A program made the position numbers and the translations under genes. Shown piece after piece: positions 1-48,292 of a stretch of 48,292 nt of DNA; position 1 is the first letter of the stretch, and each line of letters begins with the position of its first letter. Under the pieces are notes generated by a model. It was not told where the DNA came from and ran no database searches. It saw only the letters and a program-made list of their open reading frames with translations. Source of the stretch: a virus; IMG/VR virus record IMGVR_UViG_3300008107_004926, positions 1 through 48,292 of that record. One strand, 5' to 3'.

Positions 1-2077
1 TAGCAGCTTCTTGTTCTGCAACTGCTGCTCTATATAAATCAACTCGCCTTTGTCGTTCTTCTTGCGTTCCCCTTTCAGAAATTTTTTCACGTTCGGCAAG
101 TTTATCAGCTGCTGATTTTTGTAATGCTTCTATTTCTTGCTTTTTTATTTCAACTGCACTTTGTGGTTGTTCGGCGGTTTCACCTGAACCCGAAGCTACA
201 GTATTTGTAGGTGGGGTTGTTATAAATAAATCACCTGTAGTTTCAAAGAAACTCGTTTTACCAATACCCACAATTGGGGCATCCGGATTTGATGAATTTC
301 CCGATCTGGTCATCACAATTTGATTTGTCATATCCGCTGGGATAGAAATATCTATGTTAGCATCTAAGAACACACTACCCACTCCAACGTGCCTAAATGA
401 TACTGCCTGAGATTCGTTTGGATTTTGTCCAATAAAATTTTCATCAATTACAGTTAAAATAATATCACCATCTTTTTTTGGAGTATTGTATTCTGTATTT
501 ATAATACCTTCGGCTACGGCTGCGTTTTCTTTAAATTCACCCTCTACTATTTGAAAGTTCCAAAAAGAATTTGCGGCCGATGACATTTCATTTAAAATAT
601 CTAAAAATATCTCTCTAATATTTTTATTTTTTTGTTCAATTTTTGATTTGAACAATTCAAAGTTTACAAACAAACGATTTAAATATCCCCAATAACCACT
701 CTTTTCTTTTAATCCAAATTTATTTAAACTTTCATATGGAGCAAATATCTCCATACCATCCGACGTATATCTTGGTGGTAAAGATGTTCCATTAACTATC
801 AACCTGCCACCTGTCGATTGTTCCACTGTAGAAGTTTGTAAATAGTATTGAAAAAAATCAGGCACAGCAGTAGGTATAATTAATTTATCTGCTTTTGTTG
901 AAAACATAAAAGGAAATGCCCCTATTATTGTGTTACTTATATCAATTTGAAATGTAATTTCTTTTCCTCCAATTTCATATCTATCCAGTGAACCAATTTT
1001 ATTTAAAATTTCAACCGCCAAATCCATTCTTATAAAACGATGTGATGAAAATAAATCTTCTTTAACTATTTCTATTTCTTTTGTTGTTGCACCATCTGCT
1101 GAAGTTAAATTTACTTCAATAGCCTCATCGTTAAGCCAATTAGGTGCTACTGCATTTTGTACCTGCTTTCTAACAACTTCATCAAAATTAATAAATTGAT
1201 TTATTTTAGCTTTTGATTTTAAAGATTCAATATCAATAGTTTGTCTAAATGCAGGTAAATCATTAAACATTTTTCCAAATCTTCTTAATTCAGGTGCAGT
1301 AGTTTCAGATTCAATTGTTCCAAATGGTTGTAATACTTTTCTAGCTTCTTCAACTTTACCATCCGCATCTATTCTTGTAGTTCCCTGATTGGTTTGCATA
1401 TATGTTGGTAAAGATGGAGCCCCTCTAAGTTCTACTGATATATTAAAATTTTCAGAATCACCTGATACATTACCGCCAACTATAAATCCTAAAAAACAAT
1501 CAAACTCACCATCACTATTTGTTCTAGTAGTAGATAAATTAGTCCAACTTAAACTTTTATCAGCAATAGTTTTTACTATGGTATCAGTACCACCTGTGGT
1601 TGATGTGAATCCTTTAATTCCCTGGCCAGTATTCCACCCCCATTCAACATATAATGAATATCCAGGTTCTAAAAAAAAAGATTGAATTTTTTCCATTTGT
1701 TCCAATGAAAATGCTTTCAACTCCAAAGTTGCTTTTCTAGATATTTGATCTTGCCCCTCCTTTACATTGAATCCGGTAATTACAGGCGATGGTCTTAATA
1801 TTCTACCTACTCCGGTTTCTACAGTTCTATTTCCCCAATCAACACCCAATACACCTGATGATTGTAAATCACCATATATTGTGGATGTTGTTTCCCCAAC
1901 CGATCTAAATAATTTACGATTTACATTAGATTGCATAATTAGGCCATTATTATTTCCAACTTTAGCGCCTGAAAAAACTCTAATCCAAGCGTTTAATTTA
2001 GATGCCTCCATACTATCGCTATAACTTTTTATTTTATTAGCGATGTTTGGCTGTATATTAGTTAACTTTGGCCACAT
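1..2077 (-). CDS. Large baseplate/tail structural protein, C-terminus outside window
   Basis: The frame is open without a stop from the ATG at 2077 to the window edge, so at least 692 residues are present and the end of the protein is missing. I do not recognise a named family. Around residue 136 it reads LEPGYSLYVEWGWN, a Trp/Tyr-rich segment inside a mostly beta-type sequence. The last 50 visible residues are rich in Ala, Glu, Gln and Lys and look like a coiled coil. It starts 5 nt after the stop of the LysM/gp53-like gene, downstream of tape measure and tube-cap-like genes, so a baseplate role is inferred from position. A hub or wedge subunit is the likeliest alternative reading. Confidence 0.7.
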   Translation of the reverse strand, partial: MWPKLTNIQPNIANKIKSYSDSMEASKLNAWIRVFSGAKVGNNNGLIMQSNVNRKLFRSVGETTSTIYGDLQSSGVLGVDWGNRTVETGVGRILRPSPVITGFNVKEGQDQISRKATLELKAFSLEQMEKIQSFFLEPGYSLYVEWGWNTGQGIKGFTSTTGGTDTIVKTIADKSLSWTNLSTTRTNSDGEFDCFLGFIVGGNVSGDSENFNISVELRGAPSLPTYMQTNQGTTRIDADGKVEEARKVLQPFGTIESETTAPELRRFGKMFNDLPAFRQTIDIESLKSKAKINQFINFDEVVRKQVQNAVAPNWLNDEAIEVNLTSADGATTKEIEIVKEDLFSSHRFIRMDLAVEILNKIGSLDRYEIGGKEITFQIDISNTIIGAFPFMFSTKADKLIIPTAVPDFFQYYLQTSTVEQSTGGRLIVNGTSLPPRYTSDGMEIFAPYESLNKFGLKEKSGYWGYLNRLFVNFELFKSKIEQKNKNIREIFLDILNEMSSAANSFWNFQIVEGEFKENAAVAEGIINTEYNTPKKDGDIILTVIDENFIGQNPNESQAVSFRHVGVGSVFLDANIDISIPADMTNQIVMTRSGNSSNPDAPIVGIGKTSFFETTGDLFITTPPTNTVASGSGETAEQPQSAVEIKKQEIEALQKSAADKLAEREKISERGTQEERQRRVDLYRAAVAEQEAA

Positions 2078-2082
2078 ATAAC

Positions 2083-2376
2083 TTATTCTTTAGTAAATGA
2101 ATTAAATATTTCAATATAATTTTGAGGTATTCTTAATATAGTCCCATCTTCAAATCCAAAAACAGCATCATGTATATTATTTGCAGATGCTATTATCCAC
2201 CACATTTTAGAATCACCATAGAAATCATACGCAAGTGTATCTAAACGATCTCCGGTTTCAGTAGCTACATATATGTCATCATCTCTTAATGGTATGTTAG
2301 GGTATATTTTTGGTCTATATACTAATTTACCATCAAAAGTTTTTTTAGTTTGAGATGATTTATATCTACTATCCAT
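2083..2376 (-). CDS. LysM-like baseplate wedge protein (T4 gp53-like)
   Basis: A 97-residue protein. Residues 37-80 form a LysM-like fold signature: TETGDRLDTLAYDFYGD followed by a Trp pair and an Ile/Ala-rich helix ending in NN. LysM-like domains in small baseplate proteins are known from T4 gp53 and relatives, where the domain packs into the wedge rather than degrading peptidoglycan. The N-terminal 35 residues are basic and probably extended. It lies 4 nt after the stop of the 623-residue baseplate gene and 5 nt before the next one, in the usual post-tape-measure position. A plain peptidoglycan-binding LysM protein is the alternative. Confidence 0.75.
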   Translation of the reverse strand: MDSRYKSSQTKKTFDGKLVYRPKIYPNIPLRDDDIYVATETGDRLDTLAYDFYGDSKMWWIIASANNIHDAVFGFEDGTILRIPQNYIEIFNSFTKE

Positions 2377-2380
2377 TTAT

Positions 2381-4252
2381 TTATAATTTTTTAAAATCTT
2401 CAATATAACTACTTTTTTGTTTAGCAGTTGGTTCTAATTTTTTAGCTGCACCATCTACTCCAATTCCATAGTTATCTTCTTCTAAACCAAAAATACTACC
2501 ATATCCATACAATCGCTTGCCCGCTATAGTTCCTTGGGTTTCTATAAATTTAATTGTCATATTAACATTTACTATAGTTGGTAATTTATAATTTGAAGCA
2601 ATTCCCTTTTCATTAACTTCACCAACTCTATTCCCTTTTTTTATTGCACTTAATCCGATTTCCCAAGGTGTATTATCATCTACTTCAAATGATAATGATT
2701 CAATAAAACATTCTTTGTTTTTATACATATCACCTAATGTAAATTTCATAAAAGGTGGAACTGTATAGATTAAAGCTACTGATGTTTGGGGATATGCTAA
2801 TCCCGCTAAAAAGTTTAATTTTTGCCAACAAGATATATGCTCTTGTTGATTCAATGAATAAACTTTAAAACTAAAAGATACACTCCTTTCTACCGAATTA
2901 TATGTATAAAAATTATATGGATTTCCTAAAAATCTATTAGTATCCCACGATGGTGATATACTTTCATTTAGTCCACTTATAGTTGCTTTAAATGATATTC
3001 CTGTTTTTTTATTTAATGAATAGAATCGTAAAGGAATAAAATCATAATCATCGATAGTTGTTCCATCTGGAAATTTATCAGGATTTCCTGTCTCACTATA
3101 CCATGGTTTTGATATATTTACTAAATCTTTTTTAGTGTTAAATTTAGTTTTATTAACATTATCAATTAAAAATCCTTTAACCGCATCACTTTTAGAATAA
3201 GTTGGTTTTTTTACATCTCTCTGATTTGGTATATTTTGCGTTATCGTTGCTAAACTAAATTCAGGAAATTGAGGAAATACAGATGCATTTGGATTTGCAA
3301 AATTTCTTGCATCATTAACGGATTTATTCATTAAAAATAATCCTTCAGGTTGTGTAAGACTTGCTAACATTCCTAAAAGACCACCGCCAATACTAAGAGG
3401 TTTACTGATATAATCTTGTAAACCTTTTAAAGATGTATAATTACCAAAATCATCAATAGCACCATCTTGTCTATTTCTTATTTTAAGAATTTTACTATAT
3501 TTGTTTTTACTCTTATAAGATACATCTGCAGGTCTAATAGATACCGTTCCACTACCCTGTGCCGATTTGAATGTTTTAGCTACTCTATCAACTGCCCCAA
3601 ATAATGCTTTAGTTGCTGCCTTTTTAGCTGCGTTTATTCCCGCTCCTAATACTTGGTTTTTTATTTGTTCCCCAGTAGCACCCTGTCCAATTGATGCTAG
3701 TATTCTACCGGCACCATTACCTTGAGAAGCCTGTTGTATTTGTTTTAGTTTATCAGGAGAAATAGGTCCTCCTCTTAATAATAATTGTGCATTAATTTTA
3801 CTAGCAACTCTTGTTGGTAATTGAGCTTCTGGGAGTTGTATTCCTAATTTTGATAATATACTTTTACCAACTTCCTTTGCTTTATCAACCAATTTATTAA
3901 CTATACCACTCAACTGCCCATCAGTGCTAATTAAAGTGCTTGAGGCGTTCTTCATCGTTACCACCGATGATGATTGTTTCAATTTAAGTTTAGCTATTGC
4001 CGTTCCGTATAATATAGGAGATGCGAATGCCCTAATACGTCTTATACCCAATGCTTCTTCTTCAAGTCTAGTTTCTCTTAATCTAGAACCCAAATTTCTT
4101 CTTAATATATTAACAGGAGTAGCAAATAAATCAATTGCACCCGAATTAGTTTTAATAGGAATTGGTTTTAAATTTTGGATATCATACTGCTGTTTTGCAG
4201 TCTGTCCACTATTTAATTTTTTTGATTCAAAAAGTTCTATTATTGATGGCAT
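2381..4252 (-). CDS. Baseplate protein, possible tail-tube cap/initiator (gp48/gp54-like)
   Basis: 623 residues. The first 270 are low in complexity, rich in Ala, Lys and Ile, and include helical stretches. The C-terminal half (about 380-560) is beta-rich and reads like the tube-like domain of phage tail-tube initiators: FYTYNSVERSVSFSFKVYSL, a YPQTS segment, PPFMKFTLGDMY, then IESLSFEVDDNTPWEIG. The IESLSFxxDDxxPWE pattern is one I associate with baseplate proteins that cap the tail tube; this is from memory, not a search. It follows the tape measure gene by 12 nt, where T4 has genes 48 and 54. The long N-terminal extension is larger than in T4 and its role is unknown. Confidence 0.6.
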   Translation of the reverse strand: MPSIIELFESKKLNSGQTAKQQYDIQNLKPIPIKTNSGAIDLFATPVNILRRNLGSRLRETRLEEEALGIRRIRAFASPILYGTAIAKLKLKQSSSVVTMKNASSTLISTDGQLSGIVNKLVDKAKEVGKSILSKLGIQLPEAQLPTRVASKINAQLLLRGGPISPDKLKQIQQASQGNGAGRILASIGQGATGEQIKNQVLGAGINAAKKAATKALFGAVDRVAKTFKSAQGSGTVSIRPADVSYKSKNKYSKILKIRNRQDGAIDDFGNYTSLKGLQDYISKPLSIGGGLLGMLASLTQPEGLFLMNKSVNDARNFANPNASVFPQFPEFSLATITQNIPNQRDVKKPTYSKSDAVKGFLIDNVNKTKFNTKKDLVNISKPWYSETGNPDKFPDGTTIDDYDFIPLRFYSLNKKTGISFKATISGLNESISPSWDTNRFLGNPYNFYTYNSVERSVSFSFKVYSLNQQEHISCWQKLNFLAGLAYPQTSVALIYTVPPFMKFTLGDMYKNKECFIESLSFEVDDNTPWEIGLSAIKKGNRVGEVNEKGIASNYKLPTIVNVNMTIKFIETQGTIAGKRLYGYGSIFGLEEDNYGIGVDGAAKKLEPTAKQKSSYIEDFKKL

Positions 4253-4264
4253 CTTTTAATTTAT

Positions 4265-6625
4265 TTAAGCTGAACCTAAATTATATGAATTTCTCGTTCC
4301 TTGGTCAACATTTGTTGAGATATTTGCCGTAACTTTTGCAGTATCCATATAAACTGCTATTTTTCCACTATTTAAGTCCGCTCTTAGAGCTTTTATTTCA
4401 TTAATCATTGCATTAAGTGGTGCCGATAGTGCTGCTAAATTAGAGGATGATTTACTGTCAACTAATGTAGTTGCACCACCATCCATATTTCCCGCTTGTT
4501 CCAATGCAGCTGCTGCACCAGGTGCGGCTACTAAGTCATCATTTGGTGATAATTCAAATAATCCACCTTCTTTGGTTGATACTTGTGTTTTACCATCAGC
4601 GGGTGAATTCAAGTCACCAATTTTAGATAACAAACTAAATCCACTTGCTAAAATTGCTGCTGCCGCTATAGCTCCTTTAATTGCCCCAGCTACAGGAACA
4701 AAGGCAAATGATTGATACGCTTGATATGCAGCATATATAATTGCCAAACCAGCAAGTCCCTTTAAAACTTTACCAACAGTCCCCAATGGACCTATCATAG
4801 CTGATATTTTCTCTCCTATACCACCAAAAAACCATTGAATACCTTCTACAAGTAACGATATCGGTGTTAATACCAAAGCTATACCATCAATCAATGGTAT
4901 TAATACAGACCCAATTGTGCTAGCCATACCCATAAAAGCATTATTTAATTTTTCCAATTGAGCTTGTTGTTCTTGTTGTTTAGCAAACTTATCAGTTTCT
5001 TGTGATAATTGTTCTGCGTTTATGTTTGTTATATCTAATCCTTGTGCAATTGCTTCTTCTGCCTTTTTTCTTTCTTCGCTAGTTAATTTTGATAACTTAT
5101 CTTGTGCATTTAATTGTTTATTGATTTCCTCAACACTCATACCAGCCGCTTTGGCTAATTGTTGTTGTGTGAAGTAATCTTGCTTTCTAAAATCACCACT
5201 TCTCTGAATTTGTTTTAGGGTTTCTTCATTAGCCTCTGCTAATTTACCTTCCATTGCTAATGCCCTAGCTCTACCCAAATTGAATTGTCCACCAACAAAT
5301 GTTGCTGCTACTAATTCTTCCTCAATACCACTTTCAAAATCCAAAAGTTTTTCAGCTAAAGCAACTTGCTCTTTAAGAGAAGTTCCCATTCTTCTAGCCT
5401 GAATAGCGTTTTGGGTTAATGCAGTTAAATCCCCTTTGAAAAATGTTGAGGTTGCTTCTGCGTTTTCTGCAATATCTGCAAGTACCTTAGCAGGAGCAAC
5501 TCCGGCAAGATTTGCCATATCCGCAACTTGCATTTGGAGACTTGCTGCCGTTTCAGCTGAAACACCACCTATTGCTTCAAATTGAGATTGAACTTTAGCT
5601 GCCGTATCAGCAGATACACCAAAATTTGTATTTAATACAGTTAGTGCTGCGGTTGTTTCTTTTGAAAATTTGACTGTATCACCAAATTCCGATTTTAAAG
5701 CAGCCACTGTATCAAATACCTTTTCAGCATTTACTCCTAAATTACCAAATTCACCCGTAATCTGATTTGCATCAGAACGAATACTTTCCATTTGTGAATT
5801 TGTAAGTCCAGTGGTTTCTCTGAATTTTTTTGCAGATTCATCCAATTCTTTAAAAGATGAGATGGCTAGAGCTAAAACACCTCCAATTAAAAACAAAGGT
5901 CCCATTCCACCCTTAATAGCATCACCCAAACCTTTTGCAAATCCAATTGATGATTTAAGACCATCTGGTAATTGGTTAATTAAATCATCTTGTTGACTTT
6001 TTATTTCAGTAAGCCTATTTTCTGTTTTTTCTAATTTATCTCTTAATTCTAATGCTTCTTTTTCCAATTCTAAAGCTTCTCTTAATTCCTCATTACCCTC
6101 TTCTTTAGCTTTAGTTATTTCTTCTTCTAATTCTTTTCTTTTTATTGCAATATCATTCATACCCCTAGCCTTAGCTTCAGCGGTTGCTGTAGTTTTGGCC
6201 TGTTGTAACATACTATCGTTTTGTTCTCTTAATCGTGAAACCATTTGCAAATTAGCTTCCAATTCATCACCAGTCAATCCGGCTTGTTTTGCCTCTAAGG
6301 CTATTATTTTACTGTTTATAGATGAATAGACTGTTGCATTTCTATTAGTTCCACCTAAGTTTTTTTGAACTGCACTACTTAGCTTTGTCCAGGATTTACC
6401 AAATGCTTCGGTATCTTTATTTATCTTTTTTTGATATTCAGCGAATGCTTTACTATTAGCTAAAACTGCTTTTTTTGTGGCAAGATCTTTTTGAGCAGTG
6501 GCTAATTGCTCCTTTGCTCGTTTACCTTTTTTCTCGGCAAGTTTATCTATCTCAGTTTCTAAACTAAGAATTTCCTTTTCAGCTGCTAGAGCTTCTTTTA
6601 AATTTGCACCGTTTTTGTCAGCCAT
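4265..6625 (-). CDS. Tail tape measure protein
   Basis: 786 residues. The first 220 are heptad-rich Glu/Lys/Leu coiled coil. A first hydrophobic segment (GGMGPLFLIGGVLALAISSF) follows near 240, then a helical domain with repeated Ala/Gly-rich segments (VSAETAASLQMQVADMANLA). Two further strongly hydrophobic stretches lie near 565-600 and 625-680, and the tail ends in a Ser/Asn-rich segment with KIAVYMDTAKVTANIST. Coiled coil plus late membrane-like segments is the usual tape measure architecture; these proteins set tail length and are released into the host envelope. If length scales as usual (about 1.5 angstrom per residue) the tail would be roughly 100-120 nm, which is an inference. Its position after the chaperone genes fits. 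Confidence 0.88.
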   Translation of the reverse strand: MADKNGANLKEALAAEKEILSLETEIDKLAEKKGKRAKEQLATAQKDLATKKAVLANSKAFAEYQKKINKDTEAFGKSWTKLSSAVQKNLGGTNRNATVYSSINSKIIALEAKQAGLTGDELEANLQMVSRLREQNDSMLQQAKTTATAEAKARGMNDIAIKRKELEEEITKAKEEGNEELREALELEKEALELRDKLEKTENRLTEIKSQQDDLINQLPDGLKSSIGFAKGLGDAIKGGMGPLFLIGGVLALAISSFKELDESAKKFRETTGLTNSQMESIRSDANQITGEFGNLGVNAEKVFDTVAALKSEFGDTVKFSKETTAALTVLNTNFGVSADTAAKVQSQFEAIGGVSAETAASLQMQVADMANLAGVAPAKVLADIAENAEATSTFFKGDLTALTQNAIQARRMGTSLKEQVALAEKLLDFESGIEEELVAATFVGGQFNLGRARALAMEGKLAEANEETLKQIQRSGDFRKQDYFTQQQLAKAAGMSVEEINKQLNAQDKLSKLTSEERKKAEEAIAQGLDITNINAEQLSQETDKFAKQQEQQAQLEKLNNAFMGMASTIGSVLIPLIDGIALVLTPISLLVEGIQWFFGGIGEKISAMIGPLGTVGKVLKGLAGLAIIYAAYQAYQSFAFVPVAGAIKGAIAAAAILASGFSLLSKIGDLNSPADGKTQVSTKEGGLFELSPNDDLVAAPGAAAALEQAGNMDGGATTLVDSKSSSNLAALSAPLNAMINEIKALRADLNSGKIAVYMDTAKVTANISTNVDQGTRNSYNLGSA

Positions 6626-6634
6626 TAATTATTT

Positions 6635-6871
6635 TTATTTAATAACACCATATTTTCTCAATATAGCCATTTGATCTGATGTTGCTATTTTTTCTAATCT
6701 ATCTTCGGCTTTTGAGTTTATATCATTGATTTCAGCATCCAATTTTTTAAGAATGGGATCATTATCAATTAAATCATTTATATCTTTCTTTCTTTCCGAT
6801 TTTTTCTTGCCAAACAGACCAAAAAACTCCTTAATGTATGATTTTTGTTCTAATTTTTTAGTTTTTTTCAT
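6635..6871 (-). CDS. Small charged protein upstream of tape measure
   Basis: 78 residues, with a very basic N-terminus (about 12 Lys/Arg in the first 30) followed by an acidic/basic helical stretch and a LRKYGVIK end. No domain recognised. It sits between the gp51-like reading frame and the tape measure gene, 9 nt before the latter, and is the first gene after a strong terminator, with a TATATTTATA box at 6895-6904. Co-transcription with the tape measure suggests an assembly or chaperone role, but that is only positional. Confidence 0.7.
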   Translation of the reverse strand: MKKTKKLEQKSYIKEFFGLFGKKKSERKKDINDLIDNDPILKKLDAEINDINSKAEDRLEKIATSDQMAILRKYGVIK

Positions 6872-6894
6872 AATAAATGTTTCTATTAATATAG

Positions 6895-6904
6895 TATAAA
6901 TATA
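6895..6904 (-). promoter_or_regulatory. TATATTTATA box ahead of small protein and tape measure
   Basis: On the minus strand this reads TATATTTATA, 24 nt upstream of the ATG at 6871 and just past the terminator at 6915-6945. It resembles the Bacteroidota -7 element TAnnTTTG except for the last base. No clear TTTG element lies 18-20 nt upstream. The same box recurs ahead of other unit heads in the window. Confidence 0.45.
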
Positions 6905-6914
6905 GGTTAAAAAA

Positions 6915-6945
6915 AAAGTTAGGATTATCGTTTAATCCTAACTTT
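6915..6945 (-). terminator. Strong intrinsic terminator after gp26/gp51 unit
   Basis: A perfect 13-bp stem (6915-6927 with 6933-6945) and a 5-nt loop. On the minus strand it is followed by nine T residues (the A run 6909-6917). The stem overlaps the last codons and stop of the gp51-like frame, so termination and end of translation coincide. There is no T-run on the plus-strand side, so it acts in the minus direction only. Confidence 0.9.
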
Positions 6946-7092
6946 AGATGAATTTGATGGGTTATTTGATTTCTTTATTTGTTCATTTTCTTTTTCCTTA
7001 GCTTCTACTAACTTTTTATAGTAAAAATTCCTTAAATGAACAGGCATTTTGTATAAATCCATAATATTGAACCCATTACCATAATTACACAT
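6925..7092 (-). CDS. gp51-like tail assembly chaperone domain, probably made by frameshift
   Basis: A short frame of 55 codons from the ATG at 7092, reading MCNYGNGFNIMDLYKMPVHL and ending in a Lys/Ser-rich tail. The segment MDLYKMPVHLRNFYYKKL is of the kind seen in phage gp51-type proteins next to gp26. The frame stays open upstream of the ATG through GLPSNHSINIHTQIFE as far as the T run at 7141-7147 inside the end of gp26. The IHTQIFEM part looks like domain sequence but has no start codon. The likely main product is therefore a gp26-gp51 fusion of about 318 residues. Separate initiation at 7092 is the alternative. Confidence 0.8.
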   Translation of the reverse strand: MCNYGNGFNIMDLYKMPVHLRNFYYKKLVEAKEKENEQIKKSNNPSNSSKVRIKR

Positions 7093-7126
7093 CTCAAATA
7101 TTTGAGTGTGGATATTTATTGAATGA

Positions 7127-7882
7127 TTACTCGGTAGGCCAAAAAAAGTTTACACCCATTGTTATAGGTAGAGCCTCCTTCTCTCCCGTACTATGAGTAT
7201 ATTCAAAGGTCATATCCATATCAGGAGATATATTCTTTACATAATCTCTAAGTGCTTTACTATCTCTAGCTAACATTCCAGTGATGTATTTATTAATTGT
7301 AGATATATCAGAATTACCATCAACTGATTTAATCATATATCTCAATCTAGTGGTAATTTCAAACGAACCATCTTTATTTAACTTTTCAAGTGCCTGAATA
7401 TCCTTTTCAACTGCTAATTCATCACCATGTGTAAGTAACTTAAATGTTAACTTATTTTTACCCAATGGAGTAGTAAATTCAAACTCATTTTTGTTCTTAA
7501 ATAAAGAAAAATCAACTTCTTTAGTTTGAACTTTAGATAAATCGACTACAGTTGGAATAGTTTCCCCAGTTACACCTGAGTAGAATTTCAATGAGTAATC
7601 AGGTCCATATCCTAACAAACGAGTTGCCAAAATAATAGCGTTTTTATCACCAATAACTATATCTTTAGGGTCAACCTTGTCCACAATAATTGATTCAAAT
7701 AACTTATCCAATACAACACCTTTTTTAATAAGGTTTTGATTAGAAAGAATATCTTCCTCCTTTGCCGTCATATATTTTATAGTAATTCTACCCGATGATA
7801 ATGGGTTTTCTTTTGGATAAATCAACCCCTTTGATGGTAAATCCAACACTTCGGTTGGAAAATCGTATTTTTGTTCTGTCAT
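7127..7882 (-). CDS. T4 gp26-like baseplate/tail assembly chaperone
   Basis: 251 residues. The N-terminus has the family signature LDLPSKGLIYPKENP, then a beta strand and YMTAKEEDILSNQNLIKKG near 38-55, as in the T4 gp26 baseplate family (Pfam T4_baseplate, by recognition). The middle has the conserved pattern around ILATRLLGYGPDYSLKF, and the C-terminus ends NFFWPTE. In T4-like phages gp26 acts with gp51 in assembling the hub and tape measure. The gene follows the tube gene after a terminator and is headed by a TATATTTATA box. The final codons contain TTTTTTT, which can serve as a slippery run into the downstream gp51-like frame. Confidence 0.85.
   Translation of the reverse strand: MTEQKYDFPTEVLDLPSKGLIYPKENPLSSGRITIKYMTAKEEDILSNQNLIKKGVVLDKLFESIIVDKVDPKDIVIGDKNAIILATRLLGYGPDYSLKFYSGVTGETIPTVVDLSKVQTKEVDFSLFKNKNEFEFTTPLGKNKLTFKLLTHGDELAVEKDIQALEKLNKDGSFEITTRLRYMIKSVDGNSDISTINKYITGMLARDSKALRDYVKNISPDMDMTFEYTHSTGEKEALPITMGVNFFWPTE
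7141..7147 (-). other. Putative +1/-2 ribosomal frameshift site
   Basis: Seven T residues on the minus strand, read in the gp26 frame as AAC TTT TTT TGG, five codons before the gp26 stop. A +1 or -2 slip here enters a frame open for 71 codons to the TAA at 6925-6927, which encodes the gp51-like domain. A -1 slip meets TAA after eight codons, so it is excluded. No downstream stimulatory stem was worked out. Confidence 0.65.
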
Positions 7883-7904
7883 AACTTGTATGTGTTTGTT
7901 TATA

Positions 7905-7914
7905 TATAAATATA
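7905..7914 (-). promoter_or_regulatory. TATATTTATA box ahead of gp26-like gene
   Basis: The minus strand reads TATATTTATA, 23 nt upstream of the ATG at 7882, in the gap after the tube-gene terminator. It has the -7 element shape (TAnnTTT) without a recognisable -33 TTTG at normal spacing. Confidence 0.45.
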
Positions 7915-7942
7915 TGTTTTTAAAAAAATTGGAAATAAAAAA

Positions 7943-7966
7943 ACCCCCACCATTTCTGATGAGGGT
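7943..7966 (-). terminator. Intrinsic terminator after tail tube gene
   Basis: On the minus strand ACCCTCATC pairs with GGTGGGGGT (nine pairs, two of them G-T) around a 6-nt loop, followed by a T run (A residues 7937-7943). It lies about 30 nt past the tube stop at 7998. A second, weaker hairpin (CCTTACGG against CCGAAGG) precedes it. Confidence 0.8.
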
Positions 7967-7997
7967 TGTCCTTCGGTAGCTTCCGTAAGGAATATTT

Positions 7998-8486
7998 TTA
8001 GAATTCTAAGATTGCGTAATCGTAAGATAAAGTTAATTCAATTGTTGCAGGTTCATTAGAATCAAACGATAAATCACCAAAGTTAGCGGATTGAATAAAT
8101 GCACCTTTAATAGTCCATTGTTCAATTTTATCCCCAACAGGACCTAACATATAGAATGTAATATCTTTCTTATAGAAGTCAGCGTAACCTCTTCTACCAG
8201 TAATAGATTCGTGTCCTAAACGAACCCATTCCATTACCGATTGTGCTCCTGATGGAACAATTGGATCGTATAATGTGATATTTATATCCTGCCAATCTCC
8301 CTTGCCTTGTAATTTTCTTTTGATGTTGATGTGATCTAACACAATAGTTTCAAATTGAATTGAAGGTCGAGCTGCTGCTTTTACTAAGTAAGAAGGGATA
8401 CCATCGATTTCCATCACGTATCTATTCTTCATCTTCGGTTCGAAGTTCGTATAGAACATCTTATCAAACTCTAATACTTCTGCCAT
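7998..8486 (-). CDS. Tail tube protein (T4 gp19-like)
   Basis: 162 residues, the usual size for the major tube subunit of contractile tails. Visible family features are the N-terminal YVMEIDGIPSYLVKAAARPS segment, DHINIKRKLQGKGDWQDINI in the middle, an acidic EWVRLGHESITGRRGYADFY segment, and a C-terminal SYDYAILEF strand. It polymerises into the inner tube around the tape measure. It follows the sheath gene by 58 nt, the standard order, and is followed by its own terminator, which fits high independent expression. Confidence 0.94.
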   Translation of the reverse strand: MAEVLEFDKMFYTNFEPKMKNRYVMEIDGIPSYLVKAAARPSIQFETIVLDHINIKRKLQGKGDWQDINITLYDPIVPSGAQSVMEWVRLGHESITGRRGYADFYKKDITFYMLGPVGDKIEQWTIKGAFIQSANFGDLSFDSNEPATIELTLSYDYAILEF

Positions 8487-8512
8487 TTTATTTCTTTATC
8501 TGTTTTATTAAT

Positions 8513-8522
8513 AATAAATATA
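8513..8522 (-). promoter_or_regulatory. TATATTTATT box ahead of tail tube gene
   Basis: The minus strand reads TATATTTATT, 27 nt upstream of the ATG at 8486, inside the 58-nt gap between sheath and tube. It probably gives the tube gene its own transcript. It is one mismatch from the TATATTTATA seen at other unit heads. Confidence 0.4.
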
Positions 8523-8544
8523 CTCTAATTATTTTTTCAGTATC

Positions 8545-10863
8545 TTATGCGCTGAATGTTGCTCCAGTTGGTAAGATGTTGAAATCAATAACTATAAATT
8601 CTGCAGTCTTTGTTGGTTGTAAGAAAATCTGTCCAGCCATAATGTTTCTATCGATAACATCAGGTGTGTTGTTAGATTCATCCATTACCACATTGAATGC
8701 GTAAAGTCCTTGTCTTTGTTGAATTGCTTCAAAGTAAGGGTTAACAGTGTTTAAGAATCTAGTTCTAGTCTCTGAAGTATTTTGTTCGAATACTAAGAAA
8801 CGAGATGTAGATGCTACGAACTTCTTAACAGTGATAAGTAATCTTCTTACGTTGATTCTATCCAATGCCGATGCTCTATCTTGCAATGTTTTTTGTCCGT
8901 ATGCTACAATACCTTGTCCAGGGAATACAGCGATTGGGTTTACTTTTGCTTCGTATAAAGTATCTCTTTCAGAGTGTGTTAATCTATTCAATACTGAAAC
9001 TGCTCCCGTAATACCACCTCTATTTAAACCTGCTGGTGCGAACCACTCTGCTGCCAATCTATCGTTAGCTGCAAATACTGCTGGTAATAAAGTTGATGGC
9101 GGAACTGAAGTTAATTTGTTTGTATTACCATCTATAGTCTTAACCCAAGGATAGTAAGTTCCAACATAGTTTGAATCTACTAAAGATGCTTCATCAGTTG
9201 CTTGTGTGATTGTATCACCTGCTCCGTTGAAATCAGCGATGTAGAATGCATCTTGTCTAGCTTCTACCATATCAATAACTCTATCAGTTACATTAGAGTG
9301 TAATCTTCTAACGATACCTGGAGTTACTACCATGTTAATATCATATTCATCAGGGTTAGATACCGCTGCGATTGCTTTAGCGTATCCCACCGAACCACTT
9401 GCTATTGAAGTTGAACAATCAAGTCCTTGTGCGTTAGCCGCTGAAATACCTGTTCCTAATGCTGGCTTAATAATTGGATTTAATCCATCAAAACCTTCTT
9501 GGAAATATAAAATCATTTGTCTCTTAGCCATATCCACCGCTGCTGAACCTGTTGGAACATAGCTGAATGGTGAATTGTTAAATGAAAATGCGTTTGAAGT
9601 TCTTCCGGTTACTCCAGTAGGTATTGGTTTTAAGAATTGAGCGTTATCAATTTTGTATGATGTAGATTCTAAATCTAAACCACTAAATTTAATAGTTGAA
9701 GATGTTGTGTTATCTTTAGAACCGGTTGAATATTGAACACCTGGTAATAATGCACCATTTTGTCCATCATCAATTGGAGAATAATATGCTGAGTGTCCAA
9801 ATGGCATTGCTGATATTGGATACGTGCCTTGCTCTTTTACTTCAACTCTAATATATTTTGATTTATTTGAATAATCACCATTTTCAGTAATTTTACCATC
9901 AGAATCAATAGTTACATTTCTATCACCAATTACTCTAGCTATAAAGTTTGGAGAAGCAGGGTCTAAGTTTACATTGTTAAATGTTTCTAAAACTACCTTT
10001 CTTCTATCACTATCACTAAATGCTCTTACAGTTACAGTGAATACAGAATAATCAGTTGAACCATCTTCACCAGCTGCTTTAACACCAGAAATACCGATTT
10101 TGTATTTTGTGTTATAGATTGTTCCATCACCAATTGTGTGGAAACGGAATAAATCGCTTGCCGGGTCTTGTGCACTTCCTGTTTGAGATTGAATCCAAGG
10201 TGTTGAAGCGTGTGTAATATCGTATCTGAAATCTTGTGTTGGGATGGTAACTCTTTGGATACCATAATCAGCTCCACTTAATGTTGCTGCGTAGTTTTCA
10301 AAATATGTGTAAGTATATGCTGCTTTAGTTCCAAATGGAGATTCACCAAATACATCACTAACATCATTTGTTGATGTTGGTAATAAATTTAATGTATAAG
10401 AGCTTCCCATTATACCCGCGTTGTTTATTTCAAAAGATGAACTATCAGATAGTTGGCTTGCTGAAATAGATCCTGTGAATCCTGTAGTTTGATTGTTAGA
10501 ACCCGTAGCGAATAATACTGCAAATATTCTACCATCAATTCCTGTGTTAGTTGCCGAACCAGTAATTCTCAAAGCAAAAGGTTGTGGTTGTCTATAACCA
10601 CCAATACCACCAACTCTTACGATGGTGGCCGTTCCCGCTTCTCTTAAATAGTTTTGAACTGCATATTCTGTGTAATATGTTCCATCGGGTGTTCCGAAGA
10701 TATCTTCGAATTCTGATTGAGTTCTTACGATTGTTGGAATAAATGCCGGTCCTTGCTTAAAAGGTCCAATAAATGCTGCTCCAATTTCACCAACTCCTTG
10801 CGCTAAGAAGGATAGGTCATTTTCTCTTGTAAAAACACCAGGTGATACGATTCTTTCTGCCAT
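8545..10863 (-). CDS. Contractile tail sheath protein
   Basis: 772 residues, comparable to T4 gp18 (659) with a larger variable middle. The N-terminus MAERIVSPGVFTRENDLSF and following GxxGAAFIGPFKQGPAF are typical of sheath subunits, as is the VQNYLREAGTATIVRVGG segment near 70-90. The conserved C-terminal core begins near 600 (KVNPIAVFPGQGIVAYGQKT, then ALDRINVRRLLITVKKFV) and ends with a strand of the hand-shake type (FIVIDFNILPTG). It assembles around the tube and contracts on infection. The middle (about 110-450) is Ser/Thr/Gly-rich and probably makes surface-exposed domains. Its long 5' leader holds a TTG-N18-TATATTTA promoter candidate. Confidence 0.97.
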   Translation of the reverse strand: MAERIVSPGVFTRENDLSFLAQGVGEIGAAFIGPFKQGPAFIPTIVRTQSEFEDIFGTPDGTYYTEYAVQNYLREAGTATIVRVGGIGGYRQPQPFALRITGSATNTGIDGRIFAVLFATGSNNQTTGFTGSISASQLSDSSSFEINNAGIMGSSYTLNLLPTSTNDVSDVFGESPFGTKAAYTYTYFENYAATLSGADYGIQRVTIPTQDFRYDITHASTPWIQSQTGSAQDPASDLFRFHTIGDGTIYNTKYKIGISGVKAAGEDGSTDYSVFTVTVRAFSDSDRRKVVLETFNNVNLDPASPNFIARVIGDRNVTIDSDGKITENGDYSNKSKYIRVEVKEQGTYPISAMPFGHSAYYSPIDDGQNGALLPGVQYSTGSKDNTTSSTIKFSGLDLESTSYKIDNAQFLKPIPTGVTGRTSNAFSFNNSPFSYVPTGSAAVDMAKRQMILYFQEGFDGLNPIIKPALGTGISAANAQGLDCSTSIASGSVGYAKAIAAVSNPDEYDINMVVTPGIVRRLHSNVTDRVIDMVEARQDAFYIADFNGAGDTITQATDEASLVDSNYVGTYYPWVKTIDGNTNKLTSVPPSTLLPAVFAANDRLAAEWFAPAGLNRGGITGAVSVLNRLTHSERDTLYEAKVNPIAVFPGQGIVAYGQKTLQDRASALDRINVRRLLITVKKFVASTSRFLVFEQNTSETRTRFLNTVNPYFEAIQQRQGLYAFNVVMDESNNTPDVIDRNIMAGQIFLQPTKTAEFIVIDFNILPTGATFSA

Positions 10864-10922
10864 TGTTATTTATATATTTGTTATTATATTTTAATTCCGT
10901 GTACTTCCAAACAAAATACACA

Positions 10923-10953
10923 TATAAATATAAGGGAAATCCCCAAAACACAA
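10923..10953 (-). promoter_or_regulatory. Promoter candidate for tail sheath
   Basis: On the minus strand TTG (10951-10953) is followed after 18 nt by TATATTTATA (10923-10932). The ATG of the sheath gene is about 60 nt downstream, giving one of the longest leaders in the window. The layout resembles the Bacteroidota TTG/TAnnTTTG promoter with the last G replaced by A. Confidence 0.55.
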
Positions 10954-11010
10954 TTTTTTTTCAAAATATCGTATTGGGAATCTATTAGTATTATTTAGTG
11001 TATCCTATTC

Positions 11011-11376
11011 TTAAGATTCGGTTGTTTCTTCTTCAGTCACAGTCTCTTCCCAAGGTAATCCATATACAAAGTTAGTAGCGTAATCCTTTTGAATATCTAT
11101 ATTATAGGTTAATCCATTAACTATATTTGTTACCTCTTCACTACCAAGTTGATTCTTAACCCAATCAACTAATTGAGCTTCAGTTAGGTTTTCAAATTGT
11201 GTAAACTCAGCTGCATTAGTATCAACCGTACTTAAATCATCACAAACAGTTACAACATCTTGTGCAGCTGCTGTAAAAATACCATCTATAACTTCACACT
11301 TCCAATACACTCTTGTAACGATACCATTTACAATGTGTCTTTCTAATTGTCTGATTGTCCAATTTATTTGAGCCAT
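11011..11376 (-). CDS. Small phage protein of unknown function, acidic C-terminus
   Basis: 121 residues. The start MAQINWTIRQLERHIVNG followed by VYWKCEVIDG resembles a type of small protein I know from many T4-like phages near head or tail genes, whose function is not established. The last dozen residues are Glu/Thr-rich (EETVTEEETTES). It stands alone between the enzyme island and the sheath, with a box of its own upstream and the sheath promoter after it, so it is probably a single-gene unit expressed late. A virion or scaffolding role is possible but only by position. Confidence 0.75.
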   Translation of the reverse strand: MAQINWTIRQLERHIVNGIVTRVYWKCEVIDGIFTAAAQDVVTVCDDLSTVDTNAAEFTQFENLTEAQLVDWVKNQLGSEEVTNIVNGLTYNIDIQKDYATNFVYGLPWEETVTEEETTES

Positions 11377-11393
11377 ATTATTCTATTTGTATA

Positions 11394-11403
11394 TATAAAT
11401 ATC
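11394..11403 (-). promoter_or_regulatory. GATATTTATA box ahead of the 121-residue protein
   Basis: The minus strand reads GATATTTATA, 17 nt upstream of the ATG at 11376, in the 30-nt gap after the carbamoyltransferase stop. It differs from the common TATATTTATA at the first base. Confidence 0.4.
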
Positions 11404-11406
11404 AAA

Positions 11407-13092
11407 TTATTTGTAAACAATATAATTACCCAAAACCAACACATCCATTTCCGTATCGTAGAAGGTTTCCAGAGCATCCTCTGGCGTTAAAACCATAGTT
11501 TTATCCTTTACATTAAATGATGTATTCAAAAGTATTGGATATCCACTTAACTTTTCATATTTTCGTAGTAATCTGTATATTCTATTGTTTGATGTAGTAA
11601 ATATGGTTTGAATTCTTGCCGTTCCATCCACATGAGTTACAGCTCCTAATGTTTTCTGATATTCCGTTCTAACATTAACCACTTGATTCATATATGGGAC
11701 ATCTCCATTGGTTTCGAAGTATTTATCTTGCACATCTTGCAATACCATAGGTGCAAATGGTCTAAATCCTTCCCTCTTTTTAATCACTCTATTGATTTTA
11801 TCTTTCATTTCCGCTTTTAGAGGTGATGCAAGGATTGAACGATTACCCAAAGCCCTAGCACCAAACTCAATACTTCCATAAAACCAACCAACTACCTTTT
11901 CATTATGTAGTTCTTCAGCTACTTTACTCAATAAGTCCTCTTCACTACTATATCTTACAATTTTAGATGGATTTATTGTTTCCACAACCTTACCATATCC
12001 ATATTCAGGTCCCAAAAATGGATTTCTAGTAACCTTTCCTTTAAAAGTATCATCAGTTTGGATAAGATAATTGATACATGCTCCAATAGAAGAACCTGCA
12101 TCAGATGGTGCAGATGGTATCCATAGTTTTTTGTAATTTGTGTTTTTAGTTATCTTACCATTTGCCGTTCCATTATATGCACATCCACCACTTAAACACA
12201 AATTTGTGTTTTTACTTTGAGAACTTATATGATTTAGGATAGCAAAGAAAACATCCTCATACACTTGCTGAACTGCGTATGCCAAATCTTCGTGTTCTGC
12301 GGTAATTGGTTCATGCGAATCTCTAGGTAGGATACCCAAATGTTCAATTAACTTATGATTAAACATTAATTTATCATCTCTATCCCAACAAAACTTATCC
12401 ATATCACAATTTAACCTACCAGCCCCAAATCTAACTAAAGATCCTACTAATTTGGTGTATTTACTTTTAGAACCATATGATGCCAACCCCATTACTTTAT
12501 ATTCTCCCTCATTTGGTTTGAATCCTAAATAAGATGTCATAGCTGAATAGAATAATCCCAAAGAATGTGGGTATTGTGCTAAACTTTTGTATTTTATTCC
12601 CTTTTCTTTATGTAATCCATAAGATATAGTATCAATCTCACCAACACCATCAATTGAAATTACATCCGACTCTAAAAAATCAGACGTGGCTACAGAATAG
12701 TATAAATGTGATTTATGATGTTCTGAATAAAACACATTATCGGATATTGTTTTGAGTAATTTGTGTATTTTTACTTTGTTTGATGTTATTTCAACCAAAG
12801 ATTTGGATACATGAATTGGTGCTTTAAAAAAGTTTGTTTTAAAATTATCCCAAACTCTTTTAAATTTTAATTTAGGTTCTTCATAATAACAAACCGCATG
12901 TATATTTTCTTTACTAAGTTTATATTTCGTTAAAATATACTCTATAGTATTGTTTGGGAATGAACTATCATGCTTTATTCCACTAAATCTTTCTTCTTCA
13001 CAAGCAAACATCAATTTACCATTTTTAAATAGACATGCTGATGAATCGTGGTAAAATGCTGAAACTCCTATTATGTATATATCTTTATTCAT
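11407..13092 (-). CDS. Carbamoyltransferase (NodU/CmcH/TobZ type)
   Basis: 561 residues, full length for the family (about 550-600). The N-terminal actin-like fold starts IYIIGVSAFYHDSSACLFKN and contains EEERFSGIKHD near 35. HHKSHLYYS near 125 is the conserved His-rich metal/substrate motif, and LSGGCAYNGTANGKI near 300 matches the GGCALN element. The C-terminal domain begins with FGARALGNRSILASP near 410 and EGFRPFAPMV. These enzymes use carbamoyl phosphate and ATP to carbamoylate hydroxyls of sugars or antibiotics. It is the last gene of the island and overlaps the preceding gene by 8 nt, so O-carbamoylation of a glycan is the natural guess. The acceptor is unknown. Confidence 0.92.
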   Translation of the reverse strand: MNKDIYIIGVSAFYHDSSACLFKNGKLMFACEEERFSGIKHDSSFPNNTIEYILTKYKLSKENIHAVCYYEEPKLKFKRVWDNFKTNFFKAPIHVSKSLVEITSNKVKIHKLLKTISDNVFYSEHHKSHLYYSVATSDFLESDVISIDGVGEIDTISYGLHKEKGIKYKSLAQYPHSLGLFYSAMTSYLGFKPNEGEYKVMGLASYGSKSKYTKLVGSLVRFGAGRLNCDMDKFCWDRDDKLMFNHKLIEHLGILPRDSHEPITAEHEDLAYAVQQVYEDVFFAILNHISSQSKNTNLCLSGGCAYNGTANGKITKNTNYKKLWIPSAPSDAGSSIGACINYLIQTDDTFKGKVTRNPFLGPEYGYGKVVETINPSKIVRYSSEEDLLSKVAEELHNEKVVGWFYGSIEFGARALGNRSILASPLKAEMKDKINRVIKKREGFRPFAPMVLQDVQDKYFETNGDVPYMNQVVNVRTEYQKTLGAVTHVDGTARIQTIFTTSNNRIYRLLRKYEKLSGYPILLNTSFNVKDKTMVLTPEDALETFYDTEMDVLVLGNYIVYK

Positions 13093-13942
13093 ATTTGTAT
13101 TTTAATAAACTATCAAACCAAATTTTTTCAGGAGTTATTTGCTCTGAATATAAATAATTGTATATATCACAATATAATAATAAATCTACATAGAAAATTG
13201 AACTCATAAGTTCATCATACTTTAACATTGATTTTTTAATAATTTTCTTAAATACAGACGCAGTTTGATTAAATTTATATTTTGATTCTGAGTTAGTTAA
13301 TGTTAAATCGTATTTATTTACTAAATAATCGTATATATTTTCTTTATCTATATCCAAAATTTTTATTTTAGTTTTATCAATATTTGAATTAAAAAGTAAT
13401 TTATTGTAAAAAAATAAATTCATATTTTTATGTCCCTTTCTATACTCTATAATATTTTCTACATTTGAAAACCATTCATCTATCATATTTTCTACAATAA
13501 AAAACATCACATTATATGTAAAAATATCCCAGTTTAAATCTAAAATATTCCACCATTCTTCATTACCATTTAAGATGTTAACTTTATTAAATTCATAAAA
13601 TTGATTAAGTTCTTCTTTATTTGGGTATTTTTCTAATATTTCTATAATATGAGGTGAACTCATACTAAAATTATTAAAAATCACATCCTGCATTACACCT
13701 GTTGTGAATTTATTTATTGGATCTCTCATTAAAAAAATAAAATCAGTATTAGATTTATTTTCTAGCAATAAATTCCAATCATTTGTAAATGAATTCACAT
13801 CAAATGATAATTCATCATCATATTTAGGTATTGTAAAATTTAATTGATTAATATCAACAGTATTTTTTTCATTTTTGTAAATCTCATTTTCAGGAACATC
13901 TCTTAATCCCTCATTATGTAAAAATAATTGATAAGCCCACAT
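13085..13942 (-). CDS. Unknown protein, weakly sulfotransferase-like
   Basis: 285 residues, rich in Asn, Lys, Ile and aromatic residues. The segment FIFLMRDPINKFTTGVMQDV near 90-110 resembles the RDPxxRF motif that contacts the 3'-phosphate of PAPS in sulfotransferases. The N-terminal P-loop-like PKTGTS motif, which should be near the start, is absent. The frame is open only 13 codons upstream of the ATG (reading LHYYG just before Met) and no other start is visible there. It is therefore either a degenerate or N-terminally shortened sulfotransferase-like protein, or an unrelated family. It overlaps the carbamoyltransferase by 8 nt. Confidence 0.6.
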   Translation of the reverse strand: MWAYQLFLHNEGLRDVPENEIYKNEKNTVDINQLNFTIPKYDDELSFDVNSFTNDWNLLLENKSNTDFIFLMRDPINKFTTGVMQDVIFNNFSMSSPHIIEILEKYPNKEELNQFYEFNKVNILNGNEEWWNILDLNWDIFTYNVMFFIVENMIDEWFSNVENIIEYRKGHKNMNLFFYNKLLFNSNIDKTKIKILDIDKENIYDYLVNKYDLTLTNSESKYKFNQTASVFKKIIKKSMLKYDELMSSIFYVDLLLYCDIYNYLYSEQITPEKIWFDSLLKYKYE

Positions 13943-13971
13943 CCCGTAATAATGTAATTCTAGTATTTTGA

Positions 13972-14697
13972 TTAATATTGTTCATTTATTTCTTTTATTA
14001 AAAATTGTGCCCATTCCTTATGAGCTTCTTTTGTTGGATGATTGCGTGGTAAAACCCCCTCTCCCATAAATTTTATATAATCATACATATTACCAAATGT
14101 AAATTCATCTGGTAATTGTGACCATAACGAATGTAAATCTAACTGAAAATGCGGTTTACCATAATTATCTATTAAATCAGTTGGTTCTTTTGGGAGTTTG
14201 TATTCGTAAAAACTATTGAAGAAATAATATGATATATTGTGTTTTTCTAAAAACGCAGATAAAGAAATAATATGATTAAATGTTCTGATATATGATGGTA
14301 TATCCGAAGTTTGGTTTAAAACAAATTGATCTTCAGTTGTCCTATCTTTATCAGGCTCACCCCATTTATCATATCCAACCCACAATCTTTCTTGTTGGTA
14401 TTTATTGCCATCCCACCATTCAAATCGAGTAGGAGCAGTCCAACCTATCACTACTATAAGATTAGATGCAGATACCCATCCCACATCTTCACTCCATACA
14501 ACTCCATTTTTTAACCAATGGGAAACATCTCGTATGGTATGTCTGTAAATGTAATCATTCGATACTCCTGCAGATGCGTTGTTACAATCCATCAAACCCA
14601 ATTTCTTAGAAATATGATGTGAAAATCTTTCTATTTTTTTATTTTCTAATTCAGCTCCCCACACTACAGAATCACCGTGACTATATAATACTTGCAT
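13972..14697 (-). CDS. SGNH-like hydrolase/esterase paralogue 1
   Basis: 241 residues. HGDSVVWG places the presumed nucleophile at Ser10. The second block reads NASAGVSNDYIY. A hydrophobic strand then leads to IGWTAPTRFEWW near 83, where classical SGNH enzymes have GxND. NHPTKEAHKEW near 219 supplies the C-terminal His. SGNH proteins hydrolyse or transfer acyl groups, often O-acetyl on glycans; activity here is unproven. It overlaps the preceding SGNH gene by 17 nt and belongs to a tandem set of three (13972-16454). Confidence 0.75.
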   Translation of the reverse strand: MQVLYSHGDSVVWGAELENKKIERFSHHISKKLGLMDCNNASAGVSNDYIYRHTIRDVSHWLKNGVVWSEDVGWVSASNLIVVIGWTAPTRFEWWDGNKYQQERLWVGYDKWGEPDKDRTTEDQFVLNQTSDIPSYIRTFNHIISLSAFLEKHNISYYFFNSFYEYKLPKEPTDLIDNYGKPHFQLDLHSLWSQLPDEFTFGNMYDYIKFMGEGVLPRNHPTKEAHKEWAQFLIKEINEQY

Positions 14698-15538
14698 CTT
14701 TTAATATTTTTCTTTTTACTATTTCCGAATATACCAATTCAGCTATAATTTTATATCCTATTCTATTTGGATGCGGACCATCTTGATTTTTTTCTACATT
14801 AATTATATCATCTTCCCAAACAGAATAACCAAGTTTTTTAGTATCTATTTTTTTTGATTCATCCAACAAATACTCCTGAAAACTATAATCTGGCATTATC
14901 CAATGTTCCAATTTTATTTGATTATGAAAGGAAATAGTTTTTGATAAATTTTGTTCGAATGCATTAGTGAATAAATAAGATACTCCCAATTTTTCAAAAT
15001 AAATTTGTAAATTACAAATATAATTCATATTCATTTCATATAGTAAATCATAATCAAATCGATTTACAATATAATCCATATATACATCGTGTGTTATATC
15101 TTTTATGTTTTCGTTTTCTATACTTTCAATCCAATTTAATTTATCATTCATAAAGCCCTTCTTATAATGCATAAAAACTGCATTTGAATAGCTGGTGAAT
15201 CCATCAACACCATGTTGTGTATATAAAAAATGCAATGGTTGTCTTATAATTGATGATAATGATGTTATAACTAAATCACCTGATTGGATTTCACCATTCC
15301 ATATAGATTGTATAATTTCTTTATAAATTTCATCATTAGAGTAACCACAAATTCCTTTATTTTTTACAATAAAATTATTTCCAACCAAAGATTGAAGTTG
15401 ACCTGGCCAAGAATATTTGTTTTTTTCAGTATCCCAATCTTTATCATACTTATCAGCCGAAGGTATGGCACCCATACCAGGCGCCCACTCAACCCCTATA
15501 CCATCTGTCCAACTATCTCCAAAACAATGTATTTTCAT
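14681..15538 (-). CDS. SGNH-like hydrolase/esterase paralogue 2
   Basis: 285 residues. CFGDSWTDGIG gives Ser9 as presumed nucleophile, the second block is NKGICGYSNDEI, and the third is ITSLSSIIRQP near 88, with the Ser-x3-Arg pattern shared by all nine paralogues. The C-terminal block DGPHPNRIGYKI near 262 has the best DxxH catalytic pair of this subset. This is the closest of the three neighbours to a textbook GDSL enzyme. It starts 4 nt after the stop of the preceding paralogue, and its end overlaps the next gene by 17 nt, so translation is probably coupled. Confidence 0.82.
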   Translation of the reverse strand: MKIHCFGDSWTDGIGVEWAPGMGAIPSADKYDKDWDTEKNKYSWPGQLQSLVGNNFIVKNKGICGYSNDEIYKEIIQSIWNGEIQSGDLVITSLSSIIRQPLHFLYTQHGVDGFTSYSNAVFMHYKKGFMNDKLNWIESIENENIKDITHDVYMDYIVNRFDYDLLYEMNMNYICNLQIYFEKLGVSYLFTNAFEQNLSKTISFHNQIKLEHWIMPDYSFQEYLLDESKKIDTKKLGYSVWEDDIINVEKNQDGPHPNRIGYKIIAELVYSEIVKRKILKDASII

Positions 15539-15542
15539 AACT

Positions 15543-16454
15543 TTAGTTAATATTTAAATTCTTTAGTAATTCCGTTTTAATAAATTTTTCCATCATTTGA
15601 GGTGATGGGTGCCCCCAACCATTTGGTTGTATTTTTAGATATTCACTATATGATAATCCGTTTGATTCCTGAAATGGTAAAATATCTTCACAATTATCAA
15701 TTGTCCATTCTAATAAACCATTATAGTTTTTATAATGCCAATGTAGTTTGCTATCAATTGGTAATTCGTTAATATATGGTTTAAGAATCTCATGCTTATC
15801 AAACCATATTGTTTTTGTTGGTATATCCGAATTGTTTTCAGGTGCTCCAAATAAAACTTCTCTGGCTTCGTATGAATATGGATTCCTCATACTCATATAA
15901 TTATGTTGAATTCCGTTTTTGTCACAAAATAATACCAAATGAGACCAGGCCTCTAACCAACTGATTGTTTGATTAAGAATGTTATCCCAATTTACTTCCA
16001 ACTCCCAATACTTTACTGCGTTATCAATACCCAACCCAGCTAAAGCATCATCCGGCGGTGCATATCCACCCGTTAAAAAGAATAACGCATTTTCCTCTCT
16101 CCAATTTTCCCAATACATAAGTGTATGAGCTTTTTCAATAATTTCTATAGGATTATTATTAGTAATGTATATAGATTGTCTAGTTGGGTCTGACCATTGG
16201 ATGATTGTATGTATATCTTTTACATCAACTCCTTCCTTAATCAATTTTTTTATCCAATAAAAGATAATTCTACACATCGAAACGTTATCGTTTGTAGCTC
16301 CACCCAAATTATACACCAATACATCATCACCCAACTCTTTTTGTAAGTAATATGGCCAAGAATATCTATCCTCTGGTCCTTGATTGAATGGTGCATCGGG
16401 ATTAAACCTAACATTCTTTGTAAATGAGCAACCCGTGCATAATATATGTTTCAT
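15543..16454 (-). CDS. SGNH-like protein paralogue 3 (GCS variant)
   Basis: 303 residues. The nucleophile block is TGCSFTKN (Ser10), Cys replacing the Asp of GDS. Block two is NLGGATNDNV and block three IQWSDPTRQSIYI near 97. The C-terminal His lies in GWGHPSPQMMEKF near 282, with no Asp three residues before it. The insert between blocks is Trp-rich (several WENW/WLEAW-type segments), suggesting a carbohydrate-binding surface. It lies between the B12-type radical SAM gene and the other two SGNH genes. Confidence 0.72.
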   Translation of the reverse strand: MKHILCTGCSFTKNVRFNPDAPFNQGPEDRYSWPYYLQKELGDDVLVYNLGGATNDNVSMCRIIFYWIKKLIKEGVDVKDIHTIIQWSDPTRQSIYITNNNPIEIIEKAHTLMYWENWREENALFFLTGGYAPPDDALAGLGIDNAVKYWELEVNWDNILNQTISWLEAWSHLVLFCDKNGIQHNYMSMRNPYSYEAREVLFGAPENNSDIPTKTIWFDKHEILKPYINELPIDSKLHWHYKNYNGLLEWTIDNCEDILPFQESNGLSYSEYLKIQPNGWGHPSPQMMEKFIKTELLKNLNIN

Positions 16455-16458
16455 AATC

Positions 16459-18384
16459 CTATTTTATCGTTTCTAAAAAGTTTTTACCAAAACTTCTTCT
16501 TCTTGCAAAGAATAAGCTCTCCATAAACCATGCCAAATCCTTACTTCTAATTGGGTCATGCGGATATGTTATTTTTATAGTAGTTTCTTCTTCTTTCAAT
16601 TGGGAATCCATATCTATAATATATTCCAATAAATTATAATTCATATTAAATGAATAATCTATTAAATTTCTTTGCTCAGCTACCACACATTTGTTTAACA
16701 TTAGTAAATCCTGTGTAATATCTGATGGTAATTCGTATGTATCAATAAATCTACCCAATAAATCATACATATGTTCATACTTCTCATCGGAATGAACTCT
16801 AAATAGGGTTCTATATTGATTTGTAGATGCGTTTATACGAACCGGCCCTACTATAGTATCAATTCTCTCACCTTTATCAAACCAATTCATCATAATCTCA
16901 CTAAGAGTATTCTCTTCCTCTTTCCAAAATGAATCCGATTTCAAAAACTCTCTAAATTTAGTATAAAATTCCTTATATGTATCACCTTTATACTTTCTAA
17001 TGAATCTGGCAGCTATTTGAGAAAATCCACCCGTATGCCACGTTATTAAAAACCAAGATAACTTATAAGCCTCTATCATTTCATCAATATCCATAGTAGA
17101 TGTTGATACAACTATCTCACTATGTTCAGGTGCTTCATCATCCGAAGCATTGGGGAAATAATCATACACATATTGTCCTCTAATTGTGTGAGATTCTCTT
17201 TGTGATAGATTCATTTCCGCATTTTCCAATATTTGAGCCTGCCATGCTTCGATACTATCATGCTGTCCTACTTCTAACACACCAAACATCGTATCTGTCC
17301 AACTTTCTAATGTTTCGCCTGGCAATCCAATGATTAATTCGGTGTTTAGAGGAACTCCCATCATCCTACACTCTTCAAATATATCTGATATCTTATTAAT
17401 ACCTAAATTATTCCTTTTAATAGTCTTTAAAGTGTTATCATCTAATGATTGTAAACTGATTGTTAATCCATTATTGAAGTGTCCACTATTAATTAACTTT
17501 TTAGCTATTGCAACTACTTCGGATTTTTGATTTTTAGCCCAACTCCATCCCGTTCTATATGGATAACCCGTCCTTTTCTGAACTTCTATTAGTTTATCCA
17601 CAATCATATTATCCCTTTCAACGAATATACCAAAGTTTGCATCAGCTACATCCAAATAACCTATCTTATTATCAGCCATCCACTCTAATTCGTGAAATAC
17701 TCTAGTCAAACCAAATTGTTTTACCTTACTATAAGTTAAAGAACCCCAATCACAAAAGGTGCACTTATATGGACACCCTCTATTGGTTTCCAATGTTCCA
17801 TTCCATTCGTTTTCCAATGGCATTATATCATCAAATACACCCGTTAGATATGGAGATGGAACATCATCCAATGTTTCAATACGAAGGGCGTTTCCGGTAT
17901 TTAAAACCTCACCATTTACGTTAATAAGTAAGCCGGGTATTAAATCATACCATCTACCTATTACTCTACTTTCTAAAACGTTTGTGAATATAAACTCACC
18001 TTCACTTTTAACAATCAAATCCGCAAATGGCATCCATTTAGTAAAGATTTCGGAATCCGTAATTGGTGGTTCTGGTCCTCCAAATATTACCAATACGTTT
18101 GGATTGATTTCTTTTATCTTTTTAGCCAATGTAAAGTTATAATTACGATTCCATACATAAGTTGAAAATGCAACTATATCCATTTTAGATAATTCGGTGG
18201 CCAATTCATTTATTGGTTCTCTATTATAGATTATTCTATGAAGTCTAATACCATCTCTAACCAAATCATTAGTTTGAGCATGTGCCCACAATAAACCACA
18301 ACTATATGGTAAATATGCAGCTATTCCACCAGGCCCTTGTCTGAAATTTGGTTGAACGAACGATATTTGTAACTTATTAATCAA
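16459..18384 (-). CDS. Radical SAM enzyme with B12-binding-type domain
   Basis: 641 residues. Residues 1-150 form a Rossmann-like B12-binding type domain (VLVIFGGPEPPITDSEIF near 97-114); the DxHxxG cobalamin motif is not visible. NRGCPYKCTFCDWG carries the 4Fe-4S triad Cys204, Cys208 and Cys211. GLPGETLESW near 340 is the typical radical SAM strand with its Gly-rich turn. A 230-residue C-terminal extension follows. Class B enzymes of this kind methylate unreactive carbons or rearrange sugars and antibiotics. It lies 3 nt after the aminotransferase gene, so a sugar-nucleotide substrate is plausible; MiaB-like or hopanoid-type roles are less likely in this context. Confidence 0.9.
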   Translation of the reverse strand: MINKLQISFVQPNFRQGPGGIAAYLPYSCGLLWAHAQTNDLVRDGIRLHRIIYNREPINELATELSKMDIVAFSTYVWNRNYNFTLAKKIKEINPNVLVIFGGPEPPITDSEIFTKWMPFADLIVKSEGEFIFTNVLESRVIGRWYDLIPGLLINVNGEVLNTGNALRIETLDDVPSPYLTGVFDDIMPLENEWNGTLETNRGCPYKCTFCDWGSLTYSKVKQFGLTRVFHELEWMADNKIGYLDVADANFGIFVERDNMIVDKLIEVQKRTGYPYRTGWSWAKNQKSEVVAIAKKLINSGHFNNGLTISLQSLDDNTLKTIKRNNLGINKISDIFEECRMMGVPLNTELIIGLPGETLESWTDTMFGVLEVGQHDSIEAWQAQILENAEMNLSQRESHTIRGQYVYDYFPNASDDEAPEHSEIVVSTSTMDIDEMIEAYKLSWFLITWHTGGFSQIAARFIRKYKGDTYKEFYTKFREFLKSDSFWKEEENTLSEIMMNWFDKGERIDTIVGPVRINASTNQYRTLFRVHSDEKYEHMYDLLGRFIDTYELPSDITQDLLMLNKCVVAEQRNLIDYSFNMNYNLLEYIIDMDSQLKEEETTIKITYPHDPIRSKDLAWFMESLFFARRRSFGKNFLETIK

Positions 18385-18387
18385 AAC

Positions 18388-19020
18388 CTAAATGTAATCT
18401 TTATATATTTTTTGCTCTCTTAAATCTTTATACATCCAACTACCACCACAATGTGGATTGAATGATTTTATTTTATCAGAATGAAATATTTCCAATCCTC
18501 TTTTAGCTTGCTCTGGACTCATATACATATGCCAACCCACACATTGGAAATCATCATCTGAATATAATTTGGTTTTATCTCTACCATCGTATATCATAGG
18601 TCTTGCCCATTCATTGAATTCATCATCATTGGTTAGTATCATACCACCAGTCCCAATGTTTAAAATTTTTTTAAAATGAAATGATAATATCATATAGTTT
18701 TCACCATCATACATATCTTCATAAAATGCGGTTGCCGCATCTACAATTGGAACATTTCCTAATTTATACATACCATCCCAATCATAATCTTCAAATACAG
18801 GTATATTATTACTTAATATAATTTGATTTGGAACTGATACATAGGTTTTAGCAGGTATAGTAATTTGTTCTTTTTGTATATCCAAATAATGCAAAACCAA
18901 ACGGATTGCATTTGAGTTTGAATCACATGCAATAGCATGTTTTGAACAGCAATACGATGCTATTTCATTTTCAAAATGAGTAACCCAATCCCAACTATCA
19001 TTTATTGTATATTCTCTCAT
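18388..19020 (-). CDS. Short DegT/DnrJ/EryC1-type PLP aminotransferase
   Basis: 210 residues against about 370 in the family. FENEIASYCCSKHAIACDSNSNAI near 16-39 matches the cofactor phosphate loop region, IPAKTYVSVPNQI near 55 the substrate segment, and IVDAATAF near 92 supplies the Asp facing the pyridine nitrogen. SFHFKKILNIGTGG has the lysine (Lys118) expected to bind PLP. The whole C-terminal dimer domain is missing, as the protein stops soon after MSPEQAKRG near 190. The family aminates keto-sugars. It overlaps the upstream SGNH gene by 23 nt. It could be a minimal active enzyme or a remnant. Confidence 0.85.
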   Translation of the reverse strand: MREYTINDSWDWVTHFENEIASYCCSKHAIACDSNSNAIRLVLHYLDIQKEQITIPAKTYVSVPNQIILSNNIPVFEDYDWDGMYKLGNVPIVDAATAFYEDMYDGENYMILSFHFKKILNIGTGGMILTNDDEFNEWARPMIYDGRDKTKLYSDDDFQCVGWHMYMSPEQAKRGLEIFHSDKIKSFNPHCGGSWMYKDLREQKIYKDYI

Positions 19021-19789
19021 AATGTTTAACTATATATTTTGAAACTTCTTTTGCACCTATTACATTAGTATGGCCTGAATTACCCTCACAATATCTTTCA
19101 TCTCCCCATTTGTGTATAAATTGTAAAATAGGTGTCCCATCAACATCTACATATCTTTCATCAAATAGTAAATTTACCATATCAATATCAACTATGTTTT
19201 TTACAAAATCCAATGAACTATCTAAATTAAATTCTTCTTTTTCAAATTTATAATCTCTAATATAAACCTTTTCATTTTCAAAATAAAGTTTATTATCATT
19301 TACAGCATCAAAAAATATATATGGAATACCTTTAGCATCACAAAATGTTTTAACCATTAACATTGATTGATATGTTTTCATCAATGCCCAATTTAAATCA
19401 GAAAAAAATGGATATAATGCATCTTTATGATTATATATCCAATAACCGGGCGTATCTTCACCACAATCATCTGATATAAAATCATTTGGTTGTGCACTCC
19501 AAATCCATTTTCCAATTTTACCACCCATATCATCAAAATGAATCATTTGCCTCATCATTTCAGTCCATGCTATTATTACAACGGAATTATTCCATAGATG
19601 GGGATTTTTTTGTAAAAATGATATGGTTTGTAATGAAATCCATTCGTTACTCATTCCACCCGATGCTAAATTTATTAATTTTAAATTTAAGCCATCAGCA
19701 GTCCAATGTGCCCAAGATGCAGTTTCTCCCATCTCATGTCCTTCTGTGAATGAATCCCCACATACTATTAAATTATTTATATTTTTCAT
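18998..19789 (-). CDS. SGNH-like hydrolase/esterase paralogue 4
   Basis: 263 residues. CGDSFTEGHEMGE gives Ser13 as the presumed nucleophile, block two is LASGGMSNEWI, and block three IIAWTEMMRQMIHF near 78 has the Thr-x3-Arg pattern. SGHTNVIGAKEV near 245 supplies the catalytic-type His in a setting close to classical GDSL enzymes (HxNxxG). Starts by ATGA overlap with the GT-B-like gene before it and ends inside the aminotransferase gene, so it should be co-translated with both. Confidence 0.8.
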   Translation of the reverse strand: MKNINNLIVCGDSFTEGHEMGETASWAHWTADGLNLKLINLASGGMSNEWISLQTISFLQKNPHLWNNSVVIIAWTEMMRQMIHFDDMGGKIGKWIWSAQPNDFISDDCGEDTPGYWIYNHKDALYPFFSDLNWALMKTYQSMLMVKTFCDAKGIPYIFFDAVNDNKLYFENEKVYIRDYKFEKEEFNLDSSLDFVKNIVDIDMVNLLFDERYVDVDGTPILQFIHKWGDERYCEGNSGHTNVIGAKEVSKYIVKHYERIYNK

Positions 19790-21000
19790 AAAAAATTATT
19801 TAGATTATATAAATCATATTCTAACATTCTACTTGTCAAAATTTCAAAATTATTGGAAATTCTATCAGTATTTTTTACATAATAATTATGCAAATCATCT
19901 TTAGTCATATTTTTGATAACCTTAACATTATTATCAAATTGTTCAAATATTTCTTTTTTTGTATATTTTGGAGTTAAATCAAACAAATCCTCAAACATAT
20001 CAAATCCCAAATCTTTTAGATAACGAATTGAGGTTGGTTGTCCTAGTATCAATGGTATATTAAATCCATAAAACCCTTTTAATGATTTTTCCGAAAAATT
20101 TACATTTTTTGCAGTTTGCCCTTCAAAGAAATATGTTTCTGTAGTTATAGATACATAACTTTGTAAAGAATATTGAGGTGGTATTGCAAATGCAACAAAC
20201 ACATTTGGATCTACATCAATTGTATCACACAAATACGGTATTTCAAATCCATTTAAATAATCTAAATAAGATTGGGTTGATTCAAACCCTAAAAATTGCA
20301 TAAATTGTTGATATTGTTCTTCATCGTTTTTAAAATATGCAAAATCTACATACGAAAAATATCCATCATCTAACAAATTATTATTTTTAATTATTTCATA
20401 GCATTTTAAGCGATGCGGTTTATGTATTCCATTAAAAAAATTATACTTTTTTGTTCTTACCAAAGAATGGGTTTGATGAAACAATGAACTTAAAAATTTA
20501 TTATAATTTTCTTGCAAATATGTGTTTATTATATAATAATTTGCAACTCTTTCCATACATGAAATAGTTGGAATTAAATCATATGGACTTTGCAAGCTAT
20601 TTATTATATAAAATACATTTTCATTTTTAAAACAATTATGTGTGTATTGCATAAAAGTTTCATCCGTTAATACTATAAATTTTATATTAGGATATTTTTT
20701 AGAAAGATAATCCACATATTTATTTTCAAATAAAGTGCAATCTTCAAAAATATCTATATTAAAAAACAGTATTGATATGTTTGGATTTTGTTCTATGTAA
20801 TCCGATATTGTGTTTTTGTTAAATAATTTACCATTTCTTTCTATTTCAACATGAATATAATTTTTAGTTGATATTAGTTCACCAATTACTTTAGTTTTTG
20901 ATAGCAAACGTTCAAATATAATTTCCATATTAACATATTGTAATAATATGTTTGGATTTCTATCAAAGTAACAGGTTTTATATTCTAATATATGTATCAT
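19786..21000 (-). CDS. GT-B-like putative glycosyltransferase paralogue 1
   Basis: 404 residues. Residues 1-150 are alternating strands and helices. FFNGIHKPHRLKCYE near 205 is the first motif shared with three other proteins here. The C-terminal module near 300 reads NFSEKSLKGFYGFNIPLILG, then YLKDLGFDMFEDLFD. The S/T-E-K...P pattern before a Gly/Pro loop resembles the nucleotide-sugar side of GT-B enzymes such as GT10 fucosyltransferases, so a glycosyltransferase is my inference and not a family match. It overlaps both neighbours by 4 nt (ATGA). This is the most divergent of the four copies: the usual Trp/Val-x-Pro after the EK pair is Leu-Lys-Gly. Confidence 0.6.
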   Translation of the reverse strand: MIHILEYKTCYFDRNPNILLQYVNMEIIFERLLSKTKVIGELISTKNYIHVEIERNGKLFNKNTISDYIEQNPNISILFFNIDIFEDCTLFENKYVDYLSKKYPNIKFIVLTDETFMQYTHNCFKNENVFYIINSLQSPYDLIPTISCMERVANYYIINTYLQENYNKFLSSLFHQTHSLVRTKKYNFFNGIHKPHRLKCYEIIKNNNLLDDGYFSYVDFAYFKNDEEQYQQFMQFLGFESTQSYLDYLNGFEIPYLCDTIDVDPNVFVAFAIPPQYSLQSYVSITTETYFFEGQTAKNVNFSEKSLKGFYGFNIPLILGQPTSIRYLKDLGFDMFEDLFDLTPKYTKKEIFEQFDNNVKVIKNMTKDDLHNYYVKNTDRISNNFEILTSRMLEYDLYNLNNFL

Positions 21001-21782
21001 TTATTTTTTGGTTTATAACCATAATCTTCTCCACCATTGCCCACAAAATGACCATTCCAATTTTCTTCTTCATGTAATTTGTAATGAGAGTATTCGTTTG
21101 TTTTGTAAGTGCTTCTATGAGGTGGATTTTCTTTATCCGGTTCTGATGTCGATATGTAATAAAAGAAACGTATCGCACATCTACCATATACATCGTTCGG
21201 GCAATCTATTTTACTAACACTATGAACAGGTCCTTTTGGAACATTTTCTGATATAACAAATCTATTAAACAATGGTGCCACCGATTCTACGATTTTGGCA
21301 GATGGGTCTAATTCTGGATTATCTGTCCAAGTTACATTATGCCCACCCCACTCTTCTTTCCAATTTGGAGTGATATAAAGTAATGATGTTAACTTTCTAT
21401 GCAATCGTAATCTATCATTCCAATTAAAATCATAATGTGGTGATAATACAGTTCCATTTCTTAATATAGAATACCCAGCCCCAACTAAATGTGGATCTGG
21501 CAACAATCCCGTAATACCTGTCATTTGTTCCAACTCATATAGGAATTCGCCTGAGTGCATTATATCGTATGTAACTTTATGTGCAGTTGGTAATGAAATT
21601 AAATCATTAAACTCTTCCATACGAGAACCTGCTCTTGTGAATACTGTCCAGCCACCTTTGGGTGCACTTACACATTCCTCATACAATTTCATACAAGTAT
21701 CCTCATCTAAGAAATTATCTATAGTAGCTCTAGCAAATCCTTCTGCTTTATTACGTTGCCACTCTTCTTTTTTTTGTATCAT
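20997..21782 (-). CDS. 2-oxoglutarate/Fe(II) oxygenase (prolyl-4-hydroxylase-like)
   Basis: 261 residues. SPHYDFNW carries the first metal pair His116 and Asp118. The distal His187 is in KGPVHSVSK, and Arg205 (RCAIRFFYY) fits the 2-oxoglutarate carboxylate contact. The N-terminus FLDEDTCMKLYEEC resembles the double-stranded beta-helix oxygenases that hydroxylate proteins or sugars. All cofactor residues are present, so it is likely active. The tail after 220 is rich in Asn, Lys, Tyr and Gly. It is coupled by ATGA overlap to an SGNH gene upstream and a GT-B-like gene downstream, which favours a glycan or nucleotide-sugar substrate. Confidence 0.88.
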   Translation of the reverse strand: MIQKKEEWQRNKAEGFARATIDNFLDEDTCMKLYEECVSAPKGGWTVFTRAGSRMEEFNDLISLPTAHKVTYDIMHSGEFLYELEQMTGITGLLPDPHLVGAGYSILRNGTVLSPHYDFNWNDRLRLHRKLTSLLYITPNWKEEWGGHNVTWTDNPELDPSAKIVESVAPLFNRFVISENVPKGPVHSVSKIDCPNDVYGRCAIRFFYYISTSEPDKENPPHRSTYKTNEYSHYKLHEEENWNGHFVGNGGEDYGYKPKNK

Positions 21783-22810
21783 TGTCTTATAGCATTATGT
21801 TTTGTTCTATCCCATCTATTAGTAAAATCAAATGTGAGTTCACCTATAAAAGGAATAATGGATTCGTATATATAATCTTTAAAAAAATCAATATATACGG
21901 AATCATGAGGATGTGCACCAAATGATGTTACATATCCTTCCGATGGTATATCCCATTCATTTGCACCTGATGTATATGCAATATGTCCAAATTTTTCCAT
22001 AGCATATTCATCTATTCCACCATAATTAAAATTATCAGTTTTATAAAATACAAATCCATTCAAATCTATTAACTCCCAAATTGATTTTAGATAGTCTGAA
22101 AATTTGTTTATATGTAGCATACCTTTTAATTGTGGTATGTTTATTTGTTCTTTGTTTAAATATCCAAATATAGAATCATCTCCGTATATATGTGAGTAAT
22201 TTTTATAGTATCCTTCAAATGTATTATTCATTAAAAAGAACTTATATTCTATACCATTTGATTTTAAATAATTTTGCAAATCCAATATACTAGTCAGATA
22301 TTGTTCTAATCTATCTATTGGTTTATGAGATATATGAACTCTTTCTTTAAATAATTCTAAATAAGTTATCAAATCAGAATCTTCTAATTCATCAAAACTA
22401 TCAACATCAGGATTTAAATAAACTCTATCACCAAATACACAATTTAATGATTTGTATTTTGCAATATACTCATACGAATCATTTAATCTATTAAATTTAT
22501 TATCTAATATAAATGTTCCTTCTGAATTTTTTATATTACCCAATATGTGAGATGAGTTATCCTTTGGTAATTCTATAAATAATCGGTTTGGTTGTGACCA
22601 TTCGGTTATTACAAATATATCAGATGTAGATATACCTTTTTTTAACAATTTAGAAATAGTATATATTACACTTCTTTTTTGATATTCTGCCCCATGTGAA
22701 TCACAATGTAAATCTATAATTTGAAAATTATTATCGTTTCCATCAGTAAACTCTTTCATTGAACGAAACATCACACCATAACTACACCCTGTATTAACTA
22801 TGTATTTCAT
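21779..22810 (-). CDS. SGNH-like protein paralogue 5 (GCSY/GGIDEY subgroup)
   Basis: 343 residues, the longest of the nine. The nucleophile block is NTGCSYG (Ser10), block three ITEWSQPNRLFIEL near 93, and the C-terminal His is in FGAHPHDSVYIDF near 313. It shares with its upstream neighbour the insert KFFLMNNTFEGYY and, near 275, YGGIDEYAMEKFG, so the two are tandem duplicates of one subgroup. The Asp of a DxxH pair is absent (SFGAH). Starts within the last 17 nt of that neighbour. Confidence 0.72.
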   Translation of the reverse strand: MKYIVNTGCSYGVMFRSMKEFTDGNDNNFQIIDLHCDSHGAEYQKRSVIYTISKLLKKGISTSDIFVITEWSQPNRLFIELPKDNSSHILGNIKNSEGTFILDNKFNRLNDSYEYIAKYKSLNCVFGDRVYLNPDVDSFDELEDSDLITYLELFKERVHISHKPIDRLEQYLTSILDLQNYLKSNGIEYKFFLMNNTFEGYYKNYSHIYGDDSIFGYLNKEQINIPQLKGMLHINKFSDYLKSIWELIDLNGFVFYKTDNFNYGGIDEYAMEKFGHIAYTSGANEWDIPSEGYVTSFGAHPHDSVYIDFFKDYIYESIIPFIGELTFDFTNRWDRTKHNAIRQ

Positions 22811-23741
22811 TAATCCAATTTTTTAATTTATCAACCATATAATCATGTGTAAATTTCTCATATATTATTTCCGTTGGGTGATTTCCAAATATTAAATCTT
22901 CCCTTTCCGGACTTTGAACATATTCTTTATCAGAGTATTTATCAAGCATATATTCATCAATACCACCATATTTATTTTCTTCCGTAGAATGAAATACAAA
23001 CATATCTAAGTCTATACAATCCCACAATATCTTTGTATAATCATTAATTTCAGAAATATGTTTTGTTCCTTTTGTGCTTGGTAAATTAAATTCAGTATGT
23101 TTATTATATACATGCTCAAAATTATCACCCCATCCATCAAAAACATTATTCATCAAAAAAGATATTGTTTCTATATTGTGTTTTTTTACAAATGATTGTA
23201 GTATAACAATACTAGAAAGATATGATTCGAAATGTTCAATTATATTTTTTTTAATGTGTTTAATATCATTTTCATAATTATACCAATCCTTAACAAATCC
23301 ATTTAAATTATGATTAGATATAAAAAAAGAGTAAATTTCATTTTTAAACCTAATTAATGATGGTGAAAAATGATAATAATCTGTTATATCTGGCTCATGA
23401 ATATATCTACGTTGTCCAACATCTTTCATTAAAATTTCGTCAGCTAAAGAATGATACTCATATGGTAATTTTGCAAACTGCCTACCTATTTGGGTAAAGT
23501 TGTTAATAACCAATATATCTTTAGGATTAACTTTGTTATCTAATAAAGATTGTATTGTAGTAGTAATTGTTTGTGTTATAAATTCATTACTAGCGGAAGA
23601 ACCACCAATATGTATTATTTTAATATCACATCTATCTAATGGAGTATTTTTTTTACCTGATAATTTATTTAATAAACCTTCTAAATACGATTGAGCTCTA
23701 TATGTGTAACTACATCCACCAAGTATGATATATTTTTTCAT
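22794..23741 (-). CDS. SGNH-like protein paralogue 6 (GCSY/GGIDEY subgroup)
   Basis: 315 residues. LGGCSYTYR gives Ser11, IGGSSASNEFITQ the second block, and INNFTQIGRQFAKL near 83 the third. FLMNNVFDGW, NKYGGIDEYMLDKY and FGNHPTEIIYEKF are shared with the downstream neighbour, pointing to tandem duplication. As in that copy, Cys replaces the Asp of GDS and the C-terminal His has no partner Asp. One nucleotide separates it from the upstream small protein gene. Confidence 0.72.
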   Translation of the reverse strand: MKKYIILGGCSYTYRAQSYLEGLLNKLSGKKNTPLDRCDIKIIHIGGSSASNEFITQTITTTIQSLLDNKVNPKDILVINNFTQIGRQFAKLPYEYHSLADEILMKDVGQRRYIHEPDITDYYHFSPSLIRFKNEIYSFFISNHNLNGFVKDWYNYENDIKHIKKNIIEHFESYLSSIVILQSFVKKHNIETISFLMNNVFDGWGDNFEHVYNKHTEFNLPSTKGTKHISEINDYTKILWDCIDLDMFVFHSTEENKYGGIDEYMLDKYSDKEYVQSPEREDLIFGNHPTEIIYEKFTHDYMVDKLKNWINEIHS

Positions 23742-23742
23742 A

Positions 23743-24147
23743 TTACCAACTAATTTCCCAATCTTTGAATTCAGATGCCAAACAATCTATTTTGTAATCT
23801 TTTCTACCACCAACCACTTCTTGTATTTTATTTTTAGCAGTATTACGAATACCATTTAACCCATGCGTTAATGCCAATGCATTAGGTCCTTCTTTTCCGT
23901 TTCTAACATTTGATTCATTTGACCAAATATGTAGATTCATCTGAGAAAGAACTACAATTGCTCTAATTGTATCCGCTGTAATTGGTTCTTTACTTTCATC
24001 TAAGAATAATTGGATATCATGTACAATATCTTTTATTTCTTGAGCATATTCTTCTTTATGTTGTGAAATAAACACCTCTTTTAACTGAGATATTGATAAT
24101 CTATCAATTAATTCGGCTAATGTAGGTAAATACTTTCTTTCTTTCAT
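23743..24147 (-). CDS. Small helical protein of unknown function
   Basis: 134 residues from the ATG at 24147, reading MKERKYLPTLAELIDRLSIS. A longer frame from a TTG at 24195 is possible but would overlap the 42-residue gene upstream by 44 nt, so I prefer the ATG. Mostly helical and charged, with a LSISQLKEVFISQ segment and NALALTHGLNGIRNTAKNKI in the second half. The LPTLAELIDRLSI opening reminds me of small proteins near replication or recombination genes of T4-like phages, function unknown. It is a non-enzymatic gene within the island. Confidence 0.7.
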   Translation of the reverse strand: MKERKYLPTLAELIDRLSISQLKEVFISQHKEEYAQEIKDIVHDIQLFLDESKEPITADTIRAIVVLSQMNLHIWSNESNVRNGKEGPNALALTHGLNGIRNTAKNKIQEVVGGRKDYKIDCLASEFKDWEISW

Positions 24148-24151
24148 ACAA

Positions 24152-24280
24152 TTAATGTTTATAAACAAACGGGTCTCTTTTTTTGAGCTCCGCAAGTCTT
24201 TCTTTGTAAAGTTTTTCTAACTTTTTACGTTTACGATTGTCTTGGAACTTCTTCCACAATTTTTTAATGCAATTAACCAT
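24152..24280 (-). CDS. Small basic protein (42 aa)
   Basis: A 43-codon frame from ATG at 24280 to TAA at 24152. It begins MVNCIKKLWKKF and ends KKRDPFVYKH, with about 16 Lys/Arg, mostly in one predicted helix (residues 5-37). No family recognised. It fits the gap between the SGNH gene ending at 24301 and the next gene starting at 24147 (4 nt further on), which makes it more likely to be real than a chance frame. Nucleic-acid binding is possible from charge alone. Confidence 0.65.
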   Translation of the reverse strand: MVNCIKKLWKKFQDNRKRKKLEKLYKERLAELKKRDPFVYKH

Positions 24281-24300
24281 AAAGATACGATTTTTTTCTG

Positions 24301-25269
24301 TTAAAACCAATTTTTTTCTACTAAATTTTTATAAATAACCTCTTCTATAATATCCATGCCTTTTGGGCCCGCATGCCCCCCATCTGCGTTCCAATCCGTC
24401 CCATGCACCTTAAATTGATACAAAGACCACAAAACTACATCATCTATCTTATATTCCAATGGAATCATATCAAAAATCCACGCACATTTGATGTTTTTAA
24501 AATCATATACCATTTCATCGGTAGGATCATCGGTTTCGGTTGACCAAAATCGTTTAACCCAATCAAATTCCTCATCAGTATCATAATAATTCCTAAAATT
24601 CAACTTATAAGACATAAATGGAGAGTATCCATCAACAATAATATGGTCAATTCCCATATTTTTAAGTAATAGGTGGAACGAAGAAATTCGTAACCCCCAA
24701 TGTAGCATCAATTCTTCAAATTGTTCTTGTATATAGGGTGGGTCTATATCGTTATTTTCACCTAATTTCCAAAAATGTCTAGAATTTGGATAATGTTTAT
24801 GTTCAGGAAAGAATCCCAATTTACTTGTTTCTAAAAAATCACCCAATTCATCATAAAGTTGAAATTCCTGATTTATATCATCCAATCTATGATACATTGG
24901 TTTACTAAATCCATATTTTTCAAAATCAATGTATCCTTGAAATTGTAAATCGGTATGAGACATATATTTTATGTTCCATTTTTCCCAAATATCAGTTTTA
25001 TTTGTAGCCAACTCCTCATAATTAACTCTTCTAGCCAATTCTGATTTTTGTAAGATAAAGAAACACTCATCTAATATATCTTTGTTGTTGTTTATAAAAG
25101 ACATCGTTGATGTTTCAACCTTATACCAACCCGTTCCAGCAGATGCTAAGTTTATTAATTCAAGACCCAATCGTTTTGCTAATTTTACTGCCCAAGTTTC
25201 ACTAACAGGGCACATTTGGCCGGATGTTTGAGAACATCCATTTACCACCAAGTATTTATAGTTTTTCAT
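24301..25269 (-). CDS. SGNH-like protein paralogue 7 (GCSQ variant)
   Basis: 322 residues. VNGCSQTSG gives Ser13, block two is LASAGTGWYKV, and block three reads ILQKSELARRVNY near 89, retaining Ser-x3-Arg. ADGGHAGPKGMDII near 298 restores a DxxH-like pair. The central part is rich in Trp, Phe and Tyr. It overlaps the MetK-like gene upstream by 14 nt. A 20-nt gap follows before the 42-residue gene. Confidence 0.74.
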   Translation of the reverse strand: MKNYKYLVVNGCSQTSGQMCPVSETWAVKLAKRLGLELINLASAGTGWYKVETSTMSFINNNKDILDECFFILQKSELARRVNYEELATNKTDIWEKWNIKYMSHTDLQFQGYIDFEKYGFSKPMYHRLDDINQEFQLYDELGDFLETSKLGFFPEHKHYPNSRHFWKLGENNDIDPPYIQEQFEELMLHWGLRISSFHLLLKNMGIDHIIVDGYSPFMSYKLNFRNYYDTDEEFDWVKRFWSTETDDPTDEMVYDFKNIKCAWIFDMIPLEYKIDDVVLWSLYQFKVHGTDWNADGGHAGPKGMDIIEEVIYKNLVEKNWF

Positions 25270-26209
25270 ATTTTGTATTTAAATTAAAATAACCCCATTT
25301 TGAAAGTTCAACTAATGATTTTGGGTTTGATTTTATTTTTTCTATAATATTATTTTTTATAGTAATCAGTTCATTAAAATTTTCACCATATTCAAAAAAT
25401 GTCCCATTTTCTATATGAATACCAGTATTATTACCCTTTATACCATATTGTATTGGAGTTTCGTTATTAAATGAATAGGTCAATTCAACTAATGAATAGT
25501 TTAGGTTTTGCTTAATTAAAATTTTACCAGCTACTTCTTTTGAAACTAAATGAGAGTATTTAGAATTCCTATATACATCCAAACCTACAAATTTAGTATT
25601 ACCATATGGTGCTCTAGGACCGTATGCGTTTAAAATAAAATTTTCTCCTGATTTATAGATTATATTATTGATTTTACTTACATTAACACTTGTGCGTAAG
25701 TAACCTTTATTAGACAAATATAAATTCACTAAATCTATTATACTTTTATCATCGTAATTGGTTTCTATCATAACATCTATTTGTTTACCATTTATGGTAA
25801 TACCAACTTTCACAGCCTCATCGATGCTATCATATATGAACTTTGTTAGATTTTTAACTTCCAAATGTTCAAACGGAATTCCTTGTGGGTTTTCATTAGT
25901 AGAATACCCTAAAAAAGTTCCGCTATCAATATCAATCATATTTGAGATAATAGGAACTTGTTCTAATGATAAAATAACTTCAATATCAATTTCAATACAT
26001 TCTAATATAAAATTTTTTATTTCATCCAATGAAAAATGAGCATTTGAACTAACCCATCCCATTACATGCAATTTATTATTTATAATATGTGAAAATACAT
26101 CTGAATAATACAATTCATTTGTGTTTGTATATAATTGAACCACAGCTTCTGCTGCAATATCACATACCTTACTATAATGTTTTGGACTTATGAAATACGA
26201 TGACCTCAT
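25256..26209 (-). CDS. Divergent S-adenosylmethionine synthetase (MetK)-like protein
   Basis: 317 residues against about 385 for MetK. The order of MetK landmarks is kept: SPKHYSKVCDIAAEAV (MetK GHPDKICDQISDAV), VMGWVSSNAHFSLDEI (VGGEITTxAxVDxxxI), GTFLGYSTNENPQGIPF (GIMFGYATDETPEYMPL), KQIDVMIETNYDD (the KTQVTVEYE strand), and FILNAYGPRAPYGNTKFVGLDVY (FVIGGPxGDxGLTGRKIIVDTY). The His of the first motif is kept, but Pro-Asp is Tyr-Ser, the GGAGDQG loop is lost, and GLTGRK is GNTKFV. It may be a changed or inactive homologue, or an enzyme for another nucleotide substrate. It adjoins the GT-B-like gene by TAATG overlap, in an island with three radical SAM enzymes and a methyltransferase. Confidence 0.72.
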   Translation of the reverse strand: MRSSYFISPKHYSKVCDIAAEAVVQLYTNTNELYYSDVFSHIINNKLHVMGWVSSNAHFSLDEIKNFILECIEIDIEVILSLEQVPIISNMIDIDSGTFLGYSTNENPQGIPFEHLEVKNLTKFIYDSIDEAVKVGITINGKQIDVMIETNYDDKSIIDLVNLYLSNKGYLRTSVNVSKINNIIYKSGENFILNAYGPRAPYGNTKFVGLDVYRNSKYSHLVSKEVAGKILIKQNLNYSLVELTYSFNNETPIQYGIKGNNTGIHIENGTFFEYGENFNELITIKNNIIEKIKSNPKSLVELSKWGYFNLNTKYEKL

Positions 26210-27348
26210 TATATTAAATCGTTTTCTATTATAAAATTATTAAGTTCTAAATAAGCTTCCGCCTTTAATTTATAAATATGAGCGCAGTTTTTAACAAATC
26301 TCTTGCGGTTCGTATTATAAAACTTTAGCATATCTAATTTAGTTATTCTATTTAATTCATCAACTACCATTTTAATTCGTTCGATATGATTCATTTCTTT
26401 ATCATAACTATGATCTATAAAATCATCATAAACATCAAATCCTAAATTTCTAATAACATCAACATAGCCAGGCAATCCTATATATAATGGAAGTTGATGT
26501 GTTTTAAAAGGTTTCCATGCTTTTTCGGTAAGTGTTATTGTCCCATATTTAAAGTTATCAGAATCATCAAATCCAACAGCATTATCTGTAACTAAGTTTA
26601 GTATATTACTATAGTATTCTCTTAATAATAAATCTGGTCTTTCACCACTTTCACCTCTAGCTATAATTGGTAAGTTATCTGAAATATCTTCTAACAAACA
26701 AAAATCATCATTATCTATTTCACCATTTGCTAACATATTATCTATAAATAAAGTATAGCTATCTTTGTCAAATTTGTTGTTACCATAAAATAAAAAAGAA
26801 ATATTATTATCCACATTTGTAACAACTCCATTTGAAGTTATATATCCACTTTTAATTAACTCCTTTAATAATAATATCCTTTGAGTTCGCATAGAACCAT
26901 TTAGTGATAAAAATCCATTCTTTTTATCATATATGTTTGTATCATCTAATATGAATTGCGAATCGTGCTTATCTACGCAGTAGTTTTCAAAAAATGGCAA
27001 AAAGGATAATTTGTATGATTGTAGTATTTTTACATTATCACCAACTTTTATATTAAATTCACTATCAACTAATAAGTAAAAGTTAACATCATTATATTTG
27101 TTAGTTAAATCTAAAAATATATCAATAAAATTATCTAAATTTCCCGATTCTGAAATTATATCAATAAGAATTTTTGTATCGTTATGCGAAAATGATAATA
27201 TACCTTCCAAATCATCTTGAAATGTATCTCGTTCGCATACTATTATATCATATACCCCATTTGCATTATCTCGGGTATCTGGCAACGAATAGAATGGTTG
27301 TAATATTCTAATGGATACATATCCATAATCCAGTATTCGTTTGTTCAT
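26209..27348 (-). CDS. GT-B-like putative glycosyltransferase paralogue 2
   Basis: 379 residues. The shared motif FLSLNGSMRTQRILLLKEL lies near 153, and the C-terminal module reads TLTEKAWKPFKTHQLPLYIG near 280, then IRNLGFDVYDDFIDHSYDKE and a helical tail with KMVVDELNRI. The N-terminal half is diverged from the other copies. The pattern is the same nucleotide-sugar-like T-E-K..KP..P loop as the copies at 35604 and 37045. Role inferred as glycosyltransferase. It lies 8 nt after the TPP Pyr-domain gene. Confidence 0.65.
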   Translation of the reverse strand: MNKRILDYGYVSIRILQPFYSLPDTRDNANGVYDIIVCERDTFQDDLEGILSFSHNDTKILIDIISESGNLDNFIDIFLDLTNKYNDVNFYLLVDSEFNIKVGDNVKILQSYKLSFLPFFENYCVDKHDSQFILDDTNIYDKKNGFLSLNGSMRTQRILLLKELIKSGYITSNGVVTNVDNNISFLFYGNNKFDKDSYTLFIDNMLANGEIDNDDFCLLEDISDNLPIIARGESGERPDLLLREYYSNILNLVTDNAVGFDDSDNFKYGTITLTEKAWKPFKTHQLPLYIGLPGYVDVIRNLGFDVYDDFIDHSYDKEMNHIERIKMVVDELNRITKLDMLKFYNTNRKRFVKNCAHIYKLKAEAYLELNNFIIENDLI

Positions 27349-27356
27349 ATAACATT

Positions 27357-27890
27357 TTAATTATAATATTTTTCAGGGTATTCATTGATTAAATAAATAC
27401 CTTTATTTTTAATAGCATATTCATAATTTAATTGTATATCTACTACTGTCTGGCAATCTAATACTTCAACGGTCTTTAACATACTTTTAAACTCCTCTAT
27501 ATAATTTCCTTTATGTTGATGACCGGGGTCAAGTGGTTTATCCGAACCCTTACCGATTCTAATTATGATATGTGGAGTAACTCCAGTCATTAATGGATAT
27601 TTGTCTATGTGGTTTACTAACTGATTTGTTGCACATATAATAAAATCCCATCTCGGATAAAATGTAACTACAAATTTACCCGCCATAGCTAATCCTAAAC
27701 TCATACCCATTTGAGTTTCTTCCATAACAGGCACTTCAATCATTTTTTCTTTATCAACATAATCTAATGTAGTTGACATTGGATTACCTTTCCACAATAT
27801 TTGTTGTCCAATGAATATAGAATTTTCTACATCATTACACATTTTCATTGCTTCCGATAACTGATCTTTGTAATTAGTGTAACTTATCAT
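27357..27890 (-). CDS. TPP enzyme, pyrimidine-binding (E1 beta/transketolase Pyr) subunit
   Basis: 177 residues, matching only the Pyr domain of E1-beta/transketolase proteins. VPVMEETQMGMSLGLAMAG near 53-71 carries the conserved Glu (Glu58) that activates the thiamine N1', and the PGHQHKGN segment near 120 fits the loop by the active site. The C-terminal transketolase domain, normally another 120-150 residues, is absent. Its partner is the PP-domain gene at 30128-30757; two SDR genes and an 82-residue gene lie between them. Such pairs transfer two-carbon or acyl units to sugars or keto acids. Substrate unknown. Confidence 0.82.
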   Translation of the reverse strand: MISYTNYKDQLSEAMKMCNDVENSIFIGQQILWKGNPMSTTLDYVDKEKMIEVPVMEETQMGMSLGLAMAGKFVVTFYPRWDFIICATNQLVNHIDKYPLMTGVTPHIIIRIGKGSDKPLDPGHQHKGNYIEEFKSMLKTVEVLDCQTVVDIQLNYEYAIKNKGIYLINEYPEKYYN

Positions 27891-27894
27891 TTGA

Positions 27895-28887
27895 TTAAGG
27901 TTTTGAATCTGGGTTAAATTCTTTTTTGTGTTCTTTATACCATTTTAAGGCATCTTCCAATCCACTTTTTAAATCATATTTAGGTTTCCATCCCAACTTA
28001 CGAAGCTTCTCATTAGAAAGCAATCTAACCGGTATCATTGGAGCTTTGTTATTTACATACTCAATTGGGTTATCGTTTCCTTCGAGCTCTTTAATAGTGT
28101 TTAAAACCTCATTAACAGTGTATCCCTCACCATAGCAAACATTATAAATATCATAGGTATCTACTTGCTCTGCTATTGTGATAAAACCACTAACCATATC
28201 ATCAACGTGAATAATATCTCTTACTTCACTACCATCTCCCCAAACAGGTATAGGATTCAATTCATCAGCTACCTTTCTAATAGAAGCGGGTGTAACGTGA
28301 CACTTTTCAAAATCGTATTTATCATTTGGACCAAATGCGTTTGAAGGTCTTAATATAATACACTGCATTGGATTATGAATCTGATTAGAAAAGAAATCAC
28401 AAAGTGTTTCGGTATATCTTTTCATCCAACCCACTGCTTTATAAACAGGATATATGTTTGGAGTTTGAACTTCAATATCTTCTGTACATGGAGTTGAACC
28501 CATATCAGGATATGTTGTATTTGATGATGGAAATACAAACTTCTTCACACCATTTTTCCAACTTTGTTCCATTAAGTTAACGTTCATCTCTATGTTTGGA
28601 GTAACGTGTAAAAGTGGATTGACTTTGGTATCTAATGCGTTTGTAGTATTTGCTGCGCAATGGAATACTACATCAATTGCTTCTGAGATTTCATTACAAA
28701 ACTTAGCATCTTGCAAATTGCCTTTATAAAATGGTATTGAACTACATCCTTCAAAATCATTTCTTAAATTTCTACTATGGGATGTTGCACGTAAATTAGT
28801 GTAACCACTTTCCCATAACGCTTTTAGTAAACGTGAACCAATGAATCCACCGGCTCCAGTAACTAATATTTTATCTGTTTTTTTCAT
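27895..28887 (-). CDS. NAD-dependent sugar epimerase/dehydratase (extended SDR) 1
   Basis: 330 residues. ILVTGAGGFIGSRLLKALW is the NAD-binding GxxGxxG element and VFPSSNTTY near 118 precedes the active-site segment. NIYPVYKAVGWMKRY near 145 provides the Tyr-x3-Lys catalytic pair, and LRPSNAFGPND near 180 is the usual substrate loop. Extended SDRs of this kind epimerise or dehydrate nucleotide sugars. It overlaps the next upstream SDR by 17 nt and precedes the TPP Pyr gene by 4 nt, so all four probably serve one pathway. Confidence 0.92.
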   Translation of the reverse strand: MKKTDKILVTGAGGFIGSRLLKALWESGYTNLRATSHSRNLRNDFEGCSSIPFYKGNLQDAKFCNEISEAIDVVFHCAANTTNALDTKVNPLLHVTPNIEMNVNLMEQSWKNGVKKFVFPSSNTTYPDMGSTPCTEDIEVQTPNIYPVYKAVGWMKRYTETLCDFFSNQIHNPMQCIILRPSNAFGPNDKYDFEKCHVTPASIRKVADELNPIPVWGDGSEVRDIIHVDDMVSGFITIAEQVDTYDIYNVCYGEGYTVNEVLNTIKELEGNDNPIEYVNNKAPMIPVRLLSNEKLRKLGWKPKYDLKSGLEDALKWYKEHKKEFNPDSKP

Positions 28888-29803
28888 AGTATTCGTATGT
28901 AACTTTTATTCCTTCTTCAAATCCCAATTTTGGTAATAAACCATATTCAGATTGTATAGTTGTATCCATTTTTCTTTTCATATCACCATTTGGTTTGGTA
29001 GTATCCCAATTTATTTGGATTTCCTTACCACTAACTTTAGAAACAGTTTCTATCATTCGTTTTATAGAAATATCCTCACCACTACCTAAGTTTGAAGTAA
29101 TATGCAACCTATCTTCCAAACACTTAATACAAGCATCAGCAACATCTCCTGCATAAATAAAATCTCTCGTAGGAGTTCCATCCCCCCATGCTTCAATTTC
29201 ATTATCCGCTTCATATACTTTCTTTATAGTTGAAGCAATTACAGTTGAACCAGCTCCAAAGTTATCATATTCACCAAATATATTAGCAGGTCTAACTATA
29301 GACCAACCTTCCCATTTGTATTGGATTTTATATGCTTCTAAATAAAGTTCAGGAATTCGTTTTGACCAAGATGGATACCAATCGTTTTTAGATGGCATTG
29401 CTTTCCACATATCATCTTCAACAAAAGTTTCAGCAGTTGGATATACACCAACCGATGACATAAATACTAACCAACTTTTGTGTTTAAAACAATTGTCTAT
29501 TATGTTAGTATTGACCTTTATAGAAGGTTCTAAGAAATCTAAAGGAGATTCTAATGCTTTTACAGGAGAACCCTTAATACCAAAAGCATTTATAACACCA
29601 TCAAATTTAAAATCATTGAACAATAAGGTTACATCAGTTTGATTTCTTAAATCAAAAGAAATAAACTTAAAGTTTTGATTATCAATGGTTTTAACCGGTG
29701 GATTAAAATCAACACCAATTACCTCATAACCCCTATTTAATAATTTTTCAATTAAGTGTGTACCAACCAGTCCACTACTTCCCGTAACCAATATTTTCTT
29801 CAT
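28871..29803 (-). CDS. NAD-dependent sugar epimerase/dehydratase (extended SDR) 2
   Basis: 310 residues. KILVTGSSGLVGTHLIEKLL is the dinucleotide-binding loop, VFMSSVGVY near 117 the conserved strand, and VRPANIFGEYDNFGAG near 178 the substrate loop. The active-site segment reads DWYPSWSKRIPELY near 143-156. Here Tyr is five, not four, residues before Lys, and the position four before Lys is Pro. So either the pair is shifted or the enzyme is altered. The rest is a normal extended SDR related to GDP-fucose synthase and UDP-glucose epimerase. It lies downstream of the 82-residue protein. Confidence 0.9.
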   Translation of the reverse strand: MKKILVTGSSGLVGTHLIEKLLNRGYEVIGVDFNPPVKTIDNQNFKFISFDLRNQTDVTLLFNDFKFDGVINAFGIKGSPVKALESPLDFLEPSIKVNTNIIDNCFKHKSWLVFMSSVGVYPTAETFVEDDMWKAMPSKNDWYPSWSKRIPELYLEAYKIQYKWEGWSIVRPANIFGEYDNFGAGSTVIASTIKKVYEADNEIEAWGDGTPTRDFIYAGDVADACIKCLEDRLHITSNLGSGEDISIKRMIETVSKVSGKEIQINWDTTKPNGDMKRKMDTTIQSEYGLLPKLGFEEGIKVTYEYYEKNR

Positions 29804-29823
29804 ATAACATTTTTATTAACTAA

Positions 29824-30072
29824 TTAAGCCCCAGCACTTTCAGCTAGTAATCTAGCATAGTGGTCATCATTTGCTAATACTCTCAAATTGCTAGTATCGG
29901 ATACAGTTGTTGTTAACTCTTCAAATAATCCCTCATTATAGAAAAAGTATCCAATAGGTTCTACACCCTCTACAGTAGTTGAGTTTAAATCGGTAACAAG
30001 CGCTTCTGGCTCTAACTCTGATTCAAATGTTGATTCGATGGTTTTATCCATTCTTAAAACTTTCCATTCCAT
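29824..30072 (-). CDS. Acidic 82-residue protein of unknown function
   Basis: 82 residues beginning MEWKVLRMDKTIES and containing DLNSTTVEGVEPIGYFFYNE. It is acidic and rich in Thr, Glu and Leu, ends in an Ala-rich helix, and has no family I recognise. It starts a new transcription unit: a box lies 40 nt upstream, and an A-rich leader precedes the ATG. It may be a small virion or accessory protein rather than an enzyme. Placement at the head of a sugar unit is the only functional hint. Confidence 0.6.
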   Translation of the reverse strand: MEWKVLRMDKTIESTFESELEPEALVTDLNSTTVEGVEPIGYFFYNEGLFEELTTTVSDTSNLRVLANDDHYARLLAESAGA

Positions 30073-30111
30073 TTTTTTAATTTTTTTAGTTATTATATAC
30101 TATAACTTTTA

Positions 30112-30121
30112 CATAAATATA
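30112..30121 (-). promoter_or_regulatory. TATATTTATG box ahead of 82-residue protein and following genes
   Basis: The minus strand reads TATATTTATG, 39 nt upstream of the ATG at 30072, in the only gap of over 50 nt in this part of the island. It marks the probable head of the transcription unit running towards 11407. No -33 TTTG is visible at normal spacing. Confidence 0.4.
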
Positions 30122-30127
30122 AAATTT

Positions 30128-30757
30128 TTAAAATACTATCCATTTACCACTGCCATAATGTGGGTATTTAGATTGGTATTTATAATGTATTACATCTGAT
30201 GGTATATCTCGTTTAACCTTCCAAGTTTCTTTTGTAGGTGTATATGTTGATACACCATTATCTTCAACTACAAAGTATAATGGTAGGTCAAAGTTCCTAG
30301 CATATTTATGAACCTCATAAAATATACCACTTTCAAAACTCATATCCCCAACGAATACCCAAACCTTATCATCCCCACCATCTTTCTTTATAGCATAAGC
30401 TACTCCTAATGCAATAGGTAAAGTTCCACCTACAATAGCAGATGCGTAGAATCTATCAGATTCACTGCATAATGTAATAGATTTTCCTTTAAGAATTTCT
30501 TCTTCAATCCAATTTGGAGAAATTCCTTTTAATAATGCATGATAATGTGAACGCCAAGTTGAAAATACCCAATCAGTTTTTTTGATTCTTTTGAATATTT
30601 CTATTAAGTGTTCTTCATTTCCGTTTGAAAGATGAACAGGTCCTTTTATTTTAGCATCTTCCCAATGCTTTACTATTAGGTTTTCAAATTCAATTAACCC
30701 TTCTTTAGTTTGTTCAATATCTCTTACAATTGGATATTGTTCTAAATTTTGTATCAT
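30128..30757 (-). CDS. TPP-dependent dehydrogenase E1 alpha-like (PP-domain) subunit
   Basis: 209 residues from the ATG at 30757, chosen because it forms an ATGA overlap with the RmlC-type gene; a start at 30796 would overlap it by 43 nt. The thiamine diphosphate motif is GDMSFESG (Gly137-Asp138) with VEDNGVSTYTP about 28 residues later (Asn167), the GD(x25-30)N pattern. SHYHALLKG and GGTLPIALGVAYAIK precede it as in E1 alpha. It would need the Pyr-domain protein at 27357-27890 for a complete active site. The normal E1 alpha has about 330 residues, so this is a reduced form. Confidence 0.85.
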   Translation of the reverse strand: MIQNLEQYPIVRDIEQTKEGLIEFENLIVKHWEDAKIKGPVHLSNGNEEHLIEIFKRIKKTDWVFSTWRSHYHALLKGISPNWIEEEILKGKSITLCSESDRFYASAIVGGTLPIALGVAYAIKKDGGDDKVWVFVGDMSFESGIFYEVHKYARNFDLPLYFVVEDNGVSTYTPTKETWKVKRDIPSDVIHYKYQSKYPHYGSGKWIVF

Positions 30758-31299
30758 CTGTCTCTTTTTTGTAGTATTGGATTTGTTGTTGGCCATTCCA
30801 TTTGATATTCAGCATCATTCCACTTTACCACACCTTGCTCATCTGCATCAACATAACCATCTTTGTAAAATAAGTTATAATGAAACATACAATCAGTTAG
30901 GGCGTAGTGTCCGTTCGCAAATCCCGGTGGAACTAATACTTGGTTTCTATCTTTTTCAGTTATCATAAAAGATTCCCAATCACCGAATGTTGGAGAATTT
31001 TTTCTCATATCTAATACAACTAAATAGATATCACCAACTGCTGCTTGAACTAATTTCCAAGTCTTATTATCATAATGCAATCCTCTTAATACACCTTTGT
31101 ATGATTTTGAAAATCTACCATGAATACTAATTTCAGATTTATCATAATGAATATGTCTCATTACAGGATGCTCGTCTGAATGAAATGTTGTAAAAATTTC
31201 ACCTCTATACTCTCTATAAATTGATGGAGTAAAAGTTGGAACTTCGTAACCAAATACTTTTGATGGAGTTTCTATAAACTCATCCCATTTGTTGCTCAT
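30754..31299 (-). CDS. rfbC: dTDP-sugar 3,5-epimerase family protein (RmlC/RfbC)
   Basis: 181 residues, full family length. GRFSKSYKGVLRGLHYD holds the catalytic His75. KLVQAAVGDIYLVVLDMRKN, SPTFGDW, and VPPGFANGHYALTD are the cupin strands of RmlC, and LFYKDGYVDADEQGVVKWND covers the substrate lid and WP end. RmlC epimerises dTDP-4-keto-6-deoxyglucose at C3 and C5; related enzymes act on CDP- or GDP-sugars. No RmlA, RmlB or RmlD is recognised here, so the substrate may come from the host. It begins 1 nt after the preceding SDR and overlaps the TPP gene by ATGA. Confidence 0.9.
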   Translation of the reverse strand: MSNKWDEFIETPSKVFGYEVPTFTPSIYREYRGEIFTTFHSDEHPVMRHIHYDKSEISIHGRFSKSYKGVLRGLHYDNKTWKLVQAAVGDIYLVVLDMRKNSPTFGDWESFMITEKDRNQVLVPPGFANGHYALTDCMFHYNLFYKDGYVDADEQGVVKWNDAEYQMEWPTTNPILQKRDR

Positions 31300-31300
31300 A

Positions 31301-32272
31301 TTATGTTTGATTTGCGTATCCTAATGGAAACCCATTTCTAAATTCAGAACCCATTTTTGGAACTATCATTTGATATGCCATAATAAGTTCTGCAATACCT
31401 CTATCCAAATCCCACTCAGGCATCCACCCAGTTGCTTCTATTTTTGCGTTTGATACAATGTAATCTCTCTTATCAGGATCTTCGTAATAATCGTTGTATG
31501 ATACCGCAAAATCCTTTACATGAGATTGTATTTTTTCTAACAATTCTTGCTTTGAAAGATTAGCATTACTTAAACCTACATTGAATACTTCATTTTTATA
31601 TTTATCGTAGTTTTGTAACATAAAAAGAAATGCACTTGCTACATCTTTAATATGAATAAAGTTACGTTTGAAGTTTTTCTCAAATACTACAATGTATTTA
31701 TCAGTAATTGCTTTGTAAGTAAAATCATTTACCAACAAATCCGTTCTCATACGAGGTGATACACCAAATACAGTTGCTAATCTGAAAACAATAGCATCCG
31801 TATTATCTCTTAAAAAGTTTTCAGCTGCACATTTAGTATTACCATATACTGATATTGGGTTTAGTGGTGATTCTTCCGTGCATTCCGTTTGTCCAACACC
31901 AATTCCATATCCACTATTTGTATTTGGATATAAAATCTTTTTATTCTTACCTGCTGTAAACTTTACGATATTAAATATTTGCTTAAAGTTAATATCATTT
32001 GCAAGTTGTGGTTCTGCTGCACATGCAGGAAATCCTACAATAGCAGCCAATGGTATAATTACATCGGATTCATTACATAATCTTTCCAGTTCAACTTCAT
32101 TACGAACATCACCATATACAAATCTAAAATTTGGATTAGATGTGTGTTGCAATAAAGATGTTTGGTTAAATAGAAGTTTATCTAAGCAAGTTACATGATA
32201 ACCATTATTTAATAATGTTTCGGTTATAACAGAGCCCAAATAACCAGCACCACCTGTGATTAATACTTTCAT
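31301..32272 (-). CDS. NAD-dependent sugar epimerase/dehydratase (extended SDR) 3
   Basis: 323 residues from the ATG at 32272 (a TTG four codons earlier is less likely). MKVLITGGAGYLGSVITETLL is the NAD loop, VIIPLAAIVGFPAC near 75 the second conserved strand, and ISVYGNTKCAAENFL near 145 gives Tyr-x3-Lys. RLATVFGVSPRMR near 170 is the substrate segment. It resembles UDP-glucose 4-epimerase-type SDRs. The stop of the oxygenase gene before it forms a TAATG overlap with this start. It lies 1 nt ahead of the RmlC-type gene, suggesting consecutive steps on one nucleotide sugar. Confidence 0.92.
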   Translation of the reverse strand: MKVLITGGAGYLGSVITETLLNNGYHVTCLDKLLFNQTSLLQHTSNPNFRFVYGDVRNEVELERLCNESDVIIPLAAIVGFPACAAEPQLANDINFKQIFNIVKFTAGKNKKILYPNTNSGYGIGVGQTECTEESPLNPISVYGNTKCAAENFLRDNTDAIVFRLATVFGVSPRMRTDLLVNDFTYKAITDKYIVVFEKNFKRNFIHIKDVASAFLFMLQNYDKYKNEVFNVGLSNANLSKQELLEKIQSHVKDFAVSYNDYYEDPDKRDYIVSNAKIEATGWMPEWDLDRGIAELIMAYQMIVPKMGSEFRNGFPLGYANQT

Positions 32273-33051
32273 TATTCTCCCCAATGTTTAGCTCTTAATT
32301 CATACATATCAATTGGTTCTCTCTTCATTTGGTTACCTGGTCTAAAGTATGCTCCTTTTTTCAAATAACCTCCTAAAAAGTTTCTTCTCATTCTACTTGT
32401 ATCTTTATTTGGTTCTGAACCATGAACAACGTGAGAGTGTAATAATGCAACTTGTCCTTTTTTCAATACACCTGGAATTTGTTTAAAATCATGCCCTTCT
32501 GGCATTACACAACTTATTCCTCTTTCACTTCTCCAATTTCCCGTATTTGTTGCTTTTCTTTCTTCATTATCTTCCATTGGTAAAACTGGCAATCTATGAG
32601 AACCCTCATAATTCCAAACCGAACCATTTTCAGGGTCGTGGTTATCCAATGCTAATGCAGTATTGATAATTTCATTGTGTCCACATCCCGTATAGAATGC
32701 GTTCTGATGCATATCTCTACCCAATTCACCTTTTGGTTTGTAATATGCCCAAGTTTGCAATCCAACTACTTCACCCTCCATTAGAAACTCCATTGCTTCT
32801 ATTAATTTTGGATGAGCGTATAATTTTTCTAATTTTTCCGAATTTTTGTGTGGATACATGATTGGTTCATACTCTTGCCATTTTTCAGGCTCTGCTGCGT
32901 TTCTTTCTAAACGTAATCTATCCAATTCTGCGTTTATTTCATCGCATTCATCTTCGGTAAGTAAATCTAAGGTTGTAAACCCTCTATATCTCCAATCAAA
33001 GGTAATTTGTTGGACTTCTTCGTTTGTAAGGTGTTTAAATTTTGCTATCAT
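32272..33051 (-). CDS. Phytanoyl-CoA dioxygenase-like oxygenase with altered metal motif
   Basis: 259 residues of the PhyH type. The metal motif is DMHQNAFY, with His115 but Asn117 where the family has Asp (HxD). LLHSHVVHGSEPN supplies the distal His210 and Arg222 is the probable 2-oxoglutarate contact. LDNHDPENGSVWNYEGSHR near 135-153 is the family signature. The loss of the carboxylate recalls Fe(II)/2OG halogenases, where it is Ala or Gly, and also dead enzymes; Asn is unusual for either. The gene heads a unit with a TATATTTATA box, followed by SDR and RmlC-type genes. A sugar or nucleotide-sugar hydroxylase is the default guess. Confidence 0.85.
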   Translation of the reverse strand: MIAKFKHLTNEEVQQITFDWRYRGFTTLDLLTEDECDEINAELDRLRLERNAAEPEKWQEYEPIMYPHKNSEKLEKLYAHPKLIEAMEFLMEGEVVGLQTWAYYKPKGELGRDMHQNAFYTGCGHNEIINTALALDNHDPENGSVWNYEGSHRLPVLPMEDNEERKATNTGNWRSERGISCVMPEGHDFKQIPGVLKKGQVALLHSHVVHGSEPNKDTSRMRRNFLGGYLKKGAYFRPGNQMKREPIDMYELRAKHWGE

Positions 33052-33073
33052 AACGTTTCATTTTGTTTGTATA

Positions 33074-33083
33074 TATAAATATA
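33074..33083 (-). promoter_or_regulatory. TATATTTATA box ahead of PhyH-like unit
   Basis: The minus strand reads TATATTTATA, 23 nt upstream of the ATG at 33051, in the gap after the SGNH gene ending at 33091. It is the same as the boxes at 7905-7914 and 10923-10932. No -33 TTTG at standard spacing. Confidence 0.45.
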
Positions 33084-33090
33084 TACATAT

Positions 33091-33873
33091 TTAAATTAAA
33101 GATACTTTTTGAAGATGATTTTCCTCAATTTTTTGGATTATATTGTTGGCTACAAACCTATGCCCTTCTAAATTAAAGTGGTCATCTCTGATATTGAATT
33201 TTTCAGTTAAAAATAGTAAGTTTTTATTCTTTTCCTGATATACTACTTGAAATGAATTGTATTTTTTACCATTATATTCAACGGGTATGTGGTTTTCTGA
33301 ATAATCTTTTTCTAATATCTTACCCATATCATCTAACCAAGAGATACCAATCCATTTTTTACCCATTTTGTTGACAATTATATCATTAATCATCTCAATT
33401 TGAAGTTTTAATTCATTATTTAGTAACTCATCTATGATAGCATTATCATCATAGTTAGTTTCTAACGGAAATTTACTCCTTTCAAATGGTAATTCATTTA
33501 TTAAATCAGATTCTTTTATTAATCTATGGTCAGTTCTTGTAAAATCGGTAAATTGAATAACAAATAGGTCAATAGTATTTCTATATTGGGGTGCCAGTGA
33601 TGGAACATTGTTCAATATGTTTATAATATCCCAATTACTACCACCATTCCCCCAACGAGTGGTATATGTTTTGTTAAAATGCTTCGCAACTATAGCAGGA
33701 AAGTGATTTTCTCTTCTATATTTATCTGATTCATAATCAATACTTTCATGTGGGTATTCATCCACATCACCATTCTCATCAAACCATTTTTTAACATCTT
33801 TACCTTCAGATGCCCATTTCTCAAAGAACAATCCCTGTCCCCAAGTAAAACTATCGCCTAAAAATACTATCAT
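33091..33873 (-). CDS. SGNH-like hydrolase/esterase paralogue 8 (GDSFTWGQG)
   Basis: 260 residues. MIVFLGDSFTWGQG gives Ser8. Block two is RWGNGGSNWDIINI, block three IQFTDFTRTDHRL near 103, and DDHFNLEGHRFVAN near 236 is a good GDSL-type C-terminal block. It is a tandem duplicate of the upstream gene with identical first 15 residues and 35 identical starting nucleotides. An ATGA overlap joins the two. The last gene of the long unit that starts near 47654. Confidence 0.82.
   Translation of the reverse strand: MIVFLGDSFTWGQGLFFEKWASEGKDVKKWFDENGDVDEYPHESIDYESDKYRRENHFPAIVAKHFNKTYTTRWGNGGSNWDIINILNNVPSLAPQYRNTIDLFVIQFTDFTRTDHRLIKESDLINELPFERSKFPLETNYDDNAIIDELLNNELKLQIEMINDIIVNKMGKKWIGISWLDDMGKILEKDYSENHIPVEYNGKKYNSFQVVYQEKNKNLLFLTEKFNIRDDHFNLEGHRFVANNIIQKIEENHLQKVSLI
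33839..33873 (-). repeat. 35-bp direct repeat, copy A (start of SGNH paralogue 8)
   Basis: These 35 nt are identical to 34564-34598. They cover the start codon and the GDSFTWG motif. Identity at silent positions implies recent duplication or gene conversion, since the rest of the two genes has diverged. Confidence 0.9.
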
Positions 33874-34598
33874 AACATTTTTTTATTTTCTATTTCGGTT
33901 TTATAATAATTTAATTTACTCATTAAATCAGTTCTTGTTGATATTTTACTTATTATAGAATTTGCAATAACTCTATGCCCATATAGATTAAAATGTTCAT
34001 CATTAATTGGGTAATTATAGGTTAAAAATAATTCAGCCAATCCCTCATGGCGTGTAGAAAAGTTGGTATATTCTTTTTCATTGTAAAATATTGGAATATA
34101 ATTGTTTGGGTATTTTTCTTTTAGAATATCACCGATTTCAGGCTGCCAAGATATACCTACCCAAGGAACATCTAATAGTTTACATTGATTATCTATTCTA
34201 ATTACCTGACTTTCTATTTGCTTTTCAATTGTTCCTTCTAATGGATTATATTCATTTGGTAAACTTCTACTAGCATCACTAAATTGTATTACAAAACAAA
34301 ATATATTATTTGGTGTGCAAAACGACATCATATTTTGTAATGATTGTAGTGTTGTTACATTATCACCACCATTTTCAAACCTAGTAACCTGAAATGGTAG
34401 GTTGAAATTGTTTGCTACCAAATATGGGAACGCATTTTTCTTTCTATATTCATCTTCATCAAATCCTAACCATTCTAAATTTAAATTAGGCGGAACTATC
34501 TTAGAGCACTCTTCCCATGTCCAACCCTTCCGTTCGGTTAGATATATGTATTGTAATCCTTGCCCCCAAGTAAAACTATCGCCTAAAAATACTATCAT
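33870..34598 (-). CDS. SGNH-like hydrolase/esterase paralogue 9 (GDSFTWGQG)
   Basis: 242 residues. The GDSFTWGQGL block gives Ser8, block two is RFENGGDNVTTLQS, and block three is VIQFSDASRSLPNEY near 106. NDEHFNLYGHRVIAN near 202 is the C-terminal His block. Shares its first 15 residues with its tandem copy but diverges after that. Starts with an ATGA overlap at the amidinotransferase stop. A short, compact member, so the best of the nine for structural work. Confidence 0.82.
   Translation of the reverse strand: MIVFLGDSFTWGQGLQYIYLTERKGWTWEECSKIVPPNLNLEWLGFDEDEYRKKNAFPYLVANNFNLPFQVTRFENGGDNVTTLQSLQNMMSFCTPNNIFCFVIQFSDASRSLPNEYNPLEGTIEKQIESQVIRIDNQCKLLDVPWVGISWQPEIGDILKEKYPNNYIPIFYNEKEYTNFSTRHEGLAELFLTYNYPINDEHFNLYGHRVIANSIISKISTRTDLMSKLNYYKTEIENKKML
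34564..34598 (-). repeat. 35-bp direct repeat, copy B (start of SGNH paralogue 9)
   Basis: Identical to 33839-33873, 725 bp away and in the same orientation and codon phase. Recombination between the two would delete one copy of the gene in frame. Confidence 0.9.
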
Positions 34599-35623
34599 GC
34601 TCTTACTATATCAGTTGTAATGCAATGAGGTCCACCACTAAATGTTCTACTATGTCTCATTCTAACAGGAATTGATTCAACTCCCCATTTTTTTAATTCC
34701 TTCATCAATAATATCTGATGTTCTTCAACCATAACCAATTTTTCATTGATAGAAAGTATATTCATGCCCAACCAAGGTGAAGCAGGACACCAATCTTCCA
34801 TTACTTGTGTTGGGTATGGTTCGGGTGCCCAAATTCTATCCCAATTTCTAAATATTTCAGGTATATTACTATCATTAACTCTTGATGGGTTCAATAATAC
34901 TAATCCTTCTCTTAATAATACAAATGTAGTATCTATATGAATGTATGCATATACATTTTGAACTCTATGAACATTATAATCTTGTGATATATTTTCTTTT
35001 AGGTAACTTTCTAAATAATCAGCTCCTGCTAAATTACCCGTATTAGAAACTAAATAAATAATATCATTATTTGCTCTTAATACGTTTGCCGCATCAAATA
35101 CAGCATCAGGTCCATCCATTAAAGTAGGTCTACCTAAATCTTCTCTACTATACATATCATCACCTAAGTTTGGTTTTGGAAAATCAATCCAATGGTCGGG
35201 ATGTATTAGTGGTTTACAGGTTTCTGATTCAAATTGTCTATGCCTTAATGTCATAGGCGTTGCTATAACTTTATCACCAACTACCAACATACTATCACGT
35301 GGACAGTAGTTATAATACCCATCTACTTGCCATAAATCATTACCTTTTTTTTCGGTAAAATCTCTTTTTAAAGGTCTATGAACTTTTACGCCCAATTCTT
35401 TTAATTTACTACATATATTTTCCAAATCTTCATATGTTTCTTCCATAACCTTTTGTGGATATGGTCCTGTTGGGATATTTTGGAATTCTTCATCAGTAAG
35501 ATGGGCATAATCTATACAATGTAAGGCTTTATCTTTTACAGTTGGTATTTGTGCACCATCTACCGTACCTACGATGATTTCTTTTAAATCACCCCATTCA
35601 TTATTAGAGTGTGGTATTATCAT
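34595..35623 (-). CDS. Glycine/inosamine-type amidinotransferase
   Basis: 342 residues from the ATG at 35623 (reading MIIPHSNNEWGDLKEIIVG); a start at 35662 would add 13 residues and overlap the previous gene by 59 nt. The NEWGDLKEIIVG opening, Asp in AVFDAANVLR, His in YAYIHIDTTF, and Cys in FSGGPHCITT make the AGAT-type catalytic triad (Asp177, His229, Cys334 in this numbering). These enzymes move the amidino group of arginine to an amine, as in creatine or streptomycin synthesis. In this island an amino-sugar acceptor made by an aminotransferase is plausible. An arginine-deiminase-like activity is the alternative. Confidence 0.9.
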   Translation of the reverse strand: MIIPHSNNEWGDLKEIIVGTVDGAQIPTVKDKALHCIDYAHLTDEEFQNIPTGPYPQKVMEETYEDLENICSKLKELGVKVHRPLKRDFTEKKGNDLWQVDGYYNYCPRDSMLVVGDKVIATPMTLRHRQFESETCKPLIHPDHWIDFPKPNLGDDMYSREDLGRPTLMDGPDAVFDAANVLRANNDIIYLVSNTGNLAGADYLESYLKENISQDYNVHRVQNVYAYIHIDTTFVLLREGLVLLNPSRVNDSNIPEIFRNWDRIWAPEPYPTQVMEDWCPASPWLGMNILSINEKLVMVEEHQILLMKELKKWGVESIPVRMRHSRTFSGGPHCITTDIVRA

Positions 35624-37043
35624 AAAATAGTTTTTTAAATTGTTCTTTAACATTTCCTGCATTTAACATATAATCTGCATTACTGAAAAGAACGTTTTGG
35701 TTATGTAATAAAATTGAGTTAAAAATTGTTTTATACCAATTATGAATTTCGTTAATATCCATTTTTGATAATCTTTCTATTTCAGCCATTATCATTTTAA
35801 AACGAAGTTCAGGGTCTAATTCATTATCATAAGATTCATCTATAAATGGTGCAAATGTTCTAAATCCTAATTTTTTTAATTCCTTTAAAGCATTAGCAGG
35901 TCCCATAAAAATAAATGGTTGTAAATGACCCATTGGTTTCCAAGTCTTTTCGGAAAAATAACCTCCTATTTCAAAGAAATTAGTTTCCGATGTTATGTGT
36001 ATATACGAATCTAAATATGGTTCTTTATTTTCAAAATTGAAACCCCATACATTTTCTAAATCTTCAAAATCAATTGTTCGTTTAGGACTTTCATTTTTCA
36101 ATCGTGCAAATTCATCAGATAAAACTTTTGCATATTCGGTATCTTCAATATGCATACTAATGTTTTCACCATCCATTTCAAACAATTGCATAGATGTTAC
36201 ATCGTATGAAATTAAAAATTGATCTAATATATTTAATTTGTTAAATAGACAAGTTGAATATATCCTATGAGGTCTTAACCTTCTATTCAACATTAAGAAT
36301 TTTTTATTTCGTATCTTATCTAAATCAACATCATAATAATTTACTACTGAGCATTTATTTGAGTAATTATTAAATTCGGTATGTTTTCCATTATGTATTT
36401 CTAACATTTCTTTGGCCTTTGCATGTAAAGACCATGCCAAATATAATAATTTGATATTATCCTCATCCGGTATATTTTCCAACTTTTTAAATATTTCATA
36501 ATTCATATTAGTATAATAATCAGAACTACAAAATATAATTTTATTTAAAGGTATGTTAAATTGTTTGGCATCTTCGTGTATTACTTTCCACCAATTAAAA
36601 TCAATCGTTCCTTCATTTGAGTAATTTACAAAAAGATAAACATTTGGAACTTCTCTTATTAAACTCTTAGCATTATTTGATATAAAATGAAAGAATGATT
36701 TCTTTTCATTATATGTAAAATCATATCCATAAGTTGCACTTGCACCACCAAATGGTGTTACATTGTATAGATAAAATGATTCTGGGTTTGGTCTATAATT
36801 TGGGGAGCAATCAAATCCATCAAACATATCCGAAACAGTAAATGTATTTTTTACAATCGGTTCAATTACCTGTTCACCATGCCAAACTGAAATAGCTCCA
36901 TACTTTTTTTCATATTCATTTAATGTAATATGATCAAATCTAAAATCATTTTCGATTAAAGTTTGTAGAAAATGGGGATTTAACGCATTTGGAAGATACC
37001 CAGATGGAGTTAGATAATCATATAATAAATTTATTTCTGTCAT
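35604..37043 (-). CDS. GT-B-like putative glycosyltransferase paralogue 3
   Basis: 479 residues, the largest of four copies. The N-terminus INLLYDYLTPSGYLPNALNP is shared with the next gene upstream (YEFKTPNGYFPIG). MLNRRLRPHRIYSTCLFNKL near 252 and FSEKTWKPMGHLQPFIFMG near 365 are the shared motifs, then LKKLGFRTFAPFIDESYDNE and a helical KMIMAEIERLSKM tail. The pattern suggests an N-terminal acceptor domain and a C-terminal nucleotide-sugar domain. Function inferred, not matched. Lies 1 nt from the next paralogue upstream, so these two are a tandem pair. Confidence 0.65.
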   Translation of the reverse strand: MTEINLLYDYLTPSGYLPNALNPHFLQTLIENDFRFDHITLNEYEKKYGAISVWHGEQVIEPIVKNTFTVSDMFDGFDCSPNYRPNPESFYLYNVTPFGGASATYGYDFTYNEKKSFFHFISNNAKSLIREVPNVYLFVNYSNEGTIDFNWWKVIHEDAKQFNIPLNKIIFCSSDYYTNMNYEIFKKLENIPDEDNIKLLYLAWSLHAKAKEMLEIHNGKHTEFNNYSNKCSVVNYYDVDLDKIRNKKFLMLNRRLRPHRIYSTCLFNKLNILDQFLISYDVTSMQLFEMDGENISMHIEDTEYAKVLSDEFARLKNESPKRTIDFEDLENVWGFNFENKEPYLDSYIHITSETNFFEIGGYFSEKTWKPMGHLQPFIFMGPANALKELKKLGFRTFAPFIDESYDNELDPELRFKMIMAEIERLSKMDINEIHNWYKTIFNSILLHNQNVLFSNADYMLNAGNVKEQFKKLFYDNTTL

Positions 37044-37044
37044 T

Positions 37045-38424
37045 TTAAAATAATGTTTCTAATACTTTCTGATGGACTTCTTTGCGTTCATCCATTTTTA
37101 TTAAAAGGTTTCTATTATGAATTAATTTTGGTATAACACTTTGATACAAACTATGAATTTCTTCAATAGGTAATTCGCAAAGTCTTTTTACATTATTTAA
37201 TATCATTTTCATTCGAATATCTGCATTTTTAACATTATCGTATCTTTCATCAAAGAATTCAGGAAATGTTTCAAATCCAAGTTCTCTTAACACCTGCAAT
37301 GTGCCTGGATTACCCCACACTATAAACGGATGGAAATATATCATAGGCCTTACTGTCTTTTCAGTTATAAAACACCAACTATCATCTGCTGATGTTTCAC
37401 TTACTACTGAAAAATAAGTGTCCATCCACATTTCTTTTTTTGTAAAGAAATTGTGCATATCGGAAACTAAATATGGATCTTCATAATCCGCAACAAATGG
37501 ATATTTTGATTTAATTAAATCTCTATATTCTTCATTACCAATTTCATCTGCAAATCTATCAAATTCATCCGAATGTAATAAAGATGTTATACTTTTATCA
37601 AATAGATTATTTTTTATAAATTGTAAAAGTAATTTAACTCTATGCAATCTACCACTATTTCTATTTAAAAATAAATAATATTTGTTTCGTTTTAAATCAA
37701 TTATTTCCGAATCAGTTGGAACTGAATATTCTATATTTTTATCTACAATTATATCGGATGTATTATTTGTTTGATGAAAATAATCCATTACAGTTTGGCC
37801 AGGGTCATATATTAAAAACTGAACACCTTTAACTTTCATAAATGATTTTGAATTTGTTTTTACCAAAAACTCATCATACATATCTTGCACATTGCAAGTA
37901 TTTGTAACAAATACTATTTGATTATCCGATTTTAAACCCACTTCTTTATGGAATCGTTGGAAACTTTCAAAGAATTTGGAATCAAAATAATAAGAACCTT
38001 CCTTATTATCCAAAACCATAAGTTTAAAGTTTTGCCTTTCGCTGAATAACTTTTTACTTTTTTGTGATAATACATTTGTTAAGTCAGTTCTAATTATGTA
38101 ATCTAATATAGTTTCATCATGACTTGTATCTATACAATATAAATTTATATCATTATTAATTTCATCATCGGTTAATTCTGATAACATTTTTATAGGAATG
38201 CCAACATCACCCAATGTTAACACATCGTATGTGGATGCACATTCATTTAGAATTTTAAATCTATCAGAATATCCCATTCTATGTGCAATTGTTCCATGCT
38301 GATATTCCAATTCATTTATATAATCAAATAAAATAGGTAATGAACGATATTCCGCACCAATTGGAAAATAACCATTTGGTGTTTTAAATTCATAAATGTA
38401 ATTTATTTTTTTATTTGTTTGCAT
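37045..38424 (-). CDS. GT-B-like putative glycosyltransferase paralogue 4
   Basis: 459 residues from the ATG at 38424 (MQTNKKINYIYEFKTPNGY); a start at 38445 would add seven residues and lies deeper in the LamG-like gene. Shared motifs are FLNRNSGRLHRVKLLLQF near 255 and CFITEKTVRPMIYFHPFIVW near 360, followed by LRELGFETFPEFFDERYDN and KMILNNVKRLCEL. Tandem partner of the 35604-37043 gene. It is read here as a probable glycosyltransferase; no DxD metal motif is needed in GT-B folds. Confidence 0.65.
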   Translation of the reverse strand: MQTNKKINYIYEFKTPNGYFPIGAEYRSLPILFDYINELEYQHGTIAHRMGYSDRFKILNECASTYDVLTLGDVGIPIKMLSELTDDEINNDINLYCIDTSHDETILDYIIRTDLTNVLSQKSKKLFSERQNFKLMVLDNKEGSYYFDSKFFESFQRFHKEVGLKSDNQIVFVTNTCNVQDMYDEFLVKTNSKSFMKVKGVQFLIYDPGQTVMDYFHQTNNTSDIIVDKNIEYSVPTDSEIIDLKRNKYYLFLNRNSGRLHRVKLLLQFIKNNLFDKSITSLLHSDEFDRFADEIGNEEYRDLIKSKYPFVADYEDPYLVSDMHNFFTKKEMWMDTYFSVVSETSADDSWCFITEKTVRPMIYFHPFIVWGNPGTLQVLRELGFETFPEFFDERYDNVKNADIRMKMILNNVKRLCELPIEEIHSLYQSVIPKLIHNRNLLIKMDERKEVHQKVLETLF

Positions 38425-39196
38425 AATCTTCGTAGAAATCATCATCAGTTAAATAAGTTTCCTCATCTTCAATATATAGATTTTTTTGCATAAAGTTACA
38501 ATGACCGGATAAATCCCATATCTTATATATGTTTGTTAGATTAAAGTTAAAATAAAATACAATATCAAAAAGAGTTTTACTTAAGTTAGTTACATCATCT
38601 TTAGTTACATCTAAAAACTTTATAATTTGTTCATAAGTGTAATCATTAGTTCCAATTAAACCCAATTTATAAATTGTGCAAGCCGTAAATAACCTATCTC
38701 TCTTTGGAACTACTTTACTATAGTTACCACATCCTATATTATAAGGTGTTTCTGAGTAATCTACTAATTTACCTTCATATTTTTGTTCTAATATAATTGG
38801 TTCTTTAAATTTAGCCGAATTGATATGAACCTTAAAGTGCCTTTCACCAACTGTATGTTGTATAAACACAAAATATCTATCATTTGGTGTGATATTTTGA
38901 TTTGCAAATAATTCTATGTGAATTGAATTCCATTTATATTGCCCATCAATTCCAACAGTCCAATAATCCCAACACAATAGAGAATAATCAGGTTTTATTT
39001 TCTTTATCATAATACCCATGTGCATTCCGGGTCTTGCTATAATTGCATATTCGGCATCATAAGCTTTTGAATCCAATTGGAAATCCACAAACAAAGTAAA
39101 ATCACCATTCATTACCGAATGTGGTTCGTATGTTGATAAATTATACCTTTGTTTTGGTAGAATTATATACGGCTCTTTTTCTTTAACTTTTAACAT
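38411..39196 (-). CDS. LamG/concanavalin-like domain protein
   Basis: 261 residues with the strand pattern of a LamG jelly roll: FTLFVDFQLDSKAYDAEYAI, YSLLCWDYWTVGIDGQYKW, YFVFIQHTVGERHFKVHIN and ETPYNIGCGNYSK, then an acidic tail. No enzymatic residues. It is similar in layout to the LamG inserts of the two galactosyltransferases nearby (41869 and 43284) but stands alone. Likely binds a glycan or acts as accessory module for the radical SAM or transferase proteins. Overlaps the next gene by about 14 nt. Confidence 0.75.
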   Translation of the reverse strand: MLKVKEKEPYIILPKQRYNLSTYEPHSVMNGDFTLFVDFQLDSKAYDAEYAIIARPGMHMGIMIKKIKPDYSLLCWDYWTVGIDGQYKWNSIHIELFANQNITPNDRYFVFIQHTVGERHFKVHINSAKFKEPIILEQKYEGKLVDYSETPYNIGCGNYSKVVPKRDRLFTACTIYKLGLIGTNDYTYEQIIKFLDVTKDDVTNLSKTLFDIVFYFNFNLTNIYKIWDLSGHCNFMQKNLYIEDEETYLTDDDFYEDYANK

Positions 39197-40632
39197 AACG
39201 CTTTACAATTTTCATAAAAATCTGCTAATTCAGGATACACTTTTTTGAAATCAGTTCCTCTTCTTCTATCATGCTCACTAAAGAACTTATAGAAATCTTT
39301 TCTTTGTTTTTCAACAACCGCAGGATCTTTATCTGATAACATCCAATCATATATTCTTTTAATCTTTTGAACTTCAATATCGGAATAACCAATCAATCTT
39401 CTATCAAATGATGGTGTTGCATAGTATTCAACTAATTGAGTGTTTCTATATACATTATTTGCAAACTCCATTGGTAACACCTGAACAGTCTGATGATGTG
39501 GGAATCTTAAATATGATGAATCCAAAAATACTGCCGAATTCCAATATCTATCAGGCGATGCATACTCTCTTTTTAAATCATAAACACCATGTATCAACTT
39601 ATCAAAGTTTGGAACTGATAAAGCGTTATAGGTTGTCATAAATGTTAGGTTAACCCTCTTACATTGAGTAAGTATCTTATTGATATTATCCCAAAATTTA
39701 TTGAATTCTAAGCCATGTCTAATATATTCAGCTTGCTCACCCCAACTATCGCATGAAGTGAATATAATGAATTCATGCACTCTATCTTCTTCCTCAATTT
39801 GCTTTATCTTCTCAATAAACTTATCAATCAATTTATCAGGCACACCTAAGTTTGAATTGATAGCCAATTTAAGATTTTTATTTGGATTTTCTTGTGCTAA
39901 TATGTAATCAAATACATCCCAAGTATCTTTGTGCATCAATGGTTCACCGCCGGTGATTCTAAATGTATGTAAATCTCTATATAATTCAGGCCACCATGTC
40001 CAAAATGCTTCTACATAAGGATTATGATCTTTCATAGGAATAGGCATCTTACCTTCATTCAACATATGAAGTTTATCATTAAATCTATCTGATGTTGGAT
40101 ATGCACCAAACTCATCTATTTCTTCCATCCAACGAGTTGAGAATTGTGGTGCACAATAAGAACATTTAAAATTACAAGCATTTGAGAATGATACCTCAAC
40201 ATATTTTGGATTGTAATCCTGTCTCCAATCTAAAGTTTTAATAGCATCTAAATGTGGCGATGACCAACTTTCCGATGATTTGAATACTCTATCAGAAAAT
40301 CTATCTGAGTTATCTTCAACATTCCAACAATACCCACACTCTTTAGGTCTTTTACCTTCTAACATTTCTCTTCTTAAAGATTTCTTATATCTCGTATTAT
40401 GAAGAGCCGTTGGGTTTCTACTCAATTCACTTAATGGTATTTTGTGGGTGCCGGGGTGATGGCATGAGTGAGTATGACCTATTTGTAGGTGCATAGTAAC
40501 TTGTGTCCATTTAGCCAAACAAAATCCACAACCAACTGAATTTAAATCCTCTTTCATTTTTGAAAATATAGGATTTTCAGCTATACCATCATCGTAGGTT
40601 GGTGTTTTTTTATGTTCTATTTCTTCTATCAT
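39190..40632 (-). CDS. Radical SAM protein with extra cysteine clusters (twitch/SPASM-type) 1
   Basis: 480 residues. CNFKCSYC gives the 4Fe-4S triad Cys153, Cys157 and Cys160 in NACNFKCSYCAPQFS. Before the core are GCGFCLAKW and a CHHPG segment near 57, plus ECGYCW near 98, with REMLEGKRPKEC, as in twitch-domain radical SAM proteins. ITGGEPLMHKD near 225 is the SAM-binding GGE strand. Such enzymes modify peptides or sugars. The next gene is a second one of the same type. Confidence 0.92.
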   Translation of the reverse strand: MIEEIEHKKTPTYDDGIAENPIFSKMKEDLNSVGCGFCLAKWTQVTMHLQIGHTHSCHHPGTHKIPLSELSRNPTALHNTRYKKSLRREMLEGKRPKECGYCWNVEDNSDRFSDRVFKSSESWSSPHLDAIKTLDWRQDYNPKYVEVSFSNACNFKCSYCAPQFSTRWMEEIDEFGAYPTSDRFNDKLHMLNEGKMPIPMKDHNPYVEAFWTWWPELYRDLHTFRITGGEPLMHKDTWDVFDYILAQENPNKNLKLAINSNLGVPDKLIDKFIEKIKQIEEEDRVHEFIIFTSCDSWGEQAEYIRHGLEFNKFWDNINKILTQCKRVNLTFMTTYNALSVPNFDKLIHGVYDLKREYASPDRYWNSAVFLDSSYLRFPHHQTVQVLPMEFANNVYRNTQLVEYYATPSFDRRLIGYSDIEVQKIKRIYDWMLSDKDPAVVEKQRKDFYKFFSEHDRRRGTDFKKVYPELADFYENCKALC

Positions 40633-40633
40633 A

Positions 40634-41869
40634 TTATAACTCTATTTTGCAAATCGTTTTGTAATCCGTATTATTCAACTTATCTAACTTTTCAATCATA
40701 TCCTTCATATCACCCAATGAATAATTGGATGGGGTATTCATATAATTTAGTATTGATGTTAACTGAGTTTTTGTTTTTTCAGATTCCATCTTTTTTATTT
40801 TTCTTTCAAATAATTTAGATATTCTATTCTTATCCTTTTCTGATAAATTATTAATTGATGACCATTCCGGTGACCAAGCATAAAAGAAATCAATTGTTTC
40901 GGTTGATTGGATATAACCCTCATCAATCATAAAATCAATAAAATCAAATATGTGTTCAACGTTAAAAATAGTTGTTGTATATTGAAAACTATAACTAAAC
41001 CCATCCGATATACCATTTTGAGATACCGGTGTTGCGTGGTTTAATATTTCTTCCATATTTTTTACAAAGGTAGTATGTTTAAATCCAGTCCTTTGATATT
41101 CACCTACTTCAAACACACCATCACACGAAATAGCCAATTGAACTTTTCTGAATGATTTCCAATAATTTATCAATTCATCTTCATCATATCTAATTGTAGA
41201 TAAGTTTGTATTATAATGTATAGATAATGCTTTATGAATACCTCTATCAGTTTCCTCTTCTTCTACATTTTCATATAACCATTTTAATAGTTTGTAATGT
41301 TCCGGTGTAATTAATGGTTCACCACCTGCAAAGTAAAAACTTTTTATCTTTCCCAAATATGGAATTATATCTTCAACAATAGTTTTACTAGCTTTTAATA
41401 CTTTGGTATCTTCACCTGATAGAAACGGAAACCAACCACCATGTTCTATTTTTTTAGCATCCTCATACCAATTAGATGAAAAACTATGATTACACATTCT
41501 ACATTTAAAATTACATAGATTTGAAAAACGAATATCTATGTGTTGAAATTCCAATGGAACTGAATTATCTATACCAACATCTGGCATAGTCCATAATGTG
41601 TTTGAATTAAACATTTGACGTGGTGATGATTCACCTCTATCTTCTTTAGAATAACAAATATCACATACTTTATTTCGTTTACCCTCTAACATATCAGAGC
41701 GTAATTGTTTATATTCATCTGAATTAAATATCTCTTCAATTGTAGAATTTCTTAGGGATTGTTTATTATCAAATCCACCAGCTATACAACATGGTTTAAC
41801 TTCGCCATCGGGCTGAGTGTATAAGTGTATGAAAGGTAATATACATATTGTATCGTTATTACAACTCAT
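40634..41869 (-). CDS. Radical SAM protein with twitch/SPASM-type cysteines 2
   Basis: 411 residues. CNFKCRMC in SNLCNFKCRMCNHSF provides Cys119, Cys123 and Cys126. The N-terminal part has CILPFIHLYTQPDGEVKPCC and KVCDICYSKED, the extra cysteine set of the twitch family, with DMLEGKRNKVC. AGGEPLITPEHYK near 178 is the GGE motif. Starts by TAATG overlap with the galactosyltransferase-like gene. Paralogous to the downstream gene, so the pair may act in sequence or as a heterodimer. Confidence 0.92.
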   Translation of the reverse strand: MSCNNDTICILPFIHLYTQPDGEVKPCCIAGGFDNKQSLRNSTIEEIFNSDEYKQLRSDMLEGKRNKVCDICYSKEDRGESSPRQMFNSNTLWTMPDVGIDNSVPLEFQHIDIRFSNLCNFKCRMCNHSFSSNWYEDAKKIEHGGWFPFLSGEDTKVLKASKTIVEDIIPYLGKIKSFYFAGGEPLITPEHYKLLKWLYENVEEEETDRGIHKALSIHYNTNLSTIRYDEDELINYWKSFRKVQLAISCDGVFEVGEYQRTGFKHTTFVKNMEEILNHATPVSQNGISDGFSYSFQYTTTIFNVEHIFDFIDFMIDEGYIQSTETIDFFYAWSPEWSSINNLSEKDKNRISKLFERKIKKMESEKTKTQLTSILNYMNTPSNYSLGDMKDMIEKLDKLNNTDYKTICKIEL

Positions 41870-43287
41870 TATAATGTAACATTTATTAATTTGGCGTTAT
41901 CCGCAATATCTTCTATATTAACGAGTTCATAAACCAATGAACTCATTCCATCTGCTTTGTAATCTATCTTACCTTGCTGCATTTCAGTTATATATCGTTG
42001 TTCGTTTCTTGCAGTTGTTTCTCCCTTAACCCACTTACCTTTTACTAATCCCTCATCTTTATGAGCCAAACATTCGAACCTACCTTCTCTTCTATATGGT
42101 AATGTATATTTAGGTATTTTTATATCACCATTCACATAAGGTGCATCTAACACAAATGTATCTGTATTAGTTCCTTTGTTAAAATCTAATTTAACTTTAG
42201 CTCCTTCCGTTGGAATTTCTTTATGTATATTTTTAATTTGTTCATCAGTTAATACATTATCCCAAACATAAACCTTAGCTATATCTCCTTTGAAGAATAG
42301 AGATACATCATCGTATGGTGATGTTGGAGTTGCTCCTATGTAAAGATGTTTAGAACCATAGTTCCTTAATCTACCTTCATAGTTAATTGGAGATTTACTT
42401 CCATTACCAATACTTTCATCCACCTCATCACCATTTAAAAATAATCTCGCGGTTTTAGTTTCATCATCTATAGTTGCGGTAATCCAAGTCCATTGGTTTT
42501 CATATCGTTTAGCCCACATATAATTGTGAGTATCTCTATTAGTCCAAAATTGAAATGAAAGAGCTCTACTATTATTAAAAGATAACCCATAATCGTAACC
42601 AGGTATTCTGAAGATTGGATACTCTACATATTGTTTAGATTTATCTCCAATCAAATATATAGGAGCTTTGTTAGGGTCATGTTCTGCTCTAACTAATACT
42701 GATATAGTATGTGTATTACTTGTTAAACTTCTTAATTTTTGATGATACTGAATAACAACTGCTGAACTAAATCCATTGAAGTTAATATATCTATGGTCAT
42801 CCATTTCAACATCCAAATATTCAGTATTTACATAACCTTCCAATTGACATCTCCAAAACAAATCATCATCTTCCATTCCCCAATCCCAATAATCATTTGA
42901 GTAACCATTGGTTTTTTCTACTTGCTCTTTTGTAAAAAGAATAACACCACCAAAGTATTCGGGATAAGACATCCCATAATTATACTTTGAAAGTTTAGTT
43001 GCTATATGAATTGGTGTTTCTTCGGGATAACTATAATCACAATCATCCGATGGAATCATATCAACATCATGCCAAGCTATGTAATCACACCCATCTTCAA
43101 ATGCGTGTTTAGCTGCTATGTTCTTCATAGCACCTCTATTAAATAACTTATCATCCGTTTGATGTGCTATATAAAAAGCATGTTCAATTCCTTTCTTATT
43201 TAGATGTTCCGTTAATGCAGGAATTAATTCATCCAAATGTTTTTGTCTGTTTCTATAAGGAATACATATGCCTAACTTGTGACTCAT
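41869..43287 (-). CDS. GT7 (beta-1,4-galactosyltransferase-like) with inserted LamG domain 1
   Basis: 472 residues. Residues 1-150 are the GT7 core: GICIPYRNRQKHLDELIPAL, FNRGAMKNIAAKHA, HDVDMIP (Asp74-Val-Asp76) and YWDWGMEDDDLFWR near 133. Residues 165-400 are a LamG-type jelly roll (for example FNGFSSAVVIQ, YMWAKRYENQWTWI). The tail GRFECLAHKDEG...ADGMSSLVYELV matches the C-terminal part of the galactosyltransferase fold. The LamG is therefore inserted inside the catalytic fold, not appended. GT7 enzymes transfer galactose from UDP-Gal. Overlaps the twin gene by ATGA. Confidence 0.88.
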   Translation of the reverse strand: MSHKLGICIPYRNRQKHLDELIPALTEHLNKKGIEHAFYIAHQTDDKLFNRGAMKNIAAKHAFEDGCDYIAWHDVDMIPSDDCDYSYPEETPIHIATKLSKYNYGMSYPEYFGGVILFTKEQVEKTNGYSNDYWDWGMEDDDLFWRCQLEGYVNTEYLDVEMDDHRYINFNGFSSAVVIQYHQKLRSLTSNTHTISVLVRAEHDPNKAPIYLIGDKSKQYVEYPIFRIPGYDYGLSFNNSRALSFQFWTNRDTHNYMWAKRYENQWTWITATIDDETKTARLFLNGDEVDESIGNGSKSPINYEGRLRNYGSKHLYIGATPTSPYDDVSLFFKGDIAKVYVWDNVLTDEQIKNIHKEIPTEGAKVKLDFNKGTNTDTFVLDAPYVNGDIKIPKYTLPYRREGRFECLAHKDEGLVKGKWVKGETTARNEQRYITEMQQGKIDYKADGMSSLVYELVNIEDIADNAKLINVTL

Positions 43288-44702
43288 AAGCCTACTATAA
43301 TATGTGTTTGATTATTAACTTTTGTTCTCGAGTGTTCGGTAAAGTGGCAATTACTTAACCCTTCTTCGTTTGTATTAATATGTCCTTTACTTACTTCGTT
43401 TTGAAATTTAAGTTGATTGTATCTAGTTGTTTTTTCTCTCCATTCATTATTGGTATATCCATTCTCATCATGCGCTAGTAACTTAAAAGTGCATTCTCTT
43501 CTGAAGGGAACTTCTATTAATTTACTATCTTCAATATCGTATCCAACCATTTCACAATTTACAATTTCACCATCATTACCTCTACCACTCAAATCTATCA
43601 GTTTGTAATCTTTAATGAATTTAGCATCATAATATAATTTTAATTTATGTGCTGATTTATAATCTTTAAAGTTTTGAGTTAACCCAAAGTATTTGTTATT
43701 ACTAATATCAAATATTTCATCGGGCTCTAAAGCCTCATCGTAAATTGCTACTGAGTTGATTAACCCATTAAACATCTTCTCATCATCAGTTCTTAATGGG
43801 TCTGCACAACCTAAATAAAAATATGGTTCTCTGATATAATTGTATAAAGGAGTTTTATACATCAATCGTTTAACAAACTCACCATCCTGATACATAATAA
43901 TATGTTTCTTAGTTGGATCGATTGTTATAGCTACGTTTGTTTTATAGTGAGGTTTAATATCTGTGCTTATGTATATTACTTCATTCTCATTATCAAAGAT
44001 TTCAAAGTTGTATCTCTTATAAGAACTATATGATATCAATAAATCATAACCAGGTATACCAACCACACCATAAATATCTTTATCCTTTTTGTAGTTTAAA
44101 ACAGTTTCATTTGGTGAGAAAGAAACAAATATGGTTAAAGGTCTCCTAACATTAATTACATTCTTACCTTTAACATACGCATTATTACCATTAAACTTTA
44201 ATGCTGCCGTATTACCACCAATGTTTTTTATTTCTTTCTTTTCTAAAGGAATTCCGTTCAACTTACAACGGTAGAGTAAATCATCATCTTCAAATCCCCA
44301 ACCCCAATAGTTATTTGAGTATCCGTTTATACGTCTAAACAAATCTACGGGAAATAAGGTAACACCTCCGAAGTATTCATCGAATAGTGTTCTTTTAGTT
44401 TTTGAATCAGATACGAAGTTTGTGGCTAGGTGTAATGGCACCGATGAAAAGCTGTAATCAACCTCTACCGGCAACATATCTATATCGTGAAATACAACAT
44501 AATCACAATTTAGTTTCTCAGCGGTTAAGAAACCGATGTTTAGAAGTTTACCTCTATTAAATGCAGTTCCACCATCTTGTTCCACTACAATTAGTTCGAA
44601 CTCAATACCGGCTGCGTTTAAATGTTTTGTAATACTTTTTTTGAAACTAAGCAAATGGTTATACCTATCTCTATAGGGAACTATTACACCTAATTTAGCC
44701 AT
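43284..44702 (-). CDS. GT7 (beta-1,4-galactosyltransferase-like) with inserted LamG domain 2
   Basis: 472 residues. GVIVPYRDRYNHLLSFKKSI, FNRGKLLNIGF, FHDIDMLP (Asp73-Ile-Asp75) and YWGWGFEDDDLLYRC near 133 make the core. Residues 155-395 are a LamG domain (LKFNGNNAYVKGK, FYLGCADPLRTDDEKMFNG). RRECTFKLLAHDENG and NEEGLSNCHFTEHS near 410-460 are the returning fold. Same insertion point as its tandem twin, although the LamG sequence differs more. The metal-binding and EDDD residues are intact, so catalysis is likely. Confidence 0.88.
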   Translation of the reverse strand: MAKLGVIVPYRDRYNHLLSFKKSITKHLNAAGIEFELIVVEQDGGTAFNRGKLLNIGFLTAEKLNCDYVVFHDIDMLPVEVDYSFSSVPLHLATNFVSDSKTKRTLFDEYFGGVTLFPVDLFRRINGYSNNYWGWGFEDDDLLYRCKLNGIPLEKKEIKNIGGNTAALKFNGNNAYVKGKNVINVRRPLTIFVSFSPNETVLNYKKDKDIYGVVGIPGYDLLISYSSYKRYNFEIFDNENEVIYISTDIKPHYKTNVAITIDPTKKHIIMYQDGEFVKRLMYKTPLYNYIREPYFYLGCADPLRTDDEKMFNGLINSVAIYDEALEPDEIFDISNNKYFGLTQNFKDYKSAHKLKLYYDAKFIKDYKLIDLSGRGNDGEIVNCEMVGYDIEDSKLIEVPFRRECTFKLLAHDENGYTNNEWREKTTRYNQLKFQNEVSKGHINTNEEGLSNCHFTEHSRTKVNNQTHIIVGL

Positions 44703-44708
44703 AACTTA

Positions 44709-44885
44709 TTACTCTTCAGTATTTTTGAATGTTTTGTGCCACTCATACATATAATACTGCATTCTTTCACTCCACTCATCCTTATCGATTTCTTCAAACC
44801 AGATGGTAAGTGCATCTAAAGAGTTAGCAATTTTTTCTAACGCTTTAACTTTTCTTTGTTCTAATAACATTTCTTCTTCTGTCAT
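44709..44885 (-). CDS. Small acidic protein (58 aa)
   Basis: 58 residues from ATG at 44885, which forms an ATGA overlap with the glycosyltransferase stop, to TAA at 44709. It starts MTEEEMLLEQRKVKALEKI and is helical, with WFEEIDKDEWSERM in the second half. No family recognised. The 6-nt gap to the following gene and the translational coupling support it as real. Confidence 0.72.
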   Translation of the reverse strand: MTEEEMLLEQRKVKALEKIANSLDALTIWFEEIDKDEWSERMQYYMYEWHKTFKNTEE

Positions 44886-45733
44886 AACGATACTATTTTT
44901 TTTATTAACTTATTCCAACCTCTATATCTGCGAAATTCAGCTATTGCTGAGTTTTCAAACATAAATTCATTCTTATATATATCTATTAAAAATTTAGATT
45001 TTCGTAATTCTTCATAGAGTTTTTTATACTCATCTGAGTAAGCATATTCTTGTTCAATATCGGCTACTGCTTTCACTCTTTCAATACAACTAGCATCCCA
45101 TTTAAAGTGATGAACCTGAACTGAATATGTATCAATAGGTGCTATCAATGGATGATTCCAACCTTGCCATCTCCAAGTAGTATGCCCATCAAATTCAGCG
45201 TAGTGTTGACCGGGTGTTATTTTTACATAACCTTTCTTTACACAAATCTTATTAGGACAAGCTCCACTCATTGGATGTCTAAAAAATCCCATCATAGGGA
45301 ATTGTTTGAATATAAATTCATCCGTTATATGAGGGAATGTTCCATCTTTTCCAACTCTATCAATAAATCCACCTCTAATTACATCCCATCCATTTCTTTC
45401 ACAATCGCTAATCATATCTTTAAGATTATCTTTTGGATATAAATGAAATTCATCAATATCTGCAATTACCCACCAATCATCTCCATATTTAGAAGTTGCC
45501 TGATTATATAATTTAGTAACCTCTTCCCAATCAAATATCCTATGCCTTGTTGTTCCTACAATCTTAACATTAAATAAATTATCGGTTATAGCTCTAACCT
45601 CATCATCTATATTTGGATTCAAATCTGAATTATATGTAACGATACAAATCTCATCTACATATTTTGTGTAGTGAGAAATAAAATGTGGTAATAATTCCAC
45701 ACCATGTCCAATAACAGTAACTAATCTTATCAT
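44882..45733 (-). CDS. Glycosyltransferase, GT2/GT92-type
   Basis: 283 residues. DDWWVIADIDEFHLYP near 85-100 is the metal-binding DxD strand (Asp92, Asp94), preceded by HRIFDWEEVTKLYNQA. HHFKWDASCIERVK near 208 is the conserved C-terminal His segment of these enzymes. The N-terminus LVTVIGHGVELLPHFISHY is the opening Rossmann-like strand and helix. No membrane segment is visible, so it is probably cytosolic. Coupled by ATGA to the methyltransferase gene before it. Confidence 0.85.
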   Translation of the reverse strand: MIRLVTVIGHGVELLPHFISHYTKYVDEICIVTYNSDLNPNIDDEVRAITDNLFNVKIVGTTRHRIFDWEEVTKLYNQATSKYGDDWWVIADIDEFHLYPKDNLKDMISDCERNGWDVIRGGFIDRVGKDGTFPHITDEFIFKQFPMMGFFRHPMSGACPNKICVKKGYVKITPGQHYAEFDGHTTWRWQGWNHPLIAPIDTYSVQVHHFKWDASCIERVKAVADIEQEYAYSDEYKKLYEELRKSKFLIDIYKNEFMFENSAIAEFRRYRGWNKLIKKIVSL

Positions 45734-46455
45734 TTTCTATTTAATAAAGTTATACCAGTTGATGAAGGTTTAGTAGGTAGTATTTTATGATTGAAAAGGT
45801 TTATTATATTCCAATCTTTACTATCACTTAACTTTTTTATCAACTTAGCAGGTCCATCAAATTTATCCCAATGTTTTTTAGAATCTTCCGATACAATCAA
45901 TTCGTTTTCATAAGATTCATCAGTATCATGTATCATTATAATACCTTTATCTGAAAGTATCGTTGAATATAAATCAAAATCCAACTTAACTCCTTCATAT
46001 GAGTGGTCACCATCAATAAAAAGAACATCTATTTTAATATCTTGCTTTACAAAGAAATCATAATATGCTTTTTCCGATGTTTCTTTTATAAAACGTGGAT
46101 GAAACGCACTTCTAAAAAGAGAACTCTCATCTTCTATATCGGATTTACCACCAATACCATTACAAGCATCAACAACATAAGTTGCACCAATATCTCCCCA
46201 ATTTTTATCGTTGTTTCCTTCAAATATTTTTTGTTCCCACAAATCCATTCGGGCTTGCGTCATAATTCGTGGTATAAATCCACCACCACTTCCAATACAC
46301 ACACATACCTTTGCTCTCATATGTTGAATGATGGAATATACCAATAATCCATCACCCATATGCTCTTTAGTAGCACCATGAGTCCATCTATAAGGAATAT
46401 CTACACCTTCATTTGTTGTTATAAAGTTCTCTATGTAGAATTGGTCAGTTATCAT
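45730..46455 (-). CDS. Class I SAM-dependent methyltransferase-like protein
   Basis: 241 residues. VCVCIGSGGGFIPRIM near 50-65 is the SAM-binding Gly loop. DVLFIDGDHSYEGVKLDFDL near 157 followed by KGIIMIHDT is the pattern of the Methyltransf_24/cephalosporin hydroxylase-like group, where the Asp-x-Asp-His binds metal. Probably O-methylates a small molecule or glycan. It overlaps the glycosyltransferase by 4 nt, and 26 nt separate it from the GT-A gene upstream. Confidence 0.85.
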   Translation of the reverse strand: MITDQFYIENFITTNEGVDIPYRWTHGATKEHMGDGLLVYSIIQHMRAKVCVCIGSGGGFIPRIMTQARMDLWEQKIFEGNNDKNWGDIGATYVVDACNGIGGKSDIEDESSLFRSAFHPRFIKETSEKAYYDFFVKQDIKIDVLFIDGDHSYEGVKLDFDLYSTILSDKGIIMIHDTDESYENELIVSEDSKKHWDKFDGPAKLIKKLSDSKDWNIINLFNHKILPTKPSSTGITLLNRK

Positions 46456-46481
46456 ACAATATAATTGTTAAAGATACGAAA

Positions 46482-47195
46482 TTATTCCGATTTATCCAAA
46501 TCTTTTTTATTATTTGCTTTAGAATTCCACTCCTTTTTCTTAACATCATTAGTAGATACACTTTTACCATACGCAAATGTTCCAATATGGTGAATTTCAT
46601 TACTTAGATTCATATCAATTTTTAATTGGTATCCCAATTTGTTTAATTTCTTAAAAAGTGTAAAATCTTCACCTCCCCAATCTTCAGTTTTTGGCTGATA
46701 GGTATATTCAAAGTATGGCTTTTCTAATTTTTGAAATATTTCAGTCCTCATCAACACACATCCCATACCCGAAGCTTCAGCATCTACTAATTCATCCGAA
46801 TACTGAATAGGTATCCAACTTTCCCAATCGCTTACGTCGGTATATGCAACCGATTTAAAGGGATAAGCTCTTTTCATATAGTTACACCCCACAATGTTTT
46901 CATTATGCCCTAATAGCCTTAATAATGTGGTTGGTGGGAACATCATATCACTATCTAACCAAAGAACCCATTCGGCACCAACTTCTATCGCCTGTTTGAT
47001 TAAAGATTCTCTTTGATTTATCAAAATAGTTGAGGCATCGAAAAACAAATGAGTTTCAATTCCCATTTGTGTTGTTGTTTTAACTAAATTACTTAATGAA
47101 TATGAAAAATGAGAATATACAGTATCTTTAGTTGGAACTAGTATTGCTACCGATGTTGGTAACCCTCCCCATATAGTGTTTTTGTAGATACTCAT
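46482..47195 (-). CDS. GT-A-fold glycosyltransferase
   Basis: 237 residues. VAILVPTKDTVYSHFSYSL opens the fold, and WVLWLDSDMMFPP near 76-88 is the DxD-type metal motif (Asp81, Asp83). GCNYMKRAYPFK near 103 and WGGEDFTLFKKL near 175 correspond to the acceptor and catalytic loop. Helical C-terminus with many Lys and Asn. It starts by ATGA overlap with the 148-residue gene. Sugar specificity cannot be read from sequence. Confidence 0.88.
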   Translation of the reverse strand: MSIYKNTIWGGLPTSVAILVPTKDTVYSHFSYSLSNLVKTTTQMGIETHLFFDASTILINQRESLIKQAIEVGAEWVLWLDSDMMFPPTTLLRLLGHNENIVGCNYMKRAYPFKSVAYTDVSDWESWIPIQYSDELVDAEASGMGCVLMRTEIFQKLEKPYFEYTYQPKTEDWGGEDFTLFKKLNKLGYQLKIDMNLSNEIHHIGTFAYGKSVSTNDVKKKEWNSKANNKKDLDKSE

Positions 47196-47638
47196 TTTAC
47201 GCCAGGTATTTTAGAAGTATCCATTTCAGCTTCAGCAATGGTATCATTAATAATCTTAATAAGTTCTTTTGAACGTCTAATTATTAATTTGTAATCTACT
47301 ATTGGTAGGTTACTTATAGTTTGAAATGTATCATTGGAATATCTACCATCTAAAAGAACTTCAGATGATGCCTTTCTTGCTAATTTTTCTATAGTAGCCC
47401 ATCTACTATATTCTAAATCGTTTTGTAGGAGTTTTTGAAGATTATCCGTATTGTGTGATTTTAAAATATCATCCATTATACGAATTTCCTCTTTAGAAGA
47501 GTTGGTTTTTGGAATGGATTTTAAATGTTCGTATCTAGTAACGAACTTAATTAATCTTTCTTTATCATATTCAATACCTACCCAAACTATGTTTTTTAAT
47601 TCATACTCTGATAAGTAGTCTTTGTAACCAAATTGCAT
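47192..47638 (-). CDS. Unknown 148-residue helical protein
   Basis: 148 residues beginning MQFGYKDYLSEYELKNIVWVG. Predicted helical with charged repeats and a C-terminal IPGVK tail. No family recognised. It is the first gene downstream of the best promoter in the window and is coupled to the first glycosyltransferase by ATGA. Could be an adaptor or regulator for the island, but this is speculation. Confidence 0.65.
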   Translation of the reverse strand: MQFGYKDYLSEYELKNIVWVGIEYDKERLIKFVTRYEHLKSIPKTNSSKEEIRIMDDILKSHNTDNLQKLLQNDLEYSRWATIEKLARKASSEVLLDGRYSNDTFQTISNLPIVDYKLIIRRSKELIKIINDTIAEAEMDTSKIPGVK

Positions 47639-47653
47639 AACAAAACATTTTTA

Positions 47654-47685
47654 CAAATATACGAAAAATACTTGATATTACCAAA
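47654..47685 (-). promoter_or_regulatory. Bacteroidota-type promoter heading the glycan island
   Basis: On the minus strand TTTG (47682-47685) and TATATTTG (47654-47661) are separated by 20 nt, matching the TTTG/TAnnTTTG promoter of Bacteroidota. The ATG at 47638 is only 16 nt past the -7 box, so the leader would be short, about 10 nt. This promoter sits between the last tail-fibre type gene and the island. Confidence 0.65.
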
Positions 47686-47689
47686 CATT

Positions 47690-47938
47690 TTATGGATAAT
47701 CTTGCGGTGTTGTAATACCTCCAAATTTTATACTCAATTCAGATTCAGCACCTATAGTTAAATTAGGTTGGTCTAACCCTAAATTTCGGTTTTGTCCAAT
47801 TGAAGTTCCACCACCCGATGGAGTTGAGTTTAATCCAATGTTCGTATTAGCCGCAGGTGGATATCCAGCCGATAGACCGAATGCCCTATATACCTTCCCC
47901 ATAGCAATTTCCGAACCGGTAGCAGGAATTAAACCCAT
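47690..47938 (-). CDS. Small Gly/Ser-rich virion-like protein
   Basis: 82 residues. The start MGLIPATGSEIAMGKVYRAFG is like small proteins found next to phage tail-fibre genes, which often carry GSxIxMxxV. The middle is Gly, Asn and Ser rich (NSTPSGGGTSIGQNR) and the C-terminus is beta-like. Probably a minor fibre or whisker component. It follows the S74-containing protein by 47 nt and no signal peptide is seen. Confidence 0.65.
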   Translation of the reverse strand: MGLIPATGSEIAMGKVYRAFGLSAGYPPAANTNIGLNSTPSGGGTSIGQNRNLGLDQPNLTIGAESELSIKFGGITTPQDYP

Positions 47939-47985
47939 TGTATTTTAAACTTTATTATTCAATATTAACACCACTTAGATAAGTA

Positions 47986-48292
47986 TTACTTATTTAAAAT
48001 GTTGTTTATTAACTCTCTTAACTCTTTAATTTCAGTTTGTTGGGCTACGATGGCGTTTTGCTGTTCTTTTATGGATTCAATCAATAAAGGTATAATCTTT
48101 TCGTAATTAACTGCTTTGTAACCATTTTCACGAGTAATTACTAATTCAGGCATTACTTCTTCAATTTCTTGCGCAATTACTCCGTAATCTTTGCCTGTAT
48201 ATGTTTTTTGATTTTCGTTCCAATCAAATGTGTAACCCGAAATATTATTAATGATTGTTAAAGGTGATTCTATTTTTTGGATATTATTTTTT
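47986..48292 (-). CDS. C-terminus of tail fibre/appendage with S74 intramolecular chaperone
   Basis: The frame is open from the window edge to TAA at 47986, giving 101 codons of a longer protein whose start lies outside. IQKIESPLTIINNISGYTF and DYGVIAQEIEEVMPELV are the S74 (endosialidase-type) chaperone signature. A heptad-rich tail EQQNAIVAQQTEIKELRELI ends the protein. S74 domains trimerise phage fibres and are often cleaved off. The catalytic Ser/Lys of the S74 domain would be just upstream, outside the window. Confidence 0.9.
   Translation of the reverse strand, partial: KNNIQKIESPLTIINNISGYTFDWNENQKTYTGKDYGVIAQEIEEVMPELVITRENGYKAVNYEKIIPLLIESIKEQQNAIVAQQTEIKELRELINNILNK

Follow-up and report, generated by a model that had tools for sequence, protein, structure and literature searches.

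The beta-1,4-galactosyltransferases of animals (CAZy family GT7; B4GalT1, B4GalT7) have no domain inside their catalytic fold, and the uninserted GT7 homologues that occur in bacteria and phages (for example L090 of Parachlamydiaceae, L116, L135 and L136; 190-290 aa) have no LamG domain between the EDDD motif and the strand carrying the metal-binding His. A catalytic GT-A domain is joined to a lectin domain in the GalNAc-transferases (GT27) and in MGAT4A (GT54), where the lectin stands apart at the chain end and is not known to be inserted in the fold. These lectin domains shape glycoprotein specificity (PMC4432651, PMC9296478). In the GPI-GalNAc transferase PGAP4, a GT-A fold is interrupted by an insertion (PMC5785973); however, this insert consists of two transmembrane helices, not a lectin, and its lineage is unrelated to that of the proteins reported here. 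More generally, GT-A enzymes are described as having gained acceptor specificity through growth of three hypervariable loops, HV1, HV2 and HV3 (PMC7185993).

The window, that is, the whole 48,292-nucleotide stretch of viral DNA that we analysed, encodes two proteins of 472 aa each, in which a GT7 core is interrupted by a LamG domain and then resumed. These ORFs, termed P0001 (GT7-LamG type 1; 41869..43287) and P0002 (GT7-LamG type 2; 43284..44702), are on the minus strand, as are all features below, and overlap by 4 bases, P0002 being upstream in transcription. They share 29% identity end to end, P0001 being the more conserved and P0002 the more variable copy. Like the animal enzymes, they have the N-terminal GT7 fold, the DxD, FNR and WGxEDDD motifs, the metal-binding His and the DGL C-terminal strand, but at the position of the B4GalT1 metal residue M340, type 1 has Cys, whereas the residue varies among type-2 proteins. 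Both match the GT7 families PF13733/PF02709 (E 1e-16 to 1e-19).

Three blocks can be recognised in each protein. First, the N-terminal block (residues 1-152; 42832..43287 in P0001 and 44247..44702 in P0002) scores above the curated Pfam cut-offs for GT7N (residues 3-84 and 3-80, respectively) and GT7C (residues 94-152 and 104-154). In P0001, this block carries the motifs PYRNR, FNRG, HDVD and WGMEDDD and matches B4GalT1 and B4GalT7 with an E of about 1e-29; the N-terminal part of the P0002 family was aligned by hhalign to columns 2-153 of the uninserted GT7s (E 3.5e-67). Second, about residues 155-398 of both proteins, some 244 residues including linkers (42094..42825 in P0001; 43509..44240 in P0002), contain a Laminin_G_3 domain (PF13385), detected at residues 186-352 of P0001 (E 3.5e-15, 56.9 bits) and 220-330 of P0002 (E 6.4e-09, 36.6 bits) against a cut-off of 27.6 bits. 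The same family scored above its cut-off in 67/68 and 47/55 members of two sets of relatives. Such pentraxin-fold lectin domains otherwise stand alone or in chains, whereas here the domain lies within an enzyme fold. Third, about residues 399-472 (41869..42093 in P0001; 43284..43508 in P0002) form the returning C-terminal block, which includes the metal ligand H409, the lid and the DGMSSLVYELV strand in P0001, and the motifs LAH and EEGLSNCHFTEH in P0002. This piece had no Pfam match in either protein, and gave only 4.2 bits when compared directly with B4GalT1; however, hhalign placed the C-terminal 78 residues from 28 relatives on columns 150-223 of uninserted bacterial GT7s (97.2% probability, E 4.1e-11), immediately beyond the N-terminal match to columns 2-153, and the P0002 block, which is part of our alignment A4, is homologous to the uninserted GT7 C-terminus. 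Pfam and hhalign thus agree with the original prediction of a GT7 core, a LamG domain and a returning GT7 strand in both proteins.

Judged from the sequences, this architecture is, as had been proposed, a domain insertion and not an end-to-end fusion, since the N- and C-terminal blocks are collinear with the uninserted GT7s, which serve as template for both, and meet at a single point. When 243 related ORFs are compared with the model of the uninserted GT7, the match is interrupted at position 149|150 by a median of 245 residues, about 5 residues ahead of the lid of B4GalT1, a recurrence far in excess of what chance would give. GT7 ORF lengths are bimodal, 200-280 aa without the insert and 400-570 aa with it, the long class also including two GT2-GT7 fusions that are not insertions (L094, L097). 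A fusion of two proteins is ruled out by the collinearity of the C-terminal block with GT7 after the insert, and an assembly or frameshift artefact by 97%-identical copies on separate contigs (L003, L004), together with hundreds of relatives. The position of the insert also matches none of the known hypervariable loops HV1, HV2 and HV3. One detail had to be corrected: the C-terminal strand, placed 30-40 residues past the EDDD motif in the earlier account of animal enzymes, lies about 53-56 residues past it in animal and bacterial GT7s alike.

AlphaFold models of P0001 (pLDDT 93.1, pTM 0.87) and P0002 (pLDDT 93.7, pTM 0.88) show, after the insert, a strand-helix-strand-strand succession, which is the order expected for GT7. 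Using Foldseek, the N-terminal 152 or so residues of P0001 superpose on B4GalT1 at 1.2-1.3 Å, and the LamG part aligns separately to pentraxins, PAPP-A and BACOVA_03559, with pentraxin fold matches for P0001 and ConA-like fold matches for P0002. The proposed superposition on a beta-1,4-galactosyltransferase therefore held for the N-terminal part but did not extend to the C-terminus, because the alignments to B4GalT1 end at the insert. Homology, rather than packing in the coordinates, indicates that the last 60 residues would join the GT7 sheet.

A scan of viral sequences recovered 215 relatives, and the architecture is shared by hundreds of uncultured viral sequences. The two tandem copies first noticed in the window understate an arrangement that is conserved in uncultured phages: the genes usually stand in tandem as pairs or, often, as triplets, inside a cassette that is itself conserved. 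Two distinct GT7 types occur nearly always together, on one strand and often with an overlap of about 4 bases. In a tree calculated without the insert columns, which left out L097 and three other rows, the inserted proteins fall on one side of a branch with an SH-aLRT of 87. This placement would be consistent with a single insertion event, although at that value a single origin is not strongly supported.

The neighbourhood was examined in 80 loci, each cut at 5-kb flanks. In the window, the tandem genes are followed by a second radical SAM protein, of the twitch/SPASM kind (411 aa; 40634..41869; NF033640, E 2.2e-96; 23/80 loci), a twitch-domain radical SAM protein that is a constant partner (480 aa; 39190..40632; NF033640, E 8.7e-106; 77/80 loci) and a free LamG protein, P0003 (261 aa; 38411..39196). 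A second correction concerns the last, which had no Pfam match; the homology of its family with the inserted LamG is nevertheless clear (hhalign, 99.4%, E around 2e-21). On the other side are a GT2-type glycosyltransferase (283 aa; 44882..45733; PF13704, E 1.1e-06; 74/80 loci) and a methyltransferase (241 aa; 45730..46455; PF13578, E 2.9e-11; 63/80 loci). The methyltransferase, GT2, twitch radical SAM and free LamG genes are members of the cassette, where genes for a sugar epimerase and for RmlC-like proteins also occur. In the window, sugar-related genes span about 36 kb next to tail genes, and a tail sheath and a T4 baseplate hub are encoded; the T4 gp23 capsid gene is present in 9/9 long related records tested. 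The source of the window is a large uncultured T4-like phage. In gene content, this island resembles the host recognition clusters of pelagimyophages and cyanomyophages, large islands beside structural genes with glycosyltransferase and radical SAM cassettes, for which modification of the host O-chain has been proposed and where GT8 is the commonest glycosyltransferase family (PMC7029224). The text of that study mentions neither galactosyltransferase nor laminin.

What, then, may be the function of these proteins? With moderate confidence, we favour metal-dependent, inverting GT7 enzymes of a phage glycan pathway, in which LamG selects or holds the acceptor. We infer that P0001 and P0002 would be active glycosyltransferases, probably with UDP-galactose as donor, building or modifying glycans, and that LamG would bind the acceptor, a growing glycan or glycoprotein, beside the lid, thereby fixing acceptor specificity or holding the chain. 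As to the order of events, a LamG domain of pentraxin fold may have entered an ancestral phage or bacterial GT7 of about 220 aa in a single event, at a site flanked by the helix that follows WGxEDDD and by the strand of the lid bearing the metal-binding His; tandem duplication of the gene would have come afterwards. An active enzyme is suggested by type 1, in which every catalytic position checked is invariant in 71/71 relatives; the donor, metal and base residues are retained by no fewer than 71/73 type-2 and type-3 relatives, the EDD base being lost in the third copies of L060 and L066 (GGGFHWID / GGSFHWID), with variation in a minority of others. A glycan pathway is indicated by the GT2, methyltransferase, sugar epimerase and RmlC-like genes of the cassette. 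The acceptor role is argued for by the match of the insert to carbohydrate-binding and pentraxin folds, and by the point where it ends, some 5 residues short of the lid; in B4GalT1, the acceptor is contacted by the helix of the lid (PMC6198961). The putative presentation of acceptor glycans fits the position of the insert. The type-2 LamG is far more variable than its GT7 core (mean identity 32% vs 59%), which fits changing acceptors and, equally, weak constraint.

Docking to proteins and adhesion of the virion are further roles of LamG domains, which are found on jumbo-phage tail fibres and other virion parts (PMC7824862). The inserted domain could tether the enzyme to its radical SAM and glycosyltransferase partners, to a component of the virion or to the free LamG protein, giving an enzyme assembly without contacting the acceptor glycan; genes for a radical SAM protein and for a free homologue of LamG do lie next to those of the enzymes. 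We regard this as possible but unlikely: docking could work from either protein end and does not require a site next to the lid, and free LamG was found in only 26 of the 80 loci while the inserted enzymes are in all, a weak test given the 5-kb flanks and the divergence of free LamG.

It is also tempting to speculate, although we consider it unlikely, that LamG is an intramolecular specifier at the lid hinge that would control both lid closure and acceptor choice, such that diversification of the type-2 LamG would retarget the same core to a new glycan in each phage lineage. Alpha-lactalbumin, which acts in trans on lid closure and acceptor choice of B4GalT1, provides an analogy.

The consistent pairing of two GT7 types, and the placement of GT7 in one GT-A clade with the GT domains of chondroitin polymerase (PMC7185993), would suit two or three tandem enzymes working as a polymerase pair that makes a polysaccharide of repeating units, in which LamG would retain the growing chain so that synthesis is processive. 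Yet none of the genes scanned could be recognised as an exporter, polymerase or chain-length gene, and the base is sometimes lost in third copies, making this proposal improbable. Finally, the proteins might have ceased to be enzymes, with the GT7 fold and LamG together binding sugars or serving a structural purpose, for instance in the virion. This is very improbable: the base losses in third copies speak for it, but the conserved catalytic positions and biosynthetic neighbouring genes speak against it.

Under the favoured reading, in which LamG selects or holds the acceptor, these enzymes would offer a modular scheme, found in nature, by which glycosyltransferases can be reprogrammed, and a way to learn how large uncultured T4-like phages use their sugar islands. 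Instead of growing a hypervariable loop, they have acquired an entire globular domain at a different site, beside a mobile lid, and many uncultured phages retain it. GT7-LamG is unseen in catalogued phages, since tblastn found no GT7 in 50,697 records, and the literature searched, mostly outside subscription journals, gave nothing relevant on LamG with galactosyltransferase in phages. A scan for the insert in cellular genomes, in which the other complete GT7s examined were uninserted (L100 being a fragment), gave seven inserted loci, every one of them on a MAG contig. Two of these are 3-kb contigs (L085, L089) and one has the insert in a different context (L087), whereas the remaining four (L083, L084, L086, L088) are probably binned phage contigs, as they carry the same cassette.

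The window encodes two tandem proteins of 472 residues, both on the minus strand, at 41869-43287 (type 1) and 43284-44702 (type 2), whose ORFs overlap by four bases. Each has Pfam matches to the N- and C-terminal GT7 families (GT7N, GT7C) and to Laminin_G_3, all exceeding curated cut-offs, and the coordinates and domain types of the original prediction stand. By sequence comparison alone, the type 1 protein matches B4GalT7 and B4GalT1 with E about 1e-29, only residues 2-154 being covered. The question, then, is whether the residues after LamG represent the missing GT7 end. The C-terminal match to B4GalT1 itself is collinear and weak (4.2 bits), so that bacterial intermediates were needed for comparison, and as reference we used uninserted GT7s of about 190-290 aa from Parachlamydiaceae, Simkania, Planctomycetota, Desulfuromonadales, Taibaiella and others. 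First, the last 78 residues alone, from 28 relatives of both types, align to reference columns 150-223 (97.2% probability, E 4.1e-11). Second, matches of 243 related ORFs to the uninserted-family profile fall in two blocks, whose facing edges have their medians at model positions 149 and 150; the median gap between them is 245 residues. Third, ORF lengths are bimodal, with 200-280 aa and 400-570 aa classes. The collinear C-terminal block and the 243-ORF split establish, at the sequence level, that LamG is inserted within GT7, and the observation is confirmed. Two of the long ORFs, from Elusimicrobia MAGs (L094:4978-6678 and L097:5398-6675), are fusions and not insertions, each joining a GT2-like domain to an uninserted GT7 in a single chain.

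AlphaFold2 models built with alignments of relatives had pLDDT 93.1 and pTM 0.87 for type 1, and 93.7 and 0.88 for type 2. Superposition on B4GalT1, envisaged in the original prediction, holds for about 152 N-terminal residues of type 1 (1.2-1.3 Å), the Foldseek local alignment ending where the insert begins. Because it ends there, we infer from homology and secondary-structure order, rather than read from coordinates, that the C-terminal strands would pack on the GT7 core. The insert matches pentraxins, PAPP-A and a Bacteroides carbohydrate-binding protein, and type 2 is similar.

The insert lies after the xED helix and before the strand bearing the C-terminal His. Counting back by hand from motifs, with type 1 H409 equivalent to the human lid residue H343, it takes the place of a few residues around human 329-333, and about five residues separate its end from the lid (338-365). 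This lid covers the donor on closure and bears the Mn ligands M340 and H343, while its helix 354-361 contacts the acceptor (PMC6198961). The site falls outside all three GT-A hypervariable regions (beta3-alphaC, beta6-beta7 and the C-terminal tail; PMC7185993), which rules out that the insert is one of these.

LamG conservation differs between the types: the type 1 core has 57% mean identity, with 49 of 171 columns at ≥95%, and type 2 has 32%, with 6 of 151 such columns, both below their own GT7 cores (79% and 59%, respectively). For this reason we read the pair as two putative enzymes of related chemistry in a glycan pathway, one with a constant and one with a changing partner. Our leading idea, put forward with moderate confidence, is that LamG is a putative acceptor binder beside the lid. 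That it is instead a putative docking module is a secondary and rather doubtful option, and putative processive polymerisation by these enzymes seems unlikely. Loss of enzyme function is the least credible reading, and we give it very little weight: in 71 type 1 relatives the positions of R187, F222-N223-R224, D248, D250, Y282, Y285, W310, E313, D314, D315 and H343 are invariant, and that of M340 is Cys throughout. At least 71 of 73 type 2 and type 3 relatives retain R187, F222-N223, D248, D250, Y285, D314 and H343; the R224, W310, E313 and D315 positions vary in a minority, and Phe is the usual acceptor aromatic. Two third copies, L060:1781-3235 (GGGFHWID) and L066:1757-3211 (GGSFHWID), lack the EDD base; each lies next to two intact copies and is probably a pseudo-enzyme. 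Animal enzymes are limited to galactose by the Tyr equivalent to Y285 (bovine Y289); since it is kept, galactose is proposed as donor, as a guess by analogy.

In a tree built without insert columns, one branch parts 64 inserted from 31 uninserted proteins, with SH-aLRT support (87) that is not strong. Types 1 and 2 align end to end, LamG included, at 29%, and the simplest history would be a single insertion followed by tandem duplication. The free LamG protein (38411-39196, minus strand) gave no match in a Pfam search of its ORF; profile-profile comparison aligns its family to the inserted LamG with 99.4% probability (E about 2e-21).

GT7 with inserted LamG is widespread in uncultured T4-like phages. 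The search for further insertions suggested by the original prediction recovered, in one viral-contig scan, 215 relatives, and neighbourhoods were counted for the best 80. Type 2 homologues accompany type 1 in 76 of these 80 loci, next to a twitch radical SAM protein (NF033640; 77/80), a GT2 (74/80) and a methyltransferase (63/80), with a free LamG, another GT and a sugar epimerase also frequent. Across two viral scans and a genome scan, loci hold two copies (72), three (36) or one (13), always on one strand; since some contigs were counted in both viral scans, these are loci and not independent genomes. Each of the nine long records tested, 103-287 kb in length, has the T4 gp23 capsid gene, and tblastn found no GT7 among 50,697 phage records. 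Inserted copies in the genome collection are all on MAG contigs, and the same cassette as in phage loci on L083, L084, L086 and L088 points to phage contigs. A lone GT7-LamG gene at L087:5950-7437, whose 66-kb contig belongs to a bacterial MAG of 3.4 Mb, has a setting unlike the phage cassette, and could be cellular, prophage-borne or from another virus. Uninserted GT7s occur on very large viral contigs (L116, L135 and L136; 373-434 kb), so both forms are present in large viruses.

The window also has genes for a tape measure, a baseplate hub and a tail sheath, the last with its best match in Microcystis phage Mel-JY01 (47% identity). After the tail genes, about 36 kb (11407-47195) hold genes mostly sugar-related or without assignment, including a NodU-type carbamoyltransferase, a B12-type radical SAM, SDR epimerases, an RmlC-like epimerase, 2OG oxygenases and several GTs; similar islands in pelagimyophages were interpreted as host O-chain modification (PMC7029224). 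A DegT/DnrJ-type aminotransferase at 18388-19020 has just 210 aa (family about 360 aa) and, its model matching in two stretches, is possibly internally shortened. A transketolase-like enzyme is split into pyrimidine-binding and E1/TPP halves (27357-27890 and 30128-30796) with epimerase genes between. Finally, two proteins of ~470 aa without Pfam matches (35604-38445), one of them common to 25 of the best 80 loci, bear a FITEKTxRPxxYxxPFI-type stretch which, by eye, resembles the C-terminal motif of fucosyltransferase-type GTs.
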